Shown here piece by piece: positions 1 through 64,000 of a stretch of 64,000 nucleotides of DNA. The notes beneath the pieces are model-generated. The model had not been told where the DNA came from, did no database searches, and was given only the letters and a program-made list of their open reading frames with translations. The DNA is from Palaeococcus pacificus DY20341 (GTDB lineage: Archaea; Methanobacteriota_B; Thermococci; Thermococcales; Thermococcaceae): assembly GCF_000725425.1 (NCBI RefSeq), contig NZ_CP006019.1, positions 744,001 to 808,000 on the forward strand, given 5' to 3'. The translations under genes and the position numbers were made by a program. Each line of letters opens with the position of its first letter. Within the stretch, counting starts at the first letter, position 1.

Positions 1-120
1 TTCAACCCATAGAAGAGGAAGACTTTTAGTATTCCTTCCCCCTTTTCAAACTTAAATCACTTTACGTTAGAAAACGAAGCTCTTTTAAATAGTTATGTAA
101 GACTCTATTAAGGGGCACCG

Positions 121-864
121 ATGGATAGGGGTGAGATTAAAGTTGTGGAGAGTATTTTTGGCGATAAGATAATGAGAGATTCAATAATTACAATTGTTTA
201 TGACAAATTCTCATCAGCTTGGGCCTTAAGCTTGGCTCTAATGGCAGAGTACATTGAGCAGAATTCTTTTGGCATCATCTCCAACTACAACTTTCCACTT
301 CAAAAGATGTTTAGAACTTTTTCATTTATCGGTTTGGACTTGGAGAAAGAACTGAATAAAGAGAATATTGCTATTATAGACGTCTTTGGTTCTAAATATG
401 GACGAAGGGAGGACGTGAAAAACGTCTTTTACCTCGATACTGTGGACCCTGAAACCATAAATCCAAAAATATCTCTAATATACTCCACCCTAAAAGCAAA
501 AATTGAAGGAAAAGAGGTCGTGAGGCTGGTCTATACGTTGGATGGGGTATCACTAATGCTCGGCGAGAAAGAAACTTTAAAGCTTCTCAATCAAACAATT
601 GCCCAAAGGAGTATTGATGCTCTAGGCTCCACACTCATACTTCCAATAAACCAGGATGTTGTTTCGGAGCGCTTTGTAGCCTGGGTGACGGGTATAAGTG
701 ACTATGTTCTCCTAGGAACTTCAAAGCTCACCTCGGAAGGCATCGTGGAGAGACTCCACCTGATAAAATCGCCTCTCGAAGGATTTGAGCCAACAACCTA
801 TGAGCTTCAAGTAACAAAAGGAAGAAAAGTTGAGAGGCTAAAAGCCAAAAAGCTCAGCCCCTGA
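121..864 (+). CDS. DUF257 family protein, copy 1
   Basis: 247 aa, recognised as the Thermococcales-restricted DUF257 family (Pfam PF03192), whose role is unknown. The shared block [10 protein letters not shown] lies at about residues 85-94 and the protein has the alternating strand/helix pattern of a RecA/KaiC-like fold, but I see no Walker A motif, so nucleotide hydrolysis should not be assumed. No signal peptide or membrane segment is seen. A TATA-like tttaaatag at about 83-92 places the transcript start close to the ATG at 121, so the leader is very short. The gene converges on thrS with an 11-bp tail overlap. A second copy of the same length lies at 34898-35641 and a third, more divergent one at 57706-58407. 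Confidence 0.8.
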
Positions 865-2731
865 ACTTTGGCCTCTTTGAGAGGAGCAATGGGAGAGGCC
901 TTGGCTTGTATGGGAAGCTTTCGGTCTTTTGCCTTATCTCTCTTATGAGCTCTTCGAGCTGCATCTCGTACTGTTTTCCGTCTTCCCTCTTTCTAACGGT
1001 TATCACGTTTTGTTCCTTCTCTTTCTCGCCAACCACGATGATGTATGGGATCCACTCCTTTTCAGCTCTCCTTATCTTCTTGTTCAAGCGCTCATTCATG
1101 TCATCAACGTCCACTCTAATCTTTGCTCCTTCGAGCTTTCCTGCGACATAAAGAGCATAGTCTAGGTATTGCTCGCTTATGGGGATAACTCTAACCTGAA
1201 TTGGGGCCAACCAAAGTGGGAACATCGCCTTCTTGCCCTTGGCTTGGAGCTTTGCCTGCTTTTCGAGCATAGCGTACATTACCCTCTCTATGGCACCGCT
1301 GGGCGAGCAGTGGAGGATTAATGGGTATTCCTCTTTTCCTTCCTCGTTGTAGAATGTAACGCCATAGCGTTTGGCGTTTTCAACATCAATTTGGACGGTA
1401 CTCAAAGCAGCTGCTTTGTCGAGCGTATCAACGAAGTTGAACTCGAATTTGAGCACAAAGTAGAAGAACCTCTGCTTCCACATCTCTATTAAGACTGGCT
1501 TTCCTATTATCTTTGCAAGCTCAACTATGAACTCCTTGTTCTCGTTCCAAAAGTCCTCCGTGAATCTTATTGCAACTTCATAGTCCTCTGGTGTAAGTCC
1601 CACTCCTTTGAGGACTTCCATGCTGAGCTTGTACTGCTTCTTGAATTCGGCTTTAGCCTGCTCCATGTCCTTTGCAACCGTGTGCATATCGGGCATTGTG
1701 AATGCTCTCAAACGCCTAAGGCCGCTCAGCTCACCGCGCTTCTCTCTTCTAAATGAGTACCTCGTTAATTCGTACATTCTCAAAGGAAGGTGTCTGTAGC
1801 TTATTGTAGCATCTTTCTTCATTAAGAACTGACCGAAACAAGCGGCAAACCTAAGGAAGAACTTCTTATCACCGCTCAAAACGATGTACTGGCGAGCAGG
1901 GAAGCGGTTGAGGTAGCTCTTCAAAGCTGGATGTTCGAAGTCGTACATAATTGGCGTCTCAACTTCCATTGCGCCGTACTCTATAACGCGCTCCGTGACG
2001 TAGTTCTCTAAGAGAGATTTGATCAATCTTCCCTTTGGATAGTAGCGGAGGTTTCCGGGGTCGCTTCCCTCTTCGTAATCCACAAGCTCTTGATTGAGCA
2101 TTATTTTAACGTGAGCTGGCTCTTTCTCGGCCACACGGCTCTTGCTTATCTCATAGTTGGCGAACTTCTTGAGGTTTTCATGGCCGGAGAAGTCAAACTT
2201 ATCTACCTCAATTAGCTCCCCTTCTGGCGTTAAGATATACCAGTAACTTACAAGCTCTTCTTCCTTCTTTAGTGCTTCTGGAACTTCCTCTTCTTTCTTT
2301 TCTCCACTAGGCACTATTGTCCTTGAAAGCTCTGCCAAGGGGTGGCCTTTACATGAAAGCTTGAACGCTTTGTAGTAGCCGAAAGGTGCTCTTTTGACAT
2401 TGAAGCCCTCTTCTTTGAGCTTTTCTTCTATGGCCTTGAGAATCTCGAGTGCAACTTCGGGCTTAGCAAGCTCACTGCTCAGGTGTGCGAATGGGTAAAC
2501 GAATATGTTTTGGGCGTTAACTTGAGAAGCAACGTTTTTTATCTCCTCAACGGCTTTTTGAACAATTTCTTCTGGATTAGCCTCATCCACCTTCTCCACA
2601 CTCATAAAAGCAGCGAGAACTTCATCGAGCCTTCCTTTCTTCTGTTCTTCACTTATCTCCTCTGGTTTTGAAAGAGCTTTGTCTTTGACTTCATACTCCA
2701 AATAATCGCTGTGTATCAACAGCATTCTCAT
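854..2731 (-). CDS. thrS: threonyl-tRNA synthetase, archaeal type
   Basis: 625 aa, the usual length of archaeal ThrRS; it charges tRNA-Thr with threonine in the cytosol. The first ~145 residues ([15 protein letters not shown] onward) are the archaeal D-aminoacyl-deacylase-like editing domain that removes mischarged serine. The class II catalytic core follows, with motif 2 around [16 protein letters not shown] and the zinc/threonine pocket including Cys in FAACFGQ. The C-terminal anticodon-binding domain contains [10 protein letters not shown]. The ATG at 2731 is preceded by GGTGGT with about 5 nt spacing; a second ATG two codons in is possible. The gene is monocistronic, convergent with the DUF257 gene and divergent from the glycosyltransferase. 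Confidence 0.96.
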
Positions 2732-2866
2732 CTTCTACCACCGCCTTAACTTTAAGGACGCTAATAAAAATACTTTTTGGCTGAGGTTATAAAGTTTAGT
2801 TTTATCGAAACTTTCTTATTTTTCTTTTGCCTAACGACATTATCATTAAGAGCGGGCGGTGATTCC

Positions 2867-4351
2867 ATGAAGGAAGAAACTAAAAGAATAATTTACATTG
2901 CTATCATTGCACTATCTCTTATAAGTCTTTTTTGGTACTCCTACAATGAGGCCTCGAGCAATAAGCTGAAAGACTACATAGGCGACGAGGTATGGTATGT
3001 TTCAGCTTCGCGGAATATTCTCCACCTCTTAGGAGCTGAACTGCACTACTTCAACGAAAACACAAGCTCTTATGGTGTGAACATATTACTCCCTGAAGGA
3101 CTGAGCGAAGATGAGGCCTACAAGTTCAGACTCAAGATATGGCGCATAGCCTCGGAATACAACTATACACTTTACGTCAAGTATGAAAATTTCCCTGCTG
3201 TTTACTATGATATTCCTGAAGAGAACTATAATAGCTTTCTCCAAAGTGTTTCAAAGCTCAACGTTACATTGATTCCTGGTTTTAAATATCCGGATAAGGA
3301 AAACATCCAAAATTACCTAAATACTGAGCACCCATATTTGGCTAAGGGGATAATCTCGCTCGGCATGCTCATAGAGGACGAGCCCATTTATTGGCGCCTC
3401 CCTGGAATCATCGCCCATTTGATAATCGCTCTTTTAGTGTTTTTAGCTGCTTATGAGATTAGTAAGAGCTATTTAGCATCATTTATAGCATTCTTCTTCG
3501 TGGTTTTAGATCCTCTCCTTTTTGCCACAGGTATAGCTGCAATGCTTGACATTCACGTTGCATTCTTTACAGCGCTGTTTGTATATTTCATGATTAGGGG
3601 AAGCGATAGTCTCACCGGAATTTCTATAGGGCTGGCAGCAGCAACAAAGCTCAACGGTGCCTTTCCATATCCGGTGTTCTTTTTAAAGTTGCTCCGTGAT
3701 TGGCGGAGAAAGGAAAAGAGCCTTATAGATGCGCTCCTAAATGGGGTTTTCATCCCGGGCATTGCATTTATAGCTGCCAATATCCCTGTAATGGTGGCCA
3801 TAGGTGCTGAGAGGTGGATTAGGGAACTTTTGGGCTCGTTTAAGTGGCATTTAAGCTTTAAGGGAGAGCATCCAGCTAATTCGCCATTCTGGCAGTGGTT
3901 CATAAATCTAAAGCCCTTCCCCTTCCACTACAACCCAGATATATTTGCTTACACAGATCCAATTTTAATGCTTGCAATGGTGGCAATGATCTTTGCAATC
4001 CCTTACGCTGCAAAGAAGAGGGGGAAGCTTCTCATTCCCTTTGGTGCTTTTTGGAGTATTATAGCGTTTTATGCTCTTCAGTGGATTCTGGGGGGAAAGA
4101 CGCAATTCAGCTTCTATGCAACTCCCTTGGTTCCTGCAGCTGCAGTGTCCATAGGAGTTTTTGCAAAGGATGTGATAAAGTGGGAGTACTTCGAGGAATC
4201 CCTTGGGATGTACTGGGAATGGCTCAAGAGGGCATTTAATTGCGTTGTGATGCTCATTAGAAGGCATGAATCTAAAAAAAGAGACGAGAAAAGTTTAATA
4301 GATGAAAATGTTAAGAAAGAAAAGAGCAATGATGATATCGGCACTGGCTGA
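2867..4351 (+). CDS. membrane glycosyltransferase, PMT/ArnT-like (GT-C fold)
   Basis: About 494 aa from the ATG at 2867, which has ggcggtgat upstream; the open frame extends 30 codons further 5' but that part looks untranslated. An N-terminal membrane helix is followed by a GDEVWYVSASRN motif, matching the acidic first-loop motif of dolichyl-phosphate-mannose protein mannosyltransferases (PMT_2/GT-C), and then by about nine hydrophobic helices. The charged C-terminal tail (ESKKRDEKS) is cytoplasmic. The family transfers sugar from a polyprenyl-phosphate donor on the outer face of the membrane; the acceptor here is unknown (protein or lipid glycosylation). A TATA box (ggttataaag) lies at about 2785-2794. 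The last 31 bp of coding sequence and the stop codon overlap a C/D-box sRNA. Confidence 0.75.
   Translation: MKEETKRIIYIAIIALSLISLFWYSYNEASSNKLKDYIGDEVWYVSASRNILHLLGAELHYFNENTSSYGVNILLPEGLSEDEAYKFRLKIWRIASEYNYTLYVKYENFPAVYYDIPEENYNSFLQSVSKLNVTLIPGFKYPDKENIQNYLNTEHPYLAKGIISLGMLIEDEPIYWRLPGIIAHLIIALLVFLAAYEISKSYLASFIAFFFVVLDPLLFATGIAAMLDIHVAFFTALFVYFMIRGSDSLTGISIGLAAATKLNGAFPYPVFFLKLLRDWRRKEKSLIDALLNGVFIPGIAFIAANIPVMVAIGAERWIRELLGSFKWHLSFKGEHPANSPFWQWFINLKPFPFHYNPDIFAYTDPILMLAMVAMIFAIPYAAKKRGKLLIPFGAFWSIIAFYALQWILGGKTQFSFYATPLVPAAAVSIGVFAKDVIKWEYFEESLGMYWEWLKRAFNCVVMLIRRHESKKRDEKSLIDENVKKEKSNDDIGTG
4291..4300 (+). promoter_or_regulatory. putative TATA box of C/D sRNA 1
   Basis: The TATA-like segment aagtttaata lies inside the end of the glycosyltransferase gene, about 25 nt upstream of the predicted sRNA 5' end at 4321. 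This is the spacing expected for archaeal TBP/TFB promoters. Confidence 0.4.
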
Positions 4352-4383
4352 TTGGTGATTGGCGCTACCCAACTGAGCGCTTT
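4321..4383 (+). ncRNA. C/D-box 2'-O-methylation guide sRNA (prediction 1)
   Basis: Box C ATGATGA (4329-4335), 12-nt guide, box D' CTGA (4348-4351, containing the stop codon of the upstream gene), box C' GTGATTG-like (4355-4361), 11-12-nt guide, box D CTGA (4373-4376). The flanks AAAGAGC and GCGCTTT form a terminal stem with one mismatch. A T-run (4381-4390) follows as terminator, and a TATA-like agtttaatag at 4291-4300 would start transcription near 4321. The D' guide TATCGGCACTGG pairs over all 12 nt (one G-U) with 23S positions 22860-22871, predicting methylation of U22864 by the +5 rule. The second guide (GGCGCTACCCAA) has no clear match in the rRNA here. Confidence 0.72.
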
Positions 4384-4417
4384 TATTTTTAACTTTCTAG
4401 AAGATTGAGGTGAGAAC

Positions 4418-5038
4418 ATGCTTGAGGTGGGATTAAAGGAAATATTGAGCGCGGCGCTGCTCATGATAATTATGATTGATCCGAGTGATAAGATACTCCT
4501 CGTTACACTGCTGAAGGAAGATTTCCACTTGGAAGACATAAAACAGCTTATAGTTAGGGCCAACTTTATAGGGCTCCTGCTTTTGGTTATATTTGCGGTA
4601 GCTGGGAAAATAATACTCCAGGATATCTTTCACATAGAGCTTGACGCGTTGAGGGTGGCAGGTGGCTTTGTGCTTTTTAAAATTGGTCTGGAAGCATTAG
4701 AAGGCGGTGGTATGGTAACGCTCAAGAAAGAGAAGAACATACTTGCTTTAGCTGCTGTTCCTGTTGCTACGCCTCTAATCGCAGGTCCAGCAGCAATAAC
4801 CACCGCAATTACGCTCACCGCTGAATACAGCATAAGCGTTTCAGTTGCAGCAACATTTTTGGCAATACTCGCGACAGCCCTCATAATGTTTGTAACCCTT
4901 TATGTGGCCGAGAATGTTAGTAAAACAACATTGGGTGTCTTCATTAGAATAATAGGTCTCTTCACGATGGCCATCGGTGCTCAGATGATGGTCCAGGGGG
5001 CCGGAGGTATTTTGGTGAACATCCTCTTAAACGCTTAG
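4418..5038 (+). CDS. MarC family integral membrane protein
   Basis: 206 aa, about six hydrophobic helices, matching the MarC/UPF0056 family in length and in its repeated motifs: [13 protein letters not shown] near the N-terminus and [15 protein letters not shown] in the middle, the two inverted half-repeats with conserved Pro and Gly. MarC proteins are inner-membrane proteins of unsettled function; the old link with multiple antibiotic resistance was withdrawn, so no substrate is proposed. Start ATG 4418 follows gaggtgag. It stands alone between the C/D sRNA and hisS. Confidence 0.85.
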
Positions 5039-5094
5039 GAAGTTTAGAGACAAGTTTTTAAGGGTTCTTTCTTTTTCCTTGTTAGGTGAAAGAT

Positions 5095-6411
5095 ATGGCA
5101 AAGCAAGAGTTGGCGAGAGTTAAAGGAACGAGAGATCTGCTTCCAGAGGATATGGCAAAGAGACGCTGGGTATTTGAGAGGATAAGGGAAGTTTTCGAGC
5201 GCTACGGCTTTAAAGAGATTTTGACTCCAACTTTCGAGTACACAAAGCTCTTCCAGCTTAGGAGTGGAGAGGAGGTTGTAGATCAGCTCTATGCCTTTGA
5301 GGATAAAGGTGGAAGGAACATCTCGCTTAGACCAGACTTAACCTCAAGTGTCGCTCGATTATTTGTGAACTCTTTCCAAACAGCTCCAAAGCCCATAAGA
5401 TGGTACTACATAACAAACATGTTCCGCTATGAAGAGCCTCAAAGCGGCCGCTTGAGGGAGTTCTGGCAGGCAGGAGTTGAGCTCATAGGCTCTCAAAAAG
5501 TTGAGGCCGATGCGGAGGTTATAGCGCTTTTAATCGAGTCCTACTTAGCCACCGGACTTAAAGAATTCACTGTTAATGTTGGAGATAGGGTTATTTTGGA
5601 TGAATTCGCTAAAATGCTGGGTGTTAAGGACGATATAGGTCTAATGCGCTTCATCGATAAGAAAGATAAGATAGAGAAAGAAGAATTTGTAAAGGGCTTA
5701 AAGGACTTTGGGCTCGATGATGAAGGAGTGGAAAAAGTTTTGGCTTTGATTGAGCTTAAAGGCAAACCGGATGAAGTTTTGCCCAAGGCCTACGAGCTCT
5801 TTACGAGCGACGTTGCAACTGAAGAACTTAAGCGTATCGAAGAGCTTTTCGAACTTTTGGACTCTTATGGGGTTGGCGAATATGCTTTGATAGACTTTGG
5901 AATTGCGAGGGGCTTTGATTACTACACAAGCATAGTCTTTGAGGCGATAGCTCCAAACGAGCTGGGTATAGGCTCAATTGGTGGTGGAGGAAGATATGAC
6001 AACTTGATAGAGGTCTTTGGAGGAAGGCCAACTCCTGCGACAGGCTTTGCAATTGGAATAGAGCGTTTGATCCCAATCTTGGAGAACAAAGGTCTTTTGC
6101 CTGAGCTTAAGATTGGAAGTGATGTCTTTATAGCTTACATCGGAAAGGAGCTGGAAGTCAGGAAGAAAGTAATAGAGCTTACCCAGGATCTCAGAAGGAG
6201 CGGAATTAGAGCAGAATATGATGTCCAAGGACGCAAATTGAGGAAGGCATTGGACTATGCAAATGCCCAGGGAATTCCTTATGTTGTAATACTTGGAAAG
6301 CGCGACTTGGCCGAAGGAAAAGCCACTATCAGAGATATGGAGAGCGGAGAGCAGTTTGTTGTTGGCCTTGGTGAGGTAGTGAAAAAGGTTAAAGAGCTTT
6401 TGGGAGAATAA
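5095..6411 (+). CDS. hisS: histidyl-tRNA synthetase
   Basis: 438 aa class II synthetase that attaches histidine to tRNA-His. KGTRDLLPEDM near the start is the classic N-terminal signature; later come motif 2 (YYITNMFRYEEPQSGR), the histidine-specific RGFDYYTSIVFE and the GGGGRYDNLIEVFGG motif-3 region. The C-terminal ~90 residues are the anticodon-binding domain. I chose the ATG at 5095 because GGTGA lies about 5 nt upstream; an in-frame GTG at 5086 lies within that ribosome binding site. TATA-like gtttttaagg lies at 5054-5063. The NAC gene follows within 16 nt and is probably co-transcribed, giving a small translation-related operon. Confidence 0.96.
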   Translation: MAKQELARVKGTRDLLPEDMAKRRWVFERIREVFERYGFKEILTPTFEYTKLFQLRSGEEVVDQLYAFEDKGGRNISLRPDLTSSVARLFVNSFQTAPKPIRWYYITNMFRYEEPQSGRLREFWQAGVELIGSQKVEADAEVIALLIESYLATGLKEFTVNVGDRVILDEFAKMLGVKDDIGLMRFIDKKDKIEKEEFVKGLKDFGLDDEGVEKVLALIELKGKPDEVLPKAYELFTSDVATEELKRIEELFELLDSYGVGEYALIDFGIARGFDYYTSIVFEAIAPNELGIGSIGGGGRYDNLIEVFGGRPTPATGFAIGIERLIPILENKGLLPELKIGSDVFIAYIGKELEVRKKVIELTQDLRRSGIRAEYDVQGRKLRKALDYANAQGIPYVVILGKRDLAEGKATIRDMESGEQFVVGLGEVVKKVKELLGE

Positions 6412-6426
6412 AGTGTGGTGGTTGAA

Positions 6427-6768
6427 ATGATGCCAATGAAAGGTATGAATCCAAAACAGATGCAGAGAATGATGAAGCAGCTCGGAATTAAGATGGAGGA
6501 GCTTGAAGGTGTTGAAGAGGTCATCATCAGGATGAAAAACAAGGAAATTGTTATCAAAGAGCCCTCTGTCACGGTAATCACTGCAATGGGAGAGAAGAGC
6601 TATCAAATAGTTGGTAAAGAAGAAGTCAAAGAACTCTTAAACATAAGTGAAGAGGACATAAAGCTCGTTATGGAGCAGACTGGAGCTGATTATGAAGCCG
6701 CTAAAAAAGCCTTGGAAGAAACAAAAGGTGACTTAGCTGAAGCAATTATAAAGCTCCAAGGAGCTTGA
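6427..6768 (+). CDS. nac: nascent polypeptide-associated complex protein
   Basis: About 113 aa. An N-terminal Met/Lys-rich ribosome-binding tail leads into a NAC beta-barrel domain (roughly residues 15-70, including [15 protein letters not shown]), and a C-terminal UBA domain follows ([21 protein letters not shown]). Archaeal NAC is a homodimer that binds emerging nascent chains at the ribosome exit tunnel. ATG 6427 has GGTGG just upstream; GTG 6415 and ATG 6430 are alternatives. It follows hisS with 15 nt between and probably shares its transcript. Confidence 0.92.
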
Positions 6769-7123
6769 TTTTTAATTTCTTTGCATATTCTCTCTTATCT
6801 GTACTAACTGGGCACTTTGTTTGATATGTTTTTGAGAGTCCTTAAAATAATCTCTCGAAAGAGTTTAGAGGCAAGATTAGCCTGCTTTTTAATATTAAGG
6901 TATCCTTGGCTACTTTTTTCTTTCTTTTGCTGACCTAGCTTTTTAACTACAGTTTCAATTGCTTTTAGCAATTATCCTGACATTATCCTCCTTATCCTGA
7001 AGGAGCTTGAGACATCATTACTAGCATCATTGGCACTGCTATTCTAATAATTCCATTTAGCACTTACTTTGATGCCTTTAGTAGAAACCCAAAAACCTAT
7101 ATATCCTTGGTCAAAGCTCATGA
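6769..7123. other. 355-bp intergenic region with possible gene remnant
   Basis: No intact ORF. A T-rich tract directly after the NAC stop could terminate transcription. From about 6825 to 7120, short hydrophobic or gene-like stretches appear in shifting frames (for example AILIIPFSTYFDAFSRNPK on the + strand near 7035-7095, interrupted upstream by stops), which may be a decayed membrane-protein gene. The 3' end holds the hflX promoter. The remnant reading is weak. Confidence 0.25.
7095..7104 (+). promoter_or_regulatory. TATA box of hflX
   Basis: acctatatat is centred about 24 nt upstream of the ATG at 7124, with no Shine-Dalgarno between, so hflX mRNA is probably leaderless. Confidence 0.6.
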
Positions 7124-8425
7124 ATGATGAAGGTTATAGGTGTAATTAGACATTCCCAGAGAAAAAGGGTCAGCAGAGAAGAATTTGAAGAGCTTTTAAG
7201 TAGTGCAGGCTATGAGGTTCTTGACATTATAGAGCAGGTTAGAGAAGAGAGTCCCCGCTACAACATAGGTAAAGGAAAGGTGCAGGAGATTAAGGTCAAA
7301 ATTGAAGAGCTTAAGCCAGATAAAGTTATTTTTGCAAACCGTCTCACTCCTTCTCAGGCCTACAACCTATCTAAGGAACTTGGCATAGAAATTATAGACA
7401 AATGGCAGCTCGTTTTAGAGATATTTGAGAAGAGAGCTCGTTCTAAGGAAGCTAAGCTTCAAGTTGAGCTTGCCAACCTTCAGTATGAGCTCCCTATAGT
7501 AAAAGAAGCAATTAGAAGGATCAAGCTTGGAGATAAGGCAGGTTTCAAGGGAATGGGTCAGTATCAAACACAGCAGTATCTCAAGCACATTCGCTATAGG
7601 ATGGGTAAAATTAGGAAGGAGCTTGAGAGGGTTAAAGCTGATAGGGCAGTAAAGAGAAAGAGGAGGGAAGAGGTTGGCTTTATTCTTTTGGCTTTGGCAG
7701 GATACACAAATGCGGGTAAGTCTACCCTTTTAAATGCGCTGACGAGAGAAGAGGTGGCTGTTAAGAATCAAATGTTCACAACATTAGGCACAATTACTAG
7801 GGCGTTCAAAGTAAGCAGAAAAAAGGTTTTAGTTACTGATACCGTTGGGTTTATAGACAATCTACCTCCATTCATTGTGGAGGCTTTTCATTCGACACTT
7901 GAGGAGATTGTACAGGCTGATATAATTCTCCTTGTTTTGGATGCAAGTGAGCCTTGGACTGAGATAAAAAGGAAGTTTTTGGCTTCAATTCACGTTCTAA
8001 GAGAGCTCAAGTCGCTTGATAAGCCAATAATAGCTGTGCTCAATAAGAATGATTTGACAACTCCCGAAGACATTAAAGACAAAAAAGAGGAGATAAAAAA
8101 ATTGGCGGATTCGAGGGGTTTGGTAATCTTTGATGTGGTTTCTATATCCGCTAAGCTGAATGATCTTGATGAGCTCTTTGATGCTTTGGATAGGCTGATT
8201 TTGACTTTACCAAAGTTTAAGCTGTTTGAGATTATCGTTGGAGATATTGAAAAAGTTCCGAGGGTTTTATCTCTTTTGAACTCCATTGGGGAGATTGTAG
8301 AGGTAAAGGAGAATGAAGAAACAAGGATTTTAGCTTACATTCAAATGGGAATGATAAAGGAGCTAACAAAGCTTGGTGTGGAATTAAAGCAGGCTGGCGA
8401 GAGCAAAGAGCTTGAAGATAGCTAA
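7124..8425 (+). CDS. hflX: GTPase HflX
   Basis: 433 aa GTPase of the HflX family, which binds the large ribosomal subunit and in bacteria splits stalled ribosomes. The N-terminal HflX domain carries the glycine-rich YNIGKGKVQEI segment (about residues 46-56), followed by a coiled-coil linker with GMGQYQTQQYLKHIR. The G domain has G1 GYTNAGKST, G3 DTVGF and G4 NKND. A C-terminal domain of about 70 residues follows. The start may be ATG 7124 or the adjacent ATG 7127. The last 42 bp overlap the end of the convergent phosphate permease gene. Confidence 0.95.
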   Translation: MMKVIGVIRHSQRKRVSREEFEELLSSAGYEVLDIIEQVREESPRYNIGKGKVQEIKVKIEELKPDKVIFANRLTPSQAYNLSKELGIEIIDKWQLVLEIFEKRARSKEAKLQVELANLQYELPIVKEAIRRIKLGDKAGFKGMGQYQTQQYLKHIRYRMGKIRKELERVKADRAVKRKRREEVGFILLALAGYTNAGKSTLLNALTREEVAVKNQMFTTLGTITRAFKVSRKKVLVTDTVGFIDNLPPFIVEAFHSTLEEIVQADIILLVLDASEPWTEIKRKFLASIHVLRELKSLDKPIIAVLNKNDLTTPEDIKDKKEEIKKLADSRGLVIFDVVSISAKLNDLDELFDALDRLILTLPKFKLFEIIVGDIEKVPRVLSLLNSIGEIVEVKENEETRILAYIQMGMIKELTKLGVELKQAGESKELEDS

Positions 8426-9346
8426 AGCGAAGAAAACTGCCGTCAAAGGTGTTGCAATCCATCCAAACGCGATATCAGCGAGAGTTTTTTTGTTTATACC
8501 GTGGCCTGTAACTAGGCCTACGCCCATAACGCCTCCTACAATCGCTTGACTTGAGCTTACAGGCAAGCCCAAAATATTTGCGGCGCTGACCGCTATGGCA
8601 GAGCCAAATTGAGCCGCGAATGCTGATATTGGGCCTAAAGACGTTATTTCTTTTCCAACGGTGTGCATAACGGCATAGCTGAATGTTAGTGCTCCCAACG
8701 AGAGGCTTATAGCGCCAAAAATGCCTGCTATCTCTGGCTCAATTACTCCAGCGCCTACCAGCGGACCGGTAGCATTTGCAACTTCGTTTGCACCGAAGTT
8801 AAAGGCCATGTAAGAGCCTCCCAAAACAGCAAGCCACTTATAGAGCAATTCAATGCTTCTAACGCTTTTTATGTTATTAACCACAATACCATAAATTTTG
8901 TAGAGAATACTTGAAACTAAAGCTGCTACGATGGGGGAAACAATCCAAGCTCCAGCTATTTTTGTTAATGTGTGCCACTCCACCGGAGCTCTTATTGCCA
9001 CTCCAACCCCCACAACGCCTCCGATTATAGCTTGGGTTGTTGACACAGGAAGGCCTCTAATCGTTGCTATGGTGACCCAAAGGCCAGCAGCTAAGAGGGC
9101 TATAACTGCCAATTGGAGTGTTAAATACCCTTCGGGGATTATGCCCTTTCCTACAGTTTTCATTACTTTGTACCCCTCTAAATATGCCCCAACTAACACA
9201 AAAACTGCTATCGTTAGTGTTGCTTGCTTAAAGGAGAGTATATTTGCCCCCACAGCTGTCCCCATGGCGTTTGCGCTGTCATTTGCTCCTATGTTCCAAG
9301 CGATGTAAAAACCGACTGCGAAAACTGCTATAATCAACGCATCCAT
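8384..9346 (-). CDS. inorganic phosphate transporter, PiT family
   Basis: 320 aa, ten or more hydrophobic helices in two inverted repeats typical of the PiT/PHO4 family. The signature GANDSANA occurs near residue 20 and its partner FGANEVANA in the second half; each repeat also has a PVSTTQAI / PVSSSQAI motif. These bind phosphate and the coupling cation (Na+ or H+). No PhoU-like regulator (DUF47), often linked with PiT genes, is seen next to it. ATG 9346 follows a gaggga ribosome binding site. The 3' end overlaps hflX by 42 bp in opposite orientation. Confidence 0.93.
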   Translation of the reverse strand: MDALIIAVFAVGFYIAWNIGANDSANAMGTAVGANILSFKQATLTIAVFVLVGAYLEGYKVMKTVGKGIIPEGYLTLQLAVIALLAAGLWVTIATIRGLPVSTTQAIIGGVVGVGVAIRAPVEWHTLTKIAGAWIVSPIVAALVSSILYKIYGIVVNNIKSVRSIELLYKWLAVLGGSYMAFNFGANEVANATGPLVGAGVIEPEIAGIFGAISLSLGALTFSYAVMHTVGKEITSLGPISAFAAQFGSAIAVSAANILGLPVSSSQAIVGGVMGVGLVTGHGINKKTLADIAFGWIATPLTAVFFALAIFKLFALASLL

Positions 9347-9465
9347 GGGAATCCCTCTATAGTGGCATATAGTCTATATAGATAAAAACTTAGATTGGAG
9401 CGCTTTTAAATTTTTTCTTTGGTATTTTCCGGTATGGTGTTTGAATTGAGACTCCTATTTGTTAC

Positions 9466-9479
9466 TTTACAAATGTAAA
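9466..9479. promoter_or_regulatory. 14-bp inverted repeat TTTACA-N2-TGTAAA
   Basis: A perfect 6-bp inverted repeat with a 2-bp centre in the region between the divergent phosphate permease and porG genes, far upstream (about 160 bp) of porG. Its form fits a dimeric HTH regulator, but the factor is unknown. Confidence 0.35.
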
Positions 9480-9641
9480 TGGCACCTTTAATGAGAAGTA
9501 ATGCTTTTTTCTATACACTAACCATGAATTATGTTCACTTTTACCCAAAGACACTTGCCGAAAGCGTTTTCTTTCTATACCGAAAACTAAATAAATGCTT
9601 TTTATCAACAAAACATGAAAACTTATTGGGAGGAAGAGAAA

Positions 9642-10199
9642 ATGATAGAAATTCGTTTTCACGGTAGAGGTGGACAAGGTGCTGTTACTGCGGCCAACAT
9701 ATTAGCAGGAGCTGCATTTACAGAGGGCAAGTACGTCCAAGCATTCCCATTCTTTGGTGTTGAGAGAAGAGGAGCACCAGTCACAGCTTTTACAAGAATC
9801 GACGAGAAGCCCATTAGGATAAAGACTCAAATTTATGAGCCAGATGTTGTCGTTGTTTTAGATCCATCCCTCCTCCAAGTCGTTGATGTTACGGCTGGTC
9901 TTAAAGAGGGAGGAATTGTTATTGTAAACACAGAGAAGAGCAAGGAAGAAGTTCTTGAGCTCCTTAAGAAGAAGCCAAAGAAGCTCGCCATTGTTGACGC
10001 TACAAGCATAGCCCTCGAGGTTCTTGGATTACCAATTACAAACACCTCAATATTGGGTGCAGTTGCTAAGGCAACGGGCATAGTCAAGATTGAGAGCGTT
10101 GAGAGTGCTATTAAAGACACATTCTCCGGCGAACTTGGCGAAAAGAACGCTAAGGCTGCAAGAGAAGCCTTTGAAAAGACAGAAATTTATGAGATTTGA
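9642..10199 (+). CDS. porG: pyruvate/2-ketoisovalerate ferredoxin oxidoreductase, shared gamma subunit
   Basis: 185 aa gamma subunit used by both POR and VOR in Thermococcales. [18 protein letters not shown] at the start, then [16 protein letters not shown], are diagnostic of the family, whose domain helps form the CoA/acyl-CoA site of the heterotetramer. I chose the ATG at 9642 because GGGAGG lies 8 nt upstream; an in-frame ATG at 9615 would add nine residues with no ribosome binding site. It heads the seven-gene locus, in the same order as the known Pyrococcus furiosus por/vor locus. It acts in the cytoplasm on 2-oxo acids from sugar and amino-acid catabolism, reducing ferredoxin. Confidence 0.95.
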
Positions 10200-10268
10200 T
10201 TTTTCCCACTTTACTTCATTTAATTGCCTAAAATCACTGCCTGTAACTAATTGAAGGAGGGGATCAGT

Positions 10269-10586
10269 TTGAACACCCTATTTGGGAGTAAAAAAGATGA
10301 AGCAAAAAAGCTCACATTCACAAGTGAGAGTGAGTACCCTGAAGCGCCAATCACCCTTGGCACGACCCTGATAAACTTCACTGGGGACTGGAGGACATTT
10401 ATACCAGAAATTGATGAATCTAAGTGTGTAAAGTGTTACATCTGCTGGAAGTTCTGCCCGGAGCCTTCCATATACATCAAAGAAGATGGCTACGTTGCAG
10501 TGGACTACGACTATTGTAAGGGTTGTGGAATTTGTGCGAATGAGTGCCCAACAAAGGCAATAACCATGGTTAGAGAAGAGAAGTGA
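10269..10586 (+). CDS. vorD: 2-ketoisovalerate ferredoxin oxidoreductase delta subunit (ferredoxin)
   Basis: 105 aa from a TTG start at 10269, which has a strong GGAGGGG ribosome binding site 5-7 nt upstream; the TTG further 5' at 10251 precedes that site. Two 4Fe-4S binding motifs are visible: CVKCYICWKFCPEP and CKGCGICANECP. It passes electrons from the TPP site of VorAB to free ferredoxin. A stretch of 50 nt (10506-10555) coding the second cluster is identical to porD 13047-13096. vorA follows after 10 nt. Confidence 0.94.
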   Translation: MNTLFGSKKDEAKKLTFTSESEYPEAPITLGTTLINFTGDWRTFIPEIDESKCVKCYICWKFCPEPSIYIKEDGYVAVDYDYCKGCGICANECPTKAITMVREEK

Positions 10587-10596
10587 GGTGGCGAAG

Positions 10597-11775
10597 ATGA
10601 AAAAGGTGATAAGTGGAAACTATGCGGCTGCTTATGCCGCTAAGCACGCAAGAGTTGAAGTTGTGGCTGCTTATCCAATTACTCCCCAAACTTCAATCAT
10701 CGAAAAGATATCTGAGTTCATAGCTAATGGAGAAGTTGAGAACCTCCAATACGTGCCAGTCGAGAGTGAGCACTCCGCAATGGCCGCTTGTATAGGTGCT
10801 TCCGCTACAGGAGCGAGGGCATTTACCGCAACTTCAGCTCAGGGTCTCGCTTTAATGCACGAGATGCTCCACTGGGCAAGCGGAGCTAGATTGCCGATAG
10901 TAATGGTCGATGTCAACAGAGCTATGGCCCCACCATGGAGCGTTTGGGATGATCAAACTGACTCTTTGGCACAAAGAGATACTGGCTGGCTTCAATTCTA
11001 TGCCGAAAACAACCAAGAGGTTTATGATGGCGTTTTGATGGCATTTAAGATAGCTGAGCACAAGAAGGTTAACCTTCCTGTTATGGTCATTGAGAGCGCT
11101 TTCATATTGAGCCACACTTATGATGTAGTCGACATGCCACCCCAAGAGGAGATAGATGAATTCCTCCCACCAAGGGAGCCGCTCTACACTCTCACGGACT
11201 TTGACAACCCAATCGCCGTCGGTGCTCTTGGTACTCCATCCGACTACTATGAGTTCAGGTACAAGATTGCCAAGGCAATGGAGAACGCTAAAGAAGTCAT
11301 TAAAGAGGTTGGTAAGGAGTTTGGCGAGCGCTTTGGTAGGGACTACTCAAAGATGATTGAGTTCTACAAGACTGAGGATGCAGATTTCGTCTTCATGGGA
11401 ATGGGCTCACTAATGGGAACAGTTAAGGAAGCCGTTGACCTGCTTAGGAAGGAAGGATACAAGGTTGGAGCAGCGAAAGTTAGGTGGTTCAGACCATTCC
11501 CCAGGGAAGAGCTTTACGAGTTAGCTAAGAACGTCCAAGGAATAGCTGTATTGGACAGAAACTTCTCCTTCGGACAAGAGGGAATACTCTTCAACGAAGC
11601 TAAGGGTGTCCTCTACAATACTGACGCAAAGCCAGTAATGAAGAACTATATTGTTGGCCTTGGTGGAAGAGACTTCACTGTCAAGGATGTTAAAGTGATA
11701 GCAGACAACATGAAGGCCATAATTGAAAAGGGAGAACTCGATAGGGAGATAGAGTGGTATGGATTAAAGAGGTGA
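10597..11775 (+). CDS. vorA: 2-ketoisovalerate ferredoxin oxidoreductase alpha subunit
   Basis: 392 aa. The N-terminal pyrimidine-binding TPP domain contains AAYPITPQTSIIEKI and ESEHSAMAACIGAS; the C-terminal transketolase-like domain contains GMGSLMGTVKEAVD. With VorB it forms the TPP active site that decarboxylates branched-chain 2-oxo acids (from Val, Leu, Ile) to acyl-CoA. The ATG at 10597 follows GAGGTGG; a GTG at 10588 overlaps that site. The sequence around AMAPPWSVWDDQTDSL closely resembles VorA as opposed to PorA (which here has ALSAPINIWNDWQDT), which separates the two copies. Confidence 0.95.
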   Translation: MKKVISGNYAAAYAAKHARVEVVAAYPITPQTSIIEKISEFIANGEVENLQYVPVESEHSAMAACIGASATGARAFTATSAQGLALMHEMLHWASGARLPIVMVDVNRAMAPPWSVWDDQTDSLAQRDTGWLQFYAENNQEVYDGVLMAFKIAEHKKVNLPVMVIESAFILSHTYDVVDMPPQEEIDEFLPPREPLYTLTDFDNPIAVGALGTPSDYYEFRYKIAKAMENAKEVIKEVGKEFGERFGRDYSKMIEFYKTEDADFVFMGMGSLMGTVKEAVDLLRKEGYKVGAAKVRWFRPFPREELYELAKNVQGIAVLDRNFSFGQEGILFNEAKGVLYNTDAKPVMKNYIVGLGGRDFTVKDVKVIADNMKAIIEKGELDREIEWYGLKR

Positions 11776-11780
11776 GAAAG

Positions 11781-12716
11781 ATGGAAATTCCTGAGAACGT
11801 TAAGAAGAGATTATCACTTCCAGCAGAGGAGTACTTCTATGCTGGACACACAGCTTGCCAAGGTTGTGCTGCCGCATTAGGTCTGAGGTATGTCCTCAAG
11901 GCTTACAAGAACAAGGTTATCTTCACAATCCCAGCATGCTGTTCAACAATTATTGCTGGGCCATGGCCATACTCAACATTTGGGGCTCCACTCTTCCACA
12001 CAGCTTTCGAGACAACAGGTGCTGTCATAGGTGGAATTGAAGCCGCTTTGAAGGCTAAGGGTTACAAGGTTAAGGGCGAAGATGGCATAATGGTCGTCGG
12101 ATGGGCTGGAGATGGTGGAACAGCGGACATAGGATTACAAGCCTTGAGCGGTTTCCTCGAGAGAGGTCACGATGGCCTTTACATCATGTATGATAATGAG
12201 GCTTACATGAACACTGGTATTCAAAGATCAAGCTCAACCCCACAAGGTGCTTGGACCACAAACACACCAGGCGGAAAGAAGCACTTCCTTGAGCAGAGGC
12301 CAAAGAAGAAGGTTATTGACATTGTAATAGCCCACAAAATACCCTATGCTGCTACAGCAAGCGTTGCATATCCCGAGGATTTCATGAGGAAGCTTAAGAA
12401 GGCTCAAGAAACTCCAGGACCAAGCTTCATACAGCTCTTTGCCCCATGTCCAACCGGATGGAGAAGTCCAACAGACAAATCAATAGAACTTGCTAAGTTG
12501 GCAGTCCAAACAGCTTACTTCCCACTCTTCGAGTATGAGAACGGCAAGTATAAGATAAACATGCCTTCACCAAACAAGGAGCCAAAGCCACTTGAAGAGT
12601 TCCTCAAGCTCCAAGGAAGATTCAAGTACATGAACAAGGAGGATATGGAGATACTCCAAGAGTGGGTGCTTAGAGAGTGGGATGAGCTCAAGAAAAAAGC
12701 AGAAATGTTTAAGTGA
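11781..12716 (+). CDS. vorB: 2-ketoisovalerate ferredoxin oxidoreductase beta subunit
   Basis: 311 aa TPP-binding subunit. The TPP/Mg2+ motif GDGGTADIG begins about residue 112 and continues to the conserved [10 protein letters not shown]. Cysteines in CQGCAAA near the N-terminus and the later CCS and APCP are those that bind the proximal 4Fe-4S cluster in this family. ATG 11781 follows aggtga; the gap to vorA is 5 nt. The 59 nt at 12184-12242 are identical to porB 14733-14791, an island of identity in otherwise divergent genes. Confidence 0.95.
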   Translation: MEIPENVKKRLSLPAEEYFYAGHTACQGCAAALGLRYVLKAYKNKVIFTIPACCSTIIAGPWPYSTFGAPLFHTAFETTGAVIGGIEAALKAKGYKVKGEDGIMVVGWAGDGGTADIGLQALSGFLERGHDGLYIMYDNEAYMNTGIQRSSSTPQGAWTTNTPGGKKHFLEQRPKKKVIDIVIAHKIPYAATASVAYPEDFMRKLKKAQETPGPSFIQLFAPCPTGWRSPTDKSIELAKLAVQTAYFPLFEYENGKYKINMPSPNKEPKPLEEFLKLQGRFKYMNKEDMEILQEWVLREWDELKKKAEMFK

Positions 12717-12719
12717 TTC

Positions 12720-12741
12720 ACAATTTCATTTTTAACTTTTT
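12720..12741 (+). terminator. T-rich terminator after vorB
   Basis: Oligo-T runs (cattttt, aactttttt-like) follow the vorB stop codon directly and precede a fresh promoter for porD. Archaeal RNA polymerase terminates at such T-tracts without needing a hairpin. Confidence 0.45.
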
Positions 12742-12749
12742 AATGAAAG

Positions 12750-12763
12750 CAAAAACATATAAA
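12750..12763 (+). promoter_or_regulatory. TATA/BRE promoter of porDAB
   Basis: gcaaaaacatataaatg has a purine-rich BRE followed by a TATA box about 50 nt upstream of the porD ATG. It indicates that porDAB can be transcribed separately from porG-vorDAB. Confidence 0.55.
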
Positions 12764-12809
12764 TGAAGATTTGGATTCGTAAGGTGTATTGCTCCGAGAG
12801 GTGATTTAC

Positions 12810-13127
12810 ATGGCTGAAAACCCCTTTAAAGAGAATATTGAAATGGTTGAAAAGGAGTATAGCGAAAAAATGACTCCAGGAGCTATCGTCTATCTGCCAG
12901 GAAGCAGCGTAGTAAACAAAACAGGTTCTTGGAGAGTTTTCATGCCCAAATTTAACAGGGACAAGTGTGTAAGGTGCTTCATGTGCTACATCTACTGCCC
13001 AGAGCCAGCAATATACTTAGACGAGGAGAGCTATCCTGTCTTTGATTACGACTATTGTAAGGGTTGTGGAATTTGTGCGAATGAGTGCCCAACAAAAGCT
13101 ATTGAGATGGTTAGAGAAACTAAATGA
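12810..13127 (+). CDS. porD: pyruvate ferredoxin oxidoreductase delta subunit (ferredoxin)
   Basis: 105 aa two-cluster ferredoxin subunit; cysteine motifs CVRCFMCYIYCPEP and CKGCGICANECP hold two 4Fe-4S clusters. It relays electrons from the PorAB active site to ferredoxin. The ATG at 12810 follows GAGAGGTGAT, and porA begins 10 nt after the stop. Its last third shares a 50-nt identical block with vorD. It is the first gene of the porDAB unit, behind its own promoter. Confidence 0.94.
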   Translation: MAENPFKENIEMVEKEYSEKMTPGAIVYLPGSSVVNKTGSWRVFMPKFNRDKCVRCFMCYIYCPEPAIYLDEESYPVFDYDYCKGCGICANECPTKAIEMVRETK

Positions 13128-13137
13128 GGTGGTATAA

Positions 13138-14322
13138 ATGCCAATGAGAAAGGTTATGAAAGGTAATGAAGCTGCTGCTTGGGCTGCCAAGCTTGCAAAG
13201 CCAAAGGTTATTGCTGCTTTCCCGATTACACCATCAACTCTAGTTCCTGAGAAGATTAGTGAGTTCGTTGCTGATGGAGAGCTTGATGCCGAGTTCATTA
13301 AGGTTGAGAGCGAGCACTCAGCTATTTCAGCATGTGTTGGTGCTTCAGCCGCTGGAGTAAGAACATTCACAGCAACAGCCTCACAAGGTCTCGCTTTAAT
13401 GCACGAGATTCTCTTCATAGCAGCTGGAATGAGGCTCCCGATTGTTATGGCCATTGGTAACAGAGCACTCTCAGCTCCAATTAACATCTGGAACGACTGG
13501 CAAGACACTATAAGTGAGAGAGACACCGGTTGGCTCCAATTCTATGCTGAAAACAACCAAGAGGCTTTGGACTTAATTTTGGCCGCATTCAAAGTGGCTG
13601 AAGATGAGAGAGTCCTCCTCCCAGCAATGGTTGGATTCGACGCATTCATCCTCACACACACAGTCGAGCCCGTCGAGATACCTGACCAAGAGGTAGTTGA
13701 CGAGTTCCTTGGCGAATACGTTCCAAAGCACGCCTACCTTGACCCTGAGAGGCCAATTACACAAGGTGCTCTTGGATTCCCAGCCCACTACATGGAAGCC
13801 AGATACACTGTCTGGGAGGCAATGGAAAACGCCAGAGAGGTTATAAAGGAAGTCTTCGAGGAATTCGAGAAGAAGTTTGGAAGGAAGTACCACATCATTG
13901 AGGAGTACAGGACAGACGATGCTGAGATAATTCTCGTCACTATGGGCTCACTCGCTGGAACAGTTAAGGAGTTCGTTGACAAGAAGAGGGAAGAGGGTGT
14001 TAAGATAGGTGCCGCAAAGATAACTGTTTACAGACCATTCCCAATCGAAGAGATAAAGGCACTTGCAAAGAAGGCTAAAGTCCTTGCACTCCTTGAGAAG
14101 AACATAAGCTTTGGAATTGGCGGTGCTGTTTACACCGACGTCGGCAGGGCTTTGATAAACGAGAAAGAAAAGCCAATAGTCCTTGACTTCATCCTTGGAC
14201 TCGGTGGAAGGGACGTTACCTTTGAGAACCTAGAGGAAGTCGTTGAGATTGCAAGGAAGGCTATGGATGAGGGAGTTAAAGAAGAAGTCTACTGGATAGG
14301 ATTGAGGAAGGAGATTTTGTGA
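13138..14322 (+). CDS. porA: pyruvate ferredoxin oxidoreductase alpha subunit
   Basis: 394 aa. AAFPITPSTLVPEKISEF and VESEHSAISACVGASAAG mark the TPP pyrimidine-binding domain; VTMGSLAGTVKEFVD and ILGLGGRDVTF lie in the C-terminal domain. With PorB, D and the shared gamma subunit it converts pyruvate, CoA and oxidised ferredoxin to acetyl-CoA, CO2 and reduced ferredoxin, the last oxidative step of the modified glycolysis of Thermococcales (enolase is also in this window). ATG 13138 follows GAGGTGG. porB starts 10 nt downstream. Confidence 0.95.
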   Translation: MPMRKVMKGNEAAAWAAKLAKPKVIAAFPITPSTLVPEKISEFVADGELDAEFIKVESEHSAISACVGASAAGVRTFTATASQGLALMHEILFIAAGMRLPIVMAIGNRALSAPINIWNDWQDTISERDTGWLQFYAENNQEALDLILAAFKVAEDERVLLPAMVGFDAFILTHTVEPVEIPDQEVVDEFLGEYVPKHAYLDPERPITQGALGFPAHYMEARYTVWEAMENAREVIKEVFEEFEKKFGRKYHIIEEYRTDDAEIILVTMGSLAGTVKEFVDKKREEGVKIGAAKITVYRPFPIEEIKALAKKAKVLALLEKNISFGIGGAVYTDVGRALINEKEKPIVLDFILGLGGRDVTFENLEEVVEIARKAMDEGVKEEVYWIGLRKEIL

Positions 14323-14332
14323 GGTGATTTAA

Positions 14333-15280
14333 ATGGCGGTTAGAAAACCCCCAATTACAACTCGCGAGTATTGGGCACCTGGTCACGCTGCATGTGCTGG
14401 ATGTGGTCCTGCTATAGTCATGAAGCTCGCTACAAAGGCATTTAGTGAAGCTATGGAAGCTAAATACGGCGATCCAAATGCTTTCGCAATCGCTCACGCT
14501 ACAGGATGTATGGAAGTTGTAAGTGGTGTATTCCCATACACAGCCTGGAAGGCTCCATGGGTGCACGTTGCTTTCGAAAACGCAGCGGCTGTCGCAAGCG
14601 GTGTTGAAGCAGCATGGAAGAAGCTTGGAAGGAAGGGTAAGATTTTAGCCATCGGTGGAGATGGTGGAACAGCGGACATAGGTATGCAGGCATTGAGCGG
14701 TATGCTTGAGAGAAGACACAACGCAGTTTACCTCATGTATGATAATGAGGCTTACATGAACACTGGTATTCAAAGATCAAGCTCAACCCCATATGGTGCA
14801 TGGACAACCACTTCACCACCAGGAAAGTACTCAATTGGTGAGGATAAACCAAAGAAAATAGTCGCCCTCATTGCAGCAGCTCACCAAGTTCCATACGTTG
14901 CTACCGCAAGCATTGGTGATCCATTAGACTTCTACAGGAAGATGAAGAAGGCTGCAAGCGTTGATGGCCCAGCATTCGTCCAAGTCCTTGCCCCATGTGT
15001 CCCAGGATGGAGGACACCACCAGAGAAGACAATCGAAATAGCCAAGCTCGCTATTGAAACAGGTATATGGCCGCTCTTTGAGATTGAGAACGGTGACTTC
15101 CACAACATAAAGTTCCAAAGATTCCCCAAGGACGGAAAGTTCAAGAAGCCAATTGAGGAGTACCTCAAGCTCCAAGGAAGGTTTAAGCACCTCTTCAAGA
15201 GGCCAGAGGCCATTGAGGAGCTCAAGAACCAAACCAAGGAGCTTTGGAGAATCCTCGGTAAAGAAGTCGAACTTCCATGA
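14333..15280 (+). CDS. porB: pyruvate ferredoxin oxidoreductase beta subunit
   Basis: 315 aa TPP-binding subunit with [14 protein letters not shown] (cluster cysteines), HATGCMEV, the TPP motif [13 protein letters not shown] and [12 protein letters not shown], and the later conserved cysteine in LAPCVPGW. The ATG at 14333 follows GAGGTGATTT. It contains the 59-nt block 14733-14791 identical to vorB. It ends the locus; a T-rich tract follows at 15281-15298. Confidence 0.95.
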
Positions 15281-15298
15281 TTTCCCTTCTTTTTCTTA
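15281..15298 (+). terminator. T-rich terminator after porB
   Basis: Pyrimidine/T-rich tract tttcccttctttttctt immediately after the porB stop codon, at the end of the oxidoreductase locus. Confidence 0.45.
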
Positions 15299-15522
15299 TA
15301 GATTTTGTTTTATCTTTGATTAGCTTGAAACCATTCTGTGACCAGTGTTATATTGATGATTATCCCAGTTCAGTATAGGGAATTCTTGAATATATCTTAG
15401 TAGGGTAAGGCACTTGGCCATTTCTTACCCACTTTTGTTCATTATTGCATTTATTTATGACAAAGCTTATAAGTTTATCATGGGGAATTCCTTTAGGACA
15501 ACCTAAAAATGAGGTGATTGTC

Positions 15523-16413
15523 ATGACGATTAAAACTCCTCCAAATTTAAACATTGCAGGTTTTGGAACTGATCCACTGACTCAAAGGATTAAGGACAAG
15601 GAAAAAGAGTGGACTTACAAAATAGCGGTTTTAAGTGGTAAGGGAGGCGTTGGAAAGTCAACAGTTGCCGTTAACCTGGCAACTGCCTTGGCCAAGAAAG
15701 GCTACTTCGTAGGCGTCCTTGATGCAGATGTTCACGGCCCAAACGTCGCAAAGATGCTCGGTGTTGAAAAGGAAGAAGTTCTTGCCGAGAAGTTTGAAGA
15801 TGGACACTTTGAGATGATACCTCCTATGAACGACTTTATGGGACAAACCACACCTATAAAAGTTATGAGCATGGGCTTTTTAGTTCCGCCGGATCAGCCA
15901 ATTATCTGGAGGGGTTCTCTCGTTACCAAGGCCATTAAGCAACTTTTAGGAGATGTTAAGTGGGGTAGTTTGGACTTCATGATAATTGACTTCCCACCTG
16001 GAACTGGAGATCAAATTTTGACTGTTACTCAAACCCTCAAGCTAGATGCTGCCATTATTGTCACAACTCCCCAAGAAGTAGCTCTCCTTGATACTGGAAA
16101 GGCAGTAAACATGATGAAGCAGATGGGAGTGCCATACATAGCTGTCGTTGAAAACATGAGCTACCTCATATGTCCCCACTGCGGCAACAAGATAGATCTC
16201 TTTGGGGAGGGAGGCGGTGAAAAGCTTGCTCAAAAGGAGGGCGTTGACTTTTTGGGTAAAGTCCCGATAGATGTGAAAGCAAGAGAGGCCAGTGATAACG
16301 GCATTCCAATAGTTCTCTATGATGATACCGCAGCAGCAAAAGCGTTTATGAAGATTGTTGAAAAACTCATCAAGAAGCTTGAGGAAACGAAAAAAGAGAA
16401 AAGTGAGGAGTGA
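15523..16413 (+). CDS. Mrp/NBP35-type Fe-S cluster carrier ATPase
   Basis: 296 aa P-loop NTPase of the Mrp/ApbC/NBP35 group, which carries and delivers 4Fe-4S clusters to apo-proteins. The deviant Walker A SGKGGVGKS lies near residue 40, the switch region contains DADVHGPNV, and the Walker B-like DFPPGTGD follows. The CPHCG pair (about residue 218) provides the cysteines that bridge a cluster at the dimer interface. The ATG at 15523 has gaggtgat 5 nt upstream; the 26 codons open before it contain the TATA (gcttataagt) and are not coding. It sits directly after the Fe-S-rich POR/VOR locus, but on its own promoter. Confidence 0.93.
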   Translation: MTIKTPPNLNIAGFGTDPLTQRIKDKEKEWTYKIAVLSGKGGVGKSTVAVNLATALAKKGYFVGVLDADVHGPNVAKMLGVEKEEVLAEKFEDGHFEMIPPMNDFMGQTTPIKVMSMGFLVPPDQPIIWRGSLVTKAIKQLLGDVKWGSLDFMIIDFPPGTGDQILTVTQTLKLDAAIIVTTPQEVALLDTGKAVNMMKQMGVPYIAVVENMSYLICPHCGNKIDLFGEGGGEKLAQKEGVDFLGKVPIDVKAREASDNGIPIVLYDDTAAAKAFMKIVEKLIKKLEETKKEKSEE

Positions 16414-16420
16414 ATTCTCT

Positions 16421-16441
16421 CATTTTTCTGCTTTTATTTTG
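16421..16441 (+). terminator. T-rich terminator after the Mrp gene
   Basis: catttttctgcttttattttg follows the stop codon closely. Confidence 0.4.
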
Positions 16442-16548
16442 TTTCTAAAGCTAGCATCTTTTAGAGTCCGCCTTCTATATGGTGTAGGTAACATAGGGAA
16501 TACAAAAGATTCTAGAAAGAAATCAGGAAAATGCCCTCAGAACCAAAT

Positions 16549-16558
16549 CTTTATATAC
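16549..16558 (+). promoter_or_regulatory. TATA box of SRP RNA
   Basis: ctttatatac lies about 25-30 nt upstream of the first base of the SRP RNA helix. Confidence 0.6.
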
Positions 16559-16578
16559 CCGCCCTATCTATTAGTCTA

Positions 16579-16900
16579 TGGCGGCGGACTAGGCTGGGGG
16601 GTTCGGCGTCCCCTGGAACCCGAAACCGTCGATATGCGGGGGCCGAAGCCCGAGGGGCGGTTCCTAAAGCCGCCCAGCCGACCCCGGGAGGAGTAATGAT
16701 CCCTCGTCCCACGGGGCTGGCGGTGGGCCAAGTACGGCTGGAGGGCCGTGCTAAGGCCCTTTGCCCGCTGAACCCCGCAAGGCCCGGAAGGGAGCAGCGG
16801 TAGGCGGGACGTTCGGCGCTCGTGGGGGTAACGGGGGAGAACAAGTCCCGAGCAAGGCTGGGCGGTGGAGGGTTCCCACCCTCGGGCGTGTCCGCCGCCA
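16579..16900 (+). ncRNA. ffs: signal recognition particle 7S RNA
   Basis: About 322 nt, very GC-rich against AT-rich flanks. The ends tggcggcgga (16579-16588) and tccgccgcca (16891-16900) are perfectly complementary, forming the terminal helix 1 typical of archaeal SRP RNA. Helix 8, which binds SRP54, is recognisable at about 16769-16806 with the ggaag loop and the agcag internal loop (cccggaagggagcagcgg). The segment ggggttcggcgtcccc near the 5' end fits the Alu-domain hairpins. It is the RNA scaffold of the particle that targets membrane and secreted proteins. Its own TATA box is present. Confidence 0.93.
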
Positions 16901-16902
16901 CA

Positions 16903-16927
16903 CAACCTTTTGCTTAACAAAAGGTTG
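16903..16927 (+). terminator. perfect 9-bp hairpin after SRP RNA
   Basis: CAACCTTTT and AAAAGGTTG flank a 7-nt loop directly after the SRP RNA; a terminator or 3'-end processing signal is likely. The segment accttttgctta (16905-16916) recurs at 17168-17179. Confidence 0.4.
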
Positions 16928-16984
16928 ATCAAAGCTCGTATGTCCTCCGAAATTTAACTGTTTTTGGGTGAATCTTTACTCAAC

Positions 16985-17057
16985 ATGCTGCTTTTTATCG
17001 TTTCACTTATGATGGCGTCCTGTAGACGCCGAACGAAAGCTGAAACTAATTTAGCAT
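16985..17057 (+). other. structured hairpin in the SRP RNA-pyrD spacer
   Basis: In an otherwise empty 265-bp spacer, nested pairing is visible: ATGCT/AGCAT (16985-16989/17053-17057), GTTTCA-CTT/AAG-C-TGAAAC (17000-17008/17037-17046) and GGCGTC/GACGCC (17014-17019/17025-17030) with a CTGTA loop. The internal loop atgat/gaacga could form a kink-turn. The layout resembles an archaeal H/ACA guide, but I see no ACA box or convincing target, so the class is left open. Confidence 0.3.
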
Positions 17058-17192
17058 CAAATTTGTTCGTTTAATTCACATCTAAGCATGCGACTTTAAA
17101 TGAGACATACAAACTTAGTCAACTTTGCTCGGCAAGGATTGTGGCAAAACATTAATAATTCAGCTTCACCTTTTGCTTAGTAGGTGTCAAAC

Positions 17193-18089
17193 ATGCTGAG
17201 CGTTGAAGTTGCTAAGCTTAAGCTCGAAAATCCCCTCATGATAGCTTCTGGAGTATGCGATATGACCCCTGATTTGTTGAGGAGGGCTCACGAAGAAGGT
17301 GCTGGCGCTGCTGTAACAAAGTCCATTGGAATTAAACCAAAAAAAGGCTATGACAATCCCACGATAGTGGAGCTCCCGTATGGACTGATAAACGCGATGG
17401 GGCTTCCAAACCCTGGATGGGAAGCATTTTATGAGGAGTTCATAAATGAGAAGTTTGACTTTCCAATAATTGTTTCAATCTTTGGCGGAGATGAGAAAGA
17501 GTTTGCATTTTTGGCGGAAAAGCTGAGTGATGTTGCCGATGCTTTTGAGCTGAACTTGAGCTGCCCCCATGCGAAAGGCTACGGCATGGAGATAGGCCAA
17601 AATCCAGATATGGTCTATAGAGTAGTAAGAGTGGTTAAAGATGTTACGGATAAGCCAGTTATTGCAAAGCTAACCCCAAACATAGACAACATAACCAAAC
17701 TCGGCTTAGCTGCAGAGAGGGCTGGAGCTGATGCTGTGTCTGCAATAAACACACTAAAGGCAATAGCCATAGATATATATGCCAAAAAACCAATTTTGAG
17801 CAACAAAGTTGGAGGCTACTCGGGCCAGGGTATAAAGCCGATAGCATTGAGGGCGGTTTATGACTTAGCTAAAGCTTTGGACATAGACATCATAGGCATA
17901 GGTGGAATAACAACGTGGCAGGATGCTGTAGAATTCTTAATGGCAGGTGCTAAAGCCCTTCAAATTGGAACCGCTGTCTCTTTGAGAGGTTTTGAGGTGT
18001 TTGGAGAAATCAATGAAGGAATAACGAGGTTTTTAATAGACGAAGGATATAATGATGTGAGGGAAATTATTGGCATAGCACTAGAGTGA
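17193..18089 (+). CDS. pyrD: dihydroorotate dehydrogenase, catalytic subunit
   Basis: 298 aa class 1 TIM-barrel flavoprotein that oxidises dihydroorotate to orotate in pyrimidine synthesis. The start [15 protein letters not shown], the loop NAMGLPNPG, and NLSCPHAKG with the active-site cysteine (class 1B) are visible, followed by the FMN phosphate-binding [19 protein letters not shown]. The ATG at 17193 follows aggtg; GTG 17184 overlaps that site. The electron-transfer partner PyrK usual for class 1B is not adjacent. queC follows after 10 nt, giving a two-gene operon of nucleotide-related enzymes. Confidence 0.93.
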
Positions 18090-18099
18090 GGTGGAAAAA

Positions 18100-18819
18100 A
18101 TGAAGAGAGCTGTCGTTCTGTTTAGCGGCGGTTTGGATTCGACAGCCTGTTTATACTGGGCAAAAAAGAACTATAACGAAGTGATTATGCTTACTGTAAA
18201 CTATGGGAGCAACGAAGAGAAGGTTACAAACAAAGTTGCGGAGTTTTTTTCAAGAGAGCTGAATGTTCCGTTAAAAATAGTGGAGCTTGAATTCCTTAAA
18301 GAGTTCTCGAAAATGCGAGGAACAACACTCGTGGGAGGAGAGACTCCAAAAGTCAGTGCTGAAGAGCTCGAAAATATGAAACGAGCTGAAGAAACAGCGA
18401 AAAGTGTTTGGGTGCCAGCTAGAAATGTGGTTTTAATTAGCATTGCCGCTTCACTTTTGGATGCTCTTGGAGGAGGAGATATCATAGTGGGCTTTAATGC
18501 TGAAGAGGGGACAACTTTCCCTGACAACACTTTAGAGTTCGTTGAGAGGATGAACGAGATGCTTCGCTATGGAGCGCTGAGCGAAGTTAAAGTTGTAGCT
18601 CCTTTGATAAATCTTGACAAGAAAGGAATAGCAAGACTTTTGAAAGAGTTAAACACAAAGTATGAGTATTCAAACTCATGCTATATGCCTAAAGGATTCA
18701 CTGAAGACGGAAAGCCAATCCACTGCGGAGAATGTGAAAGCTGTGTGAGGAGACATAGAGGGCTAATCAAAGGAATTGGTGAAGACAGGACGGTTTATGC
18801 TGTTAAACCGAAAATTTAA
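18100..18819 (+). CDS. queC: 7-cyano-7-deazaguanine synthase
   Basis: 239 aa PP-loop ATPase. The ATP-pyrophosphatase motif FSGGLDST begins at about residue 8, and the C-terminal zinc site uses cysteines in [13 protein letters not shown]. QueC converts 7-carboxy-7-deazaguanine to preQ0, which in archaea is inserted into tRNA position 15 and becomes archaeosine. ATG 18100 follows GAGGTGG; the GTG at 18091 lies in the ribosome binding site. It overlaps nothing and is probably co-transcribed with pyrD. Confidence 0.94.
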
Positions 18820-19187
18820 TGTGTCTTTTTCTTTGTACATGTTTATCATTTTTATGTCAATTTAATGGCACTATTTGGAGATGTTTTATCATGAGTTTGT
18901 TAATTATCCAAGGGCTTACTCTTTTTGCAATTATTTTGTATTGTGGGGGTTGGGGGTTATTGGGTGGAGCCCCCGAACAGGGGGCCCAAAGCCCTGGTGC
19001 CAAGACGGCGGCGTCGAGGGGAGCGAGGGCAAAGCCCTCACAATGAACCCCGCCCTCCAACCAAGGGCACAACACAATGCGCTCTCGAGGAAAACCCCAA
19101 CCGGGGGAACCCTCGGGAGTAAGACAGGCCCAACACCCCAACCAAACCCCGGACGGAATGCGATTTTCACATCGCGGCCGACTCCCA
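18820..19187 (+). other. rRNA operon promoter and leader region
   Basis: No coding gene is supported here; ORFs through the GC-rich half are compositional. The AT-rich part (18820-18940) must hold the rRNA promoter, though I cannot pick one convincing TATA box (gcaattattttg near 18927-18938 is a candidate). From about 18943 the leader becomes GC-rich and forms hairpins such as gccccc/gggggc. The 5' arm of the pre-16S processing stem is at 19124-19157. Confidence 0.5.
19124..19157 (+). other. pre-16S processing stem, 5' arm
   Basis: The segment beginning ACAGGCCCAACACCCC and ending CCCCGGACGGA is complementary to 20673-20706 (beginning TCCGTCCGGGG, ending TGTTGGGCCTGT), allowing small internal loops. 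Together they enclose the 16S gene and form the stem cut at a bulge-helix-bulge by the splicing endonuclease. Confidence 0.75.
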
Positions 19188-20661
<1,474 letters not shown>

Positions 20662-20672
20662 AACGCAGGAAA

Positions 20673-20706
20673 TCCGTCCGGGGGGTTATAGGGGTGTTGG
20701 GCCTGT
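20673..20706 (+). other. pre-16S processing stem, 3' arm
   Basis: Complement of 19124-19157; lies between the 16S 3' end and tRNA-Ala. Confidence 0.75.
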
Positions 20707-20713
20707 CAATCGT

Positions 20714-20790
20714 GGGCCGGTAGCTCAGCCTGGGAGAGCGCCGGCTTTGCAAGCCGGAGGCCCCGGGTTCAAATCCCGGCCGGTCCACCA
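20714..20790 (+). tRNA. tRNA-Ala (anticodon TGC) in the rRNA spacer
   Basis: Full cloverleaf by eye: acceptor GGGCCGG/CCGGTCC, D arm GCTCAGCCTGGGAGAGC, anticodon stem CCGGC/GCCGG around TTTGCAA (anticodon TGC), T arm CCGGG-TTCAAAT-CCCGG, discriminator A, and an encoded CCA. Its place between 16S and 23S is the usual euryarchaeal arrangement, so it is released from the rRNA precursor. Confidence 0.97.
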
Positions 20791-20864
20791 CGAAGAGTGC
20801 AACTCCCGAGCAGAGCTCGGGGGTGAAGGGTCTGAGGGAGTGAATAACTCCCGCGATGAGGGCC

Positions 20865-20883
20865 GTGCACAGGCAGACTAACC
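20865..20883 (+). other. pre-23S processing stem, 5' arm
   Basis: GTGCACAGGCAGACTAACC is the perfect complement of 23989-24007; the two arms enclose the 23S gene. An inner helix (gcccagcc at 20893-20900 with ggctgggc at 23973-23980) continues the stem. Confidence 0.85.
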
Positions 20884-20960
20884 CAAAAAACTGCCCAGCC
20901 TCCATAGTAGGGGCAAGTACACTAAACCGCCTGGTGGATGGCTCGGCTCGGGGCGCCGAC

Positions 20961-20970
20961 GAAGGGCGTG
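20961..20970 (+). other. predicted target 1 of C/D sRNA 2 in 23S rRNA
   Basis: GAAGGGCGTG forms 10 uninterrupted Watson-Crick pairs with the D guide of the sRNA at 63314-63373; predicted modified base G20964. Confidence 0.55.
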
Positions 20971-21108
20971 GCAAGCTGCGATAAGCCTCGGTGAGGCGCA
21001 GGCAGCCGTCGAGCCGAGGATTCCCGAATGGGACTTCCCGCCCTTATGGGCACTCCGTAAGGAGGGGGAACGCGGGGAATTGAAACATCTTAGTACCCGC
21101 AGGAAAAG

Positions 21109-21119
21109 AAAGCAAAAGC
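21109..21119 (+). other. predicted target 2 of C/D sRNA 2 in 23S rRNA
   Basis: AAAGCAAAAGC forms 11 uninterrupted Watson-Crick pairs with the D' guide of the sRNA at 63314-63373; predicted modified base G21112. Confidence 0.6.
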
Positions 21120-22859
21120 GATGCCGTGAGTAGGGGCGACCGAAAACGGCACAGGGCAAACTGAACCCCAAGTGGAAACACTTGGGGGATGTGGTGTGGT
21201 GGGTCCTGCCTAGGATCCTCCTCGGTGAAGCTGAAGTCCGCTGGAATGCGGCGCCGGAGAGGGTGATAGCCCCGTAAGCGTAAGCCGAGTGGATCCGGCA
21301 GGATTCCTGAGTACCGTCGGTCGGATATCCGGCGGGAATCTGGGAGGCATCGGCTCCCAACCCTAAATACGTCCCGAGACCGATAGCGAACTAGTACCGT
21401 GAGGGAAAGCTGAAAAGTACCCCTGGCAGGGGGTGAAAAGAGCCTGAAACCAGGCGGTGATAGTTGGGTGCGGCTCTTAAGGAGTGAGTCTCCCTGAAGG
21501 AAAGCCTCGCGAGGGGTGAGTACGAGGGGAGAGGACCGGGGTCGCACCGTCCGTCTTGAAACACGGGGCAGGGAGTTCATCCGAGCGGCGAGGTTAAGGG
21601 GTGGAACCCCGAAGCCGTAGGGAAACCGACAGGTCCGCAGGCGTTTGCTGAGGGACGGGGTGTGAAAGCGCCTGGAGTCGCTCGGATGAGACCCGAAACC
21701 GGTCGATCTAGCCCGGGGTAGGGTGAAGTCCCTCACCAGAGGGATGGAGGCCCGTTAGGGATGCTGACGTGCAATTCGCTCCCGTGACCTCGGGCTAGGG
21801 GTGAAAGGCCAATCGAGGCCGGAGATAGCTGGTTCCCCCCGAATTATCCCGTAGGATAGCCCGGGGCGAGGTTGGTGGTGGGGTAGAGCACTGATTGGGT
21901 GTTTAGGGGGCGAAAGCCTCCGGCATCCTGTCAAACTCCGAACCCACTACCGCCGTAGACCCCCGGAGTAGGGCAACGGTGTAAGCCGTCTGCCGAAAGG
22001 GAAAGAACCCAACCTGGGGTTAAGGTCCCTAAGTGCCGGCTAAGTATGACCTAAAGGGTGTCCCTGGCCTTAGACAGCGGGGAGGTAGGCTTAGAAGCAG
22101 CCATCCTTTAAAGAGTGCGTAACAGCTCACCCGTCGAGGTCAGGGGCCCCGAAAATGGACGGGGTTCAAGCCGGCCACCGATACCCCAGCGGGCGGAGTG
22201 TTTGCTCCGTCATCGGGTAGGGGGGCGTTCCGGTGGGGTAGAAGGTGGGCCGTGAGGTCCACTGGACCCGTCGGAATTGCGGATCCTGCCGGGAGTAGCA
22301 GCATAGCCGGGTGAGAATCCCGGCCGCCGTAGGGGCAAGGGTTCCACGGCAATGTTCGTCAGCCGTGGGTTAGTCGGTCCTAACCTGGCCCGTAATTCGG
22401 TGCCGGGGAAAGGGAAACGGGTTTATAATCCCGTACCGCGGGGGTAGGTGCGGTAACGCAAGCCCGGAGGGTGACGCCTCGGGGTAGGCGGACCGGTCTT
22501 GCATGGCCGGCTAAGCGTATAAGCCCGGGGAGTACCGTAATGGTGAGAACCGGGTGAAGGCGTGATGGGCCTCCCGTTAGGGGGGTTCCGCTGATCCCTG
22601 GGGCCCGTGAAAAGCCTTCCGGGAGCGATCCTCCGCGACCGTACCAAGAACCGACACCGGTGCCCCTGGGTGAGAAGCCTAAGGCGTGTCGGGGGAAACC
22701 CAGCCGAGGGAAATCGGCAAATTGGCCCTGTAACTTCGGGAGAAGGGGTGCCTGCGGTTGTGTAAACCGCAGGTCGCAGTGACTAGGGGGGCCCGACTGT
22801 TTAGTAAAAACACAGGTCCCAGCTAGCCCGAAAGGGTTTGTACTGGGGCCGACGCCTGC

Positions 22860-22871
22860 CCAGTGCCGGTA
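22860..22871 (+). other. predicted target of C/D sRNA 1 in 23S rRNA
   Basis: CCAGTGCCGGTA pairs with the D' guide of the sRNA at 4321-4383 over 12 nt with one G-U; the predicted 2'-O-methylated base is U22864. Confidence 0.5.
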
Positions 22872-22892
22872 CGTGAAGCCCGGGTTCAACCG

Positions 22893-22947
<55 letters not shown>

Positions 22948-23314
22948 TCCTTGTCGGTTAAATGCCGACCTGCATGAATGGCGTAACGAGGTCCCCACTG
23001 TCCCCGGCTGGGGCCCGGCGAAACCACTGCCTGGCCGCGTATGCCAGGGACCTCCGGACGGAAGCGAAGACCCCATGGAGCTTTACTGCAGCCTGCCGTT
23101 GCTGTACGGCTGGGGGTGCGCAGCGTAGGCGGGAGGCGTCGAAGCCCGTCCTCTGGGGCGGGTGGAGCCGTCCATGAGACACCGCCCACCTTTAGCCGTA
23201 CAGCTAACCTCCTGTTGGGGGGACAGCGGTAGGTGGGCAGTTTGGCTGGGGCGGCACACTCCCGAAAAGGTATCGGGAGTGCCCTAAGGTCGGCTCAGGC
23301 GGGTCAGGAATCCG

Positions 23315-23350
<36 letters not shown>

Positions 23351-23557
23351 CTCGTAACAGAGGCGGGTCCAGCCGCGAAAGCGTGGCCTAACGAACCCCA
23401 GAGCCTCCCCGGTGGGGGCCTGGGATGACAGAAAAGCTACCCTGGGGATAACAGAGTCGTCTCGGGCGAGAGCCCATATCGACCCCGAGGCTTGCTACCT
23501 CGCTGTCGGCTCTTCCCATCCTGGTCCTGCAGCAGGGGCCAAGGGTGGGGGTGTTCA

Positions 23558-23608
<51 letters not shown>

Positions 23609-23734
23609 ATGCTATCCTCCGGAGGTGTTGGCCGCTTGAGGGGAAGGTGCCCTTAGTACGAGAGGAACAGGGTGCCGCGGCCTCTGGTCTGCCGGTTGTC
23701 TTGCAAGGCATAGCCGGGCAGCTACGCCGTGTCC

Positions 23735-23798
23735 GATAAGGCCTGAAGGCATCTAAGGCCGAAGCGGATAAGGCCTGAAGGCATCTAAGGCCGAAGCG
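23735..23798 (+). repeat. 32-bp perfect tandem duplication in 23S rRNA (helix 97)
   Basis: Two abutting identical units, 23735-23766 and 23767-23798, each starting GATAAGGCCTGAAGGCATCT and ending GGCCGAAGCG. Each unit folds alone as stem GGCCT/AGGCC around the conserved gaaggcatcta loop, which corresponds to helix 97 of domain VI. Other 23S rRNAs I know carry one copy. It is either a true rRNA expansion or an assembly error. Confidence 0.9.
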
Positions 23799-23988
23799 GT
23801 CCCCGAAAATAAGCGGCCGTTCCCTGGGTTGGGGTTTGGGTGACCGGCCCGTTTCCAGGGACGAGGGCGCCCGTAGAAGACGGGTTTGTTGGGGCGGGGG
23901 TGTAAGCGGGAAGGGTTTCCGACCCGTTTAGCCTGCCGTTCCCAATTGCCCGAGGTCTTGCCCTGAATTGGGGGCTGGGCGTTTGAAA

Positions 23989-24007
23989 GGTTAGTCTGCC
24001 TGTGCAC
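23989..24007 (+). other. pre-23S processing stem, 3' arm
   Basis: GGTTAGTCTGCCTGTGCAC, perfect complement of 20865-20883. Confidence 0.85.
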
Positions 24008-24088
24008 GACCCACCAAAACCCTTCCCAAAACTTCTTGCGCAATTAAAAAACTAGTTATTGTTTCTGAATGCAAAAATTAATATGAGG

Positions 24089-24583
24089 CTAGAAGTGGAT
24101 ATCCTTTTTTATAAACTCCTCTTGCATCAGTATTCCTATTCCTGTTTTCGTTCCTAGTATTTCAATCACAACCGTCCACTTTGGATTGCTTAGATTGACA
24201 ACCGCATTTAGTTCTTCCTTTATTTTTCCTCCTAGCTCGATTTCAATGTCTTTGCTTGATTTGATTTTATTTCCTCTCTTCCTGCATCTAACTGCAAAGC
24301 TGTCTCCTTCTTTTATCTTTGTTTTTGCGAGTTCAAAACCAATATTTATTATTTCATCCCTATCGCTCTTAACGAGCACGTCTAAAGGAGTAATCTTAAA
24401 AATCGCACTTGTCTCAAATTCAATTATGCGTTTCAGTGCCTCTGCTTTCTCAAGAGGAGTGAACACAATTAGGACTCCTCTCCATTTTGTGCGTTTGACT
24501 TTTGCATTTCCCAATGCCCATTCTAATTCTAGAGAAGCATCTCCTTCCCTTCCAACAGGACATGTAACTAAAAGAACTGTCAT
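24089..24583 (-). CDS. THUMP domain protein (Tan1-like)
   Basis: About 164 aa from ATG 24583, which has GGAGGG 8 nt upstream; the frame extends 12 codons further. MTVLLVTCPVGREGDASLELEWAL and the C-terminal NPKWTVVIEILGTKTGIGIL show a stand-alone THUMP RNA-binding module with its N-terminal ferredoxin-like part. The closest known kind is eukaryotic Tan1, which presents tRNA to an acetyltransferase for ac4C formation; archaeal relatives may do likewise, but no acetyltransferase is adjacent. It lies next to the rRNA operon and is divergent from the AAA+ ATPase gene. Confidence 0.75.
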   Translation of the reverse strand: MTVLLVTCPVGREGDASLELEWALGNAKVKRTKWRGVLIVFTPLEKAEALKRIIEFETSAIFKITPLDVLVKSDRDEIINIGFELAKTKIKEGDSFAVRCRKRGNKIKSSKDIEIELGGKIKEELNAVVNLSNPKWTVVIEILGTKTGIGILMQEEFIKKDIHF

Positions 24584-24644
24584 CTGCTTTCCCTCCACAA
24601 CTTTTATATCTAATCGCAACTGAACTTTTAAGGGTGGTGATTAA

Positions 24645-25859
24645 ATGGAGAACAAAGTGATGCCTCTTAAAGTTTATCAGTCTCCTTCTTATGAGATCTA
24701 TGGTATATCAAAAAACCCTTTTGCAGAGCTTGCAAGTGAAGGTATACGCGATGTGGAGAGCATACACGTTTACCAAGAAGTTGATATGAAGCTCTCTATG
24801 GCTTTATCTGAGGTTCTTGGAAACAAGACTTCGATAGCTTTTTCTATAGTCGGGCCGCTGGGAATGGGAAAGACTCAAAGACTTAAGAGCTTGGCAAAAT
24901 CGATTGAGGAAAACAATGGAAAGGCCATATATGTTAAGGTGGACACCAATGATATTCTGAAAATAACGCGCGATATATTCAACGCTTTTAAACCTCCGAA
25001 GAGCAAAACTGCTATATTTTTGGAGAATCTATCAAAAAAGCTCGGTTTTATTGATCAGCTTGAAAAAATGCTCACATCTGTTGATGAGTACAAATCCAGA
25101 GATATAGCGGAGCTTTTAACGAAAGAGATGAGTAAATATCCTCATTCTGCTCTTCTCCTTGATGAGCTTGAAAACATGCAAACTGCTAGGGAGCAGGAGA
25201 AGATACAGTTTTTTGAGATGCTAAGACACTTTATAAGCAACATGCCCCCAGGATGTATTTTTGTGTTTGCCTGTGTTCCTGAAGCTTACGAAGAGTATAC
25301 AAAGCTCTTTCCGGCCTTTTTCATGAGGCTCCACTATGAGTTTAAGCTCAGGCCTATGAGTATAGATGAAACATTTGAACTTGTTAAAAAGCGTTTAAAC
25401 GGAGTTAGAATTAGAGATACGGATGATCCTATATACCCCTTCACCGAAAAGGCCATAGAGCTAATCCACAGCCTTGGAAAGGGCAATCCAAGACAAATAT
25501 TGAGACTCCTACACTTTGTGTTGAATGAGGCAAGCAAGCACAAATTTGACCCAATTGATGACTACGTCGTTACCACAATATTGGAAGAGCCCAAGAGCCT
25601 CGAAGAGTACTTAACAAGGATTCCTGATGACTATAAGGAGCTGGTGGAGGCTATTGTCTTTAAGTTCAAAGGCGGACCAGTGAGCTACATCCAAATTGCC
25701 AAGGAAGTCAAAAAGCCTGGAATTCAGGTTTATGATCATTTGGAAGAGCTCATAAGGCTTGGATTCTTAGTCGGCGATCCAAAAGGCAACTACAAAGTCC
25801 CCGAATACGTTAGGAGATTCATGGAAAAAGAAGAGAGGGCTGGGGAGGCAGAGGAGTGA
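24645..25859 (+). CDS. AAA+ ATPase with C-terminal winged helix, function unknown
   Basis: 404 aa. Walker A GPLGMGKTQ at about residues 69-77, Walker B ALLLDELEN near 168-176, and an arginine-containing NPRQILRLLHFVLNEA sensor-2-like helix near 285. The C-terminal ~80 residues (GGPVSYIQIAKEVKKPGIQVYDHLEEL) look like a winged helix-turn-helix. This order resembles Orc1/Cdc6-type or AAA_22/STAND ATPases, but it is not a typical replication initiator and I do not name it. Start ATG 24645 follows gggtggtgat. The next gene overlaps its stop by 4 bp (GTGA), so the two are translationally coupled. Confidence 0.7.
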   Translation: MENKVMPLKVYQSPSYEIYGISKNPFAELASEGIRDVESIHVYQEVDMKLSMALSEVLGNKTSIAFSIVGPLGMGKTQRLKSLAKSIEENNGKAIYVKVDTNDILKITRDIFNAFKPPKSKTAIFLENLSKKLGFIDQLEKMLTSVDEYKSRDIAELLTKEMSKYPHSALLLDELENMQTAREQEKIQFFEMLRHFISNMPPGCIFVFACVPEAYEEYTKLFPAFFMRLHYEFKLRPMSIDETFELVKKRLNGVRIRDTDDPIYPFTEKAIELIHSLGKGNPRQILRLLHFVLNEASKHKFDPIDDYVVTTILEEPKSLEEYLTRIPDDYKELVEAIVFKFKGGPVSYIQIAKEVKKPGIQVYDHLEELIRLGFLVGDPKGNYKVPEYVRRFMEKEERAGEAEE

Positions 25860-26389
25860 ATTATGATGGGCACGTGCTAGGGGGTATTCTAACATATCCC
25901 CTGGCTGTTTTAGTGCTCTCTTTGCTAAAATTTTATGGCAACTTGCCCATTGAGATGAGCTTTATAGCAATGGCTTTAGGCTACGCCTTTTACGTATTGG
26001 GTAGCGATTTGCCTGATCTGGATCATCCGGAGGCTTTAATTCACCGCGGCTCTAAACCAATTGTGGCGGTGGCTGTGGGAAGCTCCATCTTCTTAAAAGC
26101 CCAGCAGTATGCCAACATAGCCCCTTACGAGTGGGCAAACCTCACAATAGCTTGGGGGATTGGAGCAATAGTTGCATTTGCTTCGTGGTATGCATACACT
26201 GCACTAATGCCGAGGCACAGAGGAGTTGTACATTCTTTGGCATTTGCATTCATCTATGCTATCTTAGTCTTTGTGGCCCTTGAATACGGTTTGGATCTCA
26301 AGTTTGGTGAGGCGCTTTTTGTTGGTATTGCATCTTTTTTGGGTTATACTCTCCACTTAATTTTAGATAGACACATAAAACTCTTTTAA
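25856..26389 (+). CDS. membrane-bound metal-dependent hydrolase, DUF457/YdjM-like
   Basis: 177 aa, about five hydrophobic helices. GHVLGGI near the start, LGSDLPDLDHPEAL (residues ~48-61) and HRGVVHSLAFA with LGYTLHLILDR give the spaced His and Asp residues of the YdjM/DUF457 family, thought to be membrane-embedded metal hydrolases. The substrate is unknown. The start is GTG 25856 in a GTGA overlap with the AAA+ gene stop; the ATG at 25863 is out of frame. Confidence 0.75.
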   Translation: MNYDGHVLGGILTYPLAVLVLSLLKFYGNLPIEMSFIAMALGYAFYVLGSDLPDLDHPEALIHRGSKPIVAVAVGSSIFLKAQQYANIAPYEWANLTIAWGIGAIVAFASWYAYTALMPRHRGVVHSLAFAFIYAILVFVALEYGLDLKFGEALFVGIASFLGYTLHLILDRHIKLF

Positions 26390-26473
26390 TGTCTTATTTT
26401 TGTTTTTCAACAATGTTTTAAAGTTTAAATGCTAAAAAATAATTATGCTCTGCTGATTGAATATTATACATAT

Positions 26474-26509
26474 GTGTCCCATAATGTTTTTAAATTATTT
26501 TAGGGACAC
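26474..26509. promoter_or_regulatory. inverted repeat flanking the trxB promoter
   Basis: GTGTCCC (26474-26480) and GGGACAC (26503-26509) are perfect inverted repeats on either side of the TATA-like gtttttaaatt (about 26485-26495), just upstream of the trxB ribosome binding site. It could be an operator or a 5' hairpin. Confidence 0.35.
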
Positions 26510-26529
26510 CAAAAATTGGAGGTGGTAAC

Positions 26530-27525
26530 ATGTTCAGCTTAACGGGATTGTCAACTGCTGGAAAAGATGAGAATAAAGTAAGAGATGTCCTTATTATTGG
26601 TGCAGGACCCGCGGGATACACAGCAGCAATTTATGCGGCGAGGTATGGTTTGGACGTGGATATCATAAGCAAAGACCTTGGTGGAAATATGGCTTTAACT
26701 GACTTAATAGAGAACTACCCTGGGTTCCCAGATGGTGTAAGCGGTCAGAAGCTCGCTACCTTAATGTATGAGCAGGCCAAAAAGCTGGGTGTGGATGTTA
26801 TTTTTGATGAGGTTGTTAGAATTGATCCTGCAGAGTGCCCCTACTATGAAGGGCCGTGCAAATTTGAGATCCACACCAAGAACGGTAAGATCTACAAGGC
26901 CAAGACGGTTATTATTGCGGTTGGAGCGACACCAAGGAAGCTTAGAGTTCCGGGGGAGGACAAGTTCTATGGAAGGGGTGTGAGCTACTGTGCAACATGT
27001 GATGGACCTCTCTTTAAGGGCAAAGAAGTCGTTGTGGTTGGAGGGGGCAACACCGCCCTTCAGGAGGCTATATTCCTCTATGAAATAGGTGTTAAAGTAA
27101 CTCTTGTCCACAGGAGGGAAGAGTTTAGGGCAGACAAGATACTTCAAGACCGCTTTAAGGAGAAGGGAATCCCCACAGTTCTCAACGCCGTTGTAACAGA
27201 AATTAAAGGAGATCAAAAAGTAGAGGCAGTGGTGTTAAAGAACGTCAAAACTGGAGAGATATTTGAGAAAAAGGTCGATGGAGTGTTCATCTTTATAGGT
27301 TATGAGCCGAAGACAGACTTCGTCAAACATCTCGGAATAACCGATGAGTATGGCTACATCCCTGTGGACATGCACATGAGAACCAAGGTCAGAGGCATTT
27401 TTGCAGCAGGAGACATTACAAACGTTTTCAAACAAATAGCTGTTGCCGTTGGTCAGGGAGCAATAGCCGCCAACTCGGCCAAAGAGCTCTTAGAGGAATG
27501 GCAGAATAAAATTGCCTCAGAGTAG
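26530..27525 (+). CDS. trxB: thioredoxin reductase
   Basis: 331 aa FAD/NAD(P)H flavoprotein that reduces thioredoxin-like proteins (in Thermococcales the protein disulfide oxidoreductase Pdo). GAGPAGY (24-30) binds FAD, CATC (Cys154 and Cys157) is the redox-active disulfide, and GGGNTA lies in the nucleotide-binding domain. The C-terminal GIFAAGDITN loop is conserved. The 15-20 residue N-terminal extension before the first strand matches other Thermococcales enzymes. ATG 26530 follows a strong GGAGGTGGT. In P. furiosus trxB is controlled by the redox regulator SurR; I do not see a clean GTTTN3AAAC site here. Confidence 0.93.
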   Translation: MFSLTGLSTAGKDENKVRDVLIIGAGPAGYTAAIYAARYGLDVDIISKDLGGNMALTDLIENYPGFPDGVSGQKLATLMYEQAKKLGVDVIFDEVVRIDPAECPYYEGPCKFEIHTKNGKIYKAKTVIIAVGATPRKLRVPGEDKFYGRGVSYCATCDGPLFKGKEVVVVGGGNTALQEAIFLYEIGVKVTLVHRREEFRADKILQDRFKEKGIPTVLNAVVTEIKGDQKVEAVVLKNVKTGEIFEKKVDGVFIFIGYEPKTDFVKHLGITDEYGYIPVDMHMRTKVRGIFAAGDITNVFKQIAVAVGQGAIAANSAKELLEEWQNKIASE

Positions 27526-27657
27526 CTTTATTTTCTTTTGAGTTTTGAATTACTTCACAATTTCTCTGCTTGCTTCGAAACTTTTTCGAACAAACCTGTT
27601 CTTTGATGAGCATAAAATTATATAGATATATAACGGGTTATACAGTGGTGAGCTAAG

Positions 27658-28995
27658 ATGGTAAAGAGACCTGTTGTTAAAGAGTTACCCGGTCCAAAGG
27701 CAAAGGAGATAATTGAGAAGAACTTTGAGGTTTTAGCTACAACAACTCAAGACCCAGAGGCTTTGCCTATAGTTATCGACCACGGTGAGGGAGTTCTCGT
27801 CTATGACATTGATGGGAACAGCTTCTATGACTTTGGAAGCGGCGTTGGTGTTATGAACGTCGGCCACGCGCACCCAAAAGTTGTCGAGGCTGTTAAGAGG
27901 CAGGCTGAAAAGTTTACACACTTTGCTCTAAACGACTTCTTCTATGAAAACGCCGTTGTGTTGGCACAAAAGCTAAGTGAACTTGCTCCAGGAGACTTTG
28001 CCAAGAAAGTTGCGTATCAAAACAGCGGTGCAGAGGCCAACGAGGTTATGATGAAGCTCGTGAAGTACGGCACTGGAAGAAAGAGGTTCATAGCCTTCTA
28101 CCACGCATTCCACGGAAGGACACAAGCTGTTTTGAGCTTAACAGCAAGTAAGTGGGTGCAGCAAGAGAGGTTCTTCCCAACTATGCCCGGCGTTGAGCAC
28201 ATTCCATATCCAAATCCCTACAGGAACCCATGGCACATCGATGGTTATGCTGACCCCAAGGAGCTCATAAACCGCGTTCTTGAATTCCTCGAGGACTACG
28301 TCTTCAAGCACGTTCCACCAGAAGAAGTTGGTGCTATAGTCTTTGAGCCAATCCAAGGTGAAGGCGGCTACGTCGTTCCACCAAAAGACTTCTTCAAGGA
28401 TCTCAAGAAGCTCGCTGACAAATATGGAATTCTCTTAGCTGACGATGAAGTCCAAATGGGTGTTGGTAGAACAGGTAAGTTCTGGGCTATCGAGCACTTT
28501 GGCATTGCTCCAGACACAATCCAGTTTGGTAAGGCTATAGGTGGAGGAATACCCTTAGCAGGATGTATCCACAGAGCTGATATAGCATTCGACAAGCCTG
28601 GAAGGCACGCCTCAACCTTCGGTGGAAACCCTGTTGCCATTGAAGCGGCCATTGAAGTAGTGGAGATAGTTAAAGGCCTCCTTCCACATGTCCAAGAGGT
28701 TGGCGATTACTTACACAAGAGGCTTAAGGAGCTTGAGGAGAACTACGAGGTCATCGGTGATGCAAGAGGTCTTGGACTTGCTCAAGCTGTCGAGTTCGTT
28801 AAGAACAAGGACACAAAGGAGAAGAACGCTGAAGTTAGAAACAAAGTTGTTGCGGAAGCCGCTAAGAGAGGTCTCATACTCCTCGGCTGTGGCGACAATT
28901 CCCTCAGGTTTATCCCACCATTAATCGTCACCAAGGAAGAAATCGACGTCGCCATGGAGATATTCGAGGAGTCATTAAAGGCAGCTTTGAAGTGA
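27658..28995 (+). CDS. class III PLP-dependent aminotransferase (ornithine/4-aminobutyrate type or amino-acid racemase)
   Basis: 445 aa fold-type I enzyme. [15 protein letters not shown] binds the PLP phosphate, [13 protein letters not shown] and [16 protein letters not shown] follow, and the PLP lysine is in [13 protein letters not shown]. The family in Thermococcales includes ornithine aminotransferases, 4-aminobutyrate aminotransferases and broad-substrate amino-acid racemases; sequence alone does not decide among them. The N-terminal [11 protein letters not shown] motif is shared by this archaeal group. TATA-like ttatatagatatataac lies at about 27618-27634. It stands alone, with a T-rich terminator after it. 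Confidence 0.88.
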
Positions 28996-28996
28996 T

Positions 28997-29018
28997 CTCT
29001 TTTTACTCTCTCTTTTAT
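28997..29018 (+). terminator. T-rich terminator after the aminotransferase
   Basis: Repeated T-runs (ctctttttactctctctttta) right after the stop codon. Confidence 0.4.
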
Positions 29019-29060
29019 TCCCCAGCTATTCTTCAGAGGAAAGTTTTTAAGCGGATAACT

Positions 29061-29074
29061 CAAGTTTTAACTTG
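29061..29074. promoter_or_regulatory. 14-bp inverted repeat CAAGTT-N2-AACTTG
   Basis: Perfect 6-bp arms with a 2-bp centre, 15-20 bp downstream of the TATA-like agtttttaagc (29042-29052). It therefore covers the expected transcription start of the ECF S-component gene, a typical repressor position. Confidence 0.4.
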
Positions 29075-29103
29075 AATAATTTTGTAATGTGGAGGTGGTA
29101 ACT

Positions 29104-29709
29104 GTGACTGAAGAAGAGCTGATGGTTATAGCTCCTTATGTTAAATGGCTGCTGCTCCTCGTGGTGGTGCTCTACTTTGGATATGTGTTCGTTCTGAAAA
29201 AGGAGGAGTTTAAGAGCTCAAGGGTCGTCGCGGTCTCCGCAGTAATGGCTGCCCTTGTTACAGTAGCGACGATGGTAATTAGAATCCCAACACCTCAGAC
29301 CAGCGGTTACATAAACTTTGGAGATACAATGGTCATGCTTAGCGGTGTTTTGTTCGGCCCACTCGTTGGAGCTTTTGCTGGAGGATTTGGCTCTGCTCTT
29401 GCTGATGCTATAGGCTATCCTCATTGGGCCCCGTTTACCTTGGTCATCAAGGGAGTTGAAGGATGGGTGGTAGGCTACATTGCATCAAAGAGAGAGGACT
29501 TCACAACGGTGCTCCTGGCCACGATAGTGGGCGGCTTCCTAATGGTGCTGGGTTACTTCCTCGTCGAGGTCTACCTCTACGGGATTGGGGGAGCAATGGC
29601 AGAAATCCCGGGTAATACACTTCAAGCAATTACAGGAATAATAGTGGGAGGAGGAGTGGGGTACACCATAAAAAGGAGGTACCCCCAGATAGTCTCAATG
29701 GTATCCTAG
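29104..29709 (+). CDS. ECF transporter S-component (vitamin/nutrient-binding membrane protein)
   Basis: 201 aa from the GTG at 29104, 4-5 nt after GGAGGTGGT; an earlier in-frame GTG at 29089 lies before that site. Six hydrophobic helices and [35 protein letters not shown] are characteristic of substrate-binding S-components of energy-coupling factor transporters. The substrate cannot be told from sequence; no EcfA/EcfT genes are adjacent, so it would share a common energising module. Ends by overlapping the convergent encapsulin-like gene by 4 bp (29706-29709). Confidence 0.85.
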
Positions 29710-29990
29710 ACGCGCAGCTCTTTCCACACTTCTTTCTCTTTCTCCTTTAAGAATGGGTCTACAGAGATTCTTCTAGATGCTTTTTTCATTAGTCCAAGCG
29801 TTTGAGAGTCTGCGATAACTGCATCATAGCCCAAGTCTTCAATTTCATATATCTTCAGATTGTAGTCTACCAGTACATCACCCGCATATAGTAAGAAATC
29901 AGAGCCAGCCAAGATAATGTCTGGATTTAATCCCTCGTCTTTGAGCTCTTTGATTTTTGCCTCAAGGATTTCTTTTATCTCCTCTCTCAT
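29706..29990 (-). CDS. family 4 (A-domain) encapsulin-like protein, DUF1884
   Basis: 94 aa from ATG 29990 (or 95 aa from GTG 29993, which overlaps the deoC stop). An N-terminal helix ([20 protein letters not shown]) is followed by [11 protein letters not shown] and [17 protein letters not shown], then [11 protein letters not shown]. This matches my memory of the small Thermococcales DUF1884 family (PF08967). That family has been reclassified as family 4 encapsulins: proteins with only the A-domain of the HK97 phage capsid fold. Its coupling to deoC agrees with the reported association of family 4 genes with deoxyribose-phosphate aldolase. Whether such a protein assembles into a shell or coats the enzyme is not settled. 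Confidence 0.7.
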
Positions 29991-30649
29991 CACTCTTGTT
30001 CCTCCACTATCTTTATGCCGCTTGATGTCCCTATTCTTGTAGCTCCTGCTTCTATCATTGCCTTCGCTTGCTCATACGTCCTTATTCCACCGGAGGCCTT
30101 GACTCCCAGCTTATCACCAACGACTTTGCGCATTAGTTTAACATCTTCTATTGTTGCTCCGCCGCTTCCAAAGCCCGTCGAGGTTTTTACAAAGTCCGCT
30201 CCTGCTTCCATAGCTAGTTTACAGGCTATCTCTTTTTCTTCATCTGTTAAATAGCACGTCTCAATAATGACTTTCACCAAAGCTCCTCTCTCGTGAGCAA
30301 CTTTCACAATCTCTGCAATGTCGTTCTTAACGTACTCATAATTGCCATCCTTTAGAGCGCCTATGTTTAATACCATATCCAGCTCTTCTGCCCCATCTTC
30401 CAAAGCTTTTTTCGCTTCAAAGACCTTAACTTCAGTCGGCGTTGCTCCCAAGGGAAAGCCTATAACAGTCGCTACTTTAACGTCACTTCCCTCTAACTGC
30501 TCCTTAGCGAGCTTGACGCGATATGGATTAACACAGACTGCGTAGAATCCATACTTTTTGGCCTCTTCACACAGCTTTATTATGTCCTCTTTGGTCGCAT
30601 AAGCCCTTAAATTTGTGTGATCGATATATCTCGCTATATCAAAGTCCAT
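29990..30649 (-). CDS. deoC: deoxyribose-phosphate aldolase
   Basis: 219 aa TIM-barrel aldolase that splits 2-deoxyribose 5-phosphate into glyceraldehyde 3-phosphate and acetaldehyde in deoxynucleoside breakdown. [12 protein letters not shown] at the start, [17 protein letters not shown] and [13 protein letters not shown] (Schiff-base lysine) are all present, with the phosphate-binding [13 protein letters not shown] and IGTSSG. I chose ATG 30649, about 4 nt after GAGGTGAT; ATG 30655 lies inside that site. The encapsulin-like gene begins at its stop codon, so the two are coupled. Divergent from enolase. Confidence 0.93.
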
Positions 30650-30723
30650 GCACATCACCTCTAAGGTTTTACGCTTAATCCCTTATTAGCCTTTTCTACT
30701 CAATTTTGCTTATGCCCACCCAA

Positions 30724-30735
30724 AACCTTTAAGTT
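30724..30735 (+). promoter_or_regulatory. TATA region of enolase gene
   Basis: aacctttaagttt lies about 35 nt upstream of the enolase start, in the short divergent spacer shared with deoC. Confidence 0.4.
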
Positions 30736-30766
30736 TGGAGGACAAATATCACCCGAGGTGAATGAG

Positions 30767-32059
30767 ATGGAGAACCCATTTGAGATTACAGGAATAGTGG
30801 CTAGGGAAATTTTGGACTCTAGAGGAAACCCAACAGTTGAGGTAGATGTTTACACACCCTTTGCTATGGGAAGGGCTGCTGTGCCAAGTGGAGCTTCAAC
30901 AGGAACTCATGAGGCTTTGGAGCTTAGAGACGGTGGAGACCGGTTCCATGGAAAGGGTGTTAGAAGGGCTGTTGAAAACGTTAACAAGATAATTGCCCCT
31001 GAACTTATAGGAATGGACGTCACACTCCAAAGGGACATCGATATGCTAATGCTCGAGCTCGACGGCACGGAGAACAAGTCAAACCTCGGTGCAAACGCTA
31101 TTTTAGGTGTTTCTCTCGCAGTCGCTAAAGCCGCTGCCGAAACCCTTGGTTTGCCACTCTACCGCTACATTGGAGGCACAAACGCATATGTTTTGCCTGT
31201 TCCAATGAGCAACGTCATCAATGGTGGAGCACACGCAGGTAATGACTTAGACTTTCAGGAGTTCATGATAATGCCTGTTGGGGCTAAGAGCTTTAGAGAA
31301 GGTATTAGGATGGTTAGCGAGACATACCACACCCTAAAGAAGATTCTAATGGAAAAGTATGGAAAATTAGCTGTTAACGTTGGTGACGAGGGTGGATTTG
31401 CTCCACCAATGAAGGATGTTAGAGAGCCATTAGACGCTCTAGTCCAGGCAATTGAGGAGAGCGGTTATAAAGTTGGAGATGAGATAGCTTTTGCCCTTGA
31501 CGCTGCTTCAAGCGAGTTCTACAACAGTGAAATTGGAAAATATGTAGTCGGCGGAAAGGAGTACACAAGGGAAGAGCTCATAGATGTTTACAAGGAGCTC
31601 GTCTCAACTTATCCAATCGTTTCAATTGAAGACCCAATGTATGAGGAGGACTTTGAGGGCTTTGCCATGATAACAAAAGAGCTCGGCAAGAAAGTGCAGA
31701 TAGTTGGCGATGATCTCTTTGTCACAAACGTCAAGCGCTTAAGGAAGGGAATTGAGATGGGCGCAGCCAACGCGCTCCTATTGAAGGTCAACCAGATAGG
31801 AACTCTCAGTGAGGCAATTGATGCCGCTTACCTCTCATTCAGGGCTGGCTATGGAGTGGTTGTGTCCCACCGCTCTGGAGAGACAGAAGACGCCACCATA
31901 GCGGACTTAGCCGTTGCATTGAACGCTGGCCAAATTAAGACAGGAGCACCAGCAAGGAGCGATAGAAACGCTAAATACAACCAGCTCATAAGGATTGAGG
32001 AAGAACTCGAGGGTATAGCACTTTATCCGGGCAAGAAGTTTAGGAACCCATTCTTGTGA
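30767..32059 (+). CDS. eno: enolase
   Basis: 430 aa, the normal archaeal length. It interconverts 2-phosphoglycerate and phosphoenolpyruvate in glycolysis/gluconeogenesis. [55 protein letters not shown], the catalytic lysine in [13 protein letters not shown] and [20 protein letters not shown] are all visible; the acidic residues in [14 protein letters not shown] and VGDDLF bind Mg2+. ATG 30767 follows GAGGTGA; GTG 30758 is inside that site. It supplies PEP upstream of the pyruvate that POR consumes. Confidence 0.97.
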
Positions 32060-32060
32060 G

Positions 32061-32078
32061 CCTTTTTCTTCTTTTAAA
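32061..32078 (+). terminator. T-rich terminator after enolase
   Basis: cctttttcttcttttaa follows the stop codon within 2 nt. Confidence 0.4.
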
Positions 32079-32123
32079 CTTTTCTTGCTATGTTTTGAGG
32101 ATTAAGAAAAATATGAAGAAACC

Positions 32124-33413
32124 TCAAGGATAGAGCCTTGAAGGTGTTCTCGGGAAGAGTGTGGCCCACCTCACGTGGTCGAGCTTCATTACCCATGCTA
32201 CCAAACGCTCTAAGCCGAGACCAAAGCCGCTGTGGGGCACACTTCCGTACTTTCTAAGGTCGAGATACCACTCGTAGTTCTTGGGGTCCATACCCTCTTC
32301 GATAATCCTTTGGACGAGCTTGTCGTAGTCGTCTTCTCTCTGGCTTCCTCCTATGATTTCGCCGTATCCTTCTGGCGCCAAAAGGTCGGCAGCTAATGCC
32401 TTTCTCGGATCTTCGGGGTCTTCTTTCATGTAGAATGCTTTAATGTGCTTTGGATAGCCGTAGACGAAGAACGGCCTGTCAAATTCTTCCGTTAATACTC
32501 TTTCCTCATCTGCACCCATGTCTTCTCCCCATTCAATCTGAACGCCCTTACTTTGAAGGATATCAATGGCCTCATCGTAGCTGACTCTCGGGAATGGCGG
32601 CTCGGTGTTCTTGAGCGTTGTTAAGTCCTTTCTAAAGGTCTCGATCTCTTTTTGTCTAAGCTCAAGAGTTCTCTGCACCATATAGCTTATTAGCTCTTCC
32701 TCAACCTTTAGGATGTCCCACAAGTCCATCCAAGCACCTTCAAGCTCGAGGTGCCAGTACTCTGTAAGGTGTCTCCTAGTCCTGCTCTTCTCTGCTCTAA
32801 AGCTGGGGGTTAGAGACCATACTTTTTCAAGGCCAAAGATTGCTGCCTCTAAGTAGAGCTGAGCTGACTGGCTCAAATAAGCGTCTCTATCGAAGTACTT
32901 GAGTTTAAAGAGTGTTGAGCCTCCTTCAACTGCTCCCGTCACTAGAATTGGTGGGAACACTTCGTACCAGCCGTCTTGGAGGAGCCACTCGCGAGCAGCC
33001 TGCATCATGGTAGCTTTAACCTTCATAACCGCGGCAACTTTAGGGGAGTGAAGGTGAAGGTGCCTAACGTCGAGGAGGAACTCTGGACTTGCATCCTTTG
33101 TTATTGGGAAGAACTCCACATCTTGGACTACCTCAAGCTTCTCCCCCTGGATTTCGGCACCGGTTGGGGCCCTTGGGTCAGCCTTAACTGTGCCTTCTAT
33201 AATCACGCTCGACTCTATACCTACTTTTTTAGCCAGCTTGTAAGCATCTCCGCTATCTTTTTTGAATATTGTTTGGATTATCCCGCTTGAGTCCCTAAGG
33301 ACTATGAAAACTTTTCCCCCAACTTCTCTCTTTCTATAAACCCATCCAGCCAATTTAACCCTTTGTCCTTCCATATCTGGCTTAACATCTGCGCAGTAAA
33401 TCTTATCAATCAT
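32124..33413 (-). CDS. asnS: asparaginyl-tRNA synthetase
   Basis: 429 aa class IIb enzyme. The N-terminal OB-fold (VKLAGWVYRKREVGGKVFIV) recognises the anticodon; the catalytic core has motif 2 FRAEKSRTRRHLTEYWHLE and motif 3 GFGLGLERLVAWV. The sequence, including SQSAQLYLEAAIFGLEKVW and the C-terminus LFPRTPSRLYP, resembles Pyrococcus AsnRS rather than AspRS, so tRNA-Asn is charged directly. Two adjacent ATGs (33416 and 33413) follow GGAGGTG; I use the second for its spacing. The frame before them is not coding. Confidence 0.93.
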   Translation of the reverse strand: MIDKIYCADVKPDMEGQRVKLAGWVYRKREVGGKVFIVLRDSSGIIQTIFKKDSGDAYKLAKKVGIESSVIIEGTVKADPRAPTGAEIQGEKLEVVQDVEFFPITKDASPEFLLDVRHLHLHSPKVAAVMKVKATMMQAAREWLLQDGWYEVFPPILVTGAVEGGSTLFKLKYFDRDAYLSQSAQLYLEAAIFGLEKVWSLTPSFRAEKSRTRRHLTEYWHLELEGAWMDLWDILKVEEELISYMVQRTLELRQKEIETFRKDLTTLKNTEPPFPRVSYDEAIDILQSKGVQIEWGEDMGADEERVLTEEFDRPFFVYGYPKHIKAFYMKEDPEDPRKALAADLLAPEGYGEIIGGSQREDDYDKLVQRIIEEGMDPKNYEWYLDLRKYGSVPHSGFGLGLERLVAWVMKLDHVRWATLFPRTPSRLYP

Positions 33414-33611
33414 CATAAAACACCTCCAATCTTTTTTAAACTCAAAAATTTGGCTTATTAAGTTATCTATGAGAAGAGTCAATTCATCCAGAGTGCTACT
33501 GTCTTAAACCTTAAGCTTTTTGGTTCAATCAACATTGGCATAGGCATCGTTAGGCTTAGATGTTGAATTATATTTAAATTATTCGCTTTTCTGTTTGGCA
33601 ATTTGACGAAG

Positions 33612-33624
33612 ACTTTAAATATAT
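33612..33624 (+). promoter_or_regulatory. TATA box of the amidohydrolase gene
   Basis: actttaaatatatc, about 40 nt upstream of the start region. Confidence 0.45.
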
Positions 33625-33658
33625 CGCCTCCTTAGGTAACTTCCCCGAGGTGATGGAT

Positions 33659-34903
33659 GTGAAAGCACTGATTGGAAATGCTCTCGATGCTAGAGGGCTT
33701 AAAAGCAACATTGCGGTTCTAATTGAAAAGAATAAAATTCATGAGGTCATACCTAGAGATAGGCTCAAAGATTATGATGTTGATGAAGTTTTTGGAGGAG
33801 ATGGCTACCTTATAATCCCTGGATTGATAAACGCCCACACTCACGTAGCGATGACGAAATTTAGAGGGCTGGGAGATGATATGGCCCTCGATAGGTGGCT
33901 CAACGAAGTGATATGGCCAATGGAGAAGGAATGGACTGGGGAAGAGGTCTACAAATGGGCCCTAATTGGAATCGCGGAAGCCATAGCAAACGGCTCAACA
34001 ACAATAAACGACCATTACTTCTTCGCTGAAGAGATCGCAAAGGCAGCTCAAAAGCTCGGCGTTAGGGCTTTTATTGGGCAGACTATGATGGATTTGGTCG
34101 ACATGCCCATAGCAGAGCCTGAAAAGGGATTTAAGTTTTTCAAAAAGTGGAGCGGTAAAGACGAGCTAGTTACAGCTACTTTAGCACCTCATGCAACGGA
34201 TACATGCTCAAAGGATCTTTTGAATGATGTTGAAGAACTCAGCGAGAAGAAAGATGCTCTAGTTCATATTCACGTTTCTCAGAGCAGAGAAGAAGTAAAG
34301 CGCGTCAAGGAGAGGGAAGGTCTTTTGCCAGTTGAGTATCTAAAAGAGGCCGAACTCTTAAACGAGAGATTGATCGGCGTCCACGGCGTTTATTTAACCG
34401 AGAGGGAAGTTGGGCTCTATGCAAAAAGCGGTGCTACTTTAGTCCACTGTCCTATCAGCTTGGCTAAACTTGAGGGCAGCATAGCTCCTATAATCTCGCT
34501 CTGGGAAAAAGGAGCTAACATAGCTCTAGGCAACGACTGCGCAGTGTCGAACAACGCTATGGACATGATTTTGGAGATGAAGTTCGCAGCGATTTTGAAC
34601 AAAGTGAAGACTGAAAACCCAACTAAAGCAACTGCAAAAGATGTTTTTTATTGGACAACGCTTGGAGGAGCAAGAGCATTGAGACTAAATACGGGCTTAG
34701 TGGAAAAAGGCTACCTGGCAGATTTAGTGTTAATAAACGCCAAAAAGCTCCACTTTTTGCCTGAGACTAATTTCCTTTCGCACCTCGTTTATTCCGCTAG
34801 AGGAAGTGATGTCGAAAAGGTCTTCGTTAATGGGGAGCTCATATACAATGAAGGATACTTCCTAAAATTAAAGATGAGTATAGAGGATTTCTATGCCTTA
34901 TAG
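33659..34903 (+). CDS. amidohydrolase, SAH/MTA/5'-deoxyadenosine deaminase-like
   Basis: About 414 aa. PGLINAHTHVAM holds the first metal-binding His pair, LVHIHVSQS and GVHGVYL further histidines, and LGNDCAVSNNAMDM the catalytic Asp, as in the MtaD/DadD branch of the amidohydrolase superfamily. These enzymes deaminate adenosine-type products such as S-adenosylhomocysteine, methylthioadenosine or 5'-deoxyadenosine; the exact substrate is not decided. I favour GTG 33659, about 4 nt after GAGGTGAT; ATG 33653 is within that site. The 3' end overlaps the convergent DUF257 gene by 6 bp. Confidence 0.85.
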   Translation: MKALIGNALDARGLKSNIAVLIEKNKIHEVIPRDRLKDYDVDEVFGGDGYLIIPGLINAHTHVAMTKFRGLGDDMALDRWLNEVIWPMEKEWTGEEVYKWALIGIAEAIANGSTTINDHYFFAEEIAKAAQKLGVRAFIGQTMMDLVDMPIAEPEKGFKFFKKWSGKDELVTATLAPHATDTCSKDLLNDVEELSEKKDALVHIHVSQSREEVKRVKEREGLLPVEYLKEAELLNERLIGVHGVYLTEREVGLYAKSGATLVHCPISLAKLEGSIAPIISLWEKGANIALGNDCAVSNNAMDMILEMKFAAILNKVKTENPTKATAKDVFYWTTLGGARALRLNTGLVEKGYLADLVLINAKKLHFLPETNFLSHLVYSARGSDVEKVFVNGELIYNEGYFLKLKMSIEDFYAL

Positions 34904-35641
34904 CTCTTTAATTTTATGACTTTTTACTTTTGGAATAAAGCCCGGTATTGTAGATTTAGGCACTGTGATAACTTCTACTAGTCTTTCTTTTGCAGGCTCT
35001 CTATCTACCATGATAACTTGGTCGCTGAGGATTGTAAGCAGCGTCTCGAACTTTCTATCCACAGCATCTCTATTTAAAAGTAACATTTGGACTGTTTTAT
35101 GTTTTTTTGCGAGTCCTAACTCAGACCCTTTAAGTGTACCTTGTATTAACGCATTTGTAAATCTCTCTCCAAAGTTATAGTACATCCCCTCCATGGTCGC
35201 AATAAGGGAAACAACGACTCTATCTTTTGGAACCATATTTGCATATATCTTTCCCATAAGTTTGCCCAATTTTTGGAGGCCAATCTCATTGTCCCAGCTT
35301 TTTACCTGGTATACATATGGCTCATGGTTTGGCAGTTTATACTTAGAACCGAAAAGATCTATCACAATTAAATTCCCTGCATTTCCTTCTTTTTCGATAT
35401 CTAGCCATACATAGTTTGCTCTTAGTTTTAACTTAGAGATAGGTATTGTGGTGTTTAATATTACTCCAAAACCACCATTCTTTATGATATGCTTAAAAAT
35501 TTTTAATCCAAGAGTCCATCCTATTGAAAGTTTGCCATAATCTATTAGAAGTATCCCATTATTAACTATGCCTCCACCCAAAAGTTCATCTATCTCTTTA
35601 ATCCCACTGCTGATTAATTCTATCTCCATAGGGCATCCCAT
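34898..35641 (-). CDS. DUF257 family protein, copy 2
   Basis: 247 aa, same length and core as copy 1 (VIDLFGSKYK at residues 93-102). The N-terminus GIKEIDELLGGGIVNNGILLIDYG looks like the start of a KaiC/RecA domain (compare ArlH downstream, HRRLGGGIPAGTIALIEG) but the Walker A GxxxxGK[ST] is gone, so it is probably a non-hydrolysing relative. No membrane segment. ATG 35641 is used; ATG 35629 (MEIELISSG) is equally possible since neither has a strong ribosome binding site. It marks the left edge of the motility island. Confidence 0.78.
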   Translation of the reverse strand: MGCPMEIELISSGIKEIDELLGGGIVNNGILLIDYGKLSIGWTLGLKIFKHIIKNGGFGVILNTTIPISKLKLRANYVWLDIEKEGNAGNLIVIDLFGSKYKLPNHEPYVYQVKSWDNEIGLQKLGKLMGKIYANMVPKDRVVVSLIATMEGMYYNFGERFTNALIQGTLKGSELGLAKKHKTVQMLLLNRDAVDRKFETLLTILSDQVIMVDREPAKERLVEVITVPKSTIPGFIPKVKSHKIKEL

Positions 35642-36057
35642 CCCTTAGGCAAAAGCATATGCCCTAAGTATACATGCTACGGCTAAGCGTATAACAAAGA
35701 AAGTATAAAAAGTTTCTGGATAGTTTCCAATACGTTTTGAAAAAATGTTATAAATGAGTATTCTATTGGAAAAAAATTACAACATATCTCTGGTTTTGAT
35801 ACTTAGATAACTAAATTTTAAGGCTAATCTTGGAATATTTATTATTCTCATGTCATAATTAGATAAATTTTTCCGTATTTTTTGCTTTTAGTGGAGTTTA
35901 CTAACCATTACTAATTAATTTTGCTATAAAAATCTGTTATTCAAGCTGCCTATTTGTATTTCTCTTTTATCCAGTAAGATTTATATAGAATACTCTGCAA
36001 ACTTAATGGTAGAACCGTAGTAAATATTACAATAAGCCTCAATGGGCGGGTGATAAA
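35642..36057. other. 416-bp AT-rich divergent regulatory region
   Basis: No coding ORF is supported. It carries the DUF257 promoter on the minus strand (tatactt/tttttatac near 35700-35715) and the earA-like promoter on the plus strand (TATA gatttatatag, 35978-35988), giving earA a leader of roughly 45 nt. Several long A/T stretches are present; I saw no repeat or RNA gene. Confidence 0.5.
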
Positions 36058-36378
36058 TTGTTCGTGGATCCCTTTGTAATTAGATCTATTAATAAGAGCG
36101 AGTTGCGCAAGCGTATTCTCCTTTATTTGTATGAAATACATCCAAACGCTTCTTATCTGGCTGAAATCTCTAGAATTATTCGTTCTGATCCATCAAATGT
36201 AAGAGGGGCTTTAATTGGGCTTGGCAATAGATATAATGGCAGCAGTTCTCTTGTTAGTTTAGGATTGGTAGAAGTGCTCGAAAGAGACGGATTTAAATAT
36301 TATCGTTTGTCTGACTATGGAAAAAAAGTTGTAGAGTCTCTTAGGTCGTATCACTCTTACTATAATAGATTTATGTGA
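36058..36378 (+). CDS. earA: EarA-like winged-helix archaellum regulator
   Basis: 106 aa winged helix-turn-helix protein: INKSELRKRILLYLYEIHPNASYLAEISRIIRSDPSNVRGAL is the HTH, then GLVEVLERDGFKYYRLSDYGKKV the wing. Position directly upstream of the archaellum operon, size and fold fit EarA, the transcriptional activator of archaella shown in Methanococcus maripaludis and conserved in Thermococcales. The start is a TTG at 36058, 5 nt after GGGTGAT; GTG 36064 is an alternative. TACATA motifs, the reported EarA-type element, occur at 37393-37410 before the archaellin genes. The methyltransferase follows after 9 nt. Confidence 0.72.
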   Translation: MFVDPFVIRSINKSELRKRILLYLYEIHPNASYLAEISRIIRSDPSNVRGALIGLGNRYNGSSSLVSLGLVEVLERDGFKYYRLSDYGKKVVESLRSYHSYYNRFM

Positions 36379-36387
36379 GGTGTAATC

Positions 36388-37347
36388 ATGAACAAACTAA
36401 TCAGAATGTTGGATACGAATCTTTCCGCTATTATAGATCTCTCAATGTTTAATTTAATTAGAATCGGGCTGAAATATGGCATATTTAATGAACTAGATGG
36501 TAGACGACATTATGCAGATATTTTAATGGCAATCCCAATCAAAAACAAACCTTTATTGAAGTCTCTTTTAGATACATATGGTAAAATAGGTGTCGTGGGA
36601 ACAGGATTTAATGAAATATGGGCGAAGGATTTTTATTATAAATTAGCCCTAACTAAGGAAAAAAATAAATATTTAATCCCAGATTGGATTCCAATTTTTG
36701 AAGAGATATATAAAATGATAGATTATGCTGCGATCTCTCCGGAACATCCAAAAATATTGATGGATTTTGACAAAGACGCTGATTTTTGGGACATGAGACT
36801 AAATACTGGGCTTAATAGTGTATATAGGCACCTCATAAAAAGAATTGGCTTGCTGAGAGATGGAATGAGAGTTTTAGATTTAGGATGTGGTTCTGTTTCT
36901 CCTGTTGAAATTGGTCGTTTTGTGGGCCCTAATGGTGAATATGTAGGAGTTGACTTTTCTCCGGGCACTTTAAGCATTGCAAAACAAAAGATTAAAGATT
37001 TAGGACTTGATTGGGTTATATTAAAAGAGATGGACATAAGAAGTATAATACCAAAAAGAAAGTACGATGTAGTTATCATGAGCTTTGTTTTGGAGTATAT
37101 TCCTGATATTCAAAGTGTGATTAGAAAAGCTGTGCAGGCATTGGATGAGAATGGAAAGTTAGTAATTGTTGATCCATTTAGAGAGAACTATCCAGATATA
37201 GAAGCGTGGGAGTTCTTTGAAAGCCTTACAAAGGAATTTGTTAAGTTCCCAAGTAAAGCTGAAATAATTAATGCTCTTGAGTACAATGGCTATACATTTA
37301 TACCCCGTGAATTTGGTAAATCTGTTTTGGTATTTGAGCTGCAATAG
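36388..37347 (+). CDS. archaellum-associated SAM-dependent methyltransferase
   Basis: 319 aa. The N-terminal ~110 residues resemble the winged dimerisation domain of O-methyltransferases (MFNLIRIGLKYGIFNELDG), followed by a class I Rossmann domain with motif I VLDLGCGSVSPVEIGRF, motif II YVGVDFSPG and the motif IV region YDVVIMSFVLEYIP. A methyltransferase gene in this place is known from the P. furiosus archaellum cluster (called fam); its substrate is unknown. It could methylate an archaellin, a glycan of archaellin, or a small molecule. ATG 36388 follows gaggtg, and it is co-directional with the regulator. Confidence 0.75.
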   Translation: MNKLIRMLDTNLSAIIDLSMFNLIRIGLKYGIFNELDGRRHYADILMAIPIKNKPLLKSLLDTYGKIGVVGTGFNEIWAKDFYYKLALTKEKNKYLIPDWIPIFEEIYKMIDYAAISPEHPKILMDFDKDADFWDMRLNTGLNSVYRHLIKRIGLLRDGMRVLDLGCGSVSPVEIGRFVGPNGEYVGVDFSPGTLSIAKQKIKDLGLDWVILKEMDIRSIIPKRKYDVVIMSFVLEYIPDIQSVIRKAVQALDENGKLVIVDPFRENYPDIEAWEFFESLTKEFVKFPSKAEIINALEYNGYTFIPREFGKSVLVFELQ

Positions 37348-37392
37348 CCCCTTTAACTCTTTTATGTCTTATAATTTCTAGTGGTATTTACC

Positions 37393-37410
37393 TACATATG
37401 TACATACATA
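37393..37410 (+). promoter_or_regulatory. TACATA motifs, candidate EarA binding site
   Basis: Three copies of TACATA (37393-37398, 37401-37406, 37405-37410) in TACATATGTACATACATA, 30-50 bp upstream of the archaellin TATA box. TACATA is the element described for EarA-controlled archaellum promoters. Confidence 0.6.
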
Positions 37411-37440
37411 GTTGTGTGCATAGACAAAAACAAAAAATTG

Positions 37441-37450
37441 CTTTATATTC
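37441..37450 (+). promoter_or_regulatory. TATA box of the archaellum operon
   Basis: ctttatattc, about 50 nt upstream of the first archaellin start; expected transcription start near 37470. Confidence 0.55.
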
Positions 37451-37497
37451 AAACTTCAATAATAATATTGCAAAACTTCCAATGGAGGTGCTAAATA

Positions 37498-38160
37498 GTG
37501 GGATTTTTAGCAAAGAGAAAGAGGGGTGCGGTTGGTATTGGCACCCTGATTGTGTTTATTGCTATGGTTCTAGTGGCGGCAGTGGCGGCGGCAGTTCTTA
37601 TTAACACGAGTGGTTATTTGCAGCAGAGGGCAGAATCTACTGGAAGACAGACGACAAAGGAAGTAGCAACAGGACTACAAATCGACAAAGTAGTAGGACA
37701 TGTAGATCAAAACAATGGTAAAATTGACTTAATGTCATTTTATATTTCAGTTCAAGCAGGCGGAGAAGCAATAGACCTTAACCAAACAAAGATATACTTA
37801 AGCGACGGACAAAACGTTGTTGTTCTTCAATATGGAGGCACTGGTACATACTATAGTAGTTCATTAAGTAATGGTTTGTTTGATACAAACTTAGGAGTTT
37901 GGAACAACTTAACATCAACGACCTTCGGTATTATTGTAGTTCAAGATGTTGATAGTTCTGTCAGATCCAATTACCCAAGCATTAATTCTGGAGACATAGT
38001 AATCTTAACCGCAAATGTAAGCGCGATCTTTGGCAACAATGGAATTTCACCAAGAACTACAGTCACAGTTGAAGTTAGACCTGAGTTTGGCAGCCCAGGA
38101 TTTACAGCGTTTACAACACCACCAAGCTATGGACAGGCAACGGTTATTGAATTGAAGTGA
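37498..38160 (+). CDS. archaellin 1 (major filament protein)
   Basis: 220 aa preprotein. A class III signal peptide [10 protein letters not shown] is cut by the prepilin peptidase before [19 protein letters not shown], the hydrophobic helix that forms the filament core. The variable outer domain follows, with at least two N-glycosylation sequons (NLT, NVS). The C-terminal part has the conserved [16 protein letters not shown] 37498 follows GGAGGTG by 7 nt. Bases 37525-37699 are identical to 38183-38357 in archaellin 2. The stop is 10 nt from the start of the next gene. Confidence 0.95.
37525..37699 (+). repeat. 175-bp identical repeat, copy in archaellin 1
   Basis: Base-for-base identical to 38183-38357; covers the signal-peptide junction and core helix coding region. 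Confidence 0.95.
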
Positions 38161-38170
38161 GGTGGGAAGA

Positions 38171-39187
38171 ATGAGGAAGCGTGGTGCGGTTGGTATTGGC
38201 ACCCTGATTGTGTTTATTGCTATGGTTCTAGTGGCGGCAGTGGCGGCGGCAGTTCTTATTAACACGAGTGGTTATTTGCAGCAGAGGGCAGAATCTACTG
38301 GAAGACAGACGACAAAGGAAGTAGCAACAGGACTACAAATCGACAAAGTAGTAGGACGCATATCAGGGAACAAGATTGACAAAATGGGAATATACATTTC
38401 ACTTCAAGCCGGTGGTGAGCCAATAGATCTGAGCCAAACAAAATTAGTGTTGAATGATCAAAAGAAACTTGCTATATTAGAGTACAAGGACTTTACAAGA
38501 GTCAAAATCTCCCCAGATATGGATGGAAAGATATTCAATACAACACTCGTAGGTACCAGTCAAAACGTTACTTATAACTCAGCAAGTGGAGATACTATTA
38601 GCTTAACTGTAAGCGGAACATTAGAGCAAGATTCAAATGGTAACTACGTTGGTACTCTAACAGTAACTGGTGGAAGCCTTAACACAACTTCAGCCAACAA
38701 CGCTAACTTCACAATTTCAAGTGGATACCTTGAGGTTACAGGAAACAGCGGCAATAACATCATAATTACCTCAGGATATTTGGCTACAAACACTGGTAAA
38801 ACATTGCCTGTGAAATATGCCAATTTAACTAGTCCAAAATCACTAAGTGGAGGTAGTGTACAATTTAGTGCAGACACAATAAACAGCGGAAACATTACAA
38901 TTGCATCCATATGGAATGTTTTGGACAGTGACAATACTCACTTTGGACTAATAATTGTCCAAGACGTTGATGGATCACTGAGCGGTGATGTTCCAACAAT
39001 AACATCGGGCGACATAGCAATTATTGTAGTTGATACTAAAGCTGTCTTTTCAGATACCAGCGGAATACCAACAAGGACAACAGTGAGTGTTGAAGTTAAG
39101 CCAGAATTCGGTGCTTCAGGATTTACAGCGTTTACAACACCACCAAGCTATGGAATTGGTAACAATCAGGTCATAGAGCTTAAATGA
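38171..39187 (+). CDS. archaellin 2 (long form)
   Basis: 338 aa from ATG 38171 (GAGGTGG upstream; the GTG at 38162 overlaps that site). The signal peptide is very short, MRKRG, before AVGIGTL. The core helix is encoded by DNA identical to archaellin 1. The protein is about 120 residues longer, the excess being a Ser/Thr/Asn-rich central insert with about six N-glycosylation sequons (NTT, NVT, NFT, NLT, NIT), suggesting a large, heavily glycosylated surface domain. The end ([11 protein letters not shown]) shares a 38-nt identical stretch with archaellin 1 (39117-39154 and 38096-38133). Confidence 0.95.
38183..38357 (+). repeat. 175-bp identical repeat, copy in archaellin 2
   Basis: Identical to 37525-37699, offset 658 bp. 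Confidence 0.95.
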
Positions 39188-39241
39188 AGTTTTCCCTTTT
39201 TAGTTTTAATTTTTAACTTTAATTTTAGAAGGTGGAGAAAA

Positions 39242-39742
39242 ATGTCCTTCGACTATCTAAAGAACAAATTCAAGAAAAAAAATTCCCAAAAGCACATAGA
39301 AGGCAGCATAGATGATGTAATCTTTGATGCTCAAGAGGGGGAAGCATCTCAAGCAAATGAAGAGAAGATTGAAGAGCTTGAGGAGAAATTGAACAATACT
39401 ATGGCTCAACTTTCAGAAGTTGAAAATGAAATTCCTAGGATTAAAATGGGAATAGATACTCTAAAAAGCCAGATACAAGAGATAAGAGGGGATATAGACA
39501 GTTTAGACAAAACAATAAAAGATGTCATGATGCTCTACGAGGTAGTTTCTGAGGAAATTAATCCTTTTAAAGACACCAGAGGGAACAATCCAATTTTAAG
39601 CGAAATTCAGGAACTGAAAGAAGCAATAGAGGAGTTAAAAACTGAAATTGCTCAAATAAAGGCGGATTTAAAGCTCATATCTACTCGTGGAGTTGATTTA
39701 GACTCTCTAATATATGATGTACTTTCGGAGGGCTACGAATGA
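39242..39742 (+). CDS. arlC: archaellum switch protein ArlC (FlaC)
   Basis: 166 aa, no membrane segment, predicted coiled coil over much of its length (EEKIEELEEKLNNTMAQLSEVENEIPR), then VMMLYEVVSEEINPF, the motif shared by FlaC/FlaD-E proteins. In Euryarchaeota ArlC, ArlD and ArlE form the cytoplasmic ring that receives the chemotaxis signal through CheF. ATG 39242 follows aaggtgg. It overlaps arlD by 4 bp (ATGA), indicating coupled translation. Confidence 0.9.
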   Translation: MSFDYLKNKFKKKNSQKHIEGSIDDVIFDAQEGEASQANEEKIEELEEKLNNTMAQLSEVENEIPRIKMGIDTLKSQIQEIRGDIDSLDKTIKDVMMLYEVVSEEINPFKDTRGNNPILSEIQELKEAIEELKTEIAQIKADLKLISTRGVDLDSLIYDVLSEGYE

Positions 39743-40560
39743 TAAGTGAAATAGAAATAGATGAAAAGCTCAAAAAATTGCAAGGAAAAGTGCCATCTAT
39801 ACTGATTAACGATTTGCGAGAGAAGTTAGTAGCTAAAATGGATGTGCTTGAGCCAAAGCAAGTTGATAAAATTATTGAGAAAGTTGTTAATAAGTATACA
39901 TCTCAATCTGATAGATTAGTTATGTTGGATAAGCGAATTGAGGAAATTGGGAGACATCTTGAAGATATTTCAAGAAATCTCGGTAGAACCTATGGAAAGA
40001 ATGAAATGTGGGGTAATGGTGGTAATGTTGTTGATAATGGGGCTTGGGGGATTGAAATAAAGGAGGAGATACCAATGGAAAAGGAGAATAGGTATATGGG
40101 AGAATCTTTTAAGGAACCGAATGACAATAGCACTATACCGGAATTCAACATTCCTAGAGAAGTTGAGTCGGTATTATTTAGTGCCCCAAAAAAGGCATAT
40201 AGGCTGGAGAAGCTACCCAATGATATGATATCAATGATGACTGCCTTTAAATGGCTGGGGTTCTTGATGGAAAAAGTTGGTGTTCAGAACCTTGAAAACG
40301 TCTTGGAGTATTACCATGAACTTGGGTGGATATCCGAAGAGGTTCTTAATGATCTTTTAAAATATGCAAAAGGAACAAAACCCCACCACAGGGAGCCTAA
40401 TTGGAAGCCGGAAGATAAACTGACAATTCAAGATCATGTAATATCACTCCTATTCCTTGAGAGATTGAGGGGGGTTAGAATTAGTAGGGAGACATTAAAC
40501 AGTCTTGAAAGAGAAATGAAACTAATAACAAGGGCAATAGAGGAGTTCTATGGAGTATAG
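39739..40560 (+). CDS. arlD: archaellum switch protein ArlD (FlaD/E)
   Basis: 273 aa cytoplasmic protein. The N-terminal third is helical, a poorly conserved Asn/Gly-rich linker follows, and the C-terminal FlaD/E domain runs from about residue 150 (KAYRLEKLPNDMISMMTAFKWLGFLMEKVG to GWISEEV). It works with ArlC in the motor's switch complex. Thermococcales have no separate ArlE, and none is seen here. The start ATG overlaps the arlC stop. Confidence 0.9.
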   Translation: MISEIEIDEKLKKLQGKVPSILINDLREKLVAKMDVLEPKQVDKIIEKVVNKYTSQSDRLVMLDKRIEEIGRHLEDISRNLGRTYGKNEMWGNGGNVVDNGAWGIEIKEEIPMEKENRYMGESFKEPNDNSTIPEFNIPREVESVLFSAPKKAYRLEKLPNDMISMMTAFKWLGFLMEKVGVQNLENVLEYYHELGWISEEVLNDLLKYAKGTKPHHREPNWKPEDKLTIQDHVISLLFLERLRGVRISRETLNSLEREMKLITRAIEEFYGV

Positions 40561-40569
40561 GGGATTAGT

Positions 40570-41064
40570 ATGGGCTTCAGTGTTTCAGCGTCTTTCGCTA
40601 TACTGATGATTTCCACTTTAATTGCGGTTTCCATACTTTATACTTCATTTGAAGAAACATACTTAGAAGTGAGTAGTTCAAAGGAAGCTCATGACAGTTT
40701 AAGCGTTATGAAACTTAACAGCCGGCTGGATATAGCAAATTGGAGCTACTTAGAAAATGGTAGTTACTACAATGTTTATTTTAATCTCACCAATGAAGGT
40801 TCACTTTTGAGGCCTAATTACTGGGATGTGCTTTACGATGGGATTATAAACTCCAATTATATCTCATTGGAAAGTCGGGAATATATGCTACCTGGTGAGA
40901 GTATTGAATTAAATGTTACTAACATTCCTAAAACTACTCAGATACATTCCATAGTTGCTACAACGGAATACGGATGCTCTTTGAAAATTAAATGGACATG
41001 GGACAACCAAACTAATCAAACTAAGCTTCTTAGTGAGTCATGGTACTGTCCTTTGGAGGGATAG
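40570..41064 (+). CDS. arlF: archaellum stator protein ArlF (FlaF)
   Basis: 164 aa. One N-terminal transmembrane helix (SASFAILMISTLIAVSILYTS) and an extracellular beta-sandwich domain with several N-glycosylation sequons. In Sulfolobus ArlF binds the S-layer and with ArlG anchors the motor in the pseudoperiplasm. ATG 40570 follows ggggatt. arlG starts 3 nt after the stop. Confidence 0.88.
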   Translation: MGFSVSASFAILMISTLIAVSILYTSFEETYLEVSSSKEAHDSLSVMKLNSRLDIANWSYLENGSYYNVYFNLTNEGSLLRPNYWDVLYDGIINSNYISLESREYMLPGESIELNVTNIPKTTQIHSIVATTEYGCSLKIKWTWDNQTNQTKLLSESWYCPLEG

Positions 41065-41066
41065 AA

Positions 41067-41531
41067 TTGGCAAGTAGAGCCATGTCAGAGCTTATATTTT
41101 TCATTGCATCAGTGTTAATAGCAAGTGTGGTAGCGGGGGCGTTATATATGACTACTCAAAATATTGCAGATGGAGTGAAGGATAAAGGCGTTTTACTTGC
41201 TCGAAGTTTAAAGATGGACTTTGCTATAATCAATGATCCTGAGAGTATTCCTCTAGTTAATGGATATTATGTGTTTTATATCAAAAATATTGGTAAAGAG
41301 AGTTTTTTATTTAATTCAAACGGTGTGACTGTGCTTATTGACGGGGAGATAGTAAGTTCTACATTTCTTTCATTTGAGAATATCGATAATCCGGGATCTG
41401 AAGTCTTAGATCCTCATGATATTGGAAAACTTCTCGTTAATTCTACCATCATAGATACGTCCTCTCAATATCATAAAATCACAATTATCTTGGTAAATGG
41501 CAAAAAAAGAAGTTTAGTATTTAAAATTTAG
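41067..41531 (+). CDS. arlG: archaellum stator protein ArlG (FlaG)
   Basis: About 154 aa from TTG 41067, 5 nt after GGAGGG; ATG 41082 is an alternative. MSELIFFIASVLIASVVAGALYMTTQN is the single membrane helix, followed by an extracellular beta-rich FlaG domain (GYYVFYIKNIGKESFLF, VTVLIDGE). Partner of ArlF in the stator. A longer frame reaching into arlF is open but unlikely to be translated. Confidence 0.88.
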   Translation: MASRAMSELIFFIASVLIASVVAGALYMTTQNIADGVKDKGVLLARSLKMDFAIINDPESIPLVNGYYVFYIKNIGKESFLFNSNGVTVLIDGEIVSSTFLSFENIDNPGSEVLDPHDIGKLLVNSTIIDTSSQYHKITIILVNGKKRSLVFKI

Positions 41532-41543
41532 GGGGCAGGGAAC

Positions 41544-42236
41544 ATGGGAATGCTAAAGATTACAATAAAAAATGATGAGCTTCACAGAAGATTGGGGGGT
41601 GGAATACCTGCGGGTACCATAGCTTTGATAGAGGGAGATACGGGCAGTGGAAAGTCTGTATTCTCTCAAAGACTTCTCTATGGCTTTTTATCGAACAATC
41701 ATTCTGTTGCATATATCTCAAGTCAATACACGACTGTTGAATTCATAAATCAAATGTATTCTTTAGGCTATGAAATTATACCATTTTTAATAAAGAAAAG
41801 GCTATCGTTTGTATCGCTTTATCCTCTTTTATCAGATATTTCTGAAGAAGAGAGATTTTTAAATAGGCTCATAAGTGAGCCGAGGATATGGGATGATCCG
41901 GAAGTTACAATAATAGACTCAATAACCCCCATAATCCGTAATAGTACTCCGACTTCCCTAAGAGCTTTTATGGAGCATATAAAAAAGCTCAGTTCTTTAG
42001 GAAAAGTGATCATACTAACAATTAATGAGAAGGACGTGGAGAGGGACATCATTCTAAAGTTAGAAACGGTTTCAACTTTGCTTATCAAGCTTGATGTTAA
42101 GGTTTTTGGCGGGGATTTAAAGAATTCTGCTAAAATTGTGAAATACAACAAAGCGCTGGGCATCTACCAAAAGATAATACCCTTTAGAGTGGAGCCTAAA
42201 GTTGGGTTTATCGTAGAAATTGCGGCGGTGGTATGA
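41544..42236 (+). CDS. arlH: archaellum ATPase-like protein ArlH (FlaH)
   Basis: 230 aa KaiC/RecA-like protein. HRRLGGGIPAGTIALIEGDTGSGKS carries Walker A at about residues 31-38, and VTIIDSITPIIR is Walker B. ArlH binds ATP without much hydrolysis and forms a ring below ArlI that controls archaellum assembly and rotation. ATG 41544 follows ggggg-cagg; ATG 41550 is possible. Its stop is 1 nt from the start of arlI. Confidence 0.93.
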   Translation: MGMLKITIKNDELHRRLGGGIPAGTIALIEGDTGSGKSVFSQRLLYGFLSNNHSVAYISSQYTTVEFINQMYSLGYEIIPFLIKKRLSFVSLYPLLSDISEEERFLNRLISEPRIWDDPEVTIIDSITPIIRNSTPTSLRAFMEHIKKLSSLGKVIILTINEKDVERDIILKLETVSTLLIKLDVKVFGGDLKNSAKIVKYNKALGIYQKIIPFRVEPKVGFIVEIAAVV

Positions 42237-42237
42237 A

Positions 42238-43863
42238 ATGGCCGAGGTTAGTGATACTTTAGATGCCGCGATGCTTAGGAATCCACACCTTAAGAAATAT
42301 GTCGAGACATTTGCTAAAAAGTATGGAAAATTTCCTAAATTTCATGTAAGCTTAAGTAGAGATATGAAAGATATCAAGTATCCAAATATAATATATCCGG
42401 TGGGAGATCCAATTTTTATCCATATATATGGAGATGCAAAGACTGACAGAATGTACATCGTTATAGAGCCCAAAATAGAGACAAAGGATGAGGAAAAAAA
42501 GTATGATATGATAAAAGAAAAATTGCTAGAACTGGCTCCATTACAAAAAATCCCTGAGGATCCTGAAGAATTTGAGATGCTGTTGGATCTGCTTTTTGAT
42601 GAAGCTGTTAAAAAGGTAAATTCTGGGGAGGGCTTTTTAAGAAGAAAGAAAATTCAAATAAGCAAAGAGCAGCTTGATAAGTTCCGCTACTTGTTAAAGA
42701 GAGATATAATTGGAATAGGTCCGTTGGAGGCCCTTGCGAGGGATCCTTATATTGAGGATATTCATATAATAGGTGCAAATTATGTTTCACTCGTCCATAA
42801 AATCTTTGAAGCTCTTCCTACTAATATAACATTTGAGGATAATATAAAGTTGGCAGACTATTTCAAAAGCTTAAGCGAGCGTATAGGACGTCCTGTTAGT
42901 GATAAGAACCCTGTAGTTGATGGAACACTACCTGATGGCTCGCGTATAAATATCTTATACAGCCCGGATGTTAGTATAAACGGGCCCTCTGCAACAATAA
43001 GAAAGTTCTCAGCTACTCCCTTAAGCGTAGTACAACTTGTTAATTGGAACACATTCTCTGCTGAAGTTGCTGCTTACTTGTGGCTCGCTTTGGAATATGG
43101 AATGAGCATATTTGTTTGTGGTGAAACGGCGAGCGGAAAAACAACCACTTTAAATTCCATAATTCCGTTTATTAAACCTAGTGCAAAGATATATACCGCT
43201 GAGGACACTCCAGAAGTTATTGTTCCTCATCCAACATGGCAAAGATTAACTACCAGAGAAAGAGGGCCTGAAGACTCAAGAGTTACGCTTTTTGATCTCT
43301 TGAGAGCTGCATTGAGATCGAGACCAAACTATATCATCGTAGGTGAGATTAGAGGTGCAGAAGGTGCCATAGCATTCCAAGCTATGCAAACTGGTCACCC
43401 AGTAATGAGTACTTTCCACGCAGGAGATATTAAAAAGATGATACAAAGATTTACAGGAAGTCCAATTAATGTTCCTGTTACTTTTATAGACAACCTGAAT
43501 ATTGCACTCTTCCAGCAAGCAGTTTATGTAAGAGGGAAATTCCTCAGAAGAGTTGTGAGTGTTGTAGAAATCGAAGGGTATTACGAAGAAATTGGTGGAG
43601 TCGCTACAAGAAACGTGTTTGAGTGGGATCCAGTAAGTGATAGACACGTATTTAGAGGAATGAACAACTCTTATATCCTAGAGAGAAAAATTGCGGAAGT
43701 AGCTGGCTATGAGGATCCTAAGGATATCTATAATGAATTGTTTTTGAGAGCAAGGATAATCCAAAGAATGATAGAGTTGGGCATTATGGACTACTGGAGT
43801 GTCTATCGGGAGATAAAGAACTTTTATGAGAAAGGAATTCAGGGTTTAAGCTTTAGAATATGA
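42238..43863 (+). CDS. arlI: archaellum motor ATPase ArlI (FlaI)
   Basis: 541 aa GspE/VirB11-type hexameric ATPase that powers both filament assembly and rotation. CGETASGKTTTLNS is Walker A, PNYIIVGEIRGAE Walker B, MQTGHPVMSTFHAG the His box, and RPVSDKNPVVDGTLPDGSRIN the conserved N-terminal-domain motif. ATG 42238 follows ggtggt just after the arlH stop; the upstream ATG at 42220 lies within arlH. Flanked by arlH and arlJ as in all archaellum operons. Confidence 0.95.
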   Translation: MAEVSDTLDAAMLRNPHLKKYVETFAKKYGKFPKFHVSLSRDMKDIKYPNIIYPVGDPIFIHIYGDAKTDRMYIVIEPKIETKDEEKKYDMIKEKLLELAPLQKIPEDPEEFEMLLDLLFDEAVKKVNSGEGFLRRKKIQISKEQLDKFRYLLKRDIIGIGPLEALARDPYIEDIHIIGANYVSLVHKIFEALPTNITFEDNIKLADYFKSLSERIGRPVSDKNPVVDGTLPDGSRINILYSPDVSINGPSATIRKFSATPLSVVQLVNWNTFSAEVAAYLWLALEYGMSIFVCGETASGKTTTLNSIIPFIKPSAKIYTAEDTPEVIVPHPTWQRLTTRERGPEDSRVTLFDLLRAALRSRPNYIIVGEIRGAEGAIAFQAMQTGHPVMSTFHAGDIKKMIQRFTGSPINVPVTFIDNLNIALFQQAVYVRGKFLRRVVSVVEIEGYYEEIGGVATRNVFEWDPVSDRHVFRGMNNSYILERKIAEVAGYEDPKDIYNELFLRARIIQRMIELGIMDYWSVYREIKNFYEKGIQGLSFRI

Positions 43864-43873
43864 GGTGTTTAGT

Positions 43874-45580
43874 GTGAAAAATGGGGCAAGTATCTTTGTA
43901 AAAGCGGATTTGAACATGAAGGATTATCTAAGGAGAATCGTGGTTCCTAATGTAGCTCTCTCTATAGTTCTCTTTATCTCCATCTCTTTTTTGATTAGGG
44001 TATATAATTTTTCACGTTTAGTCAAATTAGCGGTATATATTGTGGCTATTCTACCTGTAGTGTATGCAGCTCTTTACCCTACAGCAAAGGCTAGTTCTAA
44101 ATCAGTTCAAACAAATTCAAGGATACCCTACTTTGCCACCTATTTTGCAGTGCTATCAACAAGTGATGTTGGGAGAGAGGATTTAGTGCTTAATATTGCC
44201 TCTGAAAAGAGTCTTGAACCAATTGCAAGTGATATGAGAAAGATCTATCTTTTAATTGCAAAATTTAACACTAGTTTTCCCAAGGCATTACGTTTCCTTT
44301 CAAAAAGAACCCCAAGTAAAGTTTTCTCAGATTTTCTTGAAAGGTTGGCATACTCCCTCGATAGCGGTGTAGATCTTAAAGAGTACTTACTGCGCGAGCA
44401 AAAAACCGTGATGGATGATTACGAAACATTTTATGAGGGAGCACTTTATGACCTTGATGTGTTTAAGGAGATATATTCATCAGTTATCATTGGAGTTGTA
44501 TTTCTTGTGACGTTCATTATAATAGGACCTCTTATAACTGGCCAAAGCGTTGAAATTTTAATAATATTTTCGCTCATTGTCGTGTTGGCCATTGAAATTG
44601 GGATTTTAGTTGTTATAAAACATAGAATGCCTGAAGATAGAATATGGACTCAAAATGCTATGACATATGAAAGAAAGCAAAAAATGATAAGAAGTATTTT
44701 AATTTCTATTGTGGGAATTTTAATTGTATCTGTGCTTTATGTGTTAATTCTGAAGCCGAGATTTAATATTCCGATTTATCTCTCTCTGGCATTGATCGTG
44801 ACTCCTTTAGCTTATTTTGGGCGTATGCTGGATAAAGAAGAAAGCAGGATACTGATTAAGGATGAAAATTTCCCAGCGTTTATAAGAAGCTTAAGCACGT
44901 CACTGGCATCAAGTGGAGGCTCCTTAGTTTTAGTGCTTAAATATTTAAGCTCTCACGACTTTGGATCTCTAACTAAAGACATAAAGAACTTATACAATAG
45001 AATGGCTCTTAGAGTAAGCGATATGGGTGCTTGGAGGCACTTTAATGCTGATACTGGCAGCTGGTTGATTAGTATGTTTTCAGAGATATTTAGAAAGAGT
45101 ATACGGCTTGGAGCGGAGCCGGAATATGTTGGTTTGGTAATCTCAAGAAATTTTGAAAGACTCATAAGACTTAGAAGGAGAAGAACACAGAGTGTTTCGA
45201 GTTTTAAGGGTGTTATTTTTGGAATTACAGCCGCATTTGCGTTTTCTTTAATGACAGCATTACAAATTGTTGAGTACATAAATAACATATTCTCAAATGT
45301 GCAGGTTCAAGGGGAATTTTTAACAAGCATACTCTTCCTACCATCTGAGCAGAGCCTTGTTCTTACTAGTTATGTAATTATCTTGATTATTACAATTCAC
45401 TCACTCATGTCTTCTATTGCAATAAAGTTTGCAGATGGAGGCCATATTGGCATTTCGGTATATTACTTTGTAGTCTTAATGTGGATCTCTGCAATTAGTA
45501 TGTTTTTGGGTGAGCATATTATAAGTAAGATGATACGCACGGGAAGTATGGTCCTTCCGATAATGGAGGTGATGACATGA
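43874..45580 (+). CDS. arlJ: archaellum platform membrane protein ArlJ (FlaJ)
   Basis: 568 aa from GTG 43874, 6 nt after GAGGTG (GTG 43865 lies in that site). Seven to nine hydrophobic helices; two GspF/TadC-like cytoplasmic domains, for example NTSFPKALRFLSKRTPSKVFSDFLERLAYSLDSG with its conserved Phe/Leu pattern. It is the membrane platform on which ArlI acts. The stop overlaps the next gene's ATG (ATGA). Confidence 0.93.
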   Translation: MKNGASIFVKADLNMKDYLRRIVVPNVALSIVLFISISFLIRVYNFSRLVKLAVYIVAILPVVYAALYPTAKASSKSVQTNSRIPYFATYFAVLSTSDVGREDLVLNIASEKSLEPIASDMRKIYLLIAKFNTSFPKALRFLSKRTPSKVFSDFLERLAYSLDSGVDLKEYLLREQKTVMDDYETFYEGALYDLDVFKEIYSSVIIGVVFLVTFIIIGPLITGQSVEILIIFSLIVVLAIEIGILVVIKHRMPEDRIWTQNAMTYERKQKMIRSILISIVGILIVSVLYVLILKPRFNIPIYLSLALIVTPLAYFGRMLDKEESRILIKDENFPAFIRSLSTSLASSGGSLVLVLKYLSSHDFGSLTKDIKNLYNRMALRVSDMGAWRHFNADTGSWLISMFSEIFRKSIRLGAEPEYVGLVISRNFERLIRLRRRRTQSVSSFKGVIFGITAAFAFSLMTALQIVEYINNIFSNVQVQGEFLTSILFLPSEQSLVLTSYVIILIITIHSLMSSIAIKFADGGHIGISVYYFVVLMWISAISMFLGEHIISKMIRTGSMVLPIMEVMT

Positions 45581-47535
45581 AAGAAAAATTTTTATTAATG
45601 ATTTTGTTTCTTGTAGTTATTTCTCAATCGGTCTACGCTGATTCCACGATTTCCGGATGGATTTTAGTTCCAGATAGCGTTAAACTTGGAGACTATTCAA
45701 TAGAGATTAATGATATCTCTATCACAAAGGGAGAAGTATTTGCAATTTTTGAAGGCAAAGGAATGCATAGGGAATATGTAATACCCGTGGGAAAGGAGAT
45801 AAAAGCAGATAACATTAGTTTAACGTACTGGAAACTGATAAGTGGAGAACGTACCTATATATTAACTACTATTCATTTTCCATATCTCCTTGAGGGGCAG
45901 TCTATAAGTTTTGGTGAATATCAGATACTACTATTTTCAACTAATGAAAACAAAACTTCACTTAGAGTTTATGGAAAAGAAGAGAGTAAAGATTTAACAG
46001 TAAAAAGTGGTGAAAGCATCAAATTTGAAAATCTTGAGATTTCTGCAGTTTCAAGACCCGAAATTTTCAACGGATTTCTTATTAAAGATGAAGAATATAG
46101 AATAGGGGACTGGAAGTTGAAGTTTATTGATTACAACGTAACAAATGAGAACGGCACCTTAATAGAGAGGGCAAAAATCGAAATAAATGGTAATACTTTT
46201 GAACTGAAAAAAGGCCAAACTGTGGAAGCTGATGGAGGCATTCTTACAATTGATGACTTTATTGGTGAAAAATACTTAAAGGTGCATTTTGTGATTAAAG
46301 GAGCGTATCTACACATCAATGTGCTTCCAGATTATCATATAAGCCTAAGTGTGGGTAAAACTACAAAACTTGGCCCATATCTTGTTAACGTGGAGAATGT
46401 GTTTGGAAATGAGGCTTACATTTCGATACTCAATCCTTGTGGAAAACCTATCAACAGTGCTTTACTAGTCCCTAACACTATTGGAGCAGGTCTCTATTAT
46501 AATGGCTTGGTAATTGGAGTGCTAAATATCTCTTCAGGCGAAGAAAGAAAAGTAGAACTGATAGGGTTCCTAAATGAAAAAGATGTGCCTAAATTGGAAG
46601 AATATGCATTGTTAAACATCACTCTTTTGGCACCAAAGAATGTTAATCAATACGAGCGCTTCACATCTTACATTTACTTAAAAAATGATGGTAAGGTTGA
46701 CTTAAATTTCCTTCAAATAACTCCTGTTCTTTCCCAGGATTTTGAGATAGTAGGAACTTATCCAACTTTCTTAGAGGAACTTAAAGTAGGGGAGACTCAA
46801 AAAATTCCCATAGAGCTAAAAGCTTTGAAAGGAGGCTCACTTTACCTTGGACAGATAAAAGTTAGCGCTTATGCCCAATTCGAGCTGGCATGCAAAGGAT
46901 TCGAGAAAATTGAATTTACGTCAAATGAGGATTGGATAAATGTGAATGAGTATAAGCCTAAGTATGTCACCGTAATCAATACAGCTGATGGAAAAGTAGG
47001 GGATAAAATAAAAGTCAATGTGACAGTTAGAAGCTTTTCGAACTTTGATGTTCCATTCACTTTATCCGTTGCTTTACCCAAAGAATTTGCTATCTATACC
47101 ACAGACTTTACAAAAATTAACGGGAATATTCTTTATGTTACCGATACTTTATCCACGAATTCGTCAAAGACCTATACATTCACAATGATTCCTAATAAAG
47201 TTGGGGAGTTTACAATAGAGACTTCCTTGGAGTCTAAGGGGAACTTCTTTAAAAATCACACTACATTTAAAGTTTATCCCAACAATCCATCGACAAACTC
47301 TCCATCTAGTACAGCCACGCCTACATCTAATTCCTCTAAAATTTCAACTACTACAATTACGCAGACGATGGAAAAAACTACAACTGTGTCAAAAATAGTT
47401 GTTCAAAATACTACCGTTGTTCCATTGAAATCGAAGCTTTTATTTAGTGGAGGAGGCTTTGTAAGTGGTGTAGCATTTATACTCTTACTAGCTTACATTG
47501 CTGCCAAACTAGAAGAACGGAGGGAGAAGTCATGA
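45577..47535 (+). CDS. secreted membrane-anchored protein of unknown function in the archaellum operon
   Basis: 652 aa. Residues 1-21 (MKEKFLLMILFLVVISQSVYA) are a Sec signal peptide. About 550 residues of beta-rich sequence follow; the stretch ITLLAPKNVNQYERF to about residue 450 and PKYVTVINTADGKVGDKI onward look like CARDB/NEW3-type Ig-like domains. A Ser/Thr/Pro-rich, probably O-glycosylated stalk (about 575-615) leads to one C-terminal membrane helix (SGGGFVSGVAFILLLAYIAA) and the charged tail EERREKS. I do not recognise a named family. It is translationally coupled to arlJ (ATGA) and cheF (4-bp overlap), so an envelope role in archaellum anchoring is inferred. Confidence 0.8.
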   Translation: MKEKFLLMILFLVVISQSVYADSTISGWILVPDSVKLGDYSIEINDISITKGEVFAIFEGKGMHREYVIPVGKEIKADNISLTYWKLISGERTYILTTIHFPYLLEGQSISFGEYQILLFSTNENKTSLRVYGKEESKDLTVKSGESIKFENLEISAVSRPEIFNGFLIKDEEYRIGDWKLKFIDYNVTNENGTLIERAKIEINGNTFELKKGQTVEADGGILTIDDFIGEKYLKVHFVIKGAYLHINVLPDYHISLSVGKTTKLGPYLVNVENVFGNEAYISILNPCGKPINSALLVPNTIGAGLYYNGLVIGVLNISSGEERKVELIGFLNEKDVPKLEEYALLNITLLAPKNVNQYERFTSYIYLKNDGKVDLNFLQITPVLSQDFEIVGTYPTFLEELKVGETQKIPIELKALKGGSLYLGQIKVSAYAQFELACKGFEKIEFTSNEDWINVNEYKPKYVTVINTADGKVGDKIKVNVTVRSFSNFDVPFTLSVALPKEFAIYTTDFTKINGNILYVTDTLSTNSSKTYTFTMIPNKVGEFTIETSLESKGNFFKNHTTFKVYPNNPSTNSPSSTATPTSNSSKISTTTITQTMEKTTTVSKIVVQNTTVVPLKSKLLFSGGGFVSGVAFILLLAYIAAKLEERREKS

Positions 47536-48521
47536 AGTTAAGGGCTAAAGCAACTATATTAAGTTCTTGGAAGTCAACTACTCATCAATGGAGGGATGTA
47601 ATAGCAGAGCTAAACAAAACGGGCATTATTTTGAACTATGTTAAAAGAGGAGAGGTTATCAAAAAGGAGATGTACGGTTTTTCTAATCTAGTTGACGTCG
47701 GTATGAATATCCCAGATGAAGTTAAACTTAATCCTACACGTGACCATTTTGGATTAAAATTTCGTATAAGGAGTGGGGAAATTTATCTTCTTTTGACATT
47801 AGGAGAGAATCCTTTAATTTTTGATATAAAGGAATTTGAAAACTTTATTGACTCCATTTTCATGGCTATTTTGGATGGGAAAAAAGCTATGCTCCAGTTT
47901 GCAAGGAGCAAAGGTGGAGCAATTAACATGGACTCCAAATGGGATGAAGCAATGATAAGAATTGTTTCGGCGGGAGGAAAAAGGGATGCATTCATAGTCC
48001 AAGGAAAAAAAGTAATATCATTATTTCGCGATTTGGAGGATATGGAAATCGAGGAAGTTGAACTTGGTGAAAAAACTGTAAAGGCTTTAAAATTAACCCA
48101 TAATTATAAAAGTGAGAGCGTAACTTCTTACCTTTATATTCCAAGTAGAAAACTTACATTGTTTTTAATTAGATACATCCTTCTTCATGGTCCTGAGTCT
48201 AGAGAGCTTATGGAAAAGATAGCAGATGAATTTGGAGAAATAAAACGGGATATAGAAGAAGAGCTTCAGAGAGAACTAAAGGAGCTTATGAAGATAAGCC
48301 CAGAAAAGCAGCAGATACTTCTTGCTCTTTACTCCGGAATAAATCCTTTGGAGATACATCAATTTTTAGGAATACGCGAAGAGGATGTGGAAAGGATTTA
48401 TGACGAAATGATAGACGAAGGGCTTCTTAAAATAGTCATGATAAGAAAGATAGTGGATTTGACAATGGATGGCAGAAAAATTGTAAATAAACTGATAAAA
48501 TTAGGAAATATGGAAATGTAG
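47532..48521 (+). CDS. cheF: chemotaxis adaptor CheF
   Basis: 329 aa matching the archaeal CheF family (DUF439, PF04283), which links phosphorylated CheY to the archaellum switch ArlC/D/E. The N-terminal ~200 residues are a PH-like beta domain, and the C-terminus is a helix-turn-helix (ISPEKQQILLALYSGINPLEIHQFLGIREEDVERIYDEMIDEGLL). Overlaps the upstream secreted-protein gene by 4 bp and ends exactly where cheW, on the other strand, ends. Its place as the last gene of the archaellum operon, facing the che operon, fits its bridging role. Confidence 0.87.
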   Translation: MKLRAKATILSSWKSTTHQWRDVIAELNKTGIILNYVKRGEVIKKEMYGFSNLVDVGMNIPDEVKLNPTRDHFGLKFRIRSGEIYLLLTLGENPLIFDIKEFENFIDSIFMAILDGKKAMLQFARSKGGAINMDSKWDEAMIRIVSAGGKRDAFIVQGKKVISLFRDLEDMEIEEVELGEKTVKALKLTHNYKSESVTSYLYIPSRKLTLFLIRYILLHGPESRELMEKIADEFGEIKRDIEEELQRELKELMKISPEKQQILLALYSGINPLEIHQFLGIREEDVERIYDEMIDEGLLKIVMIRKIVDLTMDGRKIVNKLIKLGNMEM

Positions 48522-48959
48522 CTATATTGCCCATTCGTCTTCCTCAAAAAGCTTGTTCAAATCTAGAATTATGATCAGCCTTTCTCCATCATCTATTTTT
48601 GCAATGCCTTTTATGAATTTTGTATCTACCCTTGAGGATAAAGTTTTAGGTGTCTGCTCGATTTCTTCCTCTGAGAGCGTCAAAACATCTGAAACCGAAT
48701 CCACGATAAGTCCAACTACTTCATCCTTAACTTCTGCGATTATTATCTTCTTTTTTTCTAAAGGAATTTCATCTTCTAGACCCAACTTTCTTTTTAGATT
48801 TATAAGTGCTGTTATTTGTCCTCTTAAGTTTATTACTCCTGCTATGAAGTCTGGGACGTTAGGAACTCTAGTGATTGGCATCATTTCTTTAATTTCTCTA
48901 ACGTGGGATATCTCTAGGCAGAACTCCTCTTCTCCTAAGTTAAATGTTACTACCTCCAT
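48522..48959 (-). CDS. cheW: chemotaxis coupling protein CheW
   Basis: 145 aa CheW domain: EVVTFNLGEEEFCLEISHVREIKEM, VPDFIAGVINLRGQITALINL and the C-terminal ILDLNKLF are diagnostic. It links the receptor to the CheA kinase. ATG 48959 follows GGGGGTGA; the ORF can be read five codons further upstream from a TTG. It is the last gene of the che operon, 34 nt after mcp. Confidence 0.95.
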   Translation of the reverse strand: MEVVTFNLGEEEFCLEISHVREIKEMMPITRVPNVPDFIAGVINLRGQITALINLKRKLGLEDEIPLEKKKIIIAEVKDEVVGLIVDSVSDVLTLSEEEIEQTPKTLSSRVDTKFIKGIAKIDDGERLIIILDLNKLFEEDEWAI

Positions 48960-48993
48960 ATTTTTCACCCCCAAAATTAAAAAATTTAAATGA

Positions 48994-51207
48994 TTAGAGC
49001 TTAAATACCAAAACTGAGTTTCTTAGCTCCTCGACGACATTCTTAAGCTCTTCAGCGTTCTTCTTAAGCTCTTCCATGGCTGCTGTTTGTTCTTCAGCTG
49101 CTGAGCTGACTTCCTCAGCACTTGCAGTTGTTTCTTCTGCGGAGGTTCCCAAGTCTTCTAAAGCGCTTGAGATCTCCTTCGCTTCTTCTTGGATCTTGAA
49201 CATGCTTTCTTTAACTTTTGCAAGCTCTTTCTGGGATTCTTGGATTAACTCAGCTATATTTGAGAGGTATTCAATAGTTTCCTTAAGTGTTTCAACTGAG
49301 GTATCCACTACTTGGACTCCATTCTTAGTTGCACTTACGGCATCTTCCATGTCTTTTCTCATGTTGTCAATTATTCCCTTTATGTTGTCCGCTGCTTTCT
49401 TACTTTCTTCGGCTAGTTTTCTAATTTCTTGTGCTACTACTGCGAACCCTCTACCTGCTTCACCGGCACGAGCGGCTTCAATTGCAGCATTTAAGGCTAA
49501 TAGATTCGTTTGTTCTGCAATACTTGTTATGACATTTGTAATCTCGCCTATGTTCTTTGACATTTCACTTACTTTATTAACGGTGCTTTCTATGAGTCTC
49601 ATGGTTTCTTGTATATTTTGTATTTGCATGGCAGACTCTTCTCCTTTCTTTTTACCTTCATTGGCAATGTTAACGACTTCATTTGTTGCTAATTCGAATT
49701 CTTTGAGAGAGTTTACTCCTTTTACGGTAATGTCCTCCATGAGTTTGGATGCTTTGCTTATTTGGTCTATATTCTCTTGTTGCCTTTGAGCTTCCATACT
49801 TACCTGCTGTATGGCCTCATTAACTTGGTTTACAGCCTCTGTTACATCCATAGCCACCTGGGCCAGACTATTAGCCCTCTCTTCAAGAATTGCACTTTGT
49901 TCTGTGATTTCCTTAATTAATTCTCTCAAAGTGGCAATGGTCTTATTTATTGACCTAACAGCATTCTTCAATTCACCTTTGGCCTCTAGGGCTACTTCCT
50001 GACTTAAATCTCCATCTGCTAAGCGTTCAAGGGCTTTTATAATGTCATCTAGAGTTTCTACCACATTTTTAGATATTGCATTAAATGCCTCTACAAGTGC
50101 TCCTATTTCATCTTTTTCTTTATAGCTCAGTTTTTTAAGCTCTTCAGCAGATTTTTTGAATTTGGATTCTGATAGAAGCATTGCAACATCGTTTAAATCT
50201 CTTAATGGTTTTAACGCTGAACGGCTTAGGGTGTAACCAGCAAAGGTAATTGCAGTGCCTAAAAGCAATGCAATGATGATTAGATAGAATGAGTTTTTCT
50301 CTAGATTACTGGTCATATCAGATGCAATTTCAGTGTAGCTGGCTGTCAGCTCATTTAAAGGAACAATTGAAAAGACTACCCATCCTGTTTGAGGTATCCT
50401 TGAAAATGCTGCTAATTTTTCCACACCCTCAAAAGAGTAAACGACTGCTCCTGTTTCGTTGTTTTTAATGGCGTTTGCTAAAGGTTTTAAGGATTCTTCC
50501 TTGTATATGTTGAGTGTGTTTACGTATTTTTCATTAGGATGTACAATTACAAGACCATTTTGATCTGCTATCGCAATGTAGCCGGAGTTTCCAAGTTTTA
50601 TTGAATTTGTATTGTCTATTAGAGTCGAAACAAAAACATCTATTCCCACAACTCCTATGAGCTCCCCATTTTGGTAAACTGGAATGGCATATGTGATGAC
50701 CCATTTACCAGTTGATGCATCTTTATACGGTTCCGTCCATATACTTTTGCCTGCAGCTACTGCATCTTTATACCAAGGTCTTATTCTGGGGTCATATCCT
50801 TTGGGCAGCTCCTGTGCAGGATAAATAATCATGAGGCCGTCTTTTTCTCTACCAAAGTATATGCTTGATATTTGGGGCTCTGCATTAGCTAGGACTTTAA
50901 ACCTTTCCATGAGACTCTGATTAAGTTGGCTATCTGTGACACTTGCAAGATAAGCATTCTCTGCGTCATACCGTGCTATGTTTCCTATACCTTCAATTTT
51001 TCCAAAAAATGCTGAAAATGTATCTGTGATTACTGTTGTGACTGCTAAAGCTTCCTCTTTGGCTGCTTTTTGCCCTTCTATATCCAACTTTGCTTTTATG
51101 TCATTGCCCACGCTATTTGTTGTATAAAACGTGCCAACTGCGAATATTAATATTACTATTATAATACTCCCAACAAGTACGAGACTTATTTTTCTTGTCA
51201 AATTCAA
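48994..51207 (-). CDS. mcp: methyl-accepting chemotaxis protein with dCache sensor
   Basis: About 737 aa from TTG 51207, 6 nt after GGGGGTG (the GTG at 51216 is in that site). TM1 at about 6-28; a large extracellular double-Cache domain (about 30-300, with [37 protein letters not shown] and [12 protein letters not shown] typical of dCache_1); TM2 at about 308-328; HAMP; then a long coiled-coil signalling domain with the hairpin tip [28 protein letters not shown]. dCache domains usually bind amino acids or other small organic ligands. It is the only receptor gene in the cluster. cheD precedes it by a few nt. Confidence 0.95.
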
Positions 51208-51219
51208 TATTAACACCCC

Positions 51220-51711
51220 CTAAAATTTCATCTCTAAGATTTTTCCATTGTTTACTTTTCTCATATAAACTTCTCCCGTCTCTAGGTAGAGGCGGATTGT
51301 TCTTCCTCCTTTGCCTCCAGTGTCTTCTGCTACGAGAGGAATTCTATATTTTTTTAGTTCCCTTTTTGCAGCTTCTACATTTCTCCGTCCTATCTGTAGC
51401 TTTTCGTTTGAGACATTGAACATTTGGCTTCCTCCAAAAAGCTTTGCTTGGATTCTGCTTTTTGAAGCACCTTGCTTTATCATATCTCGTATTAGAAGTT
51501 GTAGTCCGGTATCTACGTACTTAGCAGGATTGCCTTTGCCATTGTATGAGTCCGCTTCAGGAAGCAGAGCATGTAATAGTCCGCCTACTTTTTTTAATGG
51601 GTCATATAATGTTAGACCAATACATGATCCCAATCCATATGTGCTTATCACCCCCTCCCCCTTGCCAAGGGCATAACTTCCAATACCAACTTTAATTTCA
51701 ATGCTCGTCAA
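51220..51711 (-). CDS. cheD: chemoreceptor glutamine deamidase CheD
   Basis: 163 aa. GLGSCIGLTLYDP holds the catalytic cysteine, GGLLHALLPEAD the histidine, and KLFGGSQMF and DTGGKGGRTIRLYLETGEV are conserved CheD motifs. It deamidates receptor glutamines and binds CheC, here encoded by the two genes just upstream. The start is a TTG at 51711, 14 bp inside the end of the preceding cheC gene. Confidence 0.94.
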   Translation of the reverse strand: MTSIEIKVGIGSYALGKGEGVISTYGLGSCIGLTLYDPLKKVGGLLHALLPEADSYNGKGNPAKYVDTGLQLLIRDMIKQGASKSRIQAKLFGGSQMFNVSNEKLQIGRRNVEAAKRELKKYRIPLVAEDTGGKGGRTIRLYLETGEVYMRKVNNGKILEMKF

Positions 51712-52321
51712 GGCTATTCAGCTCTCCTTCCAAGCTTTTAATGAGTTTTTCAATCGAATCTAACGGAGGAATTATGTAGAATGATGTTTCTATGTTGTAC
51801 TCTTCACTATAGATGCTGGTTTTAAACAGGAAAACTTTGTTTACTTTTTGAAATCTAGGCATATTTATGCAGCACATAATCTCTTCTTTGTTTTTGTTGT
51901 AGTTAGGGGGACTCAAAGATACACTCTCCTTGAGAAGTATAGAAAGAATATCTGTATAGGTGGATATCATTATATTTCCTACTTCCATTATTGCGGATTC
52001 ACCAAGTTCATCAAGCTCTGTCATGTTTTCCGGGCTCATTCCCATTAGGATTGCTGATAGTGTTAAAGCACTCTCTATGGGGAAGTGCAGTATTGCTTTT
52101 CCTTTCATACCTTCTAGAATGTCAAAACATACAACTATTCCTTCATCTAATTTGCTTATATGTGAAATAAATTCTTCTTTATCTATTATCTCAATCTTTG
52201 GGACATCCATATCAACTGCTCCATTAAAAAGTTGGGATAACGAAGTTGCTGCATGGGCTACGGCTATTCCAATACCTTCTTTCACCATATCTTTGTGGAA
52301 TTCGCTCATCTTAGCTAACAC
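51698..52321 (-). CDS. cheC2: CheC-like CheY-P phosphatase, copy 2
   Basis: 207 aa CheC/CheX/FliY-fold protein. The second catalytic motif is intact (GESAIMEVGNIMISTYTDIL, with Glu and Asn three apart), but in the first motif (DMVKEGIGIAVAHAATSLSQL) the usual Asn is replaced by Gly, so only one active site is expected. GTG 52321 follows GGAGGG by 7 nt and overlaps the stop of copy 1 (TAGTG). Probably a partner of CheD in adaptation. Confidence 0.88.
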   Translation of the reverse strand: MLAKMSEFHKDMVKEGIGIAVAHAATSLSQLFNGAVDMDVPKIEIIDKEEFISHISKLDEGIVVCFDILEGMKGKAILHFPIESALTLSAILMGMSPENMTELDELGESAIMEVGNIMISTYTDILSILLKESVSLSPPNYNKNKEEIMCCINMPRFQKVNKVFLFKTSIYSEEYNIETSFYIIPPLDSIEKLIKSLEGELNSLDEH

Positions 52322-52929
52322 TATAATCCCTCCATTAGATTTTTCATTATGACTTTCATGCTCTCGAATTTTGGAAATAAGAGAAGGTGGCTCTTAAATA
52401 TGGAGTCTTCTATTAAAATATCAGTGTCCAACAAAATTACATTTTCACTATACGTAGCTGTATCTATCAGAGCAAAATCTACAATTGCAGGTAAGAAGTC
52501 TACTGCTAATTGTGGAGGAGTTTGTTCTATCGTGATATTTAAAAATTCGGAAATGGCATTGGCAAATGTGGATACTAATATATTCCCTATCTCAGTTATA
52601 GTTGATTTTCCCATTTCGTCTAATTCATTATAACTCTCTCCTAAAACTAAACTGTACAATCTCAATGAATCTCTAAGCGTGGCTACAAAAAACATGTGTC
52701 CTTCAATGCCACTTTCAAGTCTCATATAAACTGCAACTTTTACACTATCTCCAAGAAACTCTCCTGCATTTTCTATAGGCACAATTTTAAGGAATGGCAC
52801 TGAAATGGATGTTTCTACACCTAATAGCTCGCTGAGAGCTGTGGATGCATGGGATGCTCCTATGTTAAATATTTCAAGCAGAGCACTTTTTTCAATCTCT
52901 GATAATATAACACCATCAGACTCGTCCAT
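52321..52929 (-). CDS. cheC1: CheY-P phosphatase CheC, copy 1
   Basis: 202 aa with both CheC catalytic motifs: KSALLEIFNIGASHASTALSELLG and GKSTITEIGNILVSTFANAIS, each with Glu and Asn three apart. It dephosphorylates CheY-P to end the signal. ATG 52929 lies 14 bp inside the end of cheA. It differs clearly from copy 2, so the duplication is old. Confidence 0.92.
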   Translation of the reverse strand: MDESDGVILSEIEKSALLEIFNIGASHASTALSELLGVETSISVPFLKIVPIENAGEFLGDSVKVAVYMRLESGIEGHMFFVATLRDSLRLYSLVLGESYNELDEMGKSTITEIGNILVSTFANAISEFLNITIEQTPPQLAVDFLPAIVDFALIDTATYSENVILLDTDILIEDSIFKSHLLLFPKFESMKVIMKNLMEGL

Positions 52930-55135
52930 ACATAGCCCCCTCCAAGAGACTGTTTACATCAATAATCAACACTACTCTACCATCCCCAAGTATTGTCGCG
53001 CCAGAGAACCCTCTAGCACGAGAAAGTACTTTTCCAAGAGGTTTTATCACAATATCTCTCTTATTGAGCAGTCCATCAACACCTATTGCTATTTTGTGAG
53101 AACCCAAGTCGACAATTATTGCTGGGAACCTGGCAATGTTTTTGCATGGAAGTCCAATTAGCTCATGGAGCATGTATATTGGAATGATCTCCCCTCTTAG
53201 AACTATTGTTTCTCTCCCTCCAAGTGTCTGTATATCGTCCTTTGTGATCTCTCTAGTCTCGATTATGTTGCTTATTGGAAGAGCATATATCTCATCCTTC
53301 ACCTGAATTAATAATGCTTGGATTATGGCAGTGCTTATGGGAAGTCTTACTACAAAAGTTGTTCCTTTTCCTACCTCGCTCTGAACAATTAAGCTTCCAT
53401 TGAGAGATTTAACTATATCATGGACAACATCCAGTCCTACACCTCTCCCAGAGACCTTGGTAACTTTTTCCGCAGTGCTAAATCCAGGCATGAATATTAG
53501 ATTTATTAGTTCTTCTTTGCTCATGGCATTTGCAGAGGCCTCTGTTAAAAGTCCCTTTGTGATGGCTTTTTGTTTTATTTTTTCGGGATCAATGCCTTTT
53601 CCATCATCGGAGACTGTGATTTCTATCCGGTTCTTTTTTCTCTCTGCAACAAGCTTTATTTTTCCAACCCTAGGTTTACCCATTTTTTCTCTTTCTTCTG
53701 GGAGTTCTATGCCATGATCAACAGCATTACGGAGCAAATGAACGAGTATATCGCTGAGCTTATCTAAAATTGATCTATCAACTTCAATATCCTGTCCTTC
53801 CATTATGAGTTCTATCTCTTTGCCACTTTCTTTTGCGAGATCCCTAATCATTCTTGGAAACTTATTGAAGATCATAGCCAAAGAAACTAGGCGCATTTGC
53901 ATTATCTCTTCTTGGAGTTCAGACATAAGTCTTGAAGTTGTGGATAGGGTCTCTAAAAGTTCTTTATTGTCCAAGAATTCAGCAATTTGGTCTAATCGTC
54001 CTTTGTTTATAACGAGTTCGCTCATCAAATCCATCAGCTTATCGAGATGGTTTACATTTATCTTGACAACTTGGCTCATCTTTATCTTTTGTATTGTCTT
54101 TTTTGAAGCGTTTTTTTGTTCTTCCACTTTTTCTGGGGTTGATTTGCTTTTAGACTCTTCGAGTTTGACTTCTTCGACATAGGGATGCTTCATTATAAGC
54201 TCTTTTATCTTTTCTTCACTTTCGTGAGTATTTATAAACAGGGTTATTTTTTCCTCATCGAATTCCTCTGTCTCTAGCTTACGTTTTAGAGAATTTAAGT
54301 TGGATATCTCGCCAATTTTTGTGAGGTCTTCCAGTATTAGGAATATGCGAGCACTTTTTAATGGAGCATCTCTTTGTAGATAAATTTCAACTCTTTTTGC
54401 GCCTTTTTGTTCTTCTTTTTCTTCGTTCTCACTAAGCGTATCTATTTTTATGTCAATAATCTCAGGATGTCTCCTTATAAGAGCTTCCACATCCTCTACA
54501 GGCTTATCCGTTAAAATCTCATATTCGGCTAAATCTCCTTCGAGCTTTCCTTCTTCTATTTCGCTTCGCTCAGGAACTGTCTTTAGAATCTCTCCAATTT
54601 CTCCAAGATCTGTAAGTATAAGGAATGCTCTAACTCCCCTCATTGAATTATTTTTGTCAAAAAATACTCTTACACGATACTTTTTAGCTTCAGCCTTGAG
54701 GGATGACTGTTGAATGGAAGATTCTTTTTTATGTGCGTTATTTTTAACCCACTCAAGTTTTTTGTACAGCTCCTCTAACTCAAAATTGTGCTCTTCTCCT
54801 CTCTCAATACTTTCTATCATCTCGCCTATAACGTCGAGAACTTCAAACACGACATCAAAAATATCACTGTTAAGATCTATTCTATCTTCTCTAATGTCAT
54901 CGAAGAGGTTTTCCACCTTGTGAGCAACTTCGCTTAGTTCATCAAACCCCATTGTTGCTGCAGTACCTTTGAGGGTATGTGCATCTCTAAATATCTGATC
55001 TATAAGTTCTTTCTTTTTACCGTTGCCTTCTCCTTTGGTAATAATCGCTTCTAGCTTTAGAAAAGCGTTGTTTAAGTTATCAATCCTCTCTTTAGCGTCG
55101 GCTAAAAATTCTTCGAGATATTGGGAAAGTTCCAC
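52916..55135 (-). CDS. cheA: chemotaxis histidine kinase CheA
   Basis: 739 aa. HPt domain with the phospho-accepting His53 in DAHTLKGTAATMG; two tandem CheY-binding P2-like domains (about 151-232 and 247-326, each with FLIL.DL..IGEI); dimerisation helices with MRLVSLAMIFNKFPRMIRDLA; ATPase domain with N box HLLRNAVDHGIE, G1 VSDDGKGID and SGRGVGLDVV; C-terminal CheW-like domain (ILVQ-VKDEIYALPIS type). ATG 55135 follows a gggggg-rich stretch just after cheB. It phosphorylates CheY and CheB. Confidence 0.96.
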   Translation of the reverse strand: MELSQYLEEFLADAKERIDNLNNAFLKLEAIITKGEGNGKKKELIDQIFRDAHTLKGTAATMGFDELSEVAHKVENLFDDIREDRIDLNSDIFDVVFEVLDVIGEMIESIERGEEHNFELEELYKKLEWVKNNAHKKESSIQQSSLKAEAKKYRVRVFFDKNNSMRGVRAFLILTDLGEIGEILKTVPERSEIEEGKLEGDLAEYEILTDKPVEDVEALIRRHPEIIDIKIDTLSENEEKEEQKGAKRVEIYLQRDAPLKSARIFLILEDLTKIGEISNLNSLKRKLETEEFDEEKITLFINTHESEEKIKELIMKHPYVEEVKLEESKSKSTPEKVEEQKNASKKTIQKIKMSQVVKINVNHLDKLMDLMSELVINKGRLDQIAEFLDNKELLETLSTTSRLMSELQEEIMQMRLVSLAMIFNKFPRMIRDLAKESGKEIELIMEGQDIEVDRSILDKLSDILVHLLRNAVDHGIELPEEREKMGKPRVGKIKLVAERKKNRIEITVSDDGKGIDPEKIKQKAITKGLLTEASANAMSKEELINLIFMPGFSTAEKVTKVSGRGVGLDVVHDIVKSLNGSLIVQSEVGKGTTFVVRLPISTAIIQALLIQVKDEIYALPISNIIETREITKDDIQTLGGRETIVLRGEIIPIYMLHELIGLPCKNIARFPAIIVDLGSHKIAIGVDGLLNKRDIVIKPLGKVLSRARGFSGATILGDGRVVLIIDVNSLLEGAMYGRV

Positions 55136-55136
55136 T

Positions 55137-56225
55137 TTATCCCCCCCGCTGTAGCCTTCTTAATGCCGAAAGAACTGTATTTGGAATTCTACTTAAGGGA
55201 ACAACATGATCTACAACCCCAAGCTTTATAGCAGCTTTAGGCATACCAAACACTATAGAAGTAGTTTCATCTTGAGCTATAGTGATTCCGCCTGTTTCTT
55301 TTATTTTTGTCATTCCATTTGCGCCATCCGAGCCCATTCCGGTCATAACAACTCCAACGGTTTTATCCTTAAACACCTCGGCTGCGGTGATCATAGTAGG
55401 ATCGGCAGAAGGTCTTACTCCATTGATTTTTGGTTTTTTGTTCATTGTAAGTATGGGCTTTTTGCCTCGTATCGAGACCTCCATGTGGTATCCTCCCGGT
55501 GCAATGTATGCTTTACCTGGCTCAATAATATCCCCAAGTTCTGCTTCTTTTACTTCCAAATTTGAAATGCGATTTAATCTGCTAGCAAAAGAGTGGGTAA
55601 ATTTTGGAGGCATGTGTTGAACCACTAATATAGCTGCTTCGAGGTCTTTCGGAAACTTTGGAAAAATTTCTAAAAGAGATTTTGGACCACCTGTGGAGGA
55701 GGCTATAACAACCACCCTATCGGCTATTGAGGGTTTTTTCTTTATTTCGGCTGTAGGTATGGTTTTAGCTATTTTTTTCTGTTCCTGTAAAATTTTCCAA
55801 GATTTAAATTCTAGTAAATTAATCGGGACTTTTTTCACTTCTTTGATTTTTTTGATGAGTTCCTTTCTAAATTCATTTAACTTGCTTGCAACGGGTTTTT
55901 GTATAAAATCCACTGCTCCATATTCTAGAGCTTTGATTGTTTCGTCTGCCCCTTCCTGTGTGAGAGAACTTACCATTATTGTTGGCGTTGGTTGCGTTTT
56001 CATTATATATCTCAGAGTGTCTAGTCCGTTCATTTTTGGCATTTCAATGTCTAAAGTTATTACATCAGGTTTAAGCTGTTTTACTAGTTTTATTGCTTCA
56101 TAACCATCGGATGCTTCACCAACGACTTCTAATTCCGGATCGGAGTTTATTATATCCGTAATTATCTTACGAATTAGGCTAGAATCGTCGACCACTAGAA
56201 CCTTTGTCTTTCCTTTAATTTGCAT
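55137..56225 (-). CDS. cheB: chemotaxis methylesterase CheB
   Basis: 362 aa. N-terminal receiver (VLVVDDSSLIRK; phospho-acceptor Asp59 in TLDIEMPKMNG), a linker of about 40 residues, then the esterase domain with catalytic Ser177 in ASSTGGPKSL, His in VVQHMPPKFT and Asp in GMGSDGANG. It removes methyl groups from the receptor for adaptation. ATG 56225 follows gggtgatgag. The stop lies 1 nt before the cheA start. Confidence 0.96.
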   Translation of the reverse strand: MQIKGKTKVLVVDDSSLIRKIITDIINSDPELEVVGEASDGYEAIKLVKQLKPDVITLDIEMPKMNGLDTLRYIMKTQPTPTIMVSSLTQEGADETIKALEYGAVDFIQKPVASKLNEFRKELIKKIKEVKKVPINLLEFKSWKILQEQKKIAKTIPTAEIKKKPSIADRVVVIASSTGGPKSLLEIFPKFPKDLEAAILVVQHMPPKFTHSFASRLNRISNLEVKEAELGDIIEPGKAYIAPGGYHMEVSIRGKKPILTMNKKPKINGVRPSADPTMITAAEVFKDKTVGVVMTGMGSDGANGMTKIKETGGITIAQDETTSIVFGMPKAAIKLGVVDHVVPLSRIPNTVLSALRRLQRGG

Positions 56226-56229
56226 CTCA

Positions 56230-56592
56230 TCACCCTGAAAGGATCCTGTTGATTTCTTCTATCACTTTAGGAGCTTGGAATGGTTTAACAATGTAACCTT
56301 TGGCCCCATTCTTAAGAGCTTTCATAACTTTTGCTTCTTGGCCAACGGCAGTTATCATTACTACTTTTGCATTCTGGTCAATTTTTACTATCTCCCCCAC
56401 TGCACTAATTCCATCCATTTTTGGCATAATTATATCCATTGTCACTAAATCTGGCTTAAGCTCTTTGTACTTTTCAATGGCTTCTTCCCCATTTGAAGCT
56501 TCTCCAATTACCTGATGCCCTGCTTGAGTTAGTATCTTTTTTAGCAACATTCTCATAAATGCTGCATCATCTACTACCAATATTCTAGCCAT
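56230..56592 (-). CDS. cheY: chemotaxis response regulator CheY
   Basis: 120 aa single receiver domain. Acid pair Asp8/Asp9 in VVDDAAFMR, phospho-acceptor Asp53 in TMDIIMPKMDG, the switch Thr in VMITAVGQ and Lys in YIVKPFQ. CheY-P carries the signal to the archaellum motor, in Euryarchaeota through CheF. The start overlaps cheR by 8 bp. Confidence 0.96.
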   Translation of the reverse strand: MARILVVDDAAFMRMLLKKILTQAGHQVIGEASNGEEAIEKYKELKPDLVTMDIIMPKMDGISAVGEIVKIDQNAKVVMITAVGQEAKVMKALKNGAKGYIVKPFQAPKVIEEINRILSG

Positions 56593-57421
56593 ATCTAACC
56601 AACTCCAAATTCTTTTTATATATTCTAGCTTTTAAATTGTAGATTTTGAATAAACGGGAGGATTCTCCAAGTATGCTTTCGGTAGTACCTAGAATTAGAT
56701 ATCCATCCTCTTGAAGAGAGCGGTAGATATTTTTGAAAATTTTTTCTTGGCTCTGGCGAGTCATGTAGATAAGAACGTTTCTGAGGAAGATTATATCAAA
56801 ACCTTTGGGATAAGGAAAGCTTAGCAGGTTGAATGTTTTAAATTTGACTAGCTGCTTTAAAGAATTCTTAACTTTATATCGATTCTTCTCCTGGATAAAG
56901 TATTTCTCTCTTAGCTTTGCTGGAATCTTATCTAAAGCATTTTCTGGATAAGTTCCAGCGATTGCATTCGCTAATGCTTGAGTATCTATGTCTGTAGCTA
57001 ATATTGAAATTTTGAAACCTTTTAAATCTGGGCCAAGAGTTTCGTACAGGGTCATTGCAATTGAATATGGCTCTTGACCGTAAGAGCAAGCAGCACTCCA
57101 AATTCTAATGCTATTTGAGCCGCTTTTTTGCTTGTTTTTGATAAGTTCGGGAAATATTTTATTTTGCAGCGTTTTCCAGAGGATAGGATCTCTAAAAAAC
57201 TCTGAAGTATTTATCGTGATTGTTAGAAGCAATTCTTCAATTTCTTCTTTGTTCTTTTTTAGAAACTGGTAGTAATCCAATAAGTTGTTGCTAAAGCCTA
57301 ATTTCCTTGCTCTTACAGAAATTCTTCTGAGCAAATATGTCTCTTTGTAAGCATTATCTTCTAGGTTTAAGTACTTTGAAAGTTCTTTTTTGATTAATTG
57401 GTACCCGTTATTGATTTGCAA
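56585..57421 (-). CDS. cheR: chemotaxis methyltransferase CheR
   Basis: 278 aa. An N-terminal helical domain (LLRRISVRARKLG) and the SAM-binding domain with INTSEFFRDPILW, IRIWSAACSYGQEPYSIAM, ILATDIDTQAL and FDIIFLRNVLIYM. It methylates receptor glutamates with S-adenosylmethionine. The start is a TTG at 57421, 5 nt after GGTGAT. First gene of the che operon; its promoter lies in the 284-bp divergent spacer before the third DUF257 gene. Confidence 0.95.
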   Translation of the reverse strand: MQINNGYQLIKKELSKYLNLEDNAYKETYLLRRISVRARKLGFSNNLLDYYQFLKKNKEEIEELLLTITINTSEFFRDPILWKTLQNKIFPELIKNKQKSGSNSIRIWSAACSYGQEPYSIAMTLYETLGPDLKGFKISILATDIDTQALANAIAGTYPENALDKIPAKLREKYFIQEKNRYKVKNSLKQLVKFKTFNLLSFPYPKGFDIIFLRNVLIYMTRQSQEKIFKNIYRSLQEDGYLILGTTESILGESSRLFKIYNLKARIYKKNLELVRYG

Positions 57422-57705
57422 TTTTTATCACCTTATGTTTAAAGTGTTGCAAATTATTTAATCAACTACTCTAGATATTTGAGTATTGCGCAATAAAAGC
57501 TTTTCTATTTAATAGTACAAGTCTCCTCTCATAGAACTGTATATCATATTTTAAGTTATTTTATGCCAGTTTTTGTCAAAAATAATCAAATAATCAATGA
57601 ACTTGTTAAACAAAAATCCTCAAAGCTATACCTTTCTTGCTAGGTACAAGAAACAACTCTAACCGTAATATCGAAAGATAAATAAATTCTCAATACTCTA
57701 TTACC

Positions 57706-58407
57706 ATGGTGGTTGCTTTGATAGAGGGGATACTCGAAAAGGAATTTTTGATAGGTACGACTTATATATGGGAGTTCGACCCAGAAGTTCCCGTGGATTG
57801 GTTATTATGGTTAAAAGCAGTGCCTTCCAAGCTGAAAAATGGGCATGGCGTGCTTGTGGATAGTTTTGGGGATTTAGTTGATATAAAAATAAACGAAGTC
57901 CAAAAAATGGCATCTGGAGAAGATAAGAGTATCTTCCTCGAAAGTCTGGATAAAATAAATATAATTAAAATCGGTGGACATCCTTCAAGGTTTGGAAATC
58001 TTTTGGGTATTTTGGATCCATCCGAAGTTGGTACTAAATATAACAGACTCTTTAAACAAGTGGCAAACAGATATAAAAGAGTGTTTAACATTGTATACAA
58101 TTTGGAAGGGCACTTGCTTGAAGAAGGAGAAGAGGCTATCTTAGAATGGTATAAGATTCTTATTGGTCTCGAAGGCAAATTGGGGAAAACTAGTGTTTAT
58201 CTGATTCCTAGGAATGTTATAGATGATAAATATATGCGACTGTTTAAAAATTCTGTGGGAGGTGTAATATCATCTGAGTATCTGGGAGGAGGAATTTATT
58301 CGCTGGAAATAAGGAAAACTCAAATAATCGAGCATTTAGGTCTGGAGATCCTTTGGAAAATAAATAATTACGGAAATGTGGAAATAGTAGATACAAAAAC
58401 ACCTTAG
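57706..58407 (+). CDS. DUF257-like protein, copy 3
   Basis: 233 aa, divergent relative of the DUF257 proteins at 121-864 and 34898-35641. It has the same order of predicted strands and helices, with GVLVDSFGDLVD in place of the DxFGSKY block, VFNIVYNLEGHLLEEGEEA matching the [13 protein letters not shown] block of copy 1, and STVYLIPRNVID-like ending. No Walker A, signal peptide or membrane helix. Function unknown. The ATG at 57706 has no clear ribosome binding site; a TATA-like gataaataaat (57677-57687) makes a leaderless transcript plausible. It marks the right edge of the motility island. Confidence 0.6.
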   Translation: MVVALIEGILEKEFLIGTTYIWEFDPEVPVDWLLWLKAVPSKLKNGHGVLVDSFGDLVDIKINEVQKMASGEDKSIFLESLDKINIIKIGGHPSRFGNLLGILDPSEVGTKYNRLFKQVANRYKRVFNIVYNLEGHLLEEGEEAILEWYKILIGLEGKLGKTSVYLIPRNVIDDKYMRLFKNSVGGVISSEYLGGGIYSLEIRKTQIIEHLGLEILWKINNYGNVEIVDTKTP

Positions 58408-58487
58408 TAGTTGTTACTAACTTTGAATTTTTGTTCTTTTAAAAACTGTTATAAACCCCCCTCCCATTTTTTCTTCAAGGTGAGAGC

Positions 58488-60374
58488 ATGAGAAAGGGAC
58501 CTGTGTTTTTGGGTAAGGCTCACATTCATTGGTGCGAGAAGTGCAACGTGCCTTTAATCAGTGAGAAATGTGATTTGCACGGAGAAGGATTTAGGATTAA
58601 CTTAACTCCCCCAGCGGACGTTAGGTTTGCATTTAAAGAGGATGTTGAGTTCATTAAGCGTGAATTTGGGAAGCATTATGGGGTTGATGTAGGGGAAATT
58701 CTCGACGATAAAATCGTTTTAATGAACAAGACTCCTGGAGAGGACGACGTTTATGAAATCGTCGTTGATGGCTACATCTTTGGATGGCTCCGCTTCGACC
58801 CGAGAGAGCTCAAGTGGAAGCCGGGCCTTAAGATAGAAGGTGCCATGGCTTTGTGGAAGCGCTTTGGAAAGAAGATGAAGAAGTGGGTTATCGTTGATAA
58901 GGGGGCGAAAGAACCCATAAAGAAGGGAGCAAACGTTCTTCCAGTGGGCGTCCTCGAAGCGGATGAGAGCATTAGAGTAGGCGATGACGTTATTGTAATA
59001 GCTGATGATGGGGAAGTTATAGCCACCGGAATAGCAAAGAAAGACTACAAAGATTTAACAAACCCCGAGGAGAGAAAAACAGGAGTTAAGACGAGGCGCC
59101 AAAAGCACGTGAACTACCGCGAAGGCAGAAAGGCCACCATGGAGGATGTTTTAAAGGCTAATAAGAGTGCTTTGGAGACTAAGGTAGAGGAGGCAAGGCA
59201 CTTCATAAGGAAAACCGTTGAGAACACCAACATGCCCCCTGCCGTTGCCTTTAGCGGTGGAAAGGATAGCTTAGCTGTCTTAGGGCTCGTTTTAGAGGAG
59301 CTAAAAACAGGATTCAGTGTTTTCTTCAACAACACAGGAATAGAGTTCCCCGAGACTCTTGAATATGTAGAAGAGATGAAGAAAGAGCTCGAAGGTAAAG
59401 GGGTCGAATTTATTACGGCAGATGCTAAAGACGCCTTTTGGTTCGCCTTAAACATCTTTTCGCCACCGGGGCGCGACTACCGCTGGTGTTGTAAGGTCAC
59501 AAAGCTCGGCCCAATAACGCTTACAATAAAGAAGCATTACCCCAAAGGAGTTTTGATGTTCGTAGGGCAGAGGAAGTACGAGAGCATTCAAAGGGCGAGA
59601 CAGCCAAGGGTGTGGAGAAACCCGTGGGTGCCAAATGAAATTGGAGCTTCACCCATCTTCCACTGGAACGCTTTGGATGTTTGGCTCTATATATTCTCTC
59701 GTAAACTAAAGTATAACCCCCTTTACGAGCACCGCTTGGACAGAATTGGCTGCTTCATGTGTCCAAGTTCTTCTTTAGCCGAGTTCCAGACCCTTAAAGA
59801 AGAAAAGCCTGAGCTCTGGGATAAGTGGGAAAGCGAACTTGAAAAGTGGAGAAAACGCTTTGATTTGCCTAAAGAGTGGGTGGACTACGGCTTTTGGAGA
59901 TGGAAGCGCTTAACTGATGGCCAAAGAGCACTGGCTAATGAGTTGGGCATTGAGATTCCAGAGAAGAGAGTTTGGGAGCCCCTTCAGTACACGATAAAGG
60001 AGAATGAAGAAAACTATGTAGTTACGTTTAACACCCGCATTAACCTAAAGCGCATTGAGGAAGTGGCTCCGATTTTGGGGGATGTCGAGAGAGGAGAGGA
60101 TTATATACGAGCAGGCAGTATTGTGTTTAAAGAAGATGGTGCAATAGCGAATGAAGAGAGGGAAGCAGTTCGGGCCTACTATCTCATAAAGAGGGCCTAT
60201 GAGTGTGTTGGATGCGGGGTTTGTGTTGGCAGATGTCCAGAAAATGCTTTAAGTATAAACACCAAAACAAGAAAGATAGTGGTTGACTATTCAAAGTGCA
60301 CCCATTGCAGGGAGTGTATGAAAGTATGCCCGCTGTTAAAAATCAAAAATCCCGAAGAGGGAAGTCAATTATAA
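58488..60374 (+). CDS. PAPS-reductase-family PP-loop protein with zinc ribbon, PUA and 2x4Fe-4S domains
   Basis: 628 aa fusion. Residues 1-35 form a zinc ribbon (HWCEKCNVPLISEKCDLHG); about 133-205 is a PUA-like RNA-binding domain (GANVLPVGVLEADESIRVGD); the PP-loop AFSGGKDSLAVL (SGGKD 256-260) starts a PAPS reductase/ATP sulfurylase-like domain with YRWCCKVTKLGP and IGCFMCPSS; the C-terminus has two 4Fe-4S motifs (CVGCGVCVGRCP and CTHCRECMKVCP). Although annotated as PAPS reductase in Thermococcales, the PUA domain and paired cysteines suggest RNA sulfur modification rather than sulfate reduction; this is inference. ATG 58488 follows aaggtgag. Confidence 0.85.
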   Translation: MRKGPVFLGKAHIHWCEKCNVPLISEKCDLHGEGFRINLTPPADVRFAFKEDVEFIKREFGKHYGVDVGEILDDKIVLMNKTPGEDDVYEIVVDGYIFGWLRFDPRELKWKPGLKIEGAMALWKRFGKKMKKWVIVDKGAKEPIKKGANVLPVGVLEADESIRVGDDVIVIADDGEVIATGIAKKDYKDLTNPEERKTGVKTRRQKHVNYREGRKATMEDVLKANKSALETKVEEARHFIRKTVENTNMPPAVAFSGGKDSLAVLGLVLEELKTGFSVFFNNTGIEFPETLEYVEEMKKELEGKGVEFITADAKDAFWFALNIFSPPGRDYRWCCKVTKLGPITLTIKKHYPKGVLMFVGQRKYESIQRARQPRVWRNPWVPNEIGASPIFHWNALDVWLYIFSRKLKYNPLYEHRLDRIGCFMCPSSSLAEFQTLKEEKPELWDKWESELEKWRKRFDLPKEWVDYGFWRWKRLTDGQRALANELGIEIPEKRVWEPLQYTIKENEENYVVTFNTRINLKRIEEVAPILGDVERGEDYIRAGSIVFKEDGAIANEEREAVRAYYLIKRAYECVGCGVCVGRCPENALSINTKTRKIVVDYSKCTHCRECMKVCPLLKIKNPEEGSQL

Positions 60375-61255
60375 TTTTGCTCCTCCTCTTTTTCCTCCCT
60401 TTGGTTAATGCTCAAACCAGTTATGATTATCAAATAAACTCCTATTCTGTATATTTTGAGGTAGTGGATGAGAGTAAAATTAAAGAGACGATTGAGATTG
60501 ATTTAACTGCGAATACGACGCTAGAGCAGTACATCTTCTACTCTGACTACTCTATAGAAAATCCCGATGCTATAGTGGAGATAAACGGTAGGACAGTAAT
60601 AGCAAACGTGAGCATTAACATCATCACCGGCAACATAAACGCGGTTTATATAAACTTTCCAACAATTAATAAAGGAGATAGGGTTAAAATTAGGATTAGT
60701 TTTTACTCAAGTGGGGTTATTCAAGAAGTAAATGGAAGGAAGCAGTTCTCTTATTACATAAAGTTTTCACAGCCGGTTGGCTATTTCTATGCCCGTCTAT
60801 ACATGCCAAAGGGTTATGCGGTCCTTACCCCGATCATTCCCTCCCCAAACAAGCTCGAGAGCAGGGAAAACTCTTTAATCTTGGAGTGGAGCAAGAAAAA
60901 TCTCCGCAGTGGAGAGGAGTTCTACTTTTTGGTGGGATTTTCCCAAGAAATCAAGGAAAAGTTTGATCTGCGTATCCTATTGATACTCGTCCTTTTTGCT
61001 TTCGTTGGAGGTTTCTACAGTGGAATGCTCTATAAAGACCGGAAGGCAAAGGAACGGCCTGAATTTCTCAAGAGTGATGAGGAAAAGGTCATTGAGATAC
61101 TCAAAGAAGGGCCAATTTTGCAGAGTGAGCTTGTGAAAAAATTAAAGGTATCCAAAGCAAAGGTCAGCATTCTCCTTAGAGAGATGGAGGAGAAAGGACT
61201 AATCGAACGGGTGAAAGATGGTAGGAGCTATTTGGTGAAGCTCAAAGAAGGCTAA
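60326..61255 (+). CDS. membrane-anchored protein with extracellular beta domain and cytoplasmic MarR-like HTH
   Basis: About 309 aa from ATG 60326, inside the end of the preceding gene (49-bp overlap). A Sec signal peptide (KSRRGK then IIILLLLFFLPLVNAQ) is followed by a roughly 170-residue extracellular beta-rich domain. A membrane helix (LRILLILVLFAFVGGFYSGML) follows, and a cytoplasmic winged helix (EEKVIEILKEGPILQSELVKKLKVSKAKVSILLREMEEKGLI) ends the protein. This outside-sensor/inside-HTH layout is a known archaeal one-component type; ligand and targets are unknown. A TTG at 60377 would remove the positive N-region of the signal peptide, so it is less likely. Confidence 0.75.
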   Translation: MPAVKNQKSRRGKSIIILLLLFFLPLVNAQTSYDYQINSYSVYFEVVDESKIKETIEIDLTANTTLEQYIFYSDYSIENPDAIVEINGRTVIANVSINIITGNINAVYINFPTINKGDRVKIRISFYSSGVIQEVNGRKQFSYYIKFSQPVGYFYARLYMPKGYAVLTPIIPSPNKLESRENSLILEWSKKNLRSGEEFYFLVGFSQEIKEKFDLRILLILVLFAFVGGFYSGMLYKDRKAKERPEFLKSDEEKVIEILKEGPILQSELVKKLKVSKAKVSILLREMEEKGLIERVKDGRSYLVKLKEG

Positions 61256-61298
61256 GATTTATAAGCTTAAGGGAATTTGAAGGAGAGAGGTGATGAGA

Positions 61299-61904
61299 AT
61301 GGAAGAGTATTTCCTTTGTCCAGAGTGTGGGAGCGAAGAGGTTGAGGTAATAAAGGAGAGAGGGCGTGAGGTTACGCTTAGATGCCTCGACTGCGGTTAT
61401 GTTTGGCAAATCACCTTGCCTAAGGCTGTTAAAGTGCCTCTCATTGTCAGCGAGCACGAGAAGAGCTTTAAAACTTATGCAGAGCTTCCTCTTGGAGAAG
61501 AAATTCGCGTTGGAGATATCGTTGAGGTAGAGGAAGGTGAAGTTAGGATAACAGGGATAGAACTTGAAGGGCAAAAGAGGGTTGAGAGAGCTAAAATCGA
61601 CGAAGTGAAGACCCTTTGGGGTGAGAATTTAAGCTTTCCAGCCGTTTTTGGTGTCTCAATTTATCTCAAAAACGGGGTTACTCAGTCTTTCAAGGTTAAG
61701 GTGGATAGGGAGGAAGAGTTCGCCACTGGGGAAGTGCTTGACGTTGGCGGCTACACCTTTAAAGTGGAGAAGATAAAGACGAAGAGCAAGATGATAAACC
61801 GCGGTAAAGCTAAAGCTGACGAGATTACCCGCCTAATGGGGCATGCTATAAGAGGAAGAGCGAGCAGAAAGCTGGAGATCTACAAAGGCCATAAAAGGGA
61901 TTAG
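61299..61904 (+). CDS. HVO_0476-type zinc-ribbon protein
   Basis: About 201 aa from ATG 61299, 4 nt after GAGGTGAT (GTG 61290 and ATG 61293 overlap that site). An N-terminal zinc ribbon (CPECGSEEV ... CLDCGYVW) is followed by two beta-rich repeats (GDIVEVEEGEVRITGIELEG, VLDVGGYTFKVEKIKT) and a basic C-terminus (INRGKAKADEITR, HAIRGRASRKLEIYKGHKRD). It matches the uncharacterised archaeal HVO_0476 family (COG1326). A nucleic-acid-binding role is likely from the basic tail, but not shown. Confidence 0.75.
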   Translation: MEEYFLCPECGSEEVEVIKERGREVTLRCLDCGYVWQITLPKAVKVPLIVSEHEKSFKTYAELPLGEEIRVGDIVEVEEGEVRITGIELEGQKRVERAKIDEVKTLWGENLSFPAVFGVSIYLKNGVTQSFKVKVDREEEFATGEVLDVGGYTFKVEKIKTKSKMINRGKAKADEITRLMGHAIRGRASRKLEIYKGHKRD

Positions 61905-61976
61905 AGGCTCTTTCCTTTTGCTTGCTCTTACCCTTTTAGGTTGAGGTGAGGAAAGGTTAAATCCTTTGAGCGCTAA

Positions 61977-62654
<678 letters not shown>

Positions 62655-62698
62655 ATCCTTATAAACGGTGAGCTTCTTAGGTTGATGCAGGTGAGAAG

Positions 62699-63325
62699 AT
62701 GGTAAAGCTCATAGCCTTCGATCTTGAAGGGACGCTGGTAAAATCAAAATCGAGCTGGGTGGAATTACACAAACGCTTCGGCACCTGGGATAAAGGAAAA
62801 GAATATGCAGAGCGGTTCTTTAGGGGTGAGTTTGATTACGCGACGTGGGCGGAGCTTGATGCTTCCCTCTGGAAAGGGCGGAAGAGAGAGGAGATTATGG
62901 AGTGGGCCAACAGTGTTGAGTACTTGGAAGGCGTTGAAGAGCTCTTTGCGTTTTTGAGAGTTAATAACTTCAAAATAGCTATCATAAGCGGTGGCCTGCT
63001 GTGCTTGGCTAAGCGCATTGGAGAGGAGCTTAAAGCGGACTACGTCTTTGCAAATGAGCTGGTTTTTGATGAGGAAGGAAGAGTAACGGGTAAAGTGCTT
63101 CCATGGGTGGACTTTAGAAATAAGGGAGACATTCTGCTCGAACTTAAAGAGAAGCTTAAGCCCGAGCTTACCATAGCTGTTGGAGACGGCCATAATGACA
63201 TTGCGATGTTTAAAGTGGCCGATGTCAGCATTGCAATAAACCCACATGAGGGCGTTGAGGGAGATTATTTAGCGAAGAACCTGAAGGAAGTGAAAGAGAT
63301 TATAGCAAAAATCTTGGGTCAGTGA
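62699..63325 (+). CDS. HAD-family phosphatase, SerB-like
   Basis: 208 aa. HAD motif I is AFDLEGTLV (Asp nucleophile; the usual second Asp is Glu, as in several archaeal SerB-like proteins), motif II IISGGLL, and motif III/IV VGDGHNDIAMF. Cap-domain helices lie between residues 15 and 75. The family includes phosphoserine phosphatases and other small-molecule phosphatases; the substrate is not certain. ATG 62699 follows aggtgag. The last codons and the stop overlap a C/D sRNA on the opposite strand. Confidence 0.82.
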   Translation: MVKLIAFDLEGTLVKSKSSWVELHKRFGTWDKGKEYAERFFRGEFDYATWAELDASLWKGRKREEIMEWANSVEYLEGVEELFAFLRVNNFKIAIISGGLLCLAKRIGEELKADYVFANELVFDEEGRVTGKVLPWVDFRNKGDILLELKEKLKPELTIAVGDGHNDIAMFKVADVSIAINPHEGVEGDYLAKNLKEVKEIIAKILGQ

Positions 63326-63373
63326 AGGGCGTGTTCGTCACAGCTCGGCAAAGCAAAAGCTCATCATCCCCAA
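63314..63373 (-). ncRNA. C/D-box 2'-O-methylation guide sRNA (prediction 2)
   Basis: Read on the minus strand: terminal-stem TTGGG, box C ATGATGA (63367-63361), 12-nt guide GCTTTTGCTTTG, box D' CCGA (63348-63345), 3-nt spacer, box C' GTGACGA (63341-63335), 12-nt guide ACACGCCCTTCA, box D CTGA (63322-63319), stem CCCAA. Both guides have the canonical 12-nt length. The D' guide pairs with 23S 21109-21119 (11 bp) and the D guide with 20961-20970 (10 bp), predicting Gm at 21112 and 20964. A TATA box (ctttttaaatc, 63400-63390) sits about 25 nt upstream of the 5' end. It lies between two convergent genes, antisense to the HAD gene end. Confidence 0.82.
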
Positions 63374-63389
63374 CTTTTCTCTCTTAGGT

Positions 63390-63400
63390 GGATTTAAAAA
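63390..63400 (-). promoter_or_regulatory. TATA box of C/D sRNA 2
   Basis: On the minus strand tttttaaatc, centred about 24 nt upstream of the predicted sRNA 5' end (63373); immediately downstream of the stop codon of the prepilin peptidase gene. Confidence 0.5.
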
Positions 63401-63401
63401 G

Positions 63402-64000
63402 CTAAAGGCCCGCCATCTTGAGGACGAGCCACCAGAAGATGTCGCCGTAAAAGATAGAAATCAGAAATCCCAGGAACAAAGCGGGGGCAAAAGGCATGGC
63501 CTTCTTAACTAAAAAGCTGTTTTCAAGCTTTCCTTCTTCGACAAGAGCTTTGAGCTTCTCAAGCTGTTCCCTCCTAATTCCTTCCGCTGTTGGGGAAGTA
63601 ATGACATTCCCATAGCTTGGCTTTAGGATGCTCAAATCACCGCTCGCAAAGGCCTTTTTGAACTTGTCAAAGAAGCTCTCTCTGTCTCTCAGCACTTCTC
63701 CATCTTTTTCGTAAATCCACTCCCCTATGATGTCCCACTCTTTAATCTCCTCGATGGGCTTTTCCTCAACCAAAACCTCTTCTCTAAGCACTTTAACAAT
63801 GGAGAAGAATATTTTGAAGACATATAGTGCCACAAGCAGCTTTAAGTATGCGTAGATCATATCTAGTCCTATTGAATAAAGCCCGTATGCCAGAGCTAGG
63901 ATGCCCAAGACATCGCCTGCCTTTTTAAACCTGCTGAGTATCGTGATTAGGGCTATCGTTATGAGATACCTGACCGCAGGGTTGAGCGTTATTCCAAGCT
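63402..64000 (-). CDS. probable archaeal prepilin peptidase (A24 family), C-terminal part, runs off the window
   Basis: The frame is open through the window edge, giving at least 199 residues; the gene starts beyond 64000. Membrane segments ITLNPAVRYLITIALITIL, VLGILALAYGLYSIGLDMIYAYLKLLVALYVF and a C-terminal APALFLGFLISIFYGDIFWWLVLKMAG bracket a cytoplasmic loop of about 90 residues. FKKAGDVLGILALAYGLYSIG resembles the GxGD region of A24 aspartic prepilin peptidases, which cut class III signal peptides such as those of archaellins and pilins. Only the C-terminal half is visible, so the call rests on this one motif and the layout. Confidence 0.5.
   Translation of the reverse strand, partial: LGITLNPAVRYLITIALITILSRFKKAGDVLGILALAYGLYSIGLDMIYAYLKLLVALYVFKIFFSIVKVLREEVLVEEKPIEEIKEWDIIGEWIYEKDGEVLRDRESFFDKFKKAFASGDLSILKPSYGNVITSPTAEGIRREQLEKLKALVEEGKLENSFLVKKAMPFAPALFLGFLISIFYGDIFWWLVLKMAGL

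Follow-up and report, generated by a model that had tools for sequence, protein, structure and literature searches.

The archaellum gene island of Palaeococcus pacificus DY20341 is followed by a gene for a large envelope protein, which raises the question of whether this protein belongs to the archaellum and, if so, what it might do there. In the window, the 64,000-nucleotide stretch of DNA analysed here, earA, a SAM-methyltransferase gene (labelled fam after PMC4263178), two arlB genes, arlC, arlDE, arlF, arlG, arlH and arlI (36058..43863) precede arlJ, which encodes the platform protein (43865..45580; T2SSF match, E 1.6e-18), the gene under study (45577..47535) and cheF (47532..48521; PF04283 match, E 3.5e-13), all on the + strand, as are the features given below.

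Architecture of the predicted protein

The open reading frame starts with ATG and overlaps each neighbour by 4 bp in an ATGA motif (45577-45580 with arlJ, 47532-47535 with cheF), and its 652-residue product has a signal-peptide-like N-terminus and one more hydrophobic stretch at about residues 620-646. The reading frame, signal-peptide-like start, Ser/Thr stretch, C-terminal anchor and short overlaps described by the first-pass annotation were all confirmed. Behind the putative signal peptide (residues 1-21; 45577..45639; cut after VYA set by eye from the sequence), the N-terminal half consists of four tandem beta repeats, D1 (residues 24-104; 45646..45888), D2 (105-171; 45889..46089), D3 (172-251; 46090..46329) and D4 (252-336; 46330..46584). 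In hhalign comparisons, D1 pairs with D2 at 96.5% and with D3 at 94.3%, and D4 pairs with D3 at 87.9%, with D2 at 79.9% and with D1 at 18.6%. The repeats are followed by two Ig-like domains that align with each other at 97.5%: D5 (340-452; 46594..46932), of the CARDB/TRAP-beta type, and D6 (455-570; 46939..47286), of the BatD/DUF11 type, which scores 26.9 bits against the BatD family PF13584 (curated Pfam cut-off, 24.1). The chain continues into a stalk in which 22 of the 42 residues are Ser or Thr (571-612; 47287..47412) and which is the least conserved of all regions, a C-terminal transmembrane (TM) helix (47434..47511) that is the best conserved (mean pairwise column identity 0.47), and a predicted short, charged cytoplasmic tail (646-652; 47512..47532). 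Of the domains, D1 and D3 belong to the less conserved ones.

The AlphaFold model has beta strands from residue 23 to about 567 and a helix at 618-651, with pLDDT below 50 for residues 571-627. A fold search with the whole model returned large multi-domain beta proteins at TM scores below 0.25 among the 50 matches listed; VIA results for the whole model mostly describe D5 and D6 (TRAP-beta, Z 14.1). CARDB was detected at E <=0.01 in 19 of 30 family members, the P. pacificus protein not being one of them. A PDB sequence search gave weak matches only (best 2kl6/3idu, E 0.01), NCBIfam held no family for three members searched, and domain searches of the protein and its family found no enzyme domain. 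The invariant Cys288 of D4 (46438-46440) and Cys439 of D5 (46891-46893) may form a disulfide. The protein carries 11 sequons against 6.9 expected, a number reached by 335 of 5000 shuffles and hence a weak enrichment when taken alone; in 29 relatives the enrichment is 2.2- to 4.8-fold. The dN/dS ratio of 0.12-0.21 in nine close pairs indicates purifying selection, and the family evolves faster than ArlJ. Taken with the model, these features lead us to predict a type I membrane protein in the form of a sequon-rich rod, with four S-layer-type repeats and two Ig-like domains carried on a stalk and a membrane helix.

Similarity to S-layer and other surface proteins

With respect to the N-terminal repeats, D1 has a profile match to the major Thermococcales S-layer protein (PF05123). 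Against a set of 14 rows from 13 genomes (G002 appears twice; L150 and L156 were unused), hhalign gave 93% for D1 (E 3e-7; reversed control, 0.4%), 41% for D2, 12% for D3, 0.4% for D4 and 67% for the whole profile. D1 aligns to residues 288-365 of the S-layer protein, and D2 and D3 weakly point to the same place. The similarity is remote: Pfam reports no curated PF05123 match in the 652-residue protein or its N-terminal half, and the protein differs from the S-layer protein, a part of which D1 matches by profile, in the added Ig-like domains, stalk and TM helix.

In fold, the N-terminal repeats may resemble the Methanosarcina S-layer domain of MA0829 (3u2g/3u2h), albeit not uniquely. Foldseek matched them to 3u2g with probability 0.98 (E 6e-3), and VIA aligned the N-terminal model to the MA0829 domain over 90 residues (Z 7.3, rmsd 2.3), a score exceeded by CcsBA (Z 9.7) and by viral E proteins (Z about 8); most VIA rows for this model cover D3. 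MA0829, at 671 aa, is described as having a signal peptide and DUF1608 domains in tandem (PMC4460559). The family itself (PF07752, DUF1608) is absent above cut-off from all 41 genomes searched, and with E values up to 10 admitted it was not listed for the N-terminal half; nor did a PDB sequence search with this half return a match.

Similar repeats also occur in proteins away from the archaellum genes. ABC-linked surface proteins of Thermococcaceae (MacB/FtsX or ABC-2) have an N-terminal repeat in common with the 652-residue protein (hhalign, 95.5% and 94.3%), together with Ig-like domains and a hydrophobic C-terminal end, but they adjoin an ABC permease instead of ArlJ, and the profile match spans only about 80-97 residues. 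An orphan paralogue, here called a (about 625 aa; G005, G006, G010, G018, G022 and G030), matches nearly the full length of the family profile (hhalign, 99.7% across 583 columns, from five sequences), but no arl gene lies beside it by eye in the contexts read (G005, G006 and G010), and it is also present in G010, which lacks an arlJ match. Given its occurrence in both kinds of paralogue, the S-layer-type module may be a general surface module. Weak PF07752 matches (E 0.005-0.008) fall on paralogue a of G010 and G022.

Linkage to the archaellum

Among 115 genomes of the phylum examined, the gene lies directly 3′ of arlJ on the same strand in all 64 genomes that carry both. On the downstream side, 36 loci offer over 400 bases of flank, and these split into 10 neighbour groups, scored by any shared ORF; thus the gene ends a conserved arl island. 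L011 and L044, which have 162 and 129 bases downstream, do not enter this count, and L004 and L045 represent one contig; the fragments L020, L029 and L039 and the duplicate L035 were left out of both the count and the alignment. The gene pcm follows at L023 and L024 and is also present in G075. By its conserved island position, the 652-residue protein gene would count as a member of the archaellum operon.

Presence follows the same pattern. Of the 19 family genomes without an arlJ match, 18 have no match to the gene at E 1e-60, and the remaining one, G026 (75% complete), is the only genome with the gene, as a truncated copy, in which no arlJ was detected (Fisher p 6e-11 for joint presence, uncorrected for kinship). 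Weak profile matches (E 1e-4 to 1e-21) in several arlJ-less genomes, a part of which were inspected, are taken for paralogues; the one in G010 is paralogue a. Conversely, arlJ occurs without the gene in 10 testable genomes, not counting G105, where arlJ lies at a contig end, so that the gene is not universal in the archaella of the lineage and a reading as an obligate archaellum part is not supported. In the two such operons checked, those of G036 and G021, the other arl genes are kept. The gene is not core to the archaellum, having been lost twice while arlJ was retained. The closest arlJ found outside the family is that of G058 (39%), and a profile search of 23 genomes of its phylum gave only short matches, at positions 323-501, in 4 genomes.

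The arlJ tree and the tree of the 652-residue protein gene have in common a split into types A and B (support 100/100 in both), and the type changes nine times on the rpoB tree, a number that depends on this tree, because 11 of its 40 forks are open; it was built with a quicker model. Distances of the gene correlate with those of arlJ at 0.75 (partial correlation 0.66 conditional on rpoB; none of 2000 permutations reached it). G034 (341 bases only, of the wrong stretch) and G061 were left out of the rpoB comparisons, and the arlJ sequences of L001-L030 are the C-terminal part contained in a 1.5 kb flank. The shared split and the nine changes indicate that the gene moved along with exchanged archaella; such co-travel can arise from physical linkage alone. 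The first-pass annotation had asked whether homologues co-occur with archaellum operons: they follow arlJ, are gone where it is gone and are exchanged with it. The opposite outcome, homologues mostly far from motility genes, was looked for, and the result favours the reading of that annotation.

The link to cheF, by contrast, is local and that to the archaellum real. Although the gene had been described as locked between arlJ and cheF, the latter lies outside the conserved unit: it adjoins the gene only in P. pacificus (18 cheF genomes among 61 searched), and 17 of 33 genomes carrying the gene, a set that excludes the weak matches in G027 and G040, have no cheF match at E 1e-3. Translation from a joint archaellum-CheF transcript, as stated in the first-pass annotation, is accordingly conjectural.

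Among the genomes used, we take G029 to be T. kodakarensis, its order arlJ, gene, pcm agreeing with TK0049-TK0051, and g2 is presumably Pyrococcus. Published transcript evidence on the orthologues conflicts. In the one paper that we found on the status of the gene, the account of the P. furiosus locus denies it operon membership on RT-PCR grounds, PF0329 not being cotranscribed and being placed by the authors outside the operon (PMC4263178); from its place after flaJ, we infer that PF0329 is the orthologue. In T. kodakarensis, on the other hand, TK0050 is reported to fall with the fla operon in histone mutants (PMC8155482).

Possible roles at the cell surface

Since the gene is bound to the archaellum operon and its membrane-anchored product has domains of the S-layer type, our leading guess is an anchor or collar linked to the S-layer. 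We propose, as an evenly balanced prediction, that the protein is an accessory part of the Thermococcaceae archaellum, located in the envelope and specific to the lineage, and that it links the motor zone with the S-layer, as an anchor or exit-port subunit. The TM helix would hold it beside the motor, perhaps by touching ArlJ or ArlG; the pseudoperiplasm of about 34 nm would be crossed by the stalk and Ig-like domains; and the N-terminal repeats would bind the S-layer or insert into it. The protein would then be a strut or exit-port subunit from motor zone to canopy, alongside ArlF/ArlG, and could help to anchor or guide the rotating filament. This reading draws further on the conservation of the TM helix, on the fall of TK0050 with the fla operon and on published data for P. 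furiosus: periplasmic densities near the membrane are unassigned there, and the S-layer gaps of <=3.5 nm are too narrow for the 11-nm filament (PMC5517150). The same paper describes the passage of the filament and the identity of these densities as open questions for Pyrococcus. Against the reading stand the arlJ genomes that do without the gene, the P. furiosus RT-PCR, the paralogues and the remoteness of the S-layer similarity. ArlF and ArlG are likewise extracytoplasmic and encoded in the arl operon, and are held to couple archaellum and S-layer in an account that calls the location of the stator parts unknown (PMC8978795); they differ in being small proteins of the archaellin fold (PF01917), as opposed to a multi-domain protein that starts like a signal peptide and ends in a TM helix. 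PF01917 matched ArlF and ArlG of the window and not the 652-residue protein, and descent from an ArlF/G-type stator was therefore dropped. A more specific and unlikely version would make the protein a dedicated S-layer-type archaellum subunit, derived from Thermococcaceae surface modules, several copies of which, membrane-anchored around ArlJ, take the place of a canonical S-layer subunit at the pole; together they would be the exit port of the filament and its outer bearing, and would connect stator and S-layer a second time, in addition to ArlF/ArlG.

Alternatively, the protein could be an archaellum-coregulated adhesin or cell-contact protein at archaellated poles with no mechanical role in the motor, a conceivable if rather unlikely reading with which the Ig-like domains, Ser/Thr stalk, sequon enrichment and evolution faster than that of ArlJ all fit. 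The archaella of P. furiosus are reported to serve adhesion and cell contacts (PMC4263178), and an accessory adhesin could easily be lost in a clade that keeps arlJ. However, conservation that is highest in the TM helix and lower in D1 and D3 fits a membrane contact at least equally well, and a position after arlJ held through repeated exchange goes beyond the needs of an adhesin. A role in S-layer remodelling, in which an S-layer-like subunit would cap the edges of the lattice or open it so that the growing filament can leave, would suit the resemblance of D1 to the S-layer protein. For P. furiosus, local lattice removal is held to be needed, one missing subunit being enough (PMC5517150). Nevertheless, with no enzyme domain found, insertion into the lattice hypothetical and the same module in ABC-linked paralogues, we regard remodelling as very unlikely.

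That the gene merely hitch-hikes, encoding a general surface protein that sits last in the arl island and travels by linkage, accords with the P. furiosus transcripts, which do not join PF0329 to flaJ (PMC4263178), and linkage accounts for the joint trees; the near-complete absence of the gene from arlJ-less family genomes, the purifying selection on it and the fall of TK0050 with the fla genes (PMC8155482) make this explanation highly improbable. A chemotaxis or switch component acting with CheF, suggested by the 4-bp overlap in the window, is barely credible and was dropped, because the adjacency occurs in 1 of 18 cheF genomes, about half of the gene-bearing genomes lack a cheF match, and the predicted cytoplasmic tail is about 7 residues long; a polar-cap component was also dropped, this tail being too short. 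As an arl-island-end gene that combines S-layer-type domains with a membrane anchor, the gene offers a direct target in the tractable T. kodakarensis (TK0050).

Conserved position of the gene after arlJ

The ORF at 45577-47535 (+) encodes a 652-aa predicted type I membrane protein, and the signal peptide, Ser/Thr stalk and C-terminal anchor described in the first-pass annotation are confirmed: the start of the product resembles a signal peptide, Ser/Thr account for 22 of the 42 residues at 571-612, and a single hydrophobic helix lies near the C-terminus. Nine close pairs yield dN/dS of 0.12-0.21. In the window, earA, a methyltransferase gene, two archaellin genes, arlC, arlDE, arlF, arlG, arlH, arlI and arlJ (43865..45580) precede the gene, and ATGA overlaps join it to both arlJ and cheF.

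A profile from 30 full-length members, searched against 115 genomes of the phylum, gave matches at E 1e-60 or better in 65 genomes of the Thermococcaceae (n = 94) and no such match in the 21 genomes outside this family; arlJ was found in 75 of the same 115. Both genes occur in 64 genomes, in all of which the gene lies directly 3' of arlJ on the same strand, so that the proposed co-occurrence of homologues with archaellum operons holds. The gene occurs without arlJ in G026 alone (75% complete), where its copy (L039:5111-6365), truncated with an internal stop on a 6.6-kb contig on which no arl gene was seen, is likely a relic. Neither gene was found in 18 genomes of the family (Fisher p 6e-11 for the association, kinship uncorrected), some of which match the profile weakly (E 1e-4 to 1e-21), through what we take for paralogues. 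A split copy in G030 (L050:9905-11934), over two frames in a low-coverage assembly, reflects a frameshift or an assembly error.

Among the 11 genomes with arlJ but not the gene, one (G105) stops at the contig edge; in the 10 testable ones arlJ is followed by pcm, and the remaining arl genes are present in the two checked (G036 and G021). In the arlJ tree, nine of the ten group together in a single clade (100/99), with G111 placed elsewhere, so two losses suffice. Since a Thermococcus clade dropped the gene and kept arlJ, the archaellum can probably do without the gene product, or another component has filled its role. The downstream neighbors fall into 10 groups in 36 loci, which marks the gene as the edge of the conserved arl island. 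Present in 18 genomes of a 61-genome set, cheF adjoins the gene in the window's genome only and has no match at E 1e-3 in 17 of 33 gene-bearing genomes (weak matches G027 and G040 left out). Thus, the gene, originally described as locked between arlJ and cheF, does overlap both here, but the cheF side is local. A CheF-like protein (31-32% identity) is encoded a few kb before the arl island in G036 (L042:4413-5243) and G021 (L043:1158-1991), both lacking the gene.

Exchange of archaellum operons

The arlJ (47 rows) and gene (37 rows) trees each separate into two types, A (19 rows) and B, whose membership is identical (100/100). The type does not follow the boundaries of genera g1, g3, g5 and g6, and mapping it onto the rpoB tree (45 rows; 40 inner branches, 19 starred, 11 open) requires nine changes. 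Pairwise distances across 35 genomes correlate at 0.75 for gene-arlJ, 0.60 for gene-rpoB and 0.47 for arlJ-rpoB; the partial gene-arlJ correlation given rpoB is 0.66, matched by 0 of 2000 permutations. Taken together, these observations indicate that archaellum operons were swapped within the family, with the gene travelling along. Such co-travel can be explained by linkage alone; more weight falls on the constant position after arlJ and on the absence of the gene where arlJ is missing. The two archaellin genes of the window span 37498-39187, the second encoding 341 aa; the B-type islands of G036 and G021 have four and five.

S-layer-type modules and paralogues

In the AlphaFold model (10 sequences; mean pLDDT 83.5), residues 23-570 are confidently all-beta and 571-627 are of low confidence. 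By profile comparison, residues 24-336 form a tandem array of four repeats, D1-D4 (D1-D2 96.5%, D1-D3 94.3%, D3-D4 87.9%; D1-D4 directly 18.6%), followed by two related Ig-like domains, D5 and D6 (97.5%). Cys288 and Cys439, the sole cysteines in the window's protein and invariant across 30 members, may form a D4-D5 disulfide. Conservation is highest in the C-terminal TM and lowest in the stalk. The window's protein has 11 sequons against 6.9 by shuffling (335 of 5000 shuffles reach 11), and 29 relatives are 2.2- to 4.8-fold enriched.

Against the profile of the major Thermococcales S-layer protein (PF05123; 14 rows, 13 genomes), D1 scores 93% (hhalign, E 3e-7), D2 41%, D3 12% and D4 0.4%, with D1 to D3 indicating the same place and reversed controls for these three at 0.3-0.4%. 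The whole gene profile scores 67% (reversed 0.2%; controls ArlJ 0.1%, RpoB 1.4%). The N-terminal half, modelled separately (7 sequences; pLDDT 92.8, pTM 0.84), finds the Methanosarcina S-layer structure 3u2g at the top Foldseek probability among the 50 matches listed (0.98, E 6e-3); VIA gives Z 7.3 for this S-layer fold (rmsd 2.3, 90 residues), but viral envelope domains, at about 8, and CcsBA, at 9.7, score at least as high. The Methanosarcina S-layer domain PF07752 has no match over cut-off in 41 genomes; two weak sub-cut-off matches sit on an orphan paralogue. The remote D1 similarity, the non-unique fold match and the lack of a PF07752 match over cut-off suggest that the N-terminal repeats are remote S-layer-type modules and that the product is not a lattice protein by membership.

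The orphan paralogue (~625 aa; hhalign 99.7% over 583 columns) occurs in G005, G006, G010, G018, G022 and G030, including a genome without an arlJ match (G010). Near full-length copies in genera g4/g5 (L064:5962-7842, L066:6385-8280, L068:4846-6711) have no adjoining arl genes by eye. In the window's genome, an ABC operon (L063:5259-9002; G000:C1, about 171258-175001) encodes, between ATPase and MacB/FtsX permease genes, a 606-aa surface protein sharing the N-terminal repeat alone with the gene product; in G029, and by eye in G015, an ABC-2 permease adjoins a protein sharing only this repeat. Thus, anchored surface rods of similar build stand beside varied membrane platforms, and one such rod came to be associated with ArlJ. 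This recurrence of the module weakens the argument that S-layer-type repeats alone imply lattice insertion.

Possible role and expression

The earlier envelope-anchor interpretation retains its arlJ linkage and its S-layer-type modules on a predicted membrane anchor, and loses a conserved cheF link. We consider the chances about even that the product is an accessory strut or port subunit, which would link the membrane zone of the motor to the S-layer. This reading draws on the linkage to arlJ, the predicted architecture and the remote similarity to S-layer protein; partners, stoichiometry and any mechanical role are what we infer. The available text of a P. furiosus tomography study (PMC5517150) describes membrane-near periplasmic densities without assigned identity, a periplasmic gap of about 34 nm and S-layer gaps of at most 3.5 nm; by our estimate, a reach of some 30 nm is plausible for six beta domains with a stalk of 42 residues. 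On this view, the product would be a surface rod of S-layer type that the archaellum recruited. The main rival, which we regard as unlikely, is a coregulated adhesin.

In T. kodakarensis, the counterpart TK0050, annotated "hypothetical membrane protein", is down 6.5- and 5.4-fold together with the fla operon in two histone-mutant tables (flaJ, i.e., arlJ, 8.1 and 5.9), and TK0051 (pcm) is down 4.0-fold in the second (PMC8155482, as far as available). The accessible part of a P. furiosus RT-PCR study (PMC4263178) reports no cotranscript holding flaJ (PF0330) or PF0329, the presumed counterpart located after flaJ, and places PF0329 outside the operon; flaJ itself failed the same test. Literature searches for the gene and its position after flaJ/arlJ gave no further paper on it among the matches listed; supplementary tables of PMC4858521 may list the family. 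One of these matches deals with Sulfolobus arnR1 rather than this gene (PMC4307647, accessible portion). In G029 (L024, after 3489), the pcm located 3' of the gene matches as two pieces in different frames, near the pcm 3' end.

Follow-up and report, generated by a model that had tools for sequence, protein, structure and literature searches.

The window analysed here is a 64,000-nucleotide stretch of the genome of Palaeococcus pacificus DY20341, which consists of one contig of 1,859,370 bases. Near the end of the window, the convergent genes for a HAD-family hydrolase and an archaeal A24-peptidase C-terminal domain protein flank a C/D-box sRNA encoded on the minus strand (Table 1). A sequence-only reading of the window had placed this RNA in space between two convergent genes that ORF-based annotation would leave blank. 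The location between the genes holds, but the space is not entirely blank: the last 12 nt of the RNA (63314–63325) overlap the hydrolase gene in antisense, covering its final codons and stop. Most antisense snoRNAs of T. kodakarensis are reported to overlap gene ends in this same manner (PMC4247193).

Table 1. Features of the sRNA, its neighbours and its 23S rRNA targets, in window coordinates
Feature	Position	Strand	Basis or remark
HAD-family hydrolase gene, convergent neighbour	62699–63325	+	3′ end antisense to the sRNA; same neighbour in non-Pyrococcus relatives
A24-peptidase C-terminal domain protein gene (archaeal), convergent neighbour	63402–63998	−	leaves the window; same neighbour in relatives
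TATA-like box, TTTTTAAA	63393–63400	−	likely sRNA promoter
Probable sR9 orthologue, C/D-box sRNA (C/D half of snoR9)	63314–63373	−	anatomy, complementarity, RF00065 match, 85 orthologues
Closing stem, 5′ arm UUGGG	63369–63373	−	sequence; pairs with CCCAA 63314–63318 (5 bp)
Box C, AUGAUGA	63361–63367	−	AUGANGA kept across parsed orthologues
Guide 1, GCUUUUGCUUUG, precedes D′	63349–63360	−	11 bp to 23S 21109–21119
Box D′, CCGA (consensus CUGA)	63345–63348	−	relatives: CUGA in 28/36
Box C′, UGACGA (consensus UGAUGA)	63335–63340	−	relatives: UGAUGA in 28/36
Guide 2, ACACGCCCUUCA, precedes D	63323–63334	−	10 bp to 23S 20961–20970
Box D, CUGA	63319–63322	−	sequence
Closing stem, 3′ arm CCCAA	63314–63318	−	sequence
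Guide 1 target	21109–21119	+	predicted 2′-O-methylation at G21112 (23S G204); segment unchanged in Thermococcaceae 23S read
Guide 2 target	20961–20970	+	predicted 2′-O-methylation at G20964 (23S G56); segment unchanged in relatives' 23S read

Read 5′ to 3′, the RNA opens with UUGGG and a single G, followed by box C (AUGAUGA), guide 1 (GCUUUUGCUUUG), box D′ (CCGA) and GCUG, and continues with box C′ (UGACGA), guide 2 (ACACGCCCUUCA), box D (CUGA) and CCCAA. The ordered boxes C, D′, C′ and D, with guides of about 12 nt, are those of an archaeal C/D-box sRNA, although D′ and C′ each depart from the consensus by one base. We scanned both strands of the 64-kb window with a C/D descriptor that carries no guide requirement, and this RNA was the sole match; the 200 dinucleotide-shuffled windows that served as the control contained no comparable motif, not even the box arrangement. 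The folding energy of the RNA is uninformative alone (z = −0.03), a flat signal that is expected of an RNA shaped by proteins.

Both guides are complementary to 23S rRNA just before their respective D′ and D boxes, and both target segments, which lie 148 nt apart in domain I, are intact in the 23S sequences read from 24 Thermococcaceae relatives. The four boxes, the two guides of exactly 12 nt, the 5 bp UUGGG/CCCAA closing stem, the Watson-Crick runs of 11 and 10 bp and the two N+5 bases, G21112 and G20964, all agree with what had been read from the window alone. For a random 12-mer, a run of at least 11 against rRNA has a probability of ∼0.0013, a run of at least 10 of ∼0.008, and a run of 9 of 0.04. 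In 16S, neither guide finds a complementary stretch of 8 nt or longer. In the literature searched, we found no published 2′-O-methylation of these two 23S bases in any Thermococcales species.

A covariance-model search, which the sequence-only reading had suggested as a check, returns Rfam RF00065 (snoR9) with 45.5 bits (E = 3.2e-9), on the C/D part alone. RF00065 corresponds to the Pyrococcus sR9 locus, where the H/ACA guide Pab21 is followed by the C/D guide in one transcript (PMC2241582, PMC4652768). Because the model describes this fusion and the H/ACA half is absent here, the Palaeococcus pacificus copy does not reach the 90-bit threshold set by the curators and lies outside the family as curated. 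In P. abyssi, RF00065 matches at 230,449–230,575(−), with a C/D half that carries identical guide cores. Since these are the coordinates at which snoR9 has been published and detected by RNA-seq (230,449–575(−); PMC4652768), the match counts in favor of sR9 orthology.

The boxes, both guide cores and the 23S targets of Pyrococcus sR9 are all the same as those of the Palaeococcus pacificus copy; the differences lie in the surroundings. In Pyrococcus, Pab21 opens the transcript and sR9 forms its 3′ half, whereas in Palaeococcus pacificus the H/ACA half is missing from the unit and the promoter stands directly before the C/D part. The genomic location differs too: the Pyrococcus copies are not flanked by the HAD-hydrolase and A24-peptidase-like genes. 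Other archaeal C/D sRNAs in Rfam (sR12, the sR9 of RF01312, sR28 and others) share the architecture and mechanism, but their guides differ, and their weak matches are due to the boxes. Judged on these comparisons, the RNA is very probably (probability about 0.94) a C/D-box methylation guide orthologous to Pyrococcus sR9, which makes up the C/D part of snoR9 in Rfam. The sRNA is already known from Pyrococcus (sR9/snoR9) and is largely ordinary; the earlier reading was unaware of this, and of the H/ACA half that precedes the guide in relatives.

sR9 was recovered from 85 of the 94 Thermococcaceae genomes, by a strong RF00065 match in 83 and by DNA search in two. Guide core 1 (CTTTTGCTTT) is identical in every one of the 83 orthologues that fit the full box pattern, and guide core 2 (CACGCCCTTC) in all but one, in which CATGCCCTTC keeps the pairing via G-U. 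The remaining two orthologues fall outside the strict box pattern, and both cores are present in these too. Unlike the guide cores, the D′–C′ spacer varies freely among relatives. This constraint, which falls on precisely the bases that pair with rRNA, is the strongest evidence of function. Exact-pattern searches of a species-genome collection revealed no sR9 outside Thermococcales, all records found being Thermococcales and on draft-genome contigs only, and the other families of the same phylum that were examined gave no match. Nearly a third (24/83) of the RF00065-matching genomes score below 90 bits, nearly all of them lacking the H/ACA half or having a longer spacer, so that real sR9 genes escape standard annotation.

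The D′–C′ spacer has expanded from 3–5 to 15–22 nt in nine genomes of genus g3 (loci L182, L185, L188, L191, L192, L193, L196, L219 and L220) and is often able to form a hairpin there; the form of the C′/D′ loop has therefore changed in these genomes, with both guides kept. Three genomes (G077, G082 and G086) at first seemed to have lost the C/D half, a reading that was rejected because their guides are whole, only set behind a lengthened D′–C′ spacer.

The TATA-like box begins 32 nt ahead of box C, the appropriate distance that had been claimed for it, and lies immediately behind the stop codon of the minus-strand neighbour gene. The spacing is the same, ∼32 nt, in two relatives that carry the C/D part only (the congener G002, and G005), and is 30–63 nt in genus g6, which is also C/D only. 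In the H/ACA-bearing relatives the TATA-like box is mostly ∼90 nt ahead of box C; the difference of ∼60 nt equals the length of the H/ACA hairpin. The TATA-like box keeps its place ahead of the sR9 unit in either orientation, whether the H/ACA half is there or not. Three findings strongly support the reading of this RNA as a C/D-box sRNA that carries two guides to 23S and has its own promoter: the Rfam match, the near-invariance of the guide cores across 85 orthologues, and the way in which the promoter travels with the gene.

Pab21, the 5′ half of RF00065, belongs to the same transcription unit as sR9 in relatives (PMC4652768). We found no H/ACA half upstream of the Palaeococcus pacificus C/D guide, and a model of this half (R1) revealed no Pab21 elsewhere in the genome, in searches that scored part of the first-look candidates and so leave a small probability of a very diverged copy. 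Pyrococcus carries the H/ACA half, as do most genomes of genera g3 and g5, but the genus of Palaeococcus pacificus, g4 and g6 lack it. Several individual genomes depart from an intact fusion: the half is a broken remnant in G006 (locus L055) and G030 (L054), is degenerate-looking in G098 (L138), has only its tail left in G108 (L140), and is lost in G084 (L139) and G109 (L141). At all of these loci the C/D guides are intact, whether Pab21 is broken, cut short or missing. The Pab21 pseudouridylation guide has, to all appearances in these sequences, decayed repeatedly across relatives. In the 23S tree, a branch (97/100) sets the H/ACA-bearing genomes apart. Because the backbone of the RpoB tree is without resolution, a single gain of the fusion and several losses of it both stand, despite this branch.

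Relocation of Pab21 was considered and rejected: the R1 matches followed up outside the sR9 locus are Pab35/HgcF, Pab91 or Pab105. A candidate second copy of snoR9 in G005 (C6:14233–14355) is likewise Pab105, without C/D guides of the sR9 kind. Other guide RNAs lie in or near the window. The H/ACA RNA Pab19 (RF02794, 83.6 bits) is found at 18969–19071, directly before the 16S gene, the same position as that reported for Tko-19 in T. kodakarensis (PMC4247193). A further C/D sRNA lies ∼2.9 kb past the window (L065:4104–4158, genome C1:810903–810957 (+)); its best match is sR39 (RF01122), at 37.7 bits against a cut-off of 50.

Synteny in relatives, also suggested as a check, is complete in the genomes that could be parsed: sR9 lies beside the same two convergent genes in 74 of 74 non-Pyrococcus genomes, with the Pyrococcus copies elsewhere. 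Its orientation is that of Palaeococcus pacificus in 64 of these and reversed in 10, among them the congener G002, so that a flip has occurred within the genus. Orientation variants are represented by loci L002, L021, L005, L178, L194 and L211. The tree of the two neighbour proteins implies at least three changes of orientation, two of which are forced by well-supported branches. In six genomes, including that of the congener G001, the HAD gene adjoins the A24-peptidase-like gene and the slot between the two is empty of sR9 (L230, L231, L232, L233, L234 and L236), which argues that sR9 is dispensable. Taken together, the occurrence of both orientations and of empty slots indicates an autonomous but dispensable unit.

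If the RNA acts as a conventional methylation guide, transcription would start ∼26 nt behind the TATA-like box, and the resulting RNA of ∼60 nt would fold into a C/D kink-turn and a C′/D′ loop. As in established C/D biology, L7Ae, Nop5 and fibrillarin would assemble on it. Both guides would pair with nascent 23S rRNA at the two places in domain I, allowing fibrillarin to methylate the 2′-OH of each base that pairs five positions upstream of box D′ or D, predicted to be G21112 and G20964. The guides might instead serve chiefly to hold these two parts of domain I together, with methylation secondary or absent. The sequence-only reading had pointed to such a role in rRNA folding, which would suit two guides directed to one domain 148 nt apart and has been put forward for certain archaeal dual guides (PMC4644070). 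However, the proposed chaperone sRNAs bind both strands of one rRNA helix (PMC4644070), whereas the sR9 targets are neither opposite strands of one helix nor adjacent in secondary structure: in the Rfam LSU model they pair with different partners, each within its own local hairpin or stem. The folding role is therefore without specific support, and we regard it as very unlikely.

The missing H/ACA half, together with the broken H/ACA remnants in some relatives and the empty slot in others, could suggest that the Palaeococcus pacificus copy is a decayed and non-functional remnant of the H/ACA-C/D fusion. This is highly improbable given that all boxes, both guide cores, the closing stem and the promoter are intact, and that C/D-only copies are retained throughout genus g6 as well. 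Chance might also produce such a motif in intergenic DNA, given the shortness of C/D boxes and the fact that 12-mers with a 9- or 10-nt match to rRNA are not uncommon (p = 0.04 and 0.008). Against this, the box arrangement is found in 0 of 200 shuffled windows and the guides are near-invariant in 85 genomes; conservation already refutes this explanation, the probability of which is negligible. A functional sR9 methylation guide is the reading that we retain.

What modest surprise the locus holds is the turnover around sR9, with its flips, its empty slots and the gain or loss of an H/ACA module. It is possible, though doubtful, that sR9 is a promoter-plus-guide cassette that has been rearranged unusually often, by flips within one fixed slot between the two convergent genes, by loss that leaves those genes unharmed, and by gain and loss of Pab21. 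If true, genomes like that of Palaeococcus pacificus would truly lack the rRNA pseudouridine guided by Pab21 and would constitute a natural test of its importance. The sRNA enlarges the ribosome-modification set of an archaeon by one gene, and illustrates how sR9 slips past curated thresholds: the Rfam model is a two-guide fusion that is absent from many Thermococcaceae. The family-wide comparison makes testable the fate of an rRNA pseudouridine once its guide is lost.
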